Source of the DNA: Lachnospiraceae bacterium | Lineage (GTDB): Bacteria > Bacillota > Clostridia > Lachnospirales > Lachnospiraceae | DNA length: 43,640 nucleotides | Assembly: GCA_003447295.1 (NCBI GenBank) | Contig: DLZQ01000083.1 | Location: forward strand, 1,760 to 45,399 | Direction of reading: 5' to 3' | The notes under the pieces: generated by a model | Databases searched by the model: none | What the model saw: only the letters and a program-made list of their open reading frames with translations | What the model was told of the DNA's origin: nothing | Position numbers and translations under genes: made by a program | Part shown: positions 1 to 43,640 of the stretch, piece by piece | How positions within the stretch are numbered: position 1 is the stretch's first letter | Layout of the letters: the number at the start of each line of letters is the position of its first letter

Positions 1-80
1 CTCATTTTTTCGTCTATGAGCCGCTTTTCGTCCTCCGTAACATAGAATTTCATTTGGATATTCCGTTTTCGATTTGCCAT
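1..80 (-). CDS. MobC-like relaxosome protein, N-terminal 26 residues (cut by window edge)
   Basis: The leftward reading begins at an ATG (78-80) with GGAGG six bases upstream and runs off the window. The start, MANRKRNIQMKFYVTEDE, has the basic head followed by the short beta strand and helix expected of ribbon-helix-helix MobC-type accessory proteins. These bind the transfer origin and help the relaxase nick it. The name rests on recognising this start in Tn1549-like and related clostridial elements; 26 residues are too few to be certain. The relaxase would be expected further left. Confidence 0.6.
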   Translation of the reverse strand, partial: MANRKRNIQMKFYVTEDEKRLIDEKM

Positions 81-230
81 GCGCCGCCTCCGTTCTTTAT
101 AAGGGTTTGGGACTATCCCAACAAGCAATTTTGAATTTTCGGGCAAGGGACCTAAAAATCTCAAAATTCGCAAGCGGGTACTCGCTTGCTGTGCTTGCTA
201 CCGTATCTTATCCCTACTTATAAAGCGTTA
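81..230. other. Possible transfer-origin region upstream of mobC
   Basis: The 231 bases between the MobC start and the XRE gene hold no convincing gene. They contain two inverted repeats: TTGGGA-CTA-TCCCAA at 107-121 and a GCAAGCG/CGCTTGC pair at about 170-189. Transfer origins of mobilizable elements are often next to the accessory gene and carry such repeats. I could not recognise a nick-site consensus, so this is a positional guess. Confidence 0.25.
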
Positions 231-311
231 CGGACACTTGAAAATACCCGCAAAAGAGCATAAAAAGACGCAAAAAATAGAAGCCACTTTACATCTTCTG
301 TAAAGCGGCCT

Positions 312-656
312 CTATTCGTCCAGTTTGATCGCTCCGTCAATGGTTGCCTCAATGATCGGCAGGTATTTTTCCGGGCAGAGCTGCAATTTGTGATTGACCC
401 TCTGGCGCTGTTCGGTGTTCTCTGCGACCAGGGAGGGATTGAAGTACCGCTCAACCGGCAGCTTGCAAATCCGTATGAGCTGCAACACCACGGGCACGCT
501 GGGAACCGTCTGCTCCAATTCGATATTGGCAAGATAGCGAGGATCAATGCTGACCTGTTCTGCCAATGCCCTGCGGGAGATATTCAGAGCTTCCCTTGCG
601 GCCTTCACATCGGAGCCGAAGGTTTCAAACCCAGGACAATCTTCAATTTTAGCCAT
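312..656 (-). CDS. XRE-family helix-turn-helix regulator of the element
   Basis: 114 residues. A helix-turn-helix of the Cro/CI (XRE) type spans roughly residues 14-70, with the pattern AREALNISRRALAEQ, IDPRYLANIE and a conserved glutamate-led end. The C-terminal 40 residues are specific to this small family. The start is set by GAGGGTGATG upstream of the ATG. It lies between mob and cargo genes, where such proteins usually repress excision or transfer genes. No operator could be assigned. The gene is leftward and separate from the response-regulator gene, with a hairpin between them. Confidence 0.8.
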   Translation of the reverse strand: MAKIEDCPGFETFGSDVKAAREALNISRRALAEQVSIDPRYLANIELEQTVPSVPVVLQLIRICKLPVERYFNPSLVAENTEQRQRVNHKLQLCPEKYLPIIEATIDGAIKLDE

Positions 657-802
657 ATAACATCACCCTCTTACATTCTATATTTCATAGTATGTTTTTG
701 GAATGATGCTATATGAAGACCATCTACACTTTATAGTTCGTCCTTTGCGTCTTACATTATTCGAGCAGACGAATTATATGCCAAGTCTTGTACGCTATGG
801 TG

Positions 803-839
803 AAAAAGCAAGTACCTCCCAAAATAGATACTCGCTTTT
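803..839 (-). terminator. Hairpin terminator after the response regulator gene
   Basis: On the leftward strand an AAAAGCGAGTATC arm pairs with GTACTTGCTTTT, with one G-T pair and one bulge, and a T run follows. It starts seven bases after the response-regulator stop and would end the ABC/two-component operon. Confidence 0.6.
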
Positions 840-845
840 CATTCA

Positions 846-1463
846 TTATATCGGTGGGATGTACCCGAACTGAAGTGCCTTTGTAACAGCTTCAACAGTT
901 GAGGAAACAGCCAACTTCTCAAAAATATGTTGCAGATGATTTGATAGGGTTCTTTCACTCATATACAGTGCATCTGCTATGTCTTTTCGCTTTTTTCCGG
1001 TACTGATAAGCTGCAATATTTTCTTTTCCATGCTTGTCAAATCTTCGATGATGATTTCGTCTGTTTCAGCAGGAAAACAGGTTTTCCCATGCGATACATG
1101 GAGCAGCGAGGCAATCAGATCATCCGGGCCGATGTTTTTATTCAGAAAACCACATACTCCGATTTTTCTTGCTTCATGCCTATATACAGGAAGATCATAC
1201 CCGGTCAAGATCATAATTTTTATATCCGGTTTTGTTTTCAGCAAGTGGGCGGCAGCCTCAAGGCCATCGGTATCGCTGAGATTTCCGAGGTTAATATCCA
1301 TCAGCACAATGTCAATGTCATTTTCAGAAACGATGCTTTCTAAATTTTCAATGCTTTGTGTTGTGATAAGTTCTCCAACCTCACTATATTCTTCCAACGC
1401 AATCGAAAGGCTTTTTGCAAAAAGCACATGATCGTCAACTAACAAAATATTGATAAGAACCAT
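846..1463 (-). CDS. LuxR/NarL-type response regulator
   Basis: 205 residues. The N-terminal receiver has the acidic pair D10-D11, the phosphoacceptor D56 in LMDINLG, a threonine in ILTGYD and a lysine in FLNKN. A LuxR-type helix-turn-helix covers about residues 140-200 (LTSMEKKILQLI, MSERTLSNHLQHIFEKL). It should be phosphorylated by the kinase encoded immediately upstream and bind DNA as a dimer, probably controlling the adjoining transporter genes. The ATG overlaps the kinase gene by 29 bases and abuts AAAGGAG with no spacer. Either translation is coupled to the kinase or a nonstandard codon slightly downstream is used. An in-frame TGA just upstream rules out an earlier start. Confidence 0.88.
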   Translation of the reverse strand: MVLINILLVDDHVLFAKSLSIALEEYSEVGELITTQSIENLESIVSENDIDIVLMDINLGNLSDTDGLEAAAHLLKTKPDIKIMILTGYDLPVYRHEARKIGVCGFLNKNIGPDDLIASLLHVSHGKTCFPAETDEIIIEDLTSMEKKILQLISTGKKRKDIADALYMSERTLSNHLQHIFEKLAVSSTVEAVTKALQFGYIPPI

Positions 1464-2997
1464 CTCCTTTCATGGGTATTGTGATCTCTATGCAAATGCC
1501 GTGAGGTATGTTTGCGGAGCAGACCATTGTTCCACCCACACCTTTCACTTGTTCACTAACAGATACAATACCTTTATGTTTTTGTGGATCAACGGCGGTC
1601 AAGCTGGATAGCTCTGCTGTTCCGTTGTCACTGATCCGCAATTTTATCACGGCCTTTTCCTGCAAAAGTGTGACCCAGGCACGATCACCGTCAGAGTGTT
1701 TATATACATTCGTCAAAAGCTCTTTTATCAAGCGGTAGACAAGCAGAGTGTATGGCTCTACCAAAAACAAAGAGTCGGGACATTCAAAAGATATAGAAAC
1801 ATTCTTTTGCGGAAAGCCTTGTGCAACAGCTTCGATCAAATTCATATAGTTTTCTTTTATTGTCAGATTTTTGAGAAGGACGGGATGATAGTCCTGCATC
1901 TGTTCACGGATGTGTATGTTCAAGTTGTCGAGGGTTTCTGTAATTACATCTTGAATGTCGGGTCGATATGCCTTGCTCACCATATTCTTGACAGCAAGCA
2001 AATCTTGCAGCACATCATCATGGAGGAAGTTCGCAAATTCTGTTTTCAGCGCTTCTTCCTGCTGCAACTGACGCAAGGCGGATTTGTACTTACTTTCCTT
2101 AATTATCCCGGTTTCTCCATGTTTTAGGTTCTGCCCCAAAACAATGTTGCAAACAAAAGCTACAACAGATAGAACATTAACGGAAATAAGCCACTCAGCA
2201 TAGCCTGCGCCCATGCTCCAAACAAGCAAACCGAGGATAGCGGCCAATAACAGGGAAATAAACAACCGCTGCTTATGGCTGAATACTGTTGATAGGGGCG
2301 AACCGTTATGTTCTTTCAAGATAATATTATGGACGCTCATGGAAAACAGAATAACGATCAAGTATACGGCAAAATTCTCAATGTGATCGGTGATGCCCAA
2401 GGTGGCAAAGTAGTAAACGAAGAAAGATACCCCAATGGCCACAAATGAAAGCAGGATGGCTTTTCGCTCACTTATCAAAACAAACGCCACTCGTTTCCGA
2501 TGGTAGGCGATCACAAACAATACGCAAAGGATGTACCCTACGAATTGCAGTCCGTACATACAGGCAAAGGCCCGTTCTGATATTGTAGCACCGACAAGTG
2601 ATCCGATGCAAAGGGCAAGCAGAAGTATATTTGTTGTTTTTCTGAACTTGTATCCGCTTTCCTGAAACAGAAACATAAAAACGAATTTAATGGAAATATA
2701 CCAAATGACCGGGCTTAAAAACAGGAATGCTAAATTCGCCATGCCAACTGTTTCAAAGGACAAAAGTATATACCATCCGTCCAATGCCAGCAATCCGCTG
2801 AAAAGAGACAGTATTTTGCTTTCTCTGATATTGCAGGCGCTGATGTAGGTGCTATCTATCAACATGATTGATGATAGCAGCATCGGAGCAATGCTTTTGA
2901 TGCTCAACTGAGATCCTTCGTTTATAAGCCAGGACATATGGAGGATAAGGAAAAAGTGATTTATCAATAATGCTGTTTTCAAAATGATTGATTTCAT
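1435..2997 (-). CDS. Membrane sensor histidine kinase, NarL-partner (HisKA_3) type
   Basis: 520 residues from the ATG at 2997, which has a GGAGG site eight bases upstream; a longer start 48 bases earlier lacks one. Many hydrophobic segments fill about residues 1-290, giving a polytopic N-terminal sensor with no recognisable extracellular domain. The phosphoacceptor is H326 in FLHDDVLQDL, followed by an HATPase with N-box IKELLTNVYKHSD and a G-box around ISDNGTAE and HKGIVSVSEQVKG. This matches the NarX/DesK-like kinase class rather than the short BceS class usually paired with BceAB transporters. It is co-transcribed with the ABC transporter and response regulator. The likely input is an envelope-active compound, but the ligand is unknown. 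Confidence 0.85.
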   Translation of the reverse strand: MKSIILKTALLINHFFLILHMSWLINEGSQLSIKSIAPMLLSSIMLIDSTYISACNIRESKILSLFSGLLALDGWYILLSFETVGMANLAFLFLSPVIWYISIKFVFMFLFQESGYKFRKTTNILLLALCIGSLVGATISERAFACMYGLQFVGYILCVLFVIAYHRKRVAFVLISERKAILLSFVAIGVSFFVYYFATLGITDHIENFAVYLIVILFSMSVHNIILKEHNGSPLSTVFSHKQRLFISLLLAAILGLLVWSMGAGYAEWLISVNVLSVVAFVCNIVLGQNLKHGETGIIKESKYKSALRQLQQEEALKTEFANFLHDDVLQDLLAVKNMVSKAYRPDIQDVITETLDNLNIHIREQMQDYHPVLLKNLTIKENYMNLIEAVAQGFPQKNVSISFECPDSLFLVEPYTLLVYRLIKELLTNVYKHSDGDRAWVTLLQEKAVIKLRISDNGTAELSSLTAVDPQKHKGIVSVSEQVKGVGGTMVCSANIPHGICIEITIPMKGDGSYQYFVS

Positions 2998-3134
2998 TAT
3001 CCGACCTCCTGTCTTTTTTATATTGTAACACACATTTTTGAACAAACTGCGTCCGATCTCATTGTATCAGGAAACTTTCCTCGATTAAAGTATGTTAAAT
3101 CGTCGAACATTCCTGTCCGACGATTTAACTGAAC

Positions 3135-5147
3135 TTATTTCTTCACAATGATTTTATTGCAGGTAAAGGCCGTGAGAAAATAGTAAACGAGGTAAATAAT
3201 CACCGTTAATACTATGGCAAGAATGACCGGCAGATATTGAGCAAGCGCATTGCCAAGCAAATTTTGCATGAGGGCTATTTTGTATACTACCGTGGCAAAA
3301 ACACAGTCCAGCAGTCCCAACACAAAGGGAATGGTATAAAAAGTAAAGGTCTGTTTCCTGATTATCTTTTTGATCTGCTTATCTGTATATCCCATTTTTA
3401 TCAGCATTTCATAATCTGCTTTCGCATCGGAAATTGCGGAAACATTGTTGAAATATAAAATACTTCCCGATGCAATAAAAAACAGAACCACAAGAAATCC
3501 AATCAATAGGAAAGTAGAGCTGTTTATCCAGAACAGTTCATGAATTCGGTGGGAATGACCTTGCAAATAGGGGCTGTGGTTCAGTGTTTTGCTGATCGCC
3601 GTATAGAGTTCCTCATTATCTTCAATCGCCTTTCCATTGATACTCATTACACTTGTGGTGGGCTCAGCGTATGCCGCAATTTGATGATAAAGGCTGTCGC
3701 TGACAATTAGGGTGGCAATGCTGTTGGCAAAGGAAATGGGATTATCAAGTGTTGTTGCCTTTACGGTTACAGGCACGATATCATTGTTTATTTCAAGTGG
3801 GTATATGTTTCCCACCTCGCTATTCCCGTTGCTATTGGGCTGATACTTGGTCAGGATACATTCACTGTCGGCCAATTCCGGTATATCAAGGACAACATTC
3901 TTTTTCCCCTGGGCTTCCAGTAAAGAAATATATGTCGAATAGGAAATACATTCAAAGCCGCTCTCCCGCAGGATGGTTTCATTATCTGCATCTCCTTTTG
4001 CGGTGCCAAGGCAGTATTCTGCCGGAAGATTGTTTGCGGTGGAAGTGACCTTATAAATATCGGTCTGAATGAAAGACAGACCTTCACTTTCTGGAACCGT
4101 CTGATTTATGATTCGCTTAACTGTATCGACCTGATCGGCCATTTCGATTTTGAACTCAAACTCAGAAGGAGCTATACGATCCACGGCAGCAATAGGATAA
4201 TAAACTGTCAAGGCCATAACGCTTGATACCGTCAAAGTCGCCGCCGAGAGCAAAGTCAGCATAATCAATGTTTTTGCATTTGACCGGATGCGGTAAATAA
4301 AATTTGGTACGGAAATAATACTGACAGGGTTATAAAAGCTGCGCTTATTTTGCTTTCTTTTCTGCATGGCATAGGGCAGGAAAAAGGTAATGAGCAAAAC
4401 TGTTCCTACTACAACCAGCAGCATTGTCAAAAGGCCAATGGGATAAAATCCCACCGTAAGCCACAAGGAGGCATTTCCCCTGAAAATGTCCAGAGCCAGC
4501 CCATACCCTGAAATTATCATAATCAATCCGAGCATAGCGGGAATAGGATGAAATTTCATAACAGGTTCCGCTTTTTTCTCAAATCGGACTAAATCGATCA
4601 GAGAAGTTTTGAGCAGGAATTTTCCATTTGAACAGCCCAAAACCGCAACGACTATCGAGATAAAGATGGCGGTTTTAGAGATTGCCTGCAAATTGAAAAA
4701 AGGGATTGCCCTGCTGTCAATAGAAAGGTTCAAAAGAACTGTTATACCAATAACGATCCCCTTATGAAGCAGCGCACCCAAAAGCACTCCTACAAGAAAA
4801 GCGCCGCAGCAAATTAAAATATTCTCATAAGTGAGCATGGAAAGAATCGTAGTCCTCCGATACCCTAATAAAGCGTAAATTCCGAGTTCCTTTGTTCGCC
4901 GACGCAAAAAGAACTTATTGGAGTAGGCCATATAGAATACTACAAAAACCATCAGGAATACGGAAATAGCACTGCACATGGTTTCCACTCTGCCATTTTC
5001 GGAGATTTTTTCAAGCATGACTTCATTCATGGAAAATGAAGTAAAGGCGAAAAAGACAGTAATGACAAGCGACACAGATAGCAGATACAGCGCATAAAAC
5101 GAAAAACTCTTTTTCAAATTTTTAATTGCAATAGACATAGTTTTCAT
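3135..5147 (-). CDS. BceB-like FtsX-family ABC transporter permease
   Basis: 670 residues from the ATG at 5147, ten bases after the ATPase stop; an in-frame start 57 bases earlier would overlap the ATPase gene. About ten membrane segments are visible. A large hydrophilic region between segments 7 and 8 (roughly residues 320-540) is the extracellular domain typical of BceB-type permeases, and an FtsX-like core precedes it. These permeases, with their ATPase, protect against cell-wall-active peptide antibiotics and can also act as sensors for a linked kinase. The substrate cannot be read from sequence. With the ATPase and two-component genes it forms one leftward cargo operon on the element. 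Confidence 0.85.
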   Translation of the reverse strand: MKTMSIAIKNLKKSFSFYALYLLSVSLVITVFFAFTSFSMNEVMLEKISENGRVETMCSAISVFLMVFVVFYMAYSNKFFLRRRTKELGIYALLGYRRTTILSMLTYENILICCGAFLVGVLLGALLHKGIVIGITVLLNLSIDSRAIPFFNLQAISKTAIFISIVVAVLGCSNGKFLLKTSLIDLVRFEKKAEPVMKFHPIPAMLGLIMIISGYGLALDIFRGNASLWLTVGFYPIGLLTMLLVVVGTVLLITFFLPYAMQKRKQNKRSFYNPVSIISVPNFIYRIRSNAKTLIMLTLLSAATLTVSSVMALTVYYPIAAVDRIAPSEFEFKIEMADQVDTVKRIINQTVPESEGLSFIQTDIYKVTSTANNLPAEYCLGTAKGDADNETILRESGFECISYSTYISLLEAQGKKNVVLDIPELADSECILTKYQPNSNGNSEVGNIYPLEINNDIVPVTVKATTLDNPISFANSIATLIVSDSLYHQIAAYAEPTTSVMSINGKAIEDNEELYTAISKTLNHSPYLQGHSHRIHELFWINSSTFLLIGFLVVLFFIASGSILYFNNVSAISDAKADYEMLIKMGYTDKQIKKIIRKQTFTFYTIPFVLGLLDCVFATVVYKIALMQNLLGNALAQYLPVILAIVLTVIIYLVYYFLTAFTCNKIIVKK

Positions 5148-5157
5148 TTGAGCGCGC

Positions 5158-5907
5158 CTACCTTTCTGTATCAAGCTGTGCAACTTCCTGTGTAATTGCT
5201 TCATAAAAACTCCGTCTGGGTTTTTCTCCCCTGTGTAGCTCTTTCACGATACATCCATCTTTGAAGATCAAGATACGATCCGCATAGCTGGCTGCATACG
5301 CATCATGAGTGACCATAAGAATGGTCGTATGCAAATCTTCATTGGCTTCTTTCAATGCTTTCAATAATTCTGTGGCAGAATTGGAATCCAGTGCGCCAGT
5401 CGGCTCGTCTGCAAATAAAATACTTGGTTGCTTTACAATCGCTCTGGCCGCAGATGCCCTCTGCCGCTGACCGCCGGAAAGCTCATTTGGATATTTGTTT
5501 AGCTGCGAAGCGATACCGAAACGCTCTGCCAAACTCTGAACCATGCTGTCAATCTTCTTTGGCGGCAGTTTTTTGAGCGTAAGGGGAACGGAAATATTCT
5601 CACGGATCGTAAGACTGTCCAGAAGAAAATACTCCTGAAAAATAAAACCGAGATGATCTTTTCTGAAGTCGGCGGCATTTGTGTTGCTCAACTCATTCAG
5701 ATTTACCCCGCTGATCCAGATTTCTCCGCTTGTGGGGGTATCAATCGTGGAGAGTACATTGAGCAGCGTTGTCTTTCCAGACCCGGATGCACCCATGATA
5801 CCGATAAATTCACCCTCCGCCACACGGAATGAAACTTTGCTCAAACTGGGGCGTATGGACTTTTCATAGATTTTTGTTACTTCTTTTGCTTCCAATAATG
5901 TTTCCAT
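5158..5907 (-). CDS. BceA-like ABC transporter ATP-binding protein
   Basis: 249 residues, the usual size for the MacB/BceA/LolD group. Walker A is GASGSGKTT, the Q-loop FQEYFLL, the signature LSGGQRQRASAARA, Walker B ILFADEPTGAL and the H-loop VTHD. It hydrolyses ATP on the cytoplasmic face to drive the downstream FtsX-type permease. The ATG at 5907 has AAGGAGG about ten bases upstream. It is the first full gene of the cargo operon, and its leader carries a strong hairpin terminator and a short open frame that ends at this ribosome site, which suggests conditional read-through. Confidence 0.9.
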   Translation of the reverse strand: METLLEAKEVTKIYEKSIRPSLSKVSFRVAEGEFIGIMGASGSGKTTLLNVLSTIDTPTSGEIWISGVNLNELSNTNAADFRKDHLGFIFQEYFLLDSLTIRENISVPLTLKKLPPKKIDSMVQSLAERFGIASQLNKYPNELSGGQRQRASAARAIVKQPSILFADEPTGALDSNSATELLKALKEANEDLHTTILMVTHDAYAASYADRILIFKDGCIVKELHRGEKPRRSFYEAITQEVAQLDTER

Positions 5908-5922
5908 TACAGAACAACCTCC

Positions 5923-6006
5923 TTATTTGTGATGACAATATTGTAATCCTAACCCCACAAAAAAGAATGAGTAAATCAAGCAAGAATGTTTGCGTGATTT
6001 ACTCAT
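5923..6006 (-). CDS. Candidate 27-residue leader peptide of the ABC operon
   Basis: A leftward ATG frame of 27 codons ends in TAA directly against the AAGGAGG site of the ATPase gene. The peptide starts MSKSRKHSCLIYSFFF and is basic, then hydrophobic, with two cysteines. Its ATG lies inside the 5' arm of the terminator hairpin, so a translating ribosome would disrupt that hairpin. There is no clear ribosome site in front of it, so the frame may be chance. Confidence 0.3.
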   Translation of the reverse strand: MSKSRKHSCLIYSFFFVGLGLQYCHHK

Positions 6007-6008
6007 TC
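5959..6008 (-). terminator. Leader terminator/attenuator ahead of the ABC operon
   Basis: A perfect 14-base inverted repeat (GAATGAGTAAATCA at 5965-5978 and its complement at 5995-6008) with a 16-base loop is followed on the leftward strand by six Ts. The rightward side has no T run, so it works leftward only. It lies about 52 bases before the ATPase start, so any promoter upstream of it needs read-through. A possible -10 (TATAAG, 6032-6037) lies 24 bases upstream with a poor -35. Confidence 0.65.
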
Positions 6009-6229
6009 AAAATGTCCGAAGTATTGTTATTCTTATAGAGTGAGAATATATAAAGTGTTCCCATAATAAAATCTCGTTATCATCTGCCCAGCGGCAGAAA
6101 AGAAAAAAACCGCTGCTGAGCAGATTGCTTTCCACGCGCACATATGACTATTGCGGCGGTTTTGATTTTCAGAGCCGCCGTTTCTTTTGTTTGTCGGAAA
6201 CCTACGACGCCCCGGAACACCGTGTAAAG

Positions 6230-6276
6230 GCACGGCGGCAATTAGGAGGATGCCGCCGTGCTTGTTTTACTTTTTC
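6230..6276 (+). terminator. Rightward hairpin with T-rich tail
   Basis: GCACGGCGGCA (6230-6240) pairs perfectly with TGCCGCCGTGC (6251-6261) around a 10-base loop and is followed by TTGTTTTACTTTTT. It resembles a rightward terminator, though no rightward gene precedes it in this part of the element. Confidence 0.4.
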
Positions 6277-6386
6277 ATAGCACCCACGATCTACACCAGC
6301 TAAAAAAAGCGTAGCTCCCCCTCCGGGTAAGTCCGGTTTTGAGTGTGTAGTATACGGTGTAGTATCTTGCGGTTCTGCATCCCTGC

Positions 6387-6422
6387 GCGCCCGATTGGTC
6401 TTGTACCAGTCGGGCGCTTTTT
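6387..6422 (+). terminator. Terminator or attenuator upstream of the sigma-factor gene
   Basis: A 13-base-pair stem (GCGCCCGATTGGT at 6387-6399, ACCAGTCGGGCGC at 6405-6417, one G-T pair) with a five-base loop is followed by TTTTT. It lies about 140 bases before the sigma start and points the same way, so it may attenuate that gene rather than end another. Confidence 0.6.
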
Positions 6423-6564
6423 GTTGTTTTACAGGGCGGCCGAAAAAATATTTTCAAAAAAATCAAAAAAGGAGGCTTTTAGCGGGCAGCGAGCGGCCTT
6501 GCGTTCGCCTTGTTAGCGGAAAGGGAGAAACCCACCTCATTCCCCCAGGAAAGGGGGTGAAAAG

Positions 6565-6999
6565 ATGGATGTGATCCCCCGTAATGACTATGGCGAGCGG
6601 TGCCAGTTCGATGCCTATTGCAAGCTGGTACTCTACCATGAGGCAATCGACTATCTTCGGGAAATGCAGAGACGCCGGGACAGGGAACTGTCGTTCAGCG
6701 ATCTTCCGCAGACCGAGATGGACAAGCTCTATACGGTTGACAGCTATCCCAGCGACAGATTTACTTTCTCGTCACATGGATATGACCTGCATATCGACAA
6801 TGAGCTTGTGGCTGATGCCTTTGCCGGTTTGTCCTCCCAGGAGCAGAGTATTTTGATCCTGCACTGTGTACTGGAATTGCCGGATCAGGAGATCGGCCGC
6901 CTTGTGGGAATGTCCCGCAGCGCTGTTCAGCGGCGACGGACAAAATCGCTCAGCGAGCTTCGGATCAAATTGATGGCGCTTATGCCGAAGGGAGGTTAA
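6565..6999 (+). CDS. Sigma-70-like regulator, Tn916 orf7 type
   Basis: 144 residues. The C-terminal part (about 85-140) is a sigma region 4 helix-turn-helix: AFAGLSSQEQSILILHCV, then LPDQEIGRLVGMSRSAVQRRR. The N-terminal part is short and matches the element-encoded sigma-like proteins of Tn916/Tn1549-type elements. These are thought to direct expression of element genes. The ATG has a GGGGGTG site five to ten bases upstream. The orf8-like gene follows after five bases, so the two are co-transcribed. A hairpin terminator in the leader suggests regulated read-through. Confidence 0.85.
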   Translation: MDVIPRNDYGERCQFDAYCKLVLYHEAIDYLREMQRRRDRELSFSDLPQTEMDKLYTVDSYPSDRFTFSSHGYDLHIDNELVADAFAGLSSQEQSILILHCVLELPDQEIGRLVGMSRSAVQRRRTKSLSELRIKLMALMPKGG

Positions 7000-7004
7000 C
7001 GCGA

Positions 7005-7241
7005 ATGAAGCAGCCTAAATACAAAGGAAAAGAGCTTCTTTCTCTTTCGGTGATCGACGCCGCTCGTGACGGTGACGCCCAGGCCGTGGATAGCGTACTG
7101 AGGTACTATGAGGGCTATATCAACAAGCTCTGTACCAGGACGCTCTACGATCCCGACGGCCAGCCCCGTGTCCGTGTGGACGAGTACATGAAGCGCCGAT
7201 TGGAGATCAAGCTCATCCATTCTATCGTCAGCATGAACTGA
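7005..7241 (+). CDS. Helix-turn-helix regulator, Tn916 orf8 type
   Basis: 78 residues. The first part (KGKELLSLSVIDAARDGDAQ) has the helical pattern of the short helix-turn-helix proteins that accompany orf7-like sigma factors in conjugative elements. It continues with RYYEGYINKLC and a basic, helical tail. A GGAGG site lies eight bases before the ATG. Its exact role is not established; in Tn916 the pair sits in the regulatory module controlling excision and transfer. Stop and length match the usual 75-90 residues. Confidence 0.75.
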   Translation: MKQPKYKGKELLSLSVIDAARDGDAQAVDSVLRYYEGYINKLCTRTLYDPDGQPRVRVDEYMKRRLEIKLIHSIVSMN

Positions 7242-7670
7242 CAAAACCGGCCCTGGCAGCGGAAACAGCTTACCCTTTCCCTGTTTCCGTTTCCCCTGGG
7301 TTGAGGCTGCACTTTGAAAAAGAAAGCCCGGCGGGAGGCCTCCGGCGCAGCATAAGGCAGACGGATACATTCCTGTCTGTGCCGAGCCATACGGCCGGTG
7401 CGCCATGACCCTGTTGCAAGTCCGCAGGACGGGACCCCTACTAAACAGGCGAGCGATCAGAACCAGGCCGCAAAACAAGTGTGGCAGCTTGTGGGCGACG
7501 AAGCATAGGCAGGGTTAAAGATACTCGCGCATTGAACGCCCGCAAAGCATTGTGCGCCGCACCCATCAGCATGGGCCGGGGTGAGACTCCCGTGGAGCTG
7601 TGCCAGCAGCCGTCCGTTTTCTGTCTCTTTTGATGCAAGAAATGGTTTTGTATTTGAAAGGGTGAACTAT
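7242..7670 (+). ncRNA. Gene-free, hairpin-rich 430-base stretch; possible structured RNA
   Basis: No frame here has a ribosome site or protein-like composition. The stretch is GC-rich and has local pairing potential: GTCC-GCA-GGAC near 7420, CCTGTT/AACAGG arms enclosing it (about 7410-7450), and CCCAT-CAGC-ATGGG near 7562-7575 followed by a GGG/CCC pair. It could be a long leader for the TnpW gene, a structured RNA, or DNA sites for the recombinase. Nothing here proves an RNA; the call is structural only. Confidence 0.35.
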
Positions 7671-7838
7671 ATGCAAAACGAAGTAAGAACCGCACCGCAG
7701 ATGGTGCGTGAATATAAAATCGGGAATACAACTTATGTTGTGAAATCCCATTCCAAACCTGACGCCACGGAGGACGCCGTTTCCAAAGTGAAGCGTCTGA
7801 TACGGAATGACCTCCGAAAAAATACTGCAAACAAATAG
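7671..7838 (+). CDS. TnpW-like transposon protein
   Basis: 55 residues. The pattern VREYKIGNTTYVVKSH followed by a basic helix (VSKVKRLIRNDLRK) is that of the small TnpW family first named in Tn4451-type elements. The ATG at 7671 has GAAAGGGTG seven bases upstream; an earlier in-frame ATG at 7581 lacks such a site. It ends 88 bases before the recombinase gene. The function is not known; position suggests a factor for excision or for recombinase control. Confidence 0.8.
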   Translation: MQNEVRTAPQMVREYKIGNTTYVVKSHSKPDATEDAVSKVKRLIRNDLRKNTANK

Positions 7839-7848
7839 AAAAAGGCAG

Positions 7849-7877
7849 CAGACAGTTTCCAGGCAGCGCGGTATAAT
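7849..7877 (+). promoter_or_regulatory. Promoter of the recombinase gene
   Basis: CAGACA (7849-7854), a 17-base spacer and TATAAT (7872-7877) form a good vegetative promoter 49 bases before the tnpX start. Confidence 0.6.
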
Positions 7878-7898
7878 TGAGTTAGGAAAAGCATTGTC

Positions 7899-9606
<1,708 letters not shown>

Positions 9607-9626
<20 letters not shown>

Positions 9627-9761
9627 ATAATCCTAAATCTGAAAAACATCCTTACGAAAACCTTGTTAATATGCGGTTTCATAGAGTTATATGACTCTTT
9701 ATGGAGATTCATGAAAACAGGCTTCAAATAACGATACCCAGCTTCATGATTTATTTACCGT
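9607..9761. other. Element right end; junction not resolved
   Basis: No gene is seen. A short AGAGT/ACTCT palindrome lies at 9683-9698. The junction between element and host should fall here, because the recombinase gene ends at 9606 and a host-like promoter and gene start read leftward from 9890 to 9762. The exact crossover cannot be placed without an empty-site sequence. Confidence 0.45.
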
Positions 9762-9818
9762 TCAGACCCACCAAAAGGGTCTGCCTTTCTTGTATTTTCT
9801 ATTCTGTATTTCGCTCAT
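9762..9818 (-). pseudogene. 5' fragment of a host gene apparently interrupted by the element
   Basis: A leftward ATG at 9818 with GGAGGCGG upstream opens an 18-codon frame (MSEIQNRKYKKGRPFWWV) that stops at TGA. The basic-then-aromatic start looks like the cytoplasmic tip of a membrane protein. It lies downstream of a good promoter and faces the mobile element, so the rest may lie beyond the element's left end. It could instead be a chance frame. Confidence 0.4.
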
Positions 9819-9862
9819 AAGTCCATCCGCCTCCGTGCAGAGGCAAACGAATCTAAAATAGT

Positions 9863-9890
9863 ATTATAGCATACCTCACACTCTTTGCAA
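9863..9890 (-). promoter_or_regulatory. Leftward promoter just after the amidase gene
   Basis: On the leftward strand TTGCAA (9885-9890), a 16-base spacer and TATAAT (9863-9868) form a vegetative promoter starting six bases after the amidase stop. Its target is the truncated frame at 9762-9818, followed by the element. Confidence 0.55.
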
Positions 9891-9895
9891 AGTCC

Positions 9896-10936
9896 CTACT
9901 GTTCAAAGTAAGTATTGATTCCGGCAAGAAGCCCTGTGGCTAATTGTTCCAATATCACATCGCTGTGATCCGAATATGCGTTTCCCAGTTCCATATCCAC
10001 AGAAGGGATCGTGCTGTAGGATGTCTGGGTCAGGTCAATACCCATATGTCCTTTCCCATAAATTGTGGCTCCCTGCTCCCGCAGTCCCTCCACCAGATCC
10101 GTTCCCAGGATATCGTGCTGCTGCCAGTGCGACGCTACCGGCTCCATGGTTTTCAGTGCTTCCGGCACCGAGATGTAGAAGCATCCCTTGTCGTAATTTT
10201 TGCCGTCTCCGCTGTCCCAGTGCAGTGCAATATGGCAGTCCGCGACATTGTTGCAGATCACAGTCCGTGCCACATTGTCTAACTGCACATCCTCACTGTC
10301 CCTGAGCATCAGCACATCATAACCGGAGGTAAGCAGCTTATCCCGCAGGATCTGTGCCATACGTAATGTCACCTCCCGCTCCGGTGTGCCATCCTGAAAT
10401 GTCATGCCCCCGGAGACTGCCGCAGCCTCCGTAGCTCCTGCCGCTGTGCTGCCACCGGTGACCTTCGCCGAGCCATCCGGATGGCACAGCGTCTTCACCT
10501 TCGCGCCGCCCGCCGTCCCGTGTCCGGCATTGACACCGATGACGATACCTTTGCGTCCGGATTCCTCCGGTGCCGGGTACAGCACCGCTGCTCCGGAATT
10601 GATCTTAGAATGATCCGCATATTCCCATGTGGAATCCAGGGTGATCTGCTGCAAGTTGGTGTATTCCACCGGTTGCATCTGTGGTGTGACATTTGCCGTT
10701 CCCTGTGGTGCCACACTCTCCGCAACCATAGCTTCTATAATTTCCGCATTCTCTATGGTCTCTGTGCTCTCCACGGTTTCTGTGCTCTTCACGGTTTCTG
10801 CGTTCTCCATGGCTTCTGTGCTCTTCACGCTTTCCGTACTCCCGGTATTTTCCTGTGTTCCACAGGCAGTCAGGGTAAGCGCCAGCACCATAATGGTTAC
10901 TCTCACCGCCACCCTGTATTGTTTTCTGTGAAGCAT
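9896..10936 (-). CDS. Lipoprotein N-acetylmuramoyl-L-alanine amidase (Amidase_3)
   Basis: 346 residues. A lipoprotein signal ends at C25 (LTLTAC), so the enzyme should be anchored to the outer face of the membrane. Residues 33-68 are six imperfect hexapeptides (STESVK, STEAME, NAETVK, STETVE and so on) forming a flexible acidic linker. The catalytic domain from about residue 125 shows zinc ligands typical of Amidase_3: a histidine in NAGHGTAGG, a glutamate in PEREVTLR and a histidine in IALHWDSGD. It would cleave the bond between MurNAc and the stem peptide during wall remodelling. The ATG has GGAGGAG about 12 bases upstream. It is preceded by the chemoreceptor terminator and is probably transcribed alone. 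Confidence 0.88.
   Translation of the reverse strand: MLHRKQYRVAVRVTIMVLALTLTACGTQENTGSTESVKSTEAMENAETVKSTETVESTETIENAEIIEAMVAESVAPQGTANVTPQMQPVEYTNLQQITLDSTWEYADHSKINSGAAVLYPAPEESGRKGIVIGVNAGHGTAGGAKVKTLCHPDGSAKVTGGSTAAGATEAAAVSGGMTFQDGTPEREVTLRMAQILRDKLLTSGYDVLMLRDSEDVQLDNVARTVICNNVADCHIALHWDSGDGKNYDKGCFYISVPEALKTMEPVASHWQQHDILGTDLVEGLREQGATIYGKGHMGIDLTQTSYSTIPSVDMELGNAYSDHSDVILEQLATGLLAGINTYFEQ
10733..10840 (-). repeat. 18-base tandem repeat coding for a hexapeptide linker
   Basis: Six imperfect 18-base units within the amidase gene encode [S/N]-[T/A]-E-x-x-[K/E] hexapeptides. Copy number in such repeats can vary between strains. Confidence 0.7.
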
Positions 10937-10961
10937 TTGTCTTTTACTCCTCCGATATGAA

Positions 10962-10997
10962 AAGAACCACAGCTGTGAACTTACAGCTATGGTTCTT
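10962..10997 (-). terminator. Terminator of the chemoreceptor gene
   Basis: Leftward, AAGAACCATAGCTGT pairs with ACAGCTGTGGTTCTT across a six-base loop with one mismatch, then TTTT. It lies between the chemoreceptor stop and the amidase start. Confidence 0.65.
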
Positions 10998-11043
10998 CTG
11001 TTCTCTCTTCCTTATTCCGCTTATTTCAGAACACATCCTCTGA

Positions 11044-12309
11044 TCAGCCGCGCAGTTTGAAATGCTCTAACAGCTCGTTCAGAGTCGTTGCAGATGCGGA
11101 AAGCTCCTCGCTGGTAGCGGAAGTCTCTTCAGCTGCTGCAGAGTTAGACTGGATAACATCATTGATGTCTTCCACACCCTTTTTGATATTTTTAACGGAA
11201 ACCGCCTGTTTGTCAGACGCAGTACGGATATTGGCAACCTCCTGGATGATCTGATCCAGCTCAGCCATAACCTCCTGCATAGCATCATTGGTCTCCTTGG
11301 TGACCTTATTACCCACCTCTACTTCATTCATGGACTCTTCGATCAGCTTCTTGGACTCTACTGCAGAATTAGCACTCTCTTCTGCCAGCTGTCTGATCTG
11401 ATCTGCCACGACTGCGAAGCCTCTTCCTGCCTCTCCGGCACGGGCTGCCTCGATGGAAGCATTTAAGGACAGCAGATTGGTCTGGGATGCGATATTCTCA
11501 ATATCCGCGATGATCTTTTCAATGTTCTGGGTCGTTGCGTTGATCTTCTTCATGGCATCTACCAGTTCATCCATCTTCTTCTGGCTGTTGGCTGCCTCGA
11601 TACCTACCTTTTTCGCCTTGTCATGTACAATGTCGGTAGACTTGGTATTCTCCAGTACCTGACTGGTTACTTCGTCTACGGTAGCCACCAGTTCTTCTAC
11701 GGATGCTGCCTGATGGGTAGCGCCCTCCGCTATATCCTGTGCACTGACTGCCAGCTGATTGCTGCCCGCAGATACCTGCTCGGAGGAATCCTGAATACCG
11801 TGCATGGTCTCACTGATCTTATTTACCATTTCATCCAGCTCATCCAAAACATTTCGGAGCAGTCCGACATATGCCTCCGGGCAGCTGCTGTGAACATCAA
11901 AATTACCATCGGAAAATTGCTCTACAATAGTCTGCAGATCTGATACAACCTTTTTCAAAATAGCTGCGGCGGTCTCAAAGCTGTCGGAAAGTCTGCCCAG
12001 CTCATCCTCAGATTCATAAGGTACACCGATCTCAAAATCACCGGATGCGATCTTCTCAGACGCAGTTACCAGGTTCGTGATCGGATCTATCAGCATTTTG
12101 GCAAGCATTTTAGACATGGATGCATTAAATATGATAGCTAAAACAAGTAAAACCACAACAACTATACTTCCTATATAGCCTTTTGACCGTACCAATTCCA
12201 CCACTGCCACCAGTGCCAGCACCACATATAAAATGTCCATGATGCGGAATGCAAAAGAAAGCTTATTTTTAATTGGCTTGTCTCTCAGTATTTCTTCCAG
12301 TTTTTTCAT
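11044..12309 (-). CDS. Methyl-accepting chemotaxis protein without an external sensor domain
   Basis: 421 residues. Two closely spaced hydrophobic segments (about 26-44 and 47-66) leave only a few residues outside. A HAMP domain follows (about 67-125), then a second HAMP-like stretch around [13 protein letters not shown]. The signalling domain has the hairpin tip [27 protein letters not shown], which contacts CheA and CheW. There is no C-terminal receptor pentapeptide. It probably senses through the membrane or through partner proteins. The ATG has GGAAGGAG about ten bases upstream. It has its own promoter and terminator. Confidence 0.9.
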
Positions 12310-12350
12310 TTGTTTTCTGCTCCTTCCGTGAATTAACCTTTCTGTATTTT

Positions 12351-12379
12351 ATTTTAATTTTCCTTATCTGTTTCGTCAA
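12351..12379 (-). promoter_or_regulatory. Promoter of the chemoreceptor gene
   Basis: Leftward TTGACG (12374-12379), a 17-base spacer and TAAAAT (12351-12356), 42 bases before the ATG, make a strong sigma-A type promoter rather than the sigma-28 type common for chemotaxis genes. Confidence 0.7.
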
Positions 12380-12407
12380 GATGAAGCTGATTAAAATTAT
12401 GTAAAAT

Positions 12408-13568
12408 TCAGGTATGGGATGCCCGGCTCATCTCCAGTAATTTATCTCTCATTTCATTCTCAATGCGCTGTAAATCTTCCTCTGCGCTCTGTCTTCTCGC
12501 ACGTCCCTCTTCCTGGATCTTCATGACCTCATCCAATGTCGTCATCAGTGTCTGATTCGTACTCTTAAGTGTCTCTATATCCACAATTCCCCGCTCGGAT
12601 TCCTTCGCTGTCTCCACAGACGCCACCTTCAGTGCTTCCGCGTTCTTCTTCAGCAGTTCATTGGTCATATCCGATACGGCACGCTGTGCCTTGGCGGCAT
12701 CGGTGGCATGATCCAGACCGATGGCAATGACCATCTGACTCTTCCACAGGGGGATCGTATTCACTAACGTCGACTGGATCTTCTCGGACATGGCGATATC
12801 ATTGGACTGGATCAGACGGATCTGGGGTGCCATCTGCAGGGAAATGGCTCTGGTCAGCTCCAGATCATAGATCTTCTTCTCAAACCGCTCACACATTGCC
12901 GCGAAATCTTTCGCTGCCTGCGTGTCCTCCGGCAGTCCGCTCTTCTGTGCCTTCTCTAAAAGTTCCGGAAGCTCCACACTTTTTGCCTGTGCCAGCTTCT
13001 TTTTGCCTGCCAGGATATACATGGACAGTTCTTTGAAGTAATTCAGGTTCAGCTGGTACAGCTTGTCCAACACTGCGACATCCTTTAACAGCACTACCTG
13101 GTGGCTCTCCATGGCATCACAGATCTTTGTGATATTGACTTCCGCCTTATCGTACTTTGCTTTCAGATTGCTCAGCTTGTCTCCGCTTTTTTTGAACAGT
13201 CCGAAAAATCCCTTATCTTCCTCGGTGTCGAAATCCTTTAACTGTGCCACCACATCGGTTAACAGGGTTCCGACTTCTCCCATATCCTTGGTCCGGACAT
13301 TATTAAGCGCCGTCTCTGAGAAATCTGCGATTTTCTTCTGGCTTCCGGCTCCGTACTGTAACACCGCCTGGGTATTGGTCAGGTCGATCTGTGCTGCGAA
13401 ATCATCCACCTGCTTCTGCTCTTCCGGTGTCAGTTCCATCTCAGGCACCGCCTGCTCTTCCACCAACTCCTCCGGCTTCTTCTCCGAAATCTCTGCCTTT
13501 GCCTCGGCAAAAGGATCCAGTGTAAGAGTCGGTGCTTCTTTCGTTGCTGCGTCTAAATCCATGTTCAT
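12408..13568 (-). CDS. TelA-family (toxic anion resistance) protein
   Basis: 386 residues of mostly helical, charged sequence with no membrane segment, matching the TelA/KlaA family length. Recognisable parts include DKGFFGLFKKSGDKLSNLKAK in the middle third, the stretch around MAPQIRLIQSN, and the closing AEEDLQRIENEMRDKLLEMS. The family was named from tellurite resistance but its usual role in Firmicutes appears to be envelope stress or antimicrobial tolerance, and the mechanism is unknown. GGGAG lies six bases before the ATG. It follows the XpaC-like gene by 60 bases, a very common pairing. It is the last gene of the run that starts at murE. Confidence 0.88.
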   Translation of the reverse strand: MNMDLDAATKEAPTLTLDPFAEAKAEISEKKPEELVEEQAVPEMELTPEEQKQVDDFAAQIDLTNTQAVLQYGAGSQKKIADFSETALNNVRTKDMGEVGTLLTDVVAQLKDFDTEEDKGFFGLFKKSGDKLSNLKAKYDKAEVNITKICDAMESHQVVLLKDVAVLDKLYQLNLNYFKELSMYILAGKKKLAQAKSVELPELLEKAQKSGLPEDTQAAKDFAAMCERFEKKIYDLELTRAISLQMAPQIRLIQSNDIAMSEKIQSTLVNTIPLWKSQMVIAIGLDHATDAAKAQRAVSDMTNELLKKNAEALKVASVETAKESERGIVDIETLKSTNQTLMTTLDEVMKIQEEGRARRQSAEEDLQRIENEMRDKLLEMSRASHT

Positions 13569-13628
13569 ACTAATCTCCCTTCCGCAGACGATTCCTTTCG
13601 TCGGAGGAATCGCGAATCAAATTTCAAT

Positions 13629-15008
13629 TTACTGTTTTTCCATTACAAAATCAGATTCCGTCAGACCTTCCTTTGCCAGCATGGTCTGTAATACCTGCGC
13701 ATCTGCCGATGCGTCAAAGGCTGCATCCTGAAACAGATTGTTTAGCAATGTCACAAATGCCTGATTGATCATGTCCAGTGTCTTCCCGATCTCTTTCTTG
13801 GCATCGAGAATGTCCTCTCCGGGACTACTGACCTCGTCAAATTCCGCATACTGCTCCACCAGCTTTAAAGTAGTGGGCAGATAATAATCCATTAATTTAT
13901 GCATTCTGTGCATCTGCTCCGGGTGCTCCTGCACTCTGTCGAAGATCTCCTTCAACAGATTCTCCAGACGGTACAGCTTCTCGGAGATTGCCTCCTCTTC
14001 GATCCGGTCGTTCAGATCCCGCAGATGTCTGATGCATTCCATCCCCTCTGCCACCATACTGTGGAGTTCCTGTTCTCTCTCCGCCTGTGCTGTTCCTGTA
14101 TCCGGCATCTGTTTTGCCTGTTCCTCTAAGTTTTTCTGTTCCAGATAAGCCTTTTCTGTCTCCAGATACTGATGATAGATCACATCATTTAACATAAAAC
14201 AGGTCTCTTTGTCATCCAGATGACCGTCAGGGAACATTCCGGCCTTCAACATTTTACGCAGATCCTTTTTTACATAGCGGACGCTTTTGCCGGTATAACG
14301 CGCCATCTCCGTGATCACACCGTACATCTTGGTACCGCACAGCTCCAGATATTTCTCCGCACGCTGTAATCTTCTGCGCTGTCCGTTGCCATAGGATATC
14401 ATCTCCAAAAATACCAAAGAAAGTACTCCCGGAAGAATTGCCGCACTTAAGCTTGCTGCACTAAAAGCTGCCAGAAGAAGCTGTACCAAAAGTCCCAGTC
14501 CGGAAAAGCCAAGTCCGATGCCGCCGAACACGGTACACAAAGTTCCGGACACGCTTCCCTTTTTCTCCATTTTTACCAAAGAAGTCATCTCGGAAGCCGT
14601 AGCCTTTCTGGGTGTCCCGACTCCTGCCTGATTTCTGGCACGGTTCTGCTCTGCCTGCGCCTTACGCTGCTCTTCCCATTGTTTTTCCCGTTCTATTCGC
14701 TGTCTGTGCCATTCTTCGTTTTGTCTGCGGTGTTCTTCCCGCTGTCTTTCCCGTTCTTCGCGCTCCGTCTGAATCTGCTCTTTAGACTTCTCTTCTTCCC
14801 GCTTTTTATCCTGCCAGTTGCGCTGGGAATTCCAGACCTTTTTTTCCGTGGCTTCCCTGGATAGATTCGCCTGAAAATCCGCTTCCCGCAGAGCATCGGT
14901 GACCGTATCGGTTACTAATGTATTCAGTGCCCGGAAATCTCCGGTCTTCATGGCTTCGGCAATGGTCTCTTTAAATTTTTCCCCAAGATGATTCTGCACT
15001 TCACTCAT
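13629..15008 (-). CDS. XpaC-like protein (5-bromo-4-chloroindolyl phosphate hydrolysis family)
   Basis: 459 residues. After a short helical head, residues about 60-125 are an arginine/glutamate-rich coiled coil (many E-R-E-R repeats). Two adjacent hydrophobic segments follow (about 150-205), then a helical domain with RYTGKSVRYVKKDLRKML and a final helical bundle around LRDLNDRIEEEAISEKL. The family name comes from a phenotype in Bacillus; no catalytic motif is visible and a phosphatase role is doubtful. Two bases separate it from the rsgA stop, and telA follows, so the three are co-transcribed. The family is generally linked to TelA. Confidence 0.8.
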   Translation of the reverse strand: MSEVQNHLGEKFKETIAEAMKTGDFRALNTLVTDTVTDALREADFQANLSREATEKKVWNSQRNWQDKKREEEKSKEQIQTEREERERQREEHRRQNEEWHRQRIEREKQWEEQRKAQAEQNRARNQAGVGTPRKATASEMTSLVKMEKKGSVSGTLCTVFGGIGLGFSGLGLLVQLLLAAFSAASLSAAILPGVLSLVFLEMISYGNGQRRRLQRAEKYLELCGTKMYGVITEMARYTGKSVRYVKKDLRKMLKAGMFPDGHLDDKETCFMLNDVIYHQYLETEKAYLEQKNLEEQAKQMPDTGTAQAEREQELHSMVAEGMECIRHLRDLNDRIEEEAISEKLYRLENLLKEIFDRVQEHPEQMHRMHKLMDYYLPTTLKLVEQYAEFDEVSSPGEDILDAKKEIGKTLDMINQAFVTLLNNLFQDAAFDASADAQVLQTMLAKEGLTESDFVMEKQ

Positions 15009-15010
15009 AA

Positions 15011-15904
15011 TTAATATTTTCTCTGACTTTTCAGTTCCTCATAGAGCAGACAATAATTCTCGTAACGTGTCTGCGAAATCTCCCCTTCCGCCACAGCATC
15101 TTTCACGCCGCAGACCGGTTCTGAGATATGAGAACATCCTCCGAATCTGCAATATTTTTCAAAAGGAACAAATTCGGGATAAAATCCCGCCAGCTGTTCT
15201 TTTTCCAGTCCGAACAGTCCCAGGGAGCTGAACCCCGGAGTATCCAGAATGTAAGTATCCGGTGCAATGGAGATCAGTTCGGAATGCCTGGTGGTATGTT
15301 TTCCACGCTCGATCTTCTCACTGATGGAACCGGTCTCCATCACGATACCCGACTGTAAACAGTTGACCAGCGAAGACTTGCCGACGCCGCTGGGCCCCGC
15401 CACCGTGGTGGTCTTGCCCCGAAGCAGGTCTTTTAATCTGTCGATGCCTTCCTTTTCCCTGGCACTGACAGTAATGGTCTGAAATCCCGCCTGTTCATAG
15501 ATGGAACAATAATCCTCTTTTTTCCCCTCTGTGTCAATGTCCTGTTTGTTAAAGCAGATGATGCAGGGAATGTCCTGCTGCTGCATCATGATCAGGAAAC
15601 GATCCAGCAGGTTAAAATTGGGCTGTGGCTTACAGATGGCAAAAATCACCAGTGCCTGATCCACATTGGCAACCGCCGGACGGATCAGTTCGCTGTGCCT
15701 GGGAAGCAGTTCTGTGATATTTCCCTTTTTCTGTGCTTCATCTATGACTTCCATCTCCACATCGTCCCCGACCAATGGTTTCCTGTGGTCCTTACGGAAG
15801 ACACCTTTTGCCTTGCATTCATAGATTCCGTCCGCACTATGCAGAGCATCCCCTACATGGACATAATAGAATCCGGCAATTCCTTTTATAATCTTGCCCT
15901 TCAT
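15011..15904 (-). CDS. rsgA: Ribosome small-subunit-dependent GTPase A
   Basis: 297 residues. It has the circularly permuted GTPase layout: an OB-fold head, G4 (FNKQD) first, then the P-loop GPSGVGKSSLVN and G3 DTPGF. A C-terminal zinc site follows (C-x4-C-x-H-x5-C in CRFGGCSHISEPVC). RsgA matures the 30S subunit in a GTP-dependent way and releases late assembly factors. The ATG has GGCAGGA upstream. The gene follows prkC by 16 bases, the usual order in Clostridia and Bacilli, where it is also linked to PrkC signalling. Confidence 0.96.
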   Translation of the reverse strand: MKGKIIKGIAGFYYVHVGDALHSADGIYECKAKGVFRKDHRKPLVGDDVEMEVIDEAQKKGNITELLPRHSELIRPAVANVDQALVIFAICKPQPNFNLLDRFLIMMQQQDIPCIICFNKQDIDTEGKKEDYCSIYEQAGFQTITVSAREKEGIDRLKDLLRGKTTTVAGPSGVGKSSLVNCLQSGIVMETGSISEKIERGKHTTRHSELISIAPDTYILDTPGFSSLGLFGLEKEQLAGFYPEFVPFEKYCRFGGCSHISEPVCGVKDAVAEGEISQTRYENYCLLYEELKSQRKY

Positions 15905-15920
15905 AGTTCCTGCCTTTGTC

Positions 15921-18038
15921 TTATTCCTTCACGAATTCCACTCTTCTGGTAAAGGTCTTGTTCTCTGTGGTGCCGGGGACGACAACATCCCCCTCTGTTG
16001 TGGTGCTTGCCGATGTCACCTGGTAGGTCATGGTGAGGGTACCGCCGGAGGAGGCGATGCCGTTGATATTGGTCGATACCGGGAAGGTGGTAACCTTCGT
16101 ATCCATCAGTACCGTACCGTCATCCGCCACCAGGGTGATGCCGACTTCCATTCCCGATACATACTGGGGTGCCTCGGAAGTCGTCGGTGCCACAATGCTG
16201 ACATTGCACTTATAGGTTACTTTCTGTGCGCCCTGGCTCACCTTAATATCAATGGAGGTTCCCTGATCCACATAGGATCCATGGGAATAGCTCTGATAGC
16301 AGATCATACCCTCTCCCACTTCGTCACTGTAAATATAGGTCACACTGCCTACCGTCAGTCCGGCTTCGATTGCTTCCACCGTACCATCCTGCTCTGACAG
16401 TCCGATCAGGTTCGGCACACGGATCTTCGTATCTTCCTTGCCCAGGCTTACAGTAACAGTGATCACACTGCCCTTCGGTGCCTTATTACCCTCTGCGGGG
16501 GTCTGGAAGATCACGCGTCCTGCTTCTATGGTATCGGAATAGCCCTCTGTCTTATTGACCAGAAATCCCTTGCTTACCAGCTGTGTATTCGCCTCATCAA
16601 AGGTAAGCTCCACCACATTCGGAACTTCTACGCCCTGGGTTCCGGCACTTGCCGTAAGTGTTACCGTGCTGCCTTTTTCAATCTGGGCACCCACACTGAC
16701 GTCGGTACTGATCACCACACCTTCTGCCACGGAATCAGATTCCTCATATGCGACTTCCGTCAGAATTCCCAGTCCGGTCAGTGTATTTCTCGCATCATCC
16801 ACATTTATGCCCTTCACATCCGGCATGGTGACTTTCTCTGCCTCTTCCTTGGTTTCCTCCGTAGTGATGATCGGGCCGGAAGGCTTATTGCCTTCGTCCT
16901 TTTTTCCGCCGAAGATCTTCACCGCCAATACGATCAGGATGATACAGATCACGATACCGGCAACGATTGCCAGAACCGTGGTCACTTTCTCCATCTTGGG
17001 ATCGTAATCGTAATCGTCTTCGCCTTCTCCCTCTTCTTCATTCTCGTACATTGCTTCTGTATCGGAGCGCAGGCGCATGGTCTCATCGTGGTCCGGTTCC
17101 TCATATTCACGGTTTGCGGGATAAGGTGTCTTTCTCTTGATCTGTGCCATATCCTCATCGGAGAGCATCCGTGTGCCACCCTCCATATCCGGGTCATGGT
17201 TCACCACGAAATCCTCATCCGGATTGATCAGAGACTGCTTCAGGTCTGCGATCAGCTCCGCCATATTCTGGTATCTGCGGTCCGGGGACTTCTGACAGCA
17301 CTTCAATACGATGTTTGCCACACTGGAAGGGATCTCCGGTACATATTCCTTGGGAGAAGGCATCTCCTCCTGAATATGCTTGATGGCAATCGCTACTGTG
17401 GTCTCCCCGTTAAAGGGTACTCTGCCGGTCAGCATCTCGAACATCGTAATTCCCAAAGAATAAATATCGCTCTTCTCATCGCTGTAGCCACCTCTGGCCT
17501 GCTCCGGAGAAGTATAGTGGACACTTCCCATGACATTGGAGGTAATGGTGTTACTGGTAGCTGCCTTGGCGATACCGAAGTCCGTCACCTTTACCTTACC
17601 GTCTTTGGAGATAATGATATTCTGCGGTTTGATATCCCGATGAATAATATGATTATTATGCGCAGCCTGAATTCCCATGCTTACCTGGATAGCAATACTT
17701 ACCGCTTCCTTGTAAGACAGACGCGCCTTTTTTTCAATGTATTTTTTGAGGGTGATGCCTTCTACCAGCTCCATTACGATATAGTAGATTCCGTTCTCTT
17801 CTCCTACATCATAGACATTTACGATATTGGGATGCATCAGTCCCGCTGCCGCCTGTGCCTCAATGCGGAATTTAGAGACAAAATTAGCGTTCTCACTAAA
17901 TTCCTGTTTCAATACCTTGATTGCCACATAGCGATTCAGCTTATGACATTTTGCTTTATAGACATCTGACATACCGCCGGTTCCGATCTTCTCCAGGATC
18001 TCGTAGCGATCGCCGATCATCATTCCTATTTTGATCAT
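15921..18038 (-). CDS. prkC: PASTA-domain Ser/Thr protein kinase, PrkC type
   Basis: 705 residues from the ATG at 18038, which has GGAGAG seven bases upstream; a TTG 18 bases earlier lacks one. The kinase domain (about 8-268) has the glycine loop GTGGMSDVY, VAIKVLK, HRDIKPQNII and DFGIAKA. An acidic linker leads to one membrane segment (about 351-374), then three PASTA repeats outside (about 400-605) that bind muropeptides or lipid II. A further domain of about 100 residues follows (GAQKVTYKCNVSIVAP to the end), absent from Bacillus PrkC. It phosphorylates division, wall and translation proteins. The phosphatase gene lies 55 bases upstream, giving an opposing pair. Confidence 0.95.
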   Translation of the reverse strand: MIKIGMMIGDRYEILEKIGTGGMSDVYKAKCHKLNRYVAIKVLKQEFSENANFVSKFRIEAQAAAGLMHPNIVNVYDVGEENGIYYIVMELVEGITLKKYIEKKARLSYKEAVSIAIQVSMGIQAAHNNHIIHRDIKPQNIIISKDGKVKVTDFGIAKAATSNTITSNVMGSVHYTSPEQARGGYSDEKSDIYSLGITMFEMLTGRVPFNGETTVAIAIKHIQEEMPSPKEYVPEIPSSVANIVLKCCQKSPDRRYQNMAELIADLKQSLINPDEDFVVNHDPDMEGGTRMLSDEDMAQIKRKTPYPANREYEEPDHDETMRLRSDTEAMYENEEEGEGEDDYDYDPKMEKVTTVLAIVAGIVICIILIVLAVKIFGGKKDEGNKPSGPIITTEETKEEAEKVTMPDVKGINVDDARNTLTGLGILTEVAYEESDSVAEGVVISTDVSVGAQIEKGSTVTLTASAGTQGVEVPNVVELTFDEANTQLVSKGFLVNKTEGYSDTIEAGRVIFQTPAEGNKAPKGSVITVTVSLGKEDTKIRVPNLIGLSEQDGTVEAIEAGLTVGSVTYIYSDEVGEGMICYQSYSHGSYVDQGTSIDIKVSQGAQKVTYKCNVSIVAPTTSEAPQYVSGMEVGITLVADDGTVLMDTKVTTFPVSTNINGIASSGGTLTMTYQVTSASTTTEGDVVVPGTTENKTFTRRVEFVKE

Positions 18039-18093
18039 TCCTGCTCTCCATTCCAAAAACCTAAATAACTAAGCATATTGAATATTATCTGTC

Positions 18094-18822
18094 TTATGCA
18101 CACGGCTCGATCAATATCACACTGATGTTGTCTTTTCCGCCGTTGGCATTGGCTGCTTCTACCAGGTGCTGTGCCTGTTCCACGAGATCTCTTGCTCCGT
18201 TGATAATCATACGGATCTCTTCATCCTCCAGCATATTGGTCAACCCGTCCGTACACATTAAGACGATGTCACCCTCCTGCAGTTCCACGGTAAAAAAGTC
18301 CGGTTCCACGTGATCTTCCGCTCCCACTGCCCTGGTAATAATATTTTTCTTAGGATGATTCCTGGCGTCCTCACGGTCCAGTTCTCCGATGCGCACCATT
18401 TCCTCTACATAAGAATGGTCTCTTGTGATCTGACGGATCTTGCTGCCCACCACATAGAGTCTGCTGTCACCCACATTGGCCACCTGCAAAAATCTGCCCA
18501 TGCAGGATGCCGCCACTACGGTCGTACCCATTCCTTCCAGCTTCTTATCCTCACTGGCACACTTCCGGATCACCGTATTGGCTTCCTCGATCGCCTTGCG
18601 GAAGATCAGTGACGGATTCTTCTCGAAAGAATTCTCCATCTCATGGATCATAGTCTCCACCGTCACCTTCGACGCATAATCTCCCGCATTATGTCCACCC
18701 ATACCATCTGCTACGATAAACACGTTGGGCAGGTTGCCCACCGGCTCTTCCGAGGTATAGATATAATCCTGATTGATATTTCTTTTCCTTCCGATATCGG
18801 TTATGGAAAACGTCTTGAGCAC
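18094..18822 (-). CDS. prpC: PP2C-family Ser/Thr phosphatase, PrpC/Stp type
   Basis: 242 residues from a GTG at 18822. AGGAGG lies nine bases upstream, inside the end of rlmN, and only one base separates the rlmN stop from this start. An upstream in-frame ATG at 18873 would overlap rlmN by 50 bases and lacks a comparable site. The metal-binding motifs of bacterial PP2C are present: RNINQDY, VADGMGGHNAG, ANVGDSRLY, CTDGLTNML and GGKDNISVI. The enzyme is cytoplasmic, uses two or three Mn/Mg ions, and reverses phosphorylation by the kinase encoded next to it. Confidence 0.95.
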   Translation of the reverse strand: MLKTFSITDIGRKRNINQDYIYTSEEPVGNLPNVFIVADGMGGHNAGDYASKVTVETMIHEMENSFEKNPSLIFRKAIEEANTVIRKCASEDKKLEGMGTTVVAASCMGRFLQVANVGDSRLYVVGSKIRQITRDHSYVEEMVRIGELDREDARNHPKKNIITRAVGAEDHVEPDFFTVELQEGDIVLMCTDGLTNMLEDEEIRMIINGARDLVEQAQHLVEAANANGGKDNISVILIEPCA

Positions 18823-18823
18823 G

Positions 18824-19897
18824 TCAAACTTCCTCCTGTGAGAGTCCGTCCGGGTTCTGTGTCTCCTGCACATGACGGCGTCTTAACTGTCCGCAGGCAC
18901 CATCGATATCCCGGCCCATTTCCCTTCTAATTGTAACATGTATCTTTTTACTTTCAAGTTTATTTTTAAATGCCTGAATGTGCTTCATGTCCGACTGCAC
19001 ATAATCCCGCTCTTTAATAGGATTCACCGGGATCAGATTGACGTGACAGCACAAAGGCTTCGCCAGGGCGATCAGTTCTTCGGCATCCTCTTTTGTATCA
19101 TTCACACCGCCTACCAGACTGTACTCAAAAGTGATCCGCCGCCCGGTCTGTTCAAAATAGTACCGGCAGGCATCCATCAGTTCATCGATGGAATACCGGT
19201 TGGCGATGGGCATCAGTTTTCTTCGCTTCTCATCGGTCGTGGCATGCAGGGACAATGCCAGTGTGATCTGCAGTTTTTCCTCTGCCAGCTGTCTGATCCG
19301 GGGCACGATGCCGCAGGTAGATACCGTCACATTTCTCTGGCTGATATGCAATCCGTTCTCATCTGTTAACAGATAGAGAAATTTTAAAATGTTATCATAA
19401 TTGTCCATGGGTTCTCCGGTACCCATGACTACCACATTGGAGACCCGCTCCTGCGTCAGTCTCGTGATGGCATAGATCTGATCTAACATCTCCGAAGGTG
19501 TCAGGTTCCGCTCCAGTCCATCCAGGGTGGACGCACAGAATCTGCAGCCCATACGGCATCCCACCTGGGAAGAAATGCAGACACTGTTGCCGTGTTTGTA
19601 CTGCATCCACACGCTTTCCACCACATTGCCGTCAGACAGTTCAAATAAAAACTTTTTCGTACCGTCGATCTTAGACTCCTGTATTCTGACAGGCTTTACA
19701 CAGGTATATTCATACTTTTCCTTGCATTGTTCCCTGAATTTTGCGGAGAGATTAGTCATCTCGTCAAAGCTTCGCGCTAACTTCACATGCATCCACTCAT
19801 ACATCTGTTTTGCCCGGAAAGCTTTCTCTCCCATACTCTCCAGTTCGACCTTCAGTTCCTCCAGATTCAGGGATTTGATATCTTTTTTACTATCCAT
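18824..19897 (-). CDS. rlmN: Dual-specificity RNA methyltransferase RlmN
   Basis: 357 residues. The radical-SAM cluster motif is CRMGCRFC, with the SAM-binding VVMGTGEPMDNYDN downstream. The methyl-carrying cysteine at the end sits in DIDGACGQLRR. RlmN methylates C2 of A2503 in 23S rRNA and A37 in some tRNAs, which tunes decoding and sensitivity to peptidyl-transferase antibiotics. The gene starts ten bases after rsmB and its last codons carry the ribosome site of prpC, so translation is probably coupled. The start has only a weak ribosome site. Confidence 0.96.
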   Translation of the reverse strand: MDSKKDIKSLNLEELKVELESMGEKAFRAKQMYEWMHVKLARSFDEMTNLSAKFREQCKEKYEYTCVKPVRIQESKIDGTKKFLFELSDGNVVESVWMQYKHGNSVCISSQVGCRMGCRFCASTLDGLERNLTPSEMLDQIYAITRLTQERVSNVVVMGTGEPMDNYDNILKFLYLLTDENGLHISQRNVTVSTCGIVPRIRQLAEEKLQITLALSLHATTDEKRRKLMPIANRYSIDELMDACRYYFEQTGRRITFEYSLVGGVNDTKEDAEELIALAKPLCCHVNLIPVNPIKERDYVQSDMKHIQAFKNKLESKKIHVTIRREMGRDIDGACGQLRRRHVQETQNPDGLSQEEV

Positions 19898-19907
19898 GTC
19901 TTATATC

Positions 19908-21221
19908 TCACGTTCTTCTGCGCAGCCTTGCAAAGTAGAATCCGTCGGTCTCATCCGTTCCCGGCAGAAGTTGTCTCTCTTCCTCTAAAACGAACGGAAA
20001 CTTTTCCGTGATCCAGGCTGCCATGTTCTGATTCTCTTCTCTGTTAATAGTGCAGGTGCTGTACAACAGCACGCCTCCCGGCTTCACATACCGCCATCCG
20101 GCTTCCACGATCTGTCTCTGCAGTTCCTGGATAGACTTAAGGCTCTCCGGTGTCACATGATATTTAATGTCTCTCTTTTTGCCCATGACACCTAAGCCCG
20201 AGCAAGGGATATCCATCAGCACAACATCCGCAGACGCTTCCCTCTCTGCGTCATAAACCGTGGCATCATGCACTTCCACTTCCACATTAGTGCGGTGCAT
20301 GCGCTCCAGATTCTCAAGGATCAAATCTGTCTTATATTCCGACACATCGCGGGATAACACATGTCCCGCCTCTTTCGTATATTCTGCCGCCAGGATCGTC
20401 TTACCTCCCGGTGCCGCACACAGATCCATAACAAAGTCTCCCGGATTTATTTTTGCTGCCTTTACCGCCAGGGCGGAAGACGCATCCTGTACAGTGAATT
20501 TTCCTTCGGCAAATCCGGGCAGCTCGCTGACGTTTTCCAGATTTTCCGCCAGATATACATAGGGAAGCTCCTTATGTGCGCTTAGGTGAACCCCTGCAGC
20601 CTCTATCTGTTTCTTAAGATCCTCACGTTCCGTTTCCGACAATTCCAGGCAAAAACGCAGAGATACCGGATGAATCTTAAGCAGTCCCATGAGAAGTGTT
20701 TCCGTTCCCTCCATGCCGTATACCGGAAGCCACAGATTCACGATCCATTCCGGCATAGAATATTTTACGCTGAAATATTTCACAGGATCCGCAGGATCCG
20801 GCAGGGGCATATTGTCCTTGCTGCGGGATATATTTCGCAAGACGGCATTGACGAACCCCTTCAGAGTACGAAAGCCGCGCTTTGCCGCCAGCTTGCAGGC
20901 TTCATTACATACCGCACTGTCCGGCACCGCATCCATATACAGAATCTGATAGGTGCTCATGCGGAGCAGACAACGGATCAGAGGCTTCATCTTACGGACC
21001 GGAACCGAAGAGAACCGGTTCAGATAATAATCCAGCTCCAGCTGTCTCTCTATGGTACCTTCCGTAACTCTCTTGATAAATGCCTTATCTCTGGAATCCA
21101 GGTAATCGTATTTATCCAGCACTGCTTTTATTAATTTATGGGAAAAATCCTGCCCCTTTTCCAGGTCCAGCAGGATCTCCACAATAATCTCTCTTGTATC
21201 GGTGGTTGCAGGCTTGCCCAT
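19908..21221 (-). CDS. rsmB: 16S rRNA (cytosine-967-C5)-methyltransferase
   Basis: 437 residues. A NusB-like RNA-binding domain (about 1-140) is followed by a RsmB/NOP methyltransferase domain with the SAM loop VMDLCAAPGGKT. The two conserved cysteines are present: one in DIPCSGLGVMGKK and the catalytic one in LLYSTCTINREEN. It modifies C967 of 16S rRNA during assembly. AAGGAGAG lies seven bases before the ATG. The gene begins two bases after the zinc peptidase stop and continues into rlmN, so it belongs to the same transcript. Confidence 0.95.
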   Translation of the reverse strand: MGKPATTDTREIIVEILLDLEKGQDFSHKLIKAVLDKYDYLDSRDKAFIKRVTEGTIERQLELDYYLNRFSSVPVRKMKPLIRCLLRMSTYQILYMDAVPDSAVCNEACKLAAKRGFRTLKGFVNAVLRNISRSKDNMPLPDPADPVKYFSVKYSMPEWIVNLWLPVYGMEGTETLLMGLLKIHPVSLRFCLELSETEREDLKKQIEAAGVHLSAHKELPYVYLAENLENVSELPGFAEGKFTVQDASSALAVKAAKINPGDFVMDLCAAPGGKTILAAEYTKEAGHVLSRDVSEYKTDLILENLERMHRTNVEVEVHDATVYDAEREASADVVLMDIPCSGLGVMGKKRDIKYHVTPESLKSIQELQRQIVEAGWRYVKPGGVLLYSTCTINREENQNMAAWITEKFPFVLEEERQLLPGTDETDGFYFARLRRRT

Positions 21222-21223
21222 GC

Positions 21224-21943
21224 TTAGTCTCTCCTTCTGCGGTTACCGCCATACAACAGGATCAGACGAAGCAGCTGTAATGCGGAGGATGCTGCTCCCG
21301 CTACATAGGTAAGGGCTGCCGCTGTCAGCACCTTTTTACCACCGCTTACTTCTTCACTGCCTAACAGTCCGTATTCCTCCACCTTCACAATTGCTCTGCG
21401 GGAGGCATTGAATTCCACGGGAAGTGTCACCAGCTGGAAGATCACGGTCAGGGCAAATGCCCAGATTCCCAGCTGGATCAATGTCTGGTTCCAGCTGAGC
21501 AGTACTCCTAAGAAAATCAGGGGAATACTTAAGTTGCTTCCGATGTTCACCACCGGTACCAGTGCCGCACGAATACTCATAGGCGCATAGCCGTGGGCAT
21601 GCTGGATCGCATGTCCGCACTCATGGGCAGCCACACTGACTGCGGTGACTGAGGTTCCGTTATAATTATTATATGACAGTCTTACGGTATCCGTCCGGGG
21701 ATCGTAATGATCGCCGTCGTTTGCGTTCAGACACTCGATCTGTACGTTATACAAGCCTTCTCTATTGAGAAGATTCCGGGCAGCTTCCGCTCCCGTAATT
21801 CCTCTCATATTCCGGACCTTACTGTATTTGCGCATGGTGGAGTTCACCAGTGCACTGGCCCCAAGGCATAACACCAGTCCGATCAATACCAGAAAATACG
21901 TGGGGTCAAAATAATAACCATATCCATAATAACCACCGTACAT
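21224..21943 (-). CDS. Membrane zinc metallopeptidase, YugP type
   Basis: 239 residues from the ATG at 21943, which has AGGAG eight bases upstream; the longer frame to 21982 would overlap fmt. A Gly/Tyr-rich head (MYGGYYGYGYYF) precedes a membrane segment. The zinc motif HECGHAIQHA follows at about residue 110, with further hydrophobic segments after it. This is the layout of the YugP/Zn_peptidase_2 family, whose substrate is not known. It sits between fmt and rsmB, a common location in Clostridia. Confidence 0.9.
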   Translation of the reverse strand: MYGGYYGYGYYFDPTYFLVLIGLVLCLGASALVNSTMRKYSKVRNMRGITGAEAARNLLNREGLYNVQIECLNANDGDHYDPRTDTVRLSYNNYNGTSVTAVSVAAHECGHAIQHAHGYAPMSIRAALVPVVNIGSNLSIPLIFLGVLLSWNQTLIQLGIWAFALTVIFQLVTLPVEFNASRRAIVKVEEYGLLGSEEVSGGKKVLTAAALTYVAGAASSALQLLRLILLYGGNRRRRD

Positions 21944-21978
21944 AGCAAAGTCTCCTTTCTTATTGCCTGGATTGTTTA

Positions 21979-22911
21979 TCACTCTCCCAGGAGCTCTCCC
22001 GGCTGCATCTTCACGCCTAACAGGAAATCATGGGCTGTCATACGCTTTTTGCCTTCCAGCTGCAATTCCATGACCTTCAGAGTTCCTTCCGACGCTGCCA
22101 CCTCAAATGAGTCTTTATTTACCGTAAGGATCGTTCCCGGGGCTTCTGTGTGAGTCGTCGCCATGGGAATTGCCTTCCAGATCTTTAACTGTTTGCCGCG
22201 ATAAAATGTGTAGGCACTGGGCCAGGGATTCAGTCCTCTGATCAGTCTGTCCAGTTCAGCTGCCGTTTTGGTGAAGTCAAGTCTGCCCATTTCTTTGGTG
22301 ATCAGTGCCGCATAGCAGGTCTTCGCATCGTCCTGTTTTTCCGGGGTCAGCTTTCCTGCTTCTAAGAGCGGCAGTGCTTCGGTGATCGCTTCTCCGCCAA
22401 GCACCATAAGCTTGTCGTGCAGTGTTTCAAAAGTATCTTCCGAAGTAATGGGAATCTTCTTCTGATACAGCATATCTCCGGTGTCCAGTCCGGCATTCAT
22501 CTGCATGATGGTCACACCGGTCTGCGTCTCTCCGTCGATGATCACTCTCTGGATCGGAGACGCCCCACGGTATTTCGGGAGCAGGGATGCGTGGATATTC
22601 AGGCATCCGTACTTCGGCAGATCCAGGATCTCCTGAGACAGGATCTGTCCGAAAGCTGCCACAATATAGACATCTGCGGGATATTTTTTCAATTCTTCAA
22701 TAGCCTCGGGAGTCTTGATCCTGCGGGGCTGGAATACCGGGATGCCGTGTTTTACAGCACATTCCTTCACCGGTGGAAACTGTAACTGCCCGCTTCTTCC
22801 CTTTGCCTTGTCCGGCTGGGTCACCACTGCGGTGATCTCATGTCCCTGTGCCATCAAAGCTTCCAGAGCTCCCACTGCGAAATCAGGGGTTCCCATAAAT
22901 ACGATCTGCAT
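21979..22911 (-). CDS. fmt: Methionyl-tRNA formyltransferase
   Basis: 310 residues, the normal length. The N-terminal formyltransferase fold shows FMGTPDFAV, the conserved N-I-H-A-S-L-L-P-K-Y-R-G-A-S-P-I stretch that forms the active site, and ETQTGVTIMQMNAGLDTGD. The C-terminal domain binds tRNA. It transfers the formyl group of 10-formyltetrahydrofolate to Met-tRNAi for initiation. GGAAGGAG lies before the ATG. Peptide deformylase is encoded 23 bases upstream, so the addition and removal of the formyl group are co-transcribed. Confidence 0.97.
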   Translation of the reverse strand: MQIVFMGTPDFAVGALEALMAQGHEITAVVTQPDKAKGRSGQLQFPPVKECAVKHGIPVFQPRRIKTPEAIEELKKYPADVYIVAAFGQILSQEILDLPKYGCLNIHASLLPKYRGASPIQRVIIDGETQTGVTIMQMNAGLDTGDMLYQKKIPITSEDTFETLHDKLMVLGGEAITEALPLLEAGKLTPEKQDDAKTCYAALITKEMGRLDFTKTAAELDRLIRGLNPWPSAYTFYRGKQLKIWKAIPMATTHTEAPGTILTVNKDSFEVAASEGTLKVMELQLEGKKRMTAHDFLLGVKMQPGELLGE

Positions 22912-22934
22912 AGCTTATCTCCTTCCCGGAATAC

Positions 22935-23417
22935 TTATTCTTCTTCCTCGTCCTCATATGTCATGTCCTGCAGAGGACCTTCTGCCTTCTCCACATAGAG
23001 ATGTCCATCCAGATGATCCAGTTCGTGGCAGATGGCTCTTGCCAGCAATTCCGTACCCTCTACCTCGATGGGCTTCATGTTCACATCCAAAGCTACCGCT
23101 TTCACATAATTGGGTCTGGTCACGATACCAAACTTTCCGGGAACACTCAGGCACCCTTCCTGGCCGGTCTGCTCTCCGCTGCTCTCCACGATCCGGGGAT
23201 TGATAAGAATATACGGATCCTCTCCGGTGGTGTCGATCACCACAATCCGCTTAAGTATGCCCACCTGGGGGGCTGCCAGTCCTACACCATTGGCATCATA
23301 CATGGTTTCCAACATATCCTCGATCAGTTCCTTCGTCCGGGGAGTCATCTCCTTGACTTCCTTACAGGTCTTGGTCAGTACTTCATCTCCATATTCACGA
23401 ATATTTCTGATTGCCAC
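22935..23417 (-). CDS. def: Peptide deformylase
   Basis: 160 residues from a GTG start preceded by TAGGAGG. The three conserved motifs are GVGLAAPQVG, EGCLSVPG and HELDHLDG; the cysteine of the second and two histidines of the third bind the catalytic metal. It removes the N-formyl group from new proteins at the ribosome exit. The tail is acidic (EDEEEE). It lies 12 bases after priA and 23 before fmt, the classic arrangement. Confidence 0.97.
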   Translation of the reverse strand: MAIRNIREYGDEVLTKTCKEVKEMTPRTKELIEDMLETMYDANGVGLAAPQVGILKRIVVIDTTGEDPYILINPRIVESSGEQTGQEGCLSVPGKFGIVTRPNYVKAVALDVNMKPIEVEGTELLARAICHELDHLDGHLYVEKAEGPLQDMTYEDEEEE

Positions 23418-23429
23418 AATTATTACCTC

Positions 23430-25658
23430 CTATAATATGTTCACCGGGTCAAAATCGAATTGTATACTAAGCTGTCTTGGCTGCCACTGTCTCAGAGTCT
23501 CCTCCACACAGTCTTTTACCGCCACCAGCGTATCATACTCCGCATGCTTCGCATAGAACACATACCGGTATATATCGTTGATTTTGCTGATATTTGCCGG
23601 GGTCGGTCCCAATATCTGCAAAAAGTCCATATTAGACTTTACCACATCTGCCAGCCTCTGGGCAAGTTGTTTTACGTTTTCTTCCTCTTTGCCGTAGATC
23701 TGCACCGCCAGCATATGTGCCACCGGAGGATATCCCGACAGCTCTCTGTACAGGATCTCTTCCTCATAAAAGCTCTTATAATCCTGGGCTGCCGCGCAGG
23801 TAATGGCATAATGATCCGGCTGGTAAGTCTGGATCACCGCTTCTCCCGGAAGCACCCCTCTGCCTGCTCTGCCCACTGCCTGGGTCAGCAGCTGGAATGT
23901 CCGCTCTCCGGCGCGGTAATCCGAGGCGTTTAAGGACAGATCTGCCGCCAGGATCCCCACTAAGGTCACCTTCGGGAAATCATGTCCCTTCACGATCATC
24001 TGGGTGCCGATCAACACATCCGCCTCACCGTTCGCGAAAGCGGACAATATTTTCTCATAGCTGTCCTTTGTCCGGGTAGTATCCGCATCCATCCGAAGTG
24101 TCCGCACCCCCGGATACAGTTCTTTCAATTTATCTTCGATCTGCTGGGTACCTGCTTTGAATCCCAGGATATATTTCGATCCACACTTCGGGCATAGCTT
24201 TGGCAGGGGCTGTGTATAGCCGCAATAATGACAGATCAGCCTTCCCCCTTTATGTTCCGAGAGGGAGACATCGCAGTGGGGGCATTTCATGACTTCGCCG
24301 CAGGCGCGGCAGGATACGAATCCCGCATACCCTCTGCGGTTTAAAAACAAGATGGTCTGCTGCCCCTTACTGATCCGGTCTGCCATCAGTTCCTGTAATT
24401 TTCTGCTGAAAATAGAACGGTTTCCCTCCTTAAGTTCCTGCCTGAGATCCACCGTGTGTACCGTGGGCAGTTCTCCGCCGGTGAGGCGTTTCGTCAGATG
24501 GAACAGCCTGTATTCTCCTTTTCCGGCGCGGTAATACGCCTCTAAGGAAGGGGTCGCCGAGCCCAGCACTACGCTGGCTCCGTACAGCTTCGCCACTTCC
24601 ATTGCCGTCTCTCTGGCATGGTATTTGGGAGTACTCTCACTTTTGTAGCTGTTCTCCTGTTCCTCGTCCATGACGATCAGCCCCAGATTGGGGAATGGAG
24701 TAAAAAGTGCGGATCTCGGACCTATGATCACATCGATCTCGCCTGCTTTTGCGCGCTCGCACTGATCATATTTTTCTCCGGGAGACAATGTGGAATTCAT
24801 GACACTGACCCGGTCACCAAATCTCTGATAGAACCTAAGCAGTGTCTGGTAGGTCAGAGCGATCTCCGGGATCAGCACGATCGCCTGGCGTCCTCTTTTT
24901 ATCATCTCGCCAATGAGCTGCATATACACTTCCGTTTTGCCGCTGCCGGTGATGCCATGGATCAGATAGGTCTGCCTCCTGCCGGCATCAAAATCCGCAA
25001 GCACTTCCGTAACGATGGTCTGCTGTTCCGAACTGAGTGTATTGTGCGCTGCCTCCAAGGCTTGCATTTTCACCGGATTCCGGTAACTTTCGGTACTGAC
25101 TAATTTTGCCGCGCCCACTTTTACGATACTGTTTACCGTAGCGGCGCTGACACCCAGCTTCCCGGTGACCCATTCGTAGGGAATGCTCTCCTGCTCCAAC
25201 AGAGCTTTTAACAGTCTGGCCTTCGCCACCTGTTTCTTGCGCTCGCATTCTCCTAAGAGTGACAGGATCTCCTCTCTATTCATCAGGCGCACCAGCTGTC
25301 TGTGCTCCAGTTTCTTCACAGTCTGCTTCGCCGGCAGCACTGTCTTCAGGGCCTGGATCATGGTACAACCGTAATTGCGGCGGATCCAGGCTGCCAGTGC
25401 GATCATTTTGTCTTCCACACCAGTCTCTTTTTCCGGCAGTCCCGCGATCTCCTTGATCTTCTCCGGATCGAACTGACACTGATCCCCTATACTGACTACG
25501 TAACCTTTGATCAGACGGTTTCCATTGCCGAAAGGGATCATGACGCAGGCTCCCGGCTCTAATCTGTCCCGCAGTCTCTCCGGCACCCGGTACTGAAATG
25601 TCTTATCCAGTTTTTCATGAGAGATATCTACAATGATATCCGCATATAACGTACGCAA
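23430..25658 (-). CDS. priA: Primosomal protein N' (replication restart helicase PriA)
   Basis: 742 residues from a TTG at 25658 with AGAGAGG eight bases upstream. A GTG at 25679 is possible but has no good ribosome site and overlaps a CCGGGATCCCGG palindrome. The DNA-binding head (YADIIVDISHEKLDKTF) is followed by the helicase core: Walker A GITGSGKTEVY, Walker B VMDEEQE, then GSATPSLEAYY. Zinc-binding cysteines lie in CRACGEVMKCPHCD and ICHYCGY...CPKCGSKY, and motifs V and VI in TQMIVKGHDFPKV and QAVGRAGRG. PriA reloads the replisome at stalled forks. It follows murE by 41 bases. Confidence 0.95.
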   Translation of the reverse strand: MRTLYADIIVDISHEKLDKTFQYRVPERLRDRLEPGACVMIPFGNGNRLIKGYVVSIGDQCQFDPEKIKEIAGLPEKETGVEDKMIALAAWIRRNYGCTMIQALKTVLPAKQTVKKLEHRQLVRLMNREEILSLLGECERKKQVAKARLLKALLEQESIPYEWVTGKLGVSAATVNSIVKVGAAKLVSTESYRNPVKMQALEAAHNTLSSEQQTIVTEVLADFDAGRRQTYLIHGITGSGKTEVYMQLIGEMIKRGRQAIVLIPEIALTYQTLLRFYQRFGDRVSVMNSTLSPGEKYDQCERAKAGEIDVIIGPRSALFTPFPNLGLIVMDEEQENSYKSESTPKYHARETAMEVAKLYGASVVLGSATPSLEAYYRAGKGEYRLFHLTKRLTGGELPTVHTVDLRQELKEGNRSIFSRKLQELMADRISKGQQTILFLNRRGYAGFVSCRACGEVMKCPHCDVSLSEHKGGRLICHYCGYTQPLPKLCPKCGSKYILGFKAGTQQIEDKLKELYPGVRTLRMDADTTRTKDSYEKILSAFANGEADVLIGTQMIVKGHDFPKVTLVGILAADLSLNASDYRAGERTFQLLTQAVGRAGRGVLPGEAVIQTYQPDHYAITCAAAQDYKSFYEEEILYRELSGYPPVAHMLAVQIYGKEEENVKQLAQRLADVVKSNMDFLQILGPTPANISKINDIYRYVFYAKHAEYDTLVAVKDCVEETLRQWQPRQLSIQFDFDPVNIL

Positions 25659-25699
25659 TCTGTTTTCCTCTCTGTTCACCGGGATCCCGGAAAGCTGCC

Positions 25700-27208
25700 T
25701 TATAGGTCCTGACCCGCTGCCGATCCGGGGATATGTCCCTCCGCCAGGATATCCCGGATCAGATCCCGTTCATCCATGGGATGCTTCACGCCTTTGATCT
25801 CCTGGTAGTCTTCGTGCCCTTTTCCCGCCAGCACGATGATATCGCCGGGTTCTCCGTGTTCGATGGCATAAGTAATGGCTTCCTTGCGGTCGCAGATCTC
25901 CACATATTTTCCGTCCGTCTTCGCCATACCGGTCTTGATATCATTGATAATATCCTGCGGCTCCTCGAACCGGGGATTGTCGGAAGTAATGATGGTCAGA
26001 TCCGCCAGTCTGCCGCTGACCTCTCCCATCTCGAAACGACGCTGTCTGGAACGGTTGCCGCCGCAGCCAAACAGACTGACCAGTCTGTGGGGTTCATACT
26101 CCCGCAGGGTGGTTAACAGGCTTTCCAGTGCCATGGCGTTATGGGCATAGTCAATCAGCAGAGTAAATTGGTCAGAAACCTTGATCATCTCGATACGGCC
26201 CTTTACTTTTGCCTGTAACAGTGCCTTTTTGATAGCTTCCTCATCCACCTTAAAATGACGGCAGATGGCAATGGCTGCAAGCGCATTGTACACGCTGAAT
26301 TTACCGGGCATGGGTACTTCCACATCAAAATTCATCAGACCGGTCACATGGAAGGTCACTCCCAGTTCTCCGGGTTTGTGCACCAGTTGCCGGTTCTTGG
26401 CCCGCAGCATGCAGTGTTCTCCCATACCGAAGCTCTCCAGTGCACAGGTATGTCCCTCCGTCACTGCCTGCCAGTGTTCATCGTCACCGTTAACGATTCC
26501 CACCTTGCACTGTTTGAACAACAATCCCTTGCAGTGCAGATATTCCTCAAAGCTTGCATGCTCGTTGGGACCGATATGATCCGGCTCCAGATTTGTGAAA
26601 ATGCCGTAATCGAATACAAATCCCTGGGTGCGGTGCAGCATCAGTGCCTGGGAGGATACTTCCATAACTACCGTATCCAGTCCGGCATCCACCATGCGGG
26701 CAAAATACTCCTGCAACAGGTAAGATTCCGGTGTCGTATTATTTGCATGAATATGTTCATCTCCGATGATCACCTCGATGGTTCCCACCAGTCCCACTTT
26801 ATATCCGGCATTCTCCAGAATGGATTTCACCAGGTAGGTGGTCGTGGTCTTGCCCTTGGTGCCCGTGATACCGATAACTTTCAGTTTCTCCGCCGGATGA
26901 CCGAACCAGGCTGCGGAGATAAATGCCATGGCATATCGGGTATCCGCTACTTTGATCACAGTCACATCCGCATCCGCAGGAAGTTCTATGTCCTTTTGTA
27001 CCACCAGCACTCCGGCGCCCTGCGCTGCCACCTGTGCGGCAAAATCATGTCCGTCAAAATTTGCTCCGTTAATACAAATGAACAGGCATCCCGGAATGAC
27101 TTTACGGGAGTCATAGACTACAGCTGTGATCTCCCGCTCCAAAGTCCCTTGTACCGGTTCGTATTCCAGTTTATCCAGAAGTGTTTTTAATGTTCTGCTT
27201 TTTTCCAT
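25700..27208 (-). CDS. murE: UDP-MurNAc-dipeptide--meso-diaminopimelate ligase
   Basis: 502 residues from the ATG at 27208, with AAAGGCGG upstream. The Mur ligase ATP loop is GITGTKGKTTTTYL. The substrate signature DNPR (SDNPRFEEPQD) marks the meso-diaminopimelate type rather than the lysine type. It adds the third residue of the wall stem peptide in the cytoplasm. It is the first gene of the leftward run ending at telA and is divergent from the membrane-protein gene at 27365, so the promoter must lie within 27209-27330; none is clear. Confidence 0.95.
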   Translation of the reverse strand: MEKSRTLKTLLDKLEYEPVQGTLEREITAVVYDSRKVIPGCLFICINGANFDGHDFAAQVAAQGAGVLVVQKDIELPADADVTVIKVADTRYAMAFISAAWFGHPAEKLKVIGITGTKGKTTTTYLVKSILENAGYKVGLVGTIEVIIGDEHIHANNTTPESYLLQEYFARMVDAGLDTVVMEVSSQALMLHRTQGFVFDYGIFTNLEPDHIGPNEHASFEEYLHCKGLLFKQCKVGIVNGDDEHWQAVTEGHTCALESFGMGEHCMLRAKNRQLVHKPGELGVTFHVTGLMNFDVEVPMPGKFSVYNALAAIAICRHFKVDEEAIKKALLQAKVKGRIEMIKVSDQFTLLIDYAHNAMALESLLTTLREYEPHRLVSLFGCGGNRSRQRRFEMGEVSGRLADLTIITSDNPRFEEPQDIINDIKTGMAKTDGKYVEICDRKEAITYAIEHGEPGDIIVLAGKGHEDYQEIKGVKHPMDERDLIRDILAEGHIPGSAAGQDL

Positions 27209-27304
27209 AAAGGTATCCGCCTTTCCCGAAAAATCTTGTTGCATACTTCTTTATATTTTACTCTTTTTTCTTAAAATGTACCACCCTTAAATTTTTCAGT
27301 GTCT

Positions 27305-27332
27305 TTCACATCTTCCAAAGTAATGCTATAAT
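27305..27332 (+). promoter_or_regulatory. Promoter of the polytopic membrane protein gene
   Basis: TTCACA (27305-27310), a 16-base spacer and TATAAT (27327-27332) lie 32 bases before the ATG at 27365. Confidence 0.7.
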
Positions 27333-27364
27333 AAGGTATCTTTTTTATTTTAAGGGGGATTCTT

Positions 27365-29515
27365 ATGAACGGCTTTTACGGATCCGTAAACGGAAATATC
27401 ATCGGTACACTCTATTTTCTTATGTTTCAGGGTGCAGGTTTTCTGTACATCCATCGCCTTTTTCCGCAAAAAGAACTAATCTTTCGGTTGCTTGTCGGCA
27501 GTGTCCTCGGTTCTGTTCTGCTACAATGGATTCCCGCATTGTTTGCCCTTTTCTTCGATTTTTCCCTGACCGCCCATGTGGCGGCTCTTATTTTCATTGC
27601 TGTGAGCCTGCTGCTTCTATATACCCTATATCATCCGGTCACGACAGCTTCCTCTCCGGTTCTGCATAAGGATTGCCGGCAACTGTTTTTTGAAAATTAT
27701 GCTTTTCTTTTACTGGCAGGTATTACTTTTGTGTTATTTTGTGTTTTGCTGTCCACCCACACCCTCCTGCCACAAGAAGACGGACTTCATGTAGGACAAT
27801 GTACCTACGGAGATCTGCAGATGCATCTGGGAATTATCACAAGCATTGCCGACCAACAGATTTTTCCGCCTTACTACTCGATCTCTCCCCGGGACAGACT
27901 GTGTTATCCTTTCCTATGCGACAGTATTTCTGCCAGCATCTATCTGTTTGGAGCATCTCTGCGCTATGCCTATATGCTCCCCATGTATTTCGCCTTTTTG
28001 CAGGTACTTGCCGGATTCTATGCCATCGCAGACACTCTTCTTCATGACCGCGCTAAATCGCTTACCGCGTGGATTCTGTTCTTCTATAACGGTGGATTGG
28101 GATTTATGTATTTTATTGACTTTAGCAGCGAAGGTGGTTACCGGATTCGTGATATTTTTACCGGCTATTACACCACTCCCACCAACCTGATTACCCGGAA
28201 TATCCGCTGGGTCAATGTCATCGTGGATATGCTGCTGCCCCAGCGTGCCACCCTGTTTGGTTACGCGGTTCTATTCTGCGCTCTGTGGTTATTGCTCCGT
28301 GCCATCAGGAATGGGGAAAAAGACTTATTTCTCCCGGCAGGCATTCTCGCCGGAGCTCTGCCCATGATTCACACGCATTCCTTCGTCGCCATTGTGATTT
28401 TAAGTGCCTGCTGGATGCTGCTTTGGCTCTACCGCGCTATCCCTCATGCTTCAGCATCCGGACAGACGCACCCCGGAGCCATTCTTCTTGGCATCTTTAC
28501 TCTCTGTATGCTCTTTTTTGAGATTCTGAACAAAAGTGCTGCTGTCATCGCACCTGCATTACTTTTTCGTTTTGGAATTATCATTGCTGCAATGCTGGTC
28601 CTGTACGGATTGTCCCTGTTCTATCGATGCTTTTTTAAGAAAAAAACAGGTAGCTATACTCTGCGGGAGTTCTTAACTACGTGGGGAATTTTCTTTGCTG
28701 TCGTCCTTCTGCTTGCGGTTCCGCAGCTGCTGGAATGGACCTTCCGACAGACCGCGCAAGGCAGCTTTTTATCGGGACATTTTAACTGGGGCAATCAGGG
28801 AGATGAATATCTGTGGTTTTACCTGAAGAACTGGGGAGCAATCCTGGCTTTATTCGTTCCCGCAATGATACATTGCAAAAAAGAAGATTTCGATGTGATG
28901 TCCGGCGCATGTCTGCTATGGTTTGTGGCAGAGATCATTTCCTTTTCCCCGAACACTTATGACAATAATAAATTTTTATATGTGACCTATGTATTCGTCT
29001 GCTGTCTCAGCGCCGGATACGGTATAGACCTGCTGCGCTCTCTGAAAAAAAGTTCCTCGCGTATCCTATGTCTGGTCGGCATGATGCTTCTGTGTCCCGT
29101 CTCCGCCGTACTGTCACTTGGCAGAGAACTGGTATCCGACTACACCGCATACTCTAATTCCCAGGTGGAAGCTGCCGCATTCGTAGAGGAAAATACCCCT
29201 GCCACCTCCTGCTTTTTAACCAATGGCAGACATGTCAATGAGATCTCCGCCCTGGCGGGACGAAATGTAGTCAACGGTGCCGGAACCTTTTTAGCATTCC
29301 ATGGTCTCTATCATTCGGAAAACCTTGCGGACTTCAAAAGCATTTACGAGGATCCTTTAAACGCGGCTCCCCTGCTTGTAAGTTACGGGATTGATTATAT
29401 CGAGGTATCCTCCTGGGAACGGGCGGATTATGCCGTGGACGAGGCAGTTCTTTCCTCTCTGTATCCCTGCATCTTCGACAACGGAGAGATTCAGATCTAC
29501 CAGGTCACTCGGTAG
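27365..29515 (+). CDS. Large polytopic membrane protein, GT-C-like, function unknown
   Basis: 716 residues with about 14 hydrophobic segments and few soluble loops. An early extracytoplasmic loop has TYGDLQMHLGIITSIA with an aspartate in the position where GT-C glycosyltransferases carry their catalytic acid, and a later loop has NTYDNNKFLYVTYVF. The C-terminal roughly 120 residues are soluble (from AYSNSQVEAAAFVEEN) and resemble the small extracytoplasmic domain of such enzymes. A lipid-linked sugar transferase is plausible but not shown. A strong AAGGGGGAT site and the context ATTCTTATGA mark the start. It is monocistronic and converges on the YitT gene with five bases between stops. Confidence 0.6.
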   Translation: MNGFYGSVNGNIIGTLYFLMFQGAGFLYIHRLFPQKELIFRLLVGSVLGSVLLQWIPALFALFFDFSLTAHVAALIFIAVSLLLLYTLYHPVTTASSPVLHKDCRQLFFENYAFLLLAGITFVLFCVLLSTHTLLPQEDGLHVGQCTYGDLQMHLGIITSIADQQIFPPYYSISPRDRLCYPFLCDSISASIYLFGASLRYAYMLPMYFAFLQVLAGFYAIADTLLHDRAKSLTAWILFFYNGGLGFMYFIDFSSEGGYRIRDIFTGYYTTPTNLITRNIRWVNVIVDMLLPQRATLFGYAVLFCALWLLLRAIRNGEKDLFLPAGILAGALPMIHTHSFVAIVILSACWMLLWLYRAIPHASASGQTHPGAILLGIFTLCMLFFEILNKSAAVIAPALLFRFGIIIAAMLVLYGLSLFYRCFFKKKTGSYTLREFLTTWGIFFAVVLLLAVPQLLEWTFRQTAQGSFLSGHFNWGNQGDEYLWFYLKNWGAILALFVPAMIHCKKEDFDVMSGACLLWFVAEIISFSPNTYDNNKFLYVTYVFVCCLSAGYGIDLLRSLKKSSSRILCLVGMMLLCPVSAVLSLGRELVSDYTAYSNSQVEAAAFVEENTPATSCFLTNGRHVNEISALAGRNVVNGAGTFLAFHGLYHSENLADFKSIYEDPLNAAPLLVSYGIDYIEVSSWERADYAVDEAVLSSLYPCIFDNGEIQIYQVTR

Positions 29516-29519
29516 CTTT

Positions 29520-30191
29520 TCACTCCGCTGTGGGAAGTTCTACGGTATCACATTCCCGGGGCTTACCGAAGTTCTGGATAAAACCGATCACCTGTCCCGA
29601 CAAAAGTACGGTAAATAGTGAATAACCGATCCGTCTCACCGGGATATAGCTCAAGGACATGACCAGCACGATCAGGTCCGATAGCAGGTACACCCACTGG
29701 ATCTTCCAGCCGGTGGCATGGGAAATGCTCATGGCAAGGGCATCGTCTCCACTGGGTGCTCCTCCGATACGTACGCACAGTCCGGCGCCCACACCAACAA
29801 ACAGTGCACCCACCAGGGCTGCCACAAGGGGCATGTCCGCCAGTCCGGGCCACAGGTGCGGGAATTGTTCGCAGATCTTATATGTACCGGAGAATCCCAC
29901 CGTAGCCAGTGCGGAATAAGCGATGAATTCCTTACCCAGCAGTTTCCATCCCAGCACATAGCACAACACATTCATGATGCCGCCGGTGACCGCCGGGGAG
30001 ATGCCGGTCCAGTGCTCCAATAACAGAGTTGCTCCCAGTACACCACCCTCGGTGACACCGGAGATGGAGTGTACATGATATAATCCAAATGCCAGAATAA
30101 AACTTCCCAATAAGGTTATAGCACAATTTTTTAATGTGATGTTTTTCAATGCTTCTTTCCATTCGTGAATCTGTGATTTCATTTTGTTCAT
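29520..30191 (-). CDS. YitT-family membrane protein (short form)
   Basis: 223 residues with five or six membrane segments. It includes the family-like LGSFILAFGLYHVHSISGVTEGG, a GLADMPLVAALVGALFVGVG segment and RIGGAPSGDDALAMSISHATG. Full-length YitT proteins carry a cytoplasmic DUF2179 domain of about 80 residues, which is missing here, so it resembles the short members. Transport substrate unknown. The ATG has no clear ribosome site. The gene has its own promoter and a leader of about 130 bases with a hairpin and a small open frame. Confidence 0.75.
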   Translation of the reverse strand: MNKMKSQIHEWKEALKNITLKNCAITLLGSFILAFGLYHVHSISGVTEGGVLGATLLLEHWTGISPAVTGGIMNVLCYVLGWKLLGKEFIAYSALATVGFSGTYKICEQFPHLWPGLADMPLVAALVGALFVGVGAGLCVRIGGAPSGDDALAMSISHATGWKIQWVYLLSDLIVLVMSLSYIPVRRIGYSLFTVLLSGQVIGFIQNFGKPRECDTVELPTAE

Positions 30192-30232
30192 TTTGTAATT
30201 TCTGTTCTTTCTATAATTTTATATTCGTATCT

Positions 30233-30307
30233 TTATGATGTCCCGCCTTTGATGCCTACGAATTGTTCCGTGCTGCGCACTCTCACAATTCTACCCTCTA
30301 TTCGCAT
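30233..30307 (-). CDS. Candidate 17-24 residue leader peptide of yitT
   Basis: A leftward ATG frame at 30307 gives 24 residues (MRIEGRIVRVRSTEQFVGIK...) ending in TAA at 30233, inside the yitT leader. A GTG eight codons in has GAGGG about seven bases upstream and would give 17 residues. The frame spans the leader hairpin at 30260-30291. Real translation is uncertain. Confidence 0.3.
   Translation of the reverse strand: MRIEGRIVRVRSTEQFVGIKGGTS
30260..30291 (-). promoter_or_regulatory. Two-part hairpin in the yitT leader
   Basis: GAATTGT (30260-30266) pairs with ACAATTC (30285-30291), and GTGC-TGC-GCAC (3070-80 of this line, 30270-30280) pairs inside it. It lies between the promoter and the yitT start and has no T run. 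It does not match any riboswitch consensus that I recognise. Confidence 0.4.
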
Positions 30308-30329
30308 ATCGTGGGATTATCATTCTTAC

Positions 30330-30360
30330 ATTATAACCACGGATATCGGTCTATCGTCAA
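30330..30360 (-). promoter_or_regulatory. Promoter of yitT
   Basis: Leftward TTGACG (30355-30360) and TATAAT (30330-30335) are separated by 19 bases, slightly long. The start of transcription would be near 30322, giving a leader of about 130 bases. Confidence 0.6.
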
Positions 30361-30372
30361 GTCTTATCGGAG

Positions 30373-30415
30373 AATCGAAAAACCCCAGGCTGTTATACCT
30401 GGGGGTTTTTCGATT
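30373..30415 (-). terminator. Terminator of tandem RNA unit A
   Basis: AATCGAAAAACCCCAGG (30373-30389) pairs with 30398-30415 in a 17-base-pair stem with one bulged base. Both strands have a T5 in the outer stem, so it can act in either direction; it also insulates yitT. Confidence 0.75.
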
Positions 30416-30484
30416 TTCTTATGAGGGGGGGAGATAGTGAGTTCATCAACTATCTGAAATACATATTACAGAAGAAATGTGTAC
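30373..30484 (-). ncRNA. Tandem small-RNA candidate, unit A
   Basis: Positions 30415-30484 match 30598-30667 at 66 of 70 bases. Read leftward, the unit has a 7-base-pair hairpin (AGATAGT/ACTATCT, 30432-30455, 10-base loop), a run of seven Cs (30425-30431), the linker TCATAAGAAA, and the terminator at 30373-30415. This is the layout of a terminator-ended regulatory RNA with an exposed C tract able to bind Shine-Dalgarno sequences. The start point is uncertain; TAATAT near 30460-30465 is a possible -10 with no good -35. On the opposite strand the same DNA reads as a 27-codon frame without a ribosome site (30421-30504). Confidence 0.55.
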
Positions 30485-30562
30485 AGAATGTGTATGAATT
30501 CTAATTTAATTCTAAAATGAATCTTGAGGTTTTATAAACTCTGAAAAGTCCTACCGAACACC

Positions 30563-30593
30563 AAAAAGTCTCAGGCATGATGCCTGAGACTTT
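30563..30593 (-). terminator. Terminator of tandem RNA unit B
   Basis: AAAGTCTCAGGC (30565-30576) pairs perfectly with 30582-30593 around ATGAT. Leftward the stem ends in five Ts; rightward only three Ts and then CC. This asymmetry favours leftward transcription. Confidence 0.75.
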
Positions 30594-30667
30594 CCGGTTT
30601 CTTATGAGGGGGGGAGATAGTGAGTTCATCGACTATCTGAAATACATATTACAGAGAAAATGTGTCC
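30563..30667 (-). ncRNA. Tandem small-RNA candidate, unit B
   Basis: This is the second copy of the unit, 183 bases upstream of unit A in the direction of reading. It keeps the hairpin (30615-30638), the C7 tract (30608-30614) and the TCATAAGAAA linker, while the terminator stem differs completely in sequence from that of unit A but is again perfect. It lies directly downstream of recJ on the same strand with no separate recJ terminator, so it could also be processed from the recJ transcript. The mirror-strand frame (30604-30687) is also 27 codons. Confidence 0.55.
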
Positions 30668-30724
30668 ATTTTGTGTTCAAAAAATAAAAAAATATGAATG
30701 TGATTCTGAACAGTTACAAAAATG

Positions 30725-32488
30725 TCAGCAATAGTTCTGCATGACAAACTGCACTTCCGTCCTACCCTTATAGGTATTTTGGCCGACCTGATATACCACA
30801 GAAAGAGGAAAACTTCCTCTTCCGGCATAAAGTGCTTCTTCACTTCCGATACCATATTTTTCATTTAAGAAAGCTCCCAGTCGTTCCAGGTCCCCGAAAA
30901 ACACCAGCGTCTGCGTATTTCCTTCCGGTGTCTTCACCCGGAATCTGGCACAGGTCTTGTTGGCACCCATTTTAAATCCCGCCTGAAAGAGCAGATCCTT
31001 TTGTGCAAAAAGGGGCTTCGGATTCCCGGTTCCGAAAGGTTCTAATAACGCCAGTTCTCCTGCCAGGGCTTCGTCCGCATATCCCATGGGCATTGCCACA
31101 TCAATATGTACTCTGGGAATAAAATCATCTTCTGTCAGCGTACAGTTTTTATTGAGAGCAATCCGCAGAGGTTCAATATCCTCCTCCCGCATGGACAGAC
31201 CTGCTGCCAGTTTATGTCCACCGTACTTGGTAAAAAACTGTTTCACCTGCGTCATGGCATCATACATATGGTAAGCTTCGATAGAACGGCCGGACCCCTT
31301 CACACCGTCCTCTCCTTTGGTCAGGATGAATACCGGATGATGATATTTTTCCCTGACTTTCCCGGCAATGATTCCGGCAATGCTCTCATGGACCTCCGGC
31401 AGATAGATCACCATGACTTTATCTTCTGTCATATGATGTTCCAAAATATACTCATCCGCTCTTTGAATCCCCTGGACCGTCAGATTCTTGCGACTTTCGT
31501 TTAAATCTTTCAATTCTCTCGCCGCTGTCATGGCATCTGCTCTGGTAAAGCTCTGCAAAAGCTCCAGCGCCCTTTTCGCAGTATCCAGTCTGCCCGTAGC
31601 ATTCAGGCAGGGACCCAGCACGAACCCCAGGTGATATGCACTCAGCCGGTCCGGAGCGATTTCATTGACTTCCATCAACGCTTTCAGTCCTTCGTTATAT
31701 CCTTTTTGGATCCGTTTCAGTCCTTCCTTTACCAGAATGCGGTTCTCATCCTTTAACTCCATAACATCGCATACCGTGGAAAGTGCCGCGAATTCCAGCA
31801 GTTCATCCTGAATATTTATAAGCCCCGGATTCCCGGTCTTCTCCGTGATTGCCCAGATCACCTTCAGTGCCACAACGCCGCCGCAGATGCCTTGAAATGG
31901 ATAAGAACAATCACTGCGCTTGGGATCCACCACCGCCAGTGCCGGGGGCAGCTGTTCCTTCCGCTCCCCGTTTTCTTCTATATAAGGAACCTCATGATGA
32001 TCCGTAACGATCACACGCATGCCCAGGGAATTTGCCAGCTCGATCTGTGGTGCCGCGGCAATTCCGTTATCACAGGTGACGATCATTCCGACACCTTCCC
32101 GCTTCGCCTCTTCGATGAGATGCTCGTTTAATCCGTAACCGTCATGGATTCTGTGGGGGATTGCCGTATCCACCTGTGCGCCCAGCATCTGAAACCCTTT
32201 AGTCAGGATATAAGACGAGCAGATACCATCCACGTCGTAGTCCCCGATGACCCGGATATGCAGCCCTTCCTTTACCGCTTTCAGAATCTCCTCCACTGCC
32301 CTGTCCATATCCTTAAGCAGCCAGGGAGAATAGCAGTCCTCCAGTTTCCCATAGAGGAACTTCTGAATCTGGCTCTCTTCCGTCAGATCCCGGTTTCTAA
32401 GGATCCTCGCCGTCACCGGACTGATATGAAATTCCTTCGCCCATTTATCAAAATCTGCCTTCTTCGCAGCCACATACCATTTTTCCAT
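30725..32488 (-). CDS. recJ: Single-stranded-DNA-specific exonuclease RecJ
   Basis: 587 residues. The DHH phosphoesterase motifs are present: DYDVDGICSSY, VTCDNGIAA, VTDHHEVP and the PFQGICGGVVALK region. The DHHA1 domain has GGHKLAAGLSM and the end is an OB fold. RecJ degrades single-stranded DNA 5' to 3' with Mn/Mg in recombination and mismatch repair. The ATG has only a weak GCGGGA ribosome site. It has an extended -10 promoter at about 32533 that is mirrored by a promoter for the small gene at 32672. No terminator is seen before the tandem RNA units. Confidence 0.95.
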   Translation of the reverse strand: MEKWYVAAKKADFDKWAKEFHISPVTARILRNRDLTEESQIQKFLYGKLEDCYSPWLLKDMDRAVEEILKAVKEGLHIRVIGDYDVDGICSSYILTKGFQMLGAQVDTAIPHRIHDGYGLNEHLIEEAKREGVGMIVTCDNGIAAAPQIELANSLGMRVIVTDHHEVPYIEENGERKEQLPPALAVVDPKRSDCSYPFQGICGGVVALKVIWAITEKTGNPGLINIQDELLEFAALSTVCDVMELKDENRILVKEGLKRIQKGYNEGLKALMEVNEIAPDRLSAYHLGFVLGPCLNATGRLDTAKRALELLQSFTRADAMTAARELKDLNESRKNLTVQGIQRADEYILEHHMTEDKVMVIYLPEVHESIAGIIAGKVREKYHHPVFILTKGEDGVKGSGRSIEAYHMYDAMTQVKQFFTKYGGHKLAAGLSMREEDIEPLRIALNKNCTLTEDDFIPRVHIDVAMPMGYADEALAGELALLEPFGTGNPKPLFAQKDLLFQAGFKMGANKTCARFRVKTPEGNTQTLVFFGDLERLGAFLNEKYGIGSEEALYAGRGSFPLSVVYQVGQNTYKGRTEVQFVMQNYC

Positions 32489-32532
32489 GCAGGTTCCCGC
32501 TTTCGTAATTGTTTTTCCCTAAGCCTCATTAC

Positions 32533-32579
32533 ATTATAGCATAAAAAAGCTTGTGCATATCCTCTTTTTATGCTATATT
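32533..32579. promoter_or_regulatory. Palindromic back-to-back promoters of recJ and the small coiled-coil gene
   Basis: TATAGCATAAAAAAG (32535-32549) is mirrored by CTTTTTATGCTATA (32564-32577). Each outer end forms an extended -10: TGCTATAAT leftward (32533-32538 core) and TGCTATATT rightward (32574-32579 core). The rightward one has TTGTGC at a 17-base spacing. The palindrome could bind a shared regulator. Confidence 0.55.
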
Positions 32580-32671
32580 CAATTCAATTTCTACGTGAAT
32601 TTCTTACACCCGGCGTTTCGCCATTTTTTCAAACAACTTTTAATTACACAAAAAGCTAGGAGGAAATTCTT

Positions 32672-32950
32672 ATGACTGCAAAAAACGATGAATACCTTAT
32701 GGAAGCGACAAAGACTTTATATAATCTGAATGCGGACGATATGGTCAGACAGCGTTGTCAAGCACGAATGGACGCAGAGCTTCAGGAACAATATCTGTTG
32801 AAGAAGATTGATGCTTTGACGACTGATAATGATAAGTTGACTGCCCATAACGATAAGTTGGCCGCCGATAACGATAAGTTGACTGCCGATAATGCCGCCA
32901 AAGACGCTGAGATCGAAGCTCTGAAAAGGAAACTTGCAGAGTTACAGTAA
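32672..32950 (+). CDS. Small coiled-coil protein resembling the tail of Rpn/PD-(D/E)XK nucleases
   Basis: 92 residues. The first 40 (EYLMEATKTLYNLNADDM, then RQRCQARMDAE) look like the region after the nuclease domain in Lachnospiraceae Rpn-type recombination-promoting nucleases. The rest is a coiled coil with four near-identical DN-DKLT heptads, then AEIEALKRKLAEL. There is no nuclease motif. AGGAGG eight bases before the ATG, a promoter and a terminator argue for an expressed gene rather than a leftover. It could compete with or bind full-length relatives elsewhere; that is inference. The family name is from memory of related sequences. Confidence 0.6.
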   Translation: MTAKNDEYLMEATKTLYNLNADDMVRQRCQARMDAELQEQYLLKKIDALTTDNDKLTAHNDKLAADNDKLTADNAAKDAEIEALKRKLAELQ

Positions 32951-32968
32951 ACTACACAATCTCATTAT

Positions 32969-32995
32969 AAAAGGAGCCTACGTGAGGCTCCTTTT
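32969..32995. terminator. Bidirectional terminator between the coiled-coil gene and the LacI gene
   Basis: AAAAGGAGCCT (32969-32979) pairs perfectly with AGGCTCCTTTT (32985-32995). T runs exist on both strands, so it ends both convergent transcripts, including the maltodextrin operon. Confidence 0.85.
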
Positions 32996-33002
32996 ATATG
33001 CA

Positions 33003-34007
33003 TCAGGTAGATTCCCGGATGATCAACGTTGGGAATGTGATATGGGACTGCACATAGAGATTCGGTCTTTTTATTTTTTGCAGGATATACTTTCCGGCCT
33101 GCACCCCCATATCGTAGACGTCGATGTTGACGACAGAGAGCATGGGCTTCAGTATCTGAGAAAACGGGAAGTCGTCAAAGGTAATCACCTTCATCTCCTC
33201 CGGGATCAGGATTCCTCTGTCGTGCAGGGCATTCACACAACCGTAGGCGATATAATTATCTGCACACACTAACGCATCCGGACGTCTTCTATTCTCCAGG
33301 ATCTGCATGGTCATCCGGTAACCGCTGTCACAGACGGATTCTCCCTTTTTCACATATTCTCTGGGCAATAACACATCATGCTCTTTAAGCACTGTCAAGA
33401 CTCCGTCAAGACGTCTCGCTGAGATCTGATCCTCCGGCTTGCCACCGATAAAAGCCACGGACTGACAGCCCCGCTCCAGCAAATGTTTCGCGGCCAGTTC
33501 TCCCGCCAGCCGGTTATCGATATCGAGCCAGCAGAAATGACTGTTAAAATTCGGATTGCCGATCACAATATGCGGGATCTCATGAGTAAAAAGCAGTTCA
33601 TCCAGTGCCTGGGAGATCACCGACGCATGGATCACAAACCCGTCTGCCTGCTTGGTATCCGCTGCATTCCGGATAAATTCCGCACATTCTCCCGCTGCTA
33701 TATTCCTGACTACAAGCGTATAGTCCTTCTGTGCCAGCACTTCCTCCAGCCCACACAAGATCTCAAACATCTGTGGATTGGCAAACCCTGTTCCTTTCCC
33801 CAGCTCTGCCACAAATATAATGGTTCGTGCAGACTGCTTGGCGAAATTTTTCGCCCGCAGATTCGGATGATAATCCAGCTCCTCCATAGCTTTTCGTACT
33901 TTATCTGCCGTCTCCTGCGAGATTGAATAGGAGCCGTTCATCACTTTCGATACGGTTGCCGTAGAAGTTCCCGCCAGTTTTGCCACATCTTTAATGGTTG
34001 CTCCCAT
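33003..34007 (-). CDS. LacI-family regulator of the maltodextrin operon
   Basis: 334 residues. The helix-turn-helix at the start (IKDVAKLAGTSTATVSKVMN) and the hinge helix region (ADKVRKAMEELDYHPN) are standard for LacI/GalR proteins, followed by a periplasmic-binding-like effector domain. It is the last gene of the sugar operon, starting 37 bases after the GH13 gene with GAGGAGGG upstream. It probably binds the CG-centred palindromes beside the operon promoter and responds to maltose or maltodextrin, like MalR; effector and sites are inferred. Confidence 0.9.
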   Translation of the reverse strand: MGATIKDVAKLAGTSTATVSKVMNGSYSISQETADKVRKAMEELDYHPNLRAKNFAKQSARTIIFVAELGKGTGFANPQMFEILCGLEEVLAQKDYTLVVRNIAAGECAEFIRNAADTKQADGFVIHASVISQALDELLFTHEIPHIVIGNPNFNSHFCWLDIDNRLAGELAAKHLLERGCQSVAFIGGKPEDQISARRLDGVLTVLKEHDVLLPREYVKKGESVCDSGYRMTMQILENRRRPDALVCADNYIAYGCVNALHDRGILIPEEMKVITFDDFPFSQILKPMLSVVNIDVYDMGVQAGKYILQKIKRPNLYVQSHITFPTLIIREST

Positions 34008-34044
34008 CGTTCACCCTCCTCGCGCGATTTTCTCTGAGAATATT

Positions 34045-35790
34045 TTAATCCCTTGTCCTGATCAGTGCAAATCCTTTTGCTGCCAGCTGTCCTTCCTTAA
34101 GACCTTCCTGCCAGAGAATCTCTCCGCCCAGCAGTTCTTCAGGAAGGGGGACGTTTTCCTCTTCCATATTCAGGAAAATACGGATACTCTCTATACTGCC
34201 ATCTTCTTCCTCCAGATATCTTTCATAGCCATACACTCTGCTGCCCGGTTCCGCCAGTAATGTGCGATATTCTCCTCTTCTCAGCGTTCGTTCCCGTTTG
34301 CGCAGAGCAATTGCCTTCTGATATAGCAAAAACAAAGGACTGCTCTCATCCAGTGTATCCCAGGGCATGGGCTGCCTGTACTCTTCCTCCAGAATACCGG
34401 TCAGTCCCGCCTCATCCCCATAGAATACTGAAGGCATTCCGGGGAAAGTCATCTGAAAGATCACCGCCAGACGGAAGCTTTCTTCATCCCGGCACAGCGA
34501 ACGGAACCGGCTGACATCATGACTGTCCAAAAGGTTTAACTGTGCATAGACTGTCTGCTTACGATAGCGCATACGCATATCCGTTATGCGGCTGTCAAAC
34601 TCCATGGCATCTGCCGTCTGCTCCCCAAAAAATCTCCGGCAGTGCTTACGGAAATCATAATTCATCGTAGAATCAAACATGGTTCCGTCCAGCCAGTGCG
34701 CCGCACTCTCCCATACTTCTCCGATGAGAATGGCGTCGGGATCCACACTTTTTACGATCTCTCTGAATTTTCTCCAGAAGCCATCATTGATCTCACTTGC
34801 CACATCCAGCCGCCACCCGTCGATATGGAATTTTTCCACCCAGTAGCGCCCCACTTTGCAGAAATATTCTGCTGTCTCCGGATTTGCCAGATTTAACTTC
34901 GGCATCATCCGTTCATAGCCAAAGCACTCATATCCCGGATATTCCTCCGGATCCTCCGGTCGCATCACCGGATAGGTAAGTCCATAGAACCAGTCTCTGT
35001 AAGCTGACTGTTCTCCTTTTTTCACCACATCATCAAAGGCGAAAAAATACCAGCCGCAATGATTGAACACACCGTCAATGATTACTTTCAGTCCGTTCGC
35101 ATGAAATACATCGATCAGCCGATGAAAATCATCATCGGTTCCGAAACAGGGATCAATGTGAAAATAATCTAACAGATCGTACTTATGATATTCTCCGGCG
35201 ACAAAGATCGGATTGATATAAATAGCGTTCACGCCGAGGTTCTTCAGGTACTCCACGTTCTCGCAGATCCCACGGATCGTACCGCCGAGCTTCCCCCTCG
35301 TCGGTACACCGCCCCATTCCTTCTCCTCTCCTCTGCCACAAAGATACCGGTACTCAGTGGCAAAGCTGTCGGGAAAAATATTATAAATGATCGTATCCTG
35401 TGCCCATTCGGGAGGTGTAACAATATCTGCGCGGTGATTGAACGGCAGCTGATAATATTCCGAGCGGTCATCCACGGTATGATCCGTGAATCGTTCTCCG
35501 TAGTACAACACCTCTTCCCTGCCATCGGACAATGTGAAATAATAGCAAAGTCTTTTATAGGGATGCTCCAGTATAGTCTCCCAGTAATCGAATTCTTCCG
35601 TCTGCGCCACCACTGCCATCTTCTGTTCTGTAAAAAGCACCGGTGTAAGTCGGCATGCCCTGTCTCCGTAATGGAGCCTGCATTCTGTCAGATCCCCTCT
35701 GCCTGCCCGCAGACGGATCACAATATGCTCTTCATCTGTCCCATAGGCATACTGGGACATGGGTATATGTAATACTGCACTTCGATTCAT
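34045..35790 (-). CDS. GH13 glycoside hydrolase, neopullulanase/maltogenic-amylase type
   Basis: 581 residues with no signal peptide, so cytoplasmic. An N-terminal beta domain (about 1-120) resembles CBM34. The TIM barrel shows the four GH13 regions: VIIDGVFNHCG, GWRLDVASE with nucleophile D329, LIGEVWE with acid/base E358, and LLDSHDVSR with D425. Length and domain order match neopullulanase, cyclomaltodextrinase and maltogenic amylase. It would cut imported maltodextrins, including alpha-1,6 branch points in many relatives. AAAGAGGAAG precedes the ATG. It lies between the permease and LacI genes. Confidence 0.93.
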   Translation of the reverse strand: MNRSAVLHIPMSQYAYGTDEEHIVIRLRAGRGDLTECRLHYGDRACRLTPVLFTEQKMAVVAQTEEFDYWETILEHPYKRLCYYFTLSDGREEVLYYGERFTDHTVDDRSEYYQLPFNHRADIVTPPEWAQDTIIYNIFPDSFATEYRYLCGRGEEKEWGGVPTRGKLGGTIRGICENVEYLKNLGVNAIYINPIFVAGEYHKYDLLDYFHIDPCFGTDDDFHRLIDVFHANGLKVIIDGVFNHCGWYFFAFDDVVKKGEQSAYRDWFYGLTYPVMRPEDPEEYPGYECFGYERMMPKLNLANPETAEYFCKVGRYWVEKFHIDGWRLDVASEINDGFWRKFREIVKSVDPDAILIGEVWESAAHWLDGTMFDSTMNYDFRKHCRRFFGEQTADAMEFDSRITDMRMRYRKQTVYAQLNLLDSHDVSRFRSLCRDEESFRLAVIFQMTFPGMPSVFYGDEAGLTGILEEEYRQPMPWDTLDESSPLFLLYQKAIALRKRERTLRRGEYRTLLAEPGSRVYGYERYLEEEDGSIESIRIFLNMEEENVPLPEELLGGEILWQEGLKEGQLAAKGFALIRTRD

Positions 35791-35808
35791 ACTTCCTCTT
35801 TCTGCGGT

Positions 35809-36651
35809 CTATCCCTTCACTCCACCTGAGGTCAGACCCTCTGTCATGTTCTTTTGCAATGCGAAAAATACGATCAGGATCGGCAAAGACACGATCAGGG
35901 ATGCTGCCGAGAAAATCGGCCAGCTTCCACTCATCTCCGTCGCCTGCAGCGAATATAATCCTGCTGCCAGCGTATAAGTATCGGATCCTGTCATGAAATT
36001 GATGGCAAAAATATACTCGTTCCATACATAGACAAGAACCATCATAGCCGTTACCGCAATAGTAGGCTTAGCAAGCGGCAGTACGATCTTTGTCACCTGT
36101 TCTAACTGTGTGGCTCCGTCGATCATGGCTGCCTCCTCGATCTCCACCGGAATCGTGTCAAAATACCCCTTCATATTCCATAGTGCAAACACTGCCATCG
36201 TACCGGTATACACGATGATCAGACCCGTTCTGGTATTGATCAGCCCCATAGGACTAAGCAGCTTATACAGCGCCGTCATGGACAAAAGGGACGGAAATGC
36301 ATAAAGTAAAATCAACAGCTTCAAAATCGCCTTTCTGCCGGGAAATCGTTTCCGGGAAAAAGCATACGCTGCAGGGATTCCGGTCCCCAGCGAGATCACC
36401 AGTGTGCTCACCGCCAGGATCAGACTGTTCTTCAGCCATAAAAGCACCGGTTTCTCGGTAAAAACCGCCTTATAATTCTGCAGGGTCATATGCTTTGGCA
36501 AAAAGGAAAAGTCAGATCCCAACAGGCTGTTCTCTGCATTCAGCGACACGGAAAACGCATATAATACCGGCACCAGCACGAAAAAGCATACCAGGATGAA
36601 AAACACATTTACCGCTATAAGTACCAGCACATGTTTCGTCTTTTTACTCAT
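35809..36651 (-). CDS. Maltodextrin ABC transporter permease, MalG type
   Basis: 280 residues with six membrane segments. The EAA loop that contacts the ATPase is visible as IEEAAMIDGATQLEQVTKIVLPLAKP. It overlaps the MalF-like gene by four bases (ATGA), so translation is coupled. With the MalF-like protein it forms the channel for maltodextrins delivered by the binding lipoprotein. No ATPase gene is in the operon, so a shared MsmX/MalK-type ATPase encoded elsewhere is expected. Confidence 0.93.
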   Translation of the reverse strand: MSKKTKHVLVLIAVNVFFILVCFFVLVPVLYAFSVSLNAENSLLGSDFSFLPKHMTLQNYKAVFTEKPVLLWLKNSLILAVSTLVISLGTGIPAAYAFSRKRFPGRKAILKLLILLYAFPSLLSMTALYKLLSPMGLINTRTGLIIVYTGTMAVFALWNMKGYFDTIPVEIEEAAMIDGATQLEQVTKIVLPLAKPTIAVTAMMVLVYVWNEYIFAINFMTGSDTYTLAAGLYSLQATEMSGSWPIFSAASLIVSLPILIVFFALQKNMTEGLTSGGVKG

Positions 36652-37577
36652 CTGCTCTCCTCCTTTCTGCCGTTTGTCACCAGAGAAAACACTAACAGCA
36701 TTCCGAAGATCAGAATGGAGATAGCGGAACTGTATCCGTAATTATTCGTAATGAATGCCTTCTCATAGGCATAGGTTAAAATGGTATGAATATTCGCACC
36801 GGTCTTGGATCCCACCTGCTGGGTCAGCAGATAGATGACATCGAACTGTTTAAAAGTCGTAAATGTCGTGATCATAACCGACGGTGCTATAATGGGGCGG
36901 ATCATCGGAACCGTAATATATCTCGTCCGTTCCAGCCAGGTAGCACCATCTAGCAGCGCACTTTCGTAAAAGCTCCGGTCCACACTCTGCAGTGCCCCGT
37001 CAATGATAGTGATCATGAAGGGTAACGCCAGCCAGAGGTTCACTGTCGTACAGCTGATGAATGCGATCACGTCACTTCCAAGCCATCTCACCGGTTCCAT
37101 TCCCAGTCTGATCATCCATTGATTCAACAGACCGAACTGGGAATTGAACATTCCTGTCTTCCACAGCAGGATTGATACATATCCCGGCATGGCCCAGGGA
37201 AAGATCAGCAGGGTACGATAGACATTACGCAGTCGCAATCCCTTGACATTGAGAAGTGTTGCCATAATAAAAGCGATCACCAGCTGCAGCACCATATTTA
37301 CCACGGTCCACAATATCGTCACAAAAAGTGCTGTCAGGAAGCCATTGTCAAATACCAGCAAGGCATCCTTATAATTCTCCAGTCCGATGAACTCATAATT
37401 ATTCCAGTGATAAATATTCATGTTGGTCATGGAGATATATCCGGTATAGAGGATCGGGAAGATTACGATCAACAGGATCAATACTAAGGATGGCAGTGAC
37501 CAGCTGTAAGCAAACAGTGTCTCTCTTCTTTTTTTATTCTGTTGTCTGTTCCCATGAGCATTTTTCATTCTTGCCAT
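36648..37577 (-). CDS. Maltodextrin ABC transporter permease, MalF type
   Basis: 309 residues from the ATG at 37577 (GGAA nine bases upstream); a GTG 15 bases earlier is too close to its AAAGGA. Six membrane segments and the EAA loop FYESALLDGATWLERTRYITVPM are present. It lacks the extra N-terminal segments of the Escherichia coli MalF, as is usual in Firmicutes. It is the partner of the MalG-like protein encoded next. Confidence 0.92.
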   Translation of the reverse strand: MARMKNAHGNRQQNKKRRETLFAYSWSLPSLVLILLIVIFPILYTGYISMTNMNIYHWNNYEFIGLENYKDALLVFDNGFLTALFVTILWTVVNMVLQLVIAFIMATLLNVKGLRLRNVYRTLLIFPWAMPGYVSILLWKTGMFNSQFGLLNQWMIRLGMEPVRWLGSDVIAFISCTTVNLWLALPFMITIIDGALQSVDRSFYESALLDGATWLERTRYITVPMIRPIIAPSVMITTFTTFKQFDVIYLLTQQVGSKTGANIHTILTYAYEKAFITNNYGYSSAISILIFGMLLVFSLVTNGRKEESR

Positions 37578-37620
37578 ATTTGTTCGTTCCACTTCCTTTT
37601 GCCTGATTACGCAACGTCAC

Positions 37621-38880
37621 TTATTTCATGGATTCGATCAGCTGCAATGCTTCCTTCTGTGCTTTCTCCGCACTTTCCGCCACATCATTTCCTGCCATGT
37701 TGACATCCGTCAGCAGTCCGCTGGCTACGGTCCACATCACATCCATCTCCGGCAGATTCGGCATGGGCACCGCATTTTCCGCAGTCTCCTTCATAGCCAT
37801 GACCACTTCATCACCACTTACTTCTTCATAACTGTAACAGTTCTCTCTGGCAGGAGCACAGCCGCTGGCCTGTGCCAGTGCAATACCTACTTCGTCCTTC
37901 ATAAGTACCCTCAGTACCTGCTCCACCGCATCCTTTTTATTCTCTGCTGCATTTTTCAGCACCTGGACCCCCTGGACTCCCATATAGGGGGCGATCGGCT
38001 TTCCGGTCTCATCGATCACAGGCATAGAGGCGATTCCCACGTCCATTCCATTTTCTCTTACTGTCGGGATCAGCCAGGGACCGGCTATGGTTGCATGTGC
38101 CATTCCTTCTTTGAACAAGGTATTCACTGTGGCATACTCGGTTTCCCCCGGCATGAGATCCACGAACTTTTTATGATAGGCCAGGGCTTCCTCTGTCTCC
38201 GGCAGATTTAATCCCGGCTCTCCGGCGTCATTCAGGATATAGCCTCCGAATCCATTGATCCAGCCTGCCGCATAATAAGGGGTACTATGCTGTTCCACGA
38301 ATCCATAATGCCCTCCACGGGTATTCTCCTGCATATAAGCATGCAATTCCTCTGTGGTAGCCGGCACTTCCTCATCCTTCATGTAGAGACGGTTATACAT
38401 AAAAAGTAATGTCTCATAATAGATAGGAAGCTGATAGACCGTTCCCTTATAGGTCGCCGCTTCGATCGTGTTATCCATATAGGCATCCAGTTCCTCTGCC
38501 GGAATGATATCCGTGATAGGCGACAGTATGCCCATTTCTGCATAGACACCTATCTTATCATGGGCAAAAAGGTACATATCCGGAGCTGCCTTGGGATCAT
38601 TTCCCACCATTTTCAGAGCTTCTGTCAGGTCGCTTTTTTTCTCCAGGACTACATGAATCTGCGGTTCTAATTGGGCGAATTCCTCTTCCAGGACCTGTGT
38701 TACCGCATCCTCCTTGTCGTGCCAGATGGTGATCGTAACTTCTCCGTCCGTCTTCTCACCCTGTGCTGTCTGCTCCACCGTCTGACTGCCACAGCCGGTC
38801 AGGCTGCCAATGGTCAATCCTGCGGCCACGATCCATGCCCATGCTCTGTTCCGGATTCTCTTCTGATTTTTATTCTTCAT
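37621..38880 (-). CDS. Maltodextrin-binding lipoprotein of the ABC transporter
   Basis: 419 residues from the ATG at 38880 with AAAGGAG eight bases upstream; the frame opens three codons earlier at a GTG within that site. The signal ends in a lipobox (SLTGC), so the protein is tethered outside. The body is a family 1 solute-binding protein: ITIWHDKEDAVTQVLEEEF at the start, PDMYLFAHDKIGVYAE, then ATIAGPWLIPTVRENG. It captures maltodextrins released near the surface starch-binding protein encoded just upstream and hands them to the permeases. Confidence 0.93.
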   Translation of the reverse strand: MKNKNQKRIRNRAWAWIVAAGLTIGSLTGCGSQTVEQTAQGEKTDGEVTITIWHDKEDAVTQVLEEEFAQLEPQIHVVLEKKSDLTEALKMVGNDPKAAPDMYLFAHDKIGVYAEMGILSPITDIIPAEELDAYMDNTIEAATYKGTVYQLPIYYETLLFMYNRLYMKDEEVPATTEELHAYMQENTRGGHYGFVEQHSTPYYAAGWINGFGGYILNDAGEPGLNLPETEEALAYHKKFVDLMPGETEYATVNTLFKEGMAHATIAGPWLIPTVRENGMDVGIASMPVIDETGKPIAPYMGVQGVQVLKNAAENKKDAVEQVLRVLMKDEVGIALAQASGCAPARENCYSYEEVSGDEVVMAMKETAENAVPMPNLPEMDVMWTVASGLLTDVNMAGNDVAESAEKAQKEALQLIESMK

Positions 38881-38928
38881 ATCCTGCACTCCTTTGATAT
38901 GTACTCTCCTGCTTCTTGTTTTTATATC

Positions 38929-40122
38929 TTATTTCTGTGACTTTTTCTTTGAGACTGCCACTGCTGCGCCGCCTGCTGCCGCCACTACCAGCACGCCAAT
39001 CACGATGGGTATGACCGGTGTGGATTTCTCTGTATTCTCCGCTGCTTCGTTTGTTGTTTCCACAGCTTCCGCAGGCTCTTGTGTTGCCACAGTTTCAGTT
39101 GTCTCTTCCAGCGCGATTTCTTCATAAGATACGGTGTAATCCTCCGGACCGTTTATCGTAAGCCAGATATCCTTACCGGTCTCTACGGAAATATCCGTCG
39201 TCTGTACACTTCCCTCATTCCCATTGACGATTATAGAATTCACCCAGCCGGGAACCTCCTTTACCAGCCAGCCGCCTTCGCCTTCCTCTAATGCCTCTCC
39301 GGGCCACGCTGCAAATGCGTTAGTGCCGTCCGGTGCCGACCATGCCCACAGACAGGGACCGTTCCAGTCTGCGGGAGCAGATACATGGATCGTCACATTG
39401 GGAGTTTCTGCCTGATCCGGGTTCTTATAGCTGAAATCGTAGCTGCCGTCGGCTGCTACCGTTACCCATAGTTCTGCGGGATCAATGGAGATATCCTCGG
39501 TCTGTACGCTTCCTTCGTTCGCATTCACAATGATGGAGTTTACCCATACCGGAACCTTGATGCTGTACCAGCCATCTTCACCTGCTTTCATCTCTTCTCC
39601 GGGCCATGCTGCAAAAGCATTGGTGCCATCCGGTGCCGACCACGCCCACAGGCAGGGGGCTTCCCAGGAATCATCTACTTTTGCATGTACCACAAATTTC
39701 TCTACGTAAGCCGGTGCCTCTCCGGTAGTCTTGCTCTCATAAGAGATCTCTACGGTGTCCGCTGCACTCACCGTGATCCATGCTGCATTGGTATCCAGGA
39801 TCTGCTCCTCGGTCTGCACGCTGCCCTCATTGGCATTGACGATCACATGATTCGCCCATGCAGGAAGCCAGATATAATACCAGCCGTCATTAGCTGCATC
39901 TGCTTCCATCTCCTCGCCGGGCCATGCTGTAAACGCATTATTGCCGTCGCTGTCCCACGCCCACACACAAGGATTTTCCCAGTCCTCCGGTACCTGCACA
40001 TAAAGCGCATTTCTCTCTTCTGTATTCTGTGTTGTTTCTGCATTTGCCGTCATCGGCAGAATCCCGATCACCAGCAGAAGCATCATCAGAAATGATCCAC
40101 AACGTCTCATCAGCTTACTCAT
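38929..40122 (-). CDS. Membrane-anchored surface protein with three starch-binding (CBM26-like) modules
   Basis: 397 residues. A signal peptide ends near MTANA, and a C-terminal membrane anchor (PVIPIVIGVLVVAAAGG) with a lysine tail closes the protein; no sortase motif is seen. Between them are three modules of about 100 residues with the shared pattern CLWAWSAPDG-NAFAAWPGEEM, then a WY-rich strand, NSIIVNANEGSVQT and a final strand. The tryptophans and the AWPGE motif match CBM26 starch-binding modules. There is no catalytic domain, so it should hold starch or maltodextrin at the cell surface for the transporter. It is the first gene of the operon. Confidence 0.85.
   Translation of the reverse strand: MSKLMRRCGSFLMMLLLVIGILPMTANAETTQNTEERNALYVQVPEDWENPCVWAWDSDGNNAFTAWPGEEMEADAANDGWYYIWLPAWANHVIVNANEGSVQTEEQILDTNAAWITVSAADTVEISYESKTTGEAPAYVEKFVVHAKVDDSWEAPCLWAWSAPDGTNAFAAWPGEEMKAGEDGWYSIKVPVWVNSIIVNANEGSVQTEDISIDPAELWVTVAADGSYDFSYKNPDQAETPNVTIHVSAPADWNGPCLWAWSAPDGTNAFAAWPGEALEEGEGGWLVKEVPGWVNSIIVNGNEGSVQTTDISVETGKDIWLTINGPEDYTVSYEEIALEETTETVATQEPAEAVETTNEAAENTEKSTPVIPIVIGVLVVAAAGGAAVAVSKKKSQK
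39295..39975 (-). repeat. Three-fold internal repeat encoding the starch-binding modules
   Basis: The sequences around 39297-39362 and 39597-39662 are nearly identical with a period of 300 bases; the first module (about 39913-39975) is more diverged, at a period of about 315. This points to a recent duplication of modules 2 and 3. Confidence 0.75.
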
Positions 40123-40180
40123 AATATCCTCTCTTTCCGATTCTACTTGTCTGTGTTATATTTTTGTAACCTTTCTGTCG

Positions 40181-40196
40181 TTTCAACCGTTTTAAA
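40181..40196 (-). promoter_or_regulatory. Candidate LacI-family operator in the operon leader
   Basis: TTTCAACCGTTTTAAA is symmetric at 12 of 16 positions around a central CG (AA-x-CG-x-TT), the form used by LacI/GalR proteins. It lies between the -10 box and the first gene, where binding would block transcription. Confidence 0.45.
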
Positions 40197-40223
40197 AAGT
40201 GCACTTTCCCTTGGGTTATTTTG

Positions 40224-40253
40224 ATTATAACGTTGCTGTTTCCGGATGGTCAA
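40224..40253 (-). promoter_or_regulatory. Promoter of the maltodextrin operon
   Basis: Leftward TTGACC (40248-40253), an 18-base spacer and a perfect TATAAT (40224-40229) lie about 100 bases before the first ATG. Confidence 0.8.
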
Positions 40254-40262
40254 TTTGATTTT

Positions 40263-40278
40263 GGGTAATCGTTTTCCC
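40263..40278 (-). promoter_or_regulatory. Candidate LacI-family operator upstream of the -35 box
   Basis: GGGTAATCGTTTTCCC is symmetric at 12 of 16 positions with a central CG and the same AA-x-CG-x-TT core as the downstream site. Two sites flanking one promoter suggest repression by looping, or one MalR-like and one CcpA-like site. Confidence 0.45.
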
Positions 40279-40435
40279 TCTGATTTATTTATTTGTCACA
40301 GTTTCATTCTTCTATTTTTGGTTGTTATTTACAAATGTTTTTTAGGTTTCCTGCGTTTTCCTAAATATTTGTGAAAGTTTCACGAAAATGTTTCCTATGG
40401 AGTACCCATTAGAAATATGCACCGCAAGGCGCACA

Positions 40436-40468
40436 CAAAAAGAGATGGAAGCCTTTCGCTTCCATCTC
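40436..40468 (-). terminator. Terminator of secDF
   Basis: GAGATGGAAGC (40442-40452) pairs perfectly with 40458-40468 around a five-base loop; leftward it runs into five Ts. It separates secDF from the maltodextrin operon. Confidence 0.85.
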
Positions 40469-40517
40469 CATTGAAAATACTTTTATGCTATTTTTATTAC
40501 TTTTTACTTATTCCTAC

Positions 40518-42779
40518 TTATTTTGCCTTGGGTGCGAACTTTTTTCTCAGTACATACCACAGGGCACCTGCAATACATACAGAGGAATAAGCACCACAGA
40601 TGATACCTACCATCAGAGGCAGAGCGAAGTCACGGATGCTGGTCACACCCCAGATGTACAACGCGCCTACCATTACCAGAGTGGTCAGGGAGGTGAATAA
40701 GCTTCGGGACAGTGTCTGGGTGATGCTGTGGTTTACAACATCCTGCAGATCATCCTTCTTAGTCATAACTGCCATATTCTCACGTACACGATCGAAGATT
40801 ACGATGGTGGCGTTGATAGAGTAACCTACGATGGTCAGCAGACATGCGATAAAGGTATTGCTGACGGATACTCTTGCCAGTGCGTAGAAGGTGATGACTA
40901 CCAGCACGTCATGGAGCAGGCAGGCAATACTGCTGACACCGAAACGGATATCGCTGAAACGGAAGCGGATATAGATCAGCATGCAGATAATTGCTACTGC
41001 TACCGCCAGGATCGTATCAGACTTCATCTCGTTACTGATGGTGGAACTGATGGTCTCGGAGGTGATCAGTGTCTCATCCACGCCAAAATTATCCACGAAC
41101 ACCTGATTCAGTGCCTGTCTCTGATCCACATCCAGAGAACCGGTCTTGAAGATAACTTCGTTGGAGCCCTGTACGGTCTGGATCTGAACTGCACTGCCGG
41201 TGGTGCTCTCGATCAGAGGTACCATCTCGCTGTTGATCTCTTCCAGCGTATAGTTTTTGTCAAAAGTGACAGTAGTTGCGGTACCACCCTTGAACTCCAG
41301 GCTGTAATTCAGTGCATCTCCGGTGTTCATCTTGTAGACACCCATGGTAATAAATCCTGCAAGGATCACTGCCAGAGACAGTCCAAAGAAGATGACCTTC
41401 TTACCTAAGAAGTTCACGGTCTTGTGTTCCTTACCTACACCATACCACTTGGGATCCTTTAATCCCAGTGCATAGAAAGCTTTCATAATGTACTTGGTCA
41501 CTACCAGTGCAGTGAACATGGATAATACGATACCAAGTGCCAGCGTCTGTGCGAAGCCCTTTACGGTACCAGGTCCTAACAGCCACAGTACTGCTGCTGC
41601 GATCAGGGTAGTCACATTACCGTCGATGATAGCGGACAGTGCCTTGTCATAACCGATCTGCATGGCACTCTTAACGGTCTTGCCGGTTGCCAGTTCCTCA
41701 CGGATACGGGCAAATACGATAACGTTGGCATCCACTGCCATACCGATGGACAGGATGATACCTGCGATACCGGACAGTGTCAGGGTCATGTCAAAGCCGT
41801 TCAGCAAAAGTACTACCAATGCCACATAAATGCCCAGTGCAATAACAGAAGCAAATCCGGGCAGGAAATAAACTGCGATCATGAAAACAGCCACTACGAT
41901 AAATCCGATCACAGCTGCTTTTAAGCTGGTGGAGATTGCTTCCACACCCAGCTGTGCGCCAACTACCTTGGAATGCAGCTCTTCCAACTCAAGCTTCAGT
42001 CCACCGATACGGATGGTGGAAGCCAGACTCTCTGCCTCTTCATAGGAGCTCATAGGAGAGATCTGTGCATTACCATCAGAGAACACACCCTTTACAGAAG
42101 GAACACTTACAAAGGTTCCATCATAATAGATACCCAGGGTCTCGCCCTTCTCGTAAGCATTTCTGGTAGCCTCTTCAAACTTCTTGGTACCTTCCTCTGT
42201 CATTACCAGGTCTACCGCATAGGTGGAATTGCCCATCGTCTGATCCTTGATAGAGCCTGCGGTAGCATTCTTGACATCCGTACCCTCCAGCATGATGGAT
42301 CCATCTGCCTTCAGTTCATCGATGGTCTTGTTCAAAGCGTACGCATAGCTTACATTGCCCTGTGCATCGGTCACTGCCTGCATAGAGTAATTCGCATTGC
42401 CGTCCTTGTCTGTCTCTGCAATGAAATACAGGGAACCGGGACGTCCCAGTTCTTCCAGGATCTTGTTGGCATCTGTTACACCGGGGATTTCGATGTTGAT
42501 ACGATCGGTACCCTCCTGGTATACAATAGCCTCTTTACTGTAGTTCTCAACACGCTTCTGCAGCTTGGCAATAGTATCTGCCATATCCGTTGCATCCGGC
42601 TCTTCATCGCCTACCACCTGATAAGTGATGCTGACACCACCGGCCAGATCCAGTCCCAGACTGATGTCTGAAGCACTGGCAGTTCCTTCCGCATCTACGC
42701 CATTAAGATCCACATAGCCGACACCCAGCAGGACCAGAAGTGCGCAGAGCAGAATGATGATTGCTTTACTTTTTTTCAT
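40518..42779 (-). CDS. secDF: Protein translocase SecD-SecF fusion
   Basis: 753 residues, a single chain joining SecD and SecF, common in Firmicutes. The SecD half has one membrane segment, an extracytoplasmic P1 region beginning at DISLGLDLAGGVSITYQV, and five segments containing GMAVDANVIVFARIREEL. The SecF half starts at about residue 455 with its own first segment, then LEFKGGTATTVTF and GYSINATIVIFDRVREN. It uses the proton or sodium gradient to pull exported chains from SecYEG. AAAGGAAAG precedes the ATG. It follows the SCIFF maturase gene by 16 bases, a known clostridial linkage. Confidence 0.95.
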   Translation of the reverse strand: MKKSKAIIILLCALLVLLGVGYVDLNGVDAEGTASASDISLGLDLAGGVSITYQVVGDEEPDATDMADTIAKLQKRVENYSKEAIVYQEGTDRINIEIPGVTDANKILEELGRPGSLYFIAETDKDGNANYSMQAVTDAQGNVSYAYALNKTIDELKADGSIMLEGTDVKNATAGSIKDQTMGNSTYAVDLVMTEEGTKKFEEATRNAYEKGETLGIYYDGTFVSVPSVKGVFSDGNAQISPMSSYEEAESLASTIRIGGLKLELEELHSKVVGAQLGVEAISTSLKAAVIGFIVVAVFMIAVYFLPGFASVIALGIYVALVVLLLNGFDMTLTLSGIAGIILSIGMAVDANVIVFARIREELATGKTVKSAMQIGYDKALSAIIDGNVTTLIAAAVLWLLGPGTVKGFAQTLALGIVLSMFTALVVTKYIMKAFYALGLKDPKWYGVGKEHKTVNFLGKKVIFFGLSLAVILAGFITMGVYKMNTGDALNYSLEFKGGTATTVTFDKNYTLEEINSEMVPLIESTTGSAVQIQTVQGSNEVIFKTGSLDVDQRQALNQVFVDNFGVDETLITSETISSTISNEMKSDTILAVAVAIICMLIYIRFRFSDIRFGVSSIACLLHDVLVVITFYALARVSVSNTFIACLLTIVGYSINATIVIFDRVRENMAVMTKKDDLQDVVNHSITQTLSRSLFTSLTTLVMVGALYIWGVTSIRDFALPLMVGIICGAYSSVCIAGALWYVLRKKFAPKAK

Positions 42780-42795
42780 CTTTCCTTTGTCCTTT

Positions 42796-43640
42796 CTATT
42801 CTTCTGAAGCTTCTGCCGCTTCCGCAGCCTTCAGCATGATAGCACATTCGATACGTTTTCTCTGCAGCTCACAGCCGATGTCATACGCATCATTGATATT
42901 GCCATGGAAATTATAGGAGTTCGCCGCACATCCTCCGCTACAATAGAACTTGGCAAAACACTTCTTACACTTGTCCTTTGCATAGACATTGCAGCATTTG
43001 AACTCATCGCGGATATCATCTCTGACCACACCGGTATCCACATTGCCCATGAGGAACTTTTCGTTACCCACGAACTGATGGCAGGGATACAGGTCTCCCC
43101 AGGGAGTAACCGCCAGATATTCGGTACCGGATCCGCAGCCGGAGAGTCTCTTGGCTACGCAGGGACCGCCCTGCAGATCGATCATAAAGTGGAAGAAATT
43201 GAAAGCCTTGCCCTCTTTCTTACGCTTGATCATTTCTACTGCCAGTTTATCGTATTCTTCCTTTAAAATTGGAAGATCCTCTTCTCTGATGGCATAATCA
43301 TCCGTAGGCTGTGCCACAACGGGCTCCACGGAGATCTGCTTGAATCCCAGATCTGCCAGATGCAGAACATCCTTGGAGAAATCCAGATTATTGTGGGTGA
43401 ACGTACCACGCACATAATAGTTCATCTGGTCTCTGCTCTCCGCTACCTTTTGGAACTTAGGAACAATGATGTCATAGCTGCCCTGTCCACCGCGGAAAGG
43501 ACGCATCTTGTCATTGATCTCCTTACGTCCATCGATACTCAGTACGATATTACCCATTTCCTTATTCACGAACTCCAGGATCTCATCATTTAATAAGATA
43601 CCATTGGTAGTCAGGGTAAAACGGAACTTTTTATTGTTGG
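42796..43640 (-). CDS. SCIFF peptide maturase (radical SAM), 5' end beyond window
   Basis: 281 residues of the C-terminal part are visible; the radical-SAM CxxxCxxC cluster would lie upstream of the right edge. The visible part has the TIM-barrel strands (TLTTNGILLN, VLSIDGRKEIND) and then a SPASM domain with many cysteines (SGCGSGTEYLAV, DLYPCHQFVGN, CKKCFAKFYCSGGCAAN, GCELQRKR) that hold two further iron-sulfur clusters. SCIFF maturases make thioether links between cysteines and other residues of a small Cys-rich peptide conserved across Clostridia. The peptide gene, normally adjacent, is not in this window. The protein ends in an acidic-alanine tail. Confidence 0.9.
   Translation of the reverse strand, partial: NNKKFRFTLTTNGILLNDEILEFVNKEMGNIVLSIDGRKEINDKMRPFRGGQGSYDIIVPKFQKVAESRDQMNYYVRGTFTHNNLDFSKDVLHLADLGFKQISVEPVVAQPTDDYAIREEDLPILKEEYDKLAVEMIKRKKEGKAFNFFHFMIDLQGGPCVAKRLSGCGSGTEYLAVTPWGDLYPCHQFVGNEKFLMGNVDTGVVRDDIRDEFKCCNVYAKDKCKKCFAKFYCSGGCAANSYNFHGNINDAYDIGCELQRKRIECAIMLKAAEAAEASEE

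Follow-up and report, generated by a model that had tools for sequence, protein, structure and literature searches.

Two tandem C-tract small RNA genes in a Lachnospiraceae genome, probable members of a two-component stress regulon

The tandem units between recJ and a YitT gene

In the window, that is, the whole 43,640-nucleotide stretch of contig DLZQ01000083.1 from a Lachnospiraceae bacterium that was analysed, two near-identical units follow each other in the order recJ, copy B (about 30563-30638), copy A (about 30376-30455) and a gene for a YitT-family membrane protein (Table 1). As an earlier, sequence-only reading of this DNA had noted, the blocks at 30415-30484 and 30598-30667 are identical at 66 of 70 positions; the best 70-mer match in 200 composition shuffles of both regions did not exceed 36. 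The leftward layout which that reading described is present in both copies on the minus strand: a hairpin of the form AGATAGT-loop-ACTATCT, a run of exactly seven Cs, then TCATAAGAAA and, last, a strong terminator hairpin. The terminator stems of the two copies differ in sequence and both fold, again as claimed. The 5' hairpin has 7 bp when only AGATAGT/ACTATCT is counted, and the predicted fold gives 9 bp with a 1-nt bulge. Each copy is predicted to form two stem-loops separated by an unpaired stretch, in RNAs of about 76 and 80 nt, and both units are much more stable than their shuffles (z of -4.39 and -4.75; none of 200 shuffles was as stable).

The likeness between the copies runs upstream into the promoter, where each has a direct repeat and TAATAT, which makes the unit larger than the two 70-base blocks. 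With a matrix of the box and -10 element, the promoters of copy B (31.0) and copy A (29.5) are the best and second-best sites of the window on either strand and the only ones above 14, a third site at 3058 scoring 13.4. T runs had been said to favour the leftward strand in both copies. This is right only in part: the terminator scan calls the hairpin of copy A on both strands and that of copy B on the plus strand only, where the stem extends over the leftward T run. The leftward direction of transcription is taken from the conserved promoter and not from the T runs.

Table 1. Features of the tandem pair and its two neighbours in the window
Feature	Position	Strand	Basis and remarks
Copy B, predicted promoter	30646..30682	-	GAACACA-AAAT-GGACACA direct repeat, 11-bp period; -10 TAATAT at 30646-30651
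Copy B, 5' hairpin AGATAGT...ACTATCT	30615..30638	-	Sequence and fold; predicted transcript start ~30638, from the -10 position
Copy B, C-tract of seven Cs	30608..30614	-	Single-stranded in centroid fold
Copy B, linker TCATAAGAAA	30598..30607	-	Sequence; TCATAA in 146/160 family copies
Copy B, terminator hairpin with leftward T run	30561..30597	-	Fold and sequence; terminator scan on plus strand only
Copy A, predicted promoter	30463..30499	-	TACACA-TTCTG-TACACA direct repeat; -10 TAATAT at 30463-30468
Copy A, 5' hairpin	30432..30455	-	Sequence and fold; predicted start ~30455
Copy A, C-tract of seven Cs	30425..30431	-	Sequence and fold
Copy A, linker TCATAAGAAA	30415..30424	-	Sequence
Copy A, terminator hairpin	30374..30414	-	Fold and sequence; terminator scan on both strands
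recJ, conserved neighbour	30725..32488	-	Pfam DHH, DHHA1, RecJ_OB; gene order
YitT-family membrane protein gene, other side of the pair	29520..30191	-	Pfam YitT_membrane

A family of C-tract RNAs in Lachnospiraceae

The Rfam 15 search, which the sequence-only reading had proposed as a check, gave no match at gathering score at the element; among the matches below threshold, the best by E-value was His_leader (24.1 vs 49 bits). Across 18 related loci, one tRNA and nothing else reached the gathering score. In a BLAST comparison with 61 relatives, 29 gave matches, every one of them among the 37 genomes of the nearest group; the 24 others gave none. A pattern scan of named genomes returned at least 120 stretches. 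Of the 80 titles listed, most name Lachnospiraceae or a genus commonly assigned to that family (Acetatifactor, Butyrivibrio, Mediterraneibacter, Coprococcus comes, Eisenbergiella, Dorea, Parablautia, Anaerosacchariphilus and strain GAM79); some say merely 'Clostridia' or 'Eubacteriales', and one is a metagenome-assembled genome labelled Bacillus.

From the collected loci, 162 distinct copies were extracted and two were dropped, leaving 160. Both of the discarded stretches, L148 and L151, are without the box or TCATAA and were judged chance matches; L151 comes from a viral contig, and no mobile-element reading is drawn from it. Promoter, hairpin, C-tract and terminator are kept in the 160 copies, which bears out the proposal of leftward small-RNA (sRNA) type units. 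The expectation of an invariant C7 has to be given up, as 153 of the 160 copies have five to seven Cs and six is the commonest length: the tract counts four Cs in 1 copy, five in 46, six in 87, seven in 20, eight in 5 and nine in 1. TCATAA follows the tract in 146 copies.

A covariance model built from 72 of 86 selected non-redundant copies matched 140 of 397 family genomes, in 122 of 334 genera, with at most four matches per genome; it missed seven C-tract copies later found with a promoter model. The exact core ACTATCTCCCCC-N0..4-TCAT occurs in 103 of the 397 genomes, and its reversed control in 4. Outside the family, two genomes out of 146 at the order level and five out of 291 at the class level gave weak matches (E 2.8e-4 to 1e-3), and all seven are treated as chance rather than as spread beyond Lachnospiraceae.

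The lower stem of the 5' hairpin is near-invariant, so that the sequence itself is kept, beyond its pairing, and the covariation test suggested at the outset has no compensatory changes to assess there. The loop adds at least 2 bp to the stem in 55 of 62 distinct loops (shuffles: mean 20.8, maximum 32), which hints that the loop side also pairs. Double changes occur at 10 of 17 consensus pairs, all ten in the terminator; they are what is expected of freely replaced terminators and no proof of a special fold. In a group of copies from Mediterraneibacter- or Dorea-like genomes (L093, L094, L107 and others; GTAA-hairpin-CACTTTACTCTCATTCC), the terminator stem is lengthened by AAAGTAA/ACTTTACT and is followed by a conserved CTCATTCCTTTAGATA.

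A promoter box common to the RNA genes, htrA and a response regulator gene

The sRNA promoter consists of an 11-bp direct repeat, ACAYA-N6-ACAYA, followed by a -10 box, and is conserved across copies. A matrix of the 20-base box, with the 10th percentile of its own sites as threshold, was run on the fetched loci and gave 188 sites, of which 185 are followed by the hairpin motif within 90 bases; these sites trained the matrix, so that the 3 others are the informative ones. A strict box search of 14 genomes yielded 12 sites, 11 of them at sRNA copies and one (L153), of another geometry, judged to be chance. With a pattern combining the box and the -10 element of sRNA promoters, 45 matches were found in 16 genomes, against 2 for the reversed pattern. 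Four of the matches away from sRNA genes precede htrA, in four genera, and the htrA reading frames start 56-77 bases past the first base of the site. Trypsin-like and PDZ domains are present in the encoded protein, whose matches to HtrA models fall short of the naming cut-offs.

An independent promoter model was derived solely from the sequences of 60 sRNA promoters, with no htrA promoter among them; promoters without the core pattern were omitted, so that some of its columns are invariant by construction. It was searched against 37 sRNA-carrying genomes. Among the best 150 matches, 40 lying off known copies were read: 15 precede htrA, 2 precede a response regulator gene, 7 are extra C-tract copies, 8, 3 and 1 belong to three sRNA-like types and 4 are unassigned. 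When htrA was taken as the starting point, 31 of the 37 genomes had a site scoring at least 8 within 500 bases before the aligned start, compared with 0 of 38 on the opposite strand and 5 of 760 shuffles; in G284, whose best match scores 3.6, it was the second htrA that was counted. Four of the six misses (G332, G282, G325 and G290) have a site just beyond the 500-base limit, and no site was seen upstream of htrA in G177 and G019.

The second box-driven sRNA-like type (n=8) has the form TTTTTTCATAATAGCC-hairpin-CTCCTCATTTTA, two of its members being partial or placed elsewhere. Such units lie at L245, L247 and L254-L257 (also L234 and L244); the nearest relatives of the window, G001 and G007, have them. 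In six loci, a RelA_SpoT-domain gene adjoins the unit, the domain having been scanned in one. Two further box-driven kinds were seen, one at L204, L209, L236 and L243 and another at L205, L210 and L248, in which TTCATAA is followed by a C-rich or TTTTCCT stretch. At L211 (G442, near groEL), a box-driven unit with another 5' part shares a ACTCCCCCTCATAG stretch.

The response regulator has receiver and Trans_reg_C domains and is of the OmpR/PhoB type. Of the 397 family genomes, 374 contain it (E 1e-70), usually as one match per genome, and its scores stay under the cut-offs of all NCBIfam families among the matches listed, equivalogs included. Forty regions upstream of its gene were scored, from 24 of the 37 model-searched genomes and from the 16 further sRNA carriers most like the query regulator. 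A box scoring at least 8 is present in 32 of them, as against 2 of 40 on the opposite strand and 2 of 800 shuffles; after removal of G369, G098, G209 and G252, where the site had been shown earlier, it is present in 28 of 36. The nearest relatives, which are not among the 40, have regulator boxes of 18.6 (G007) and 18.0 (G001). A HAMP histidine kinase gene lies behind the regulator gene in G007 and G369, and a GGDEF/EAL gene, with no kinase there, in G098. Upstream of the regulator gene at L292 (G307), a strong box (23.8) on the strand pointing away suggests a putative divergent transcript.

Judged by sequence, the predicted box and -10 element is common to the sRNA, htrA, the regulator gene and, in related genomes, further units of sRNA-like type. 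The box before the regulator's own gene is weaker and somewhat different (TTCACA...GGACATA type; 8 of 40 regions are below threshold), and in 5 of 119 loci the gene of another OmpR-type, VanR-like regulator lies near the sRNA. The box might thus belong to another regulator, the response regulator being merely one of its targets. We consider this unlikely: a tandem repeat of 11 bp immediately before the -10 is in keeping with an OmpR-type regulator, the candidate is near-universal, usually single and carries the box, and in the five VanR-like loci the sole strong box is that of the sRNA itself.

A possible stress circuit, its relatives and its alternatives

Our preferred reading, which we consider probable, is that the two tandem genes in the window belong to a Lachnospiraceae sRNA family that forms the RNA arm of a self-controlled two-component stress regulon. 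We infer transcription, regulator binding and target pairing from sequence. Together with the HAMP kinase whose gene follows in G007 and G369, the response regulator would bind the box and, when the envelope or protein folding is under stress, activate its own operon along with htrA and the sRNAs; the nature of the signal is suggested by htrA and by known analogues. The exposed C-tract would pair with G-rich translation start regions and block translation, and several tandem copies would raise the RNA dose. The regulator is near-universal, whereas the sRNA is found in 35% of family genomes; the circuit may therefore often run without the C-tract RNA, or the model misses copies.

Two-component control of HtrA-type proteases is known from CssRS of Bacillus subtilis, which acts under secretion stress. 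Such control of htrA, predicted here, is the point of likeness; we know of no sRNA arm in the CssRS-htrA system. Closer relatives in layout exist, so that the sequence-only reading, which knew of no described family built in this way, is not borne out on this point. According to the parts of the articles available to us, the csRNAs of the CiaRH system of Streptococcus are several per genome and have two stem-loops with an unpaired stretch between them (PMC3091779, PMC8186281), and depend on CiaR, whose site TTTAAG-N5-TTTAAG lies before the -10 (PMC3091779). The Lachnospiraceae RNA resembles them, as far as those parts go, in being short, in having two stem-loops flanking an unpaired stretch, in occurring in several copies per genome, in having a direct-repeat box of 11-bp period some 10 nt ahead of the -10, in favouring C right before the start (here in 92 of 158 copies) and in sharing its regulon, here a predicted one, with htrA (PMC3091779). 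It differs in its box, ACAYA-N6-ACAYA, in its host family and in having a C-tract where csRNAs have an anti-SD and anti-start stretch that pairs with mRNA start sites. Since the CiaR site is absent, it is not a csRNA; by analogy, it most likely works like one. In Listeria, LhrC1-5 are described, in the available portion of the source, as multicopy RNAs under LisRK, induced by envelope stress, in which CU-rich UCCC between stem-loops binds the Shine-Dalgarno region (PMC4132741). They share with the present RNA several gene copies, two-component control (predicted here) and a C-rich stretch between two stem-loops, but carry three UCCC motifs (loop A, linker and terminator loop) where it has one C-tract, in the linker only.

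The kind of circuit is known, and the RNA family and the proposed regulon are new. A full-text literature search that combined the family name, or those of its genera, with small-RNA vocabulary yielded no relevant paper, and no report of this RNA came up in that literature; subscription papers lie outside it and may hold an earlier report. The available part of a paper on start sites in C. phytofermentans does not name the present locus, and a 2011 survey of Clostridium sRNAs is cited in the accessible part of PMC5171806. Small-RNA control in Lachnospiraceae looks almost uncharted, and a single locus has led to a defined family of RNAs, to the regulator that probably drives it and to a regulon with htrA, each of which can be tested in cultured commensals. 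It is tempting to go further, to one near-universal OmpR-type regulator that would drive itself, htrA and several structurally unlike sRNA families throughout the family, with the C-tract RNA as a broad translational brake, as a further independent invention of the CiaRH-csRNA or LisRK-LhrC design. We put forward this wider view tentatively, its chances being a little short of even. The locus is likely to be a case of convergent circuit design in a major gut group.

The odds of the pairing step are lowered by weak G-run counts and by the lack of a conserved target. Runs of five Gs were found at 11 of 638 start sites (two control places: 2 and 8 of 638), and among start sites with ordinary Shine-Dalgarno words at 1 of 294 (controls: 1 and 1). 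An earlier count of 15 of 279 was biased, the start sites having been picked partly for G runs, and its unbiased repeat left little or no excess. GAGGGGGR before ATG gave 221 matches in 11 genomes versus 101 for the reversed pattern; two of the matches, in G357, are simply the sRNA genes read on the opposite strand. No conserved mRNA target emerged from this search, in which 20 stretches were read. One gene recurred in two genomes; it matches sigma-70 region 4 weakly, short of the cut-off, and we take it to resemble a mobile-element gene. None of the candidates was accepted.

These counts, with G-rich start sites not clearly enriched, the lack of a conserved mRNA target and a lower stem kept in sequence and not merely in pairing would also suit an RNA whose partner is a protein, or one that serves as a sponge, its invariant hairpin and C-tract forming a binding site instead of pairing at start sites. 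Such a role seems improbable to us, in view of a C-tract that varies from 4 to 9 and of the order hairpin, unpaired C-rich stretch and terminator, which is the layout of mRNA-pairing sRNAs in the parts of the literature at hand (PMC3091779, PMC4132741).

The gene context raises another question, namely whether the element is a leader, an attenuator or a spacer terminator of the recJ-murE region. Neighbours were named by clustering and from the window's own genes. Among 119 loci, 44 have both recJ and murE and 43 more at least one of recJ, murE, priA and secDF, which makes 87 with such a neighbour. A cis-acting element of this sort is nevertheless very improbable, for the unit has its own promoter and terminator, it faces these genes in either orientation, depending on the locus, and the other 32 loci have none of the four.

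Last, the 27-codon rightward frame in the window copies might be taken for a short protein-coding gene, in either direction, but the data already contradict this and leave it next to no credit, in line with the sequence-only reading: the rightward ATG frame ranges from 4 to 47 codons, unstable because the C-tract length varies, and is absent in 12 of 160 copies, and the ATG in the leftward loop is absent in 91. Elsewhere in the window, at 7515-7595, the Rfam pemK RNA motif is matched barely over threshold (36.4 vs 34.8 bits).
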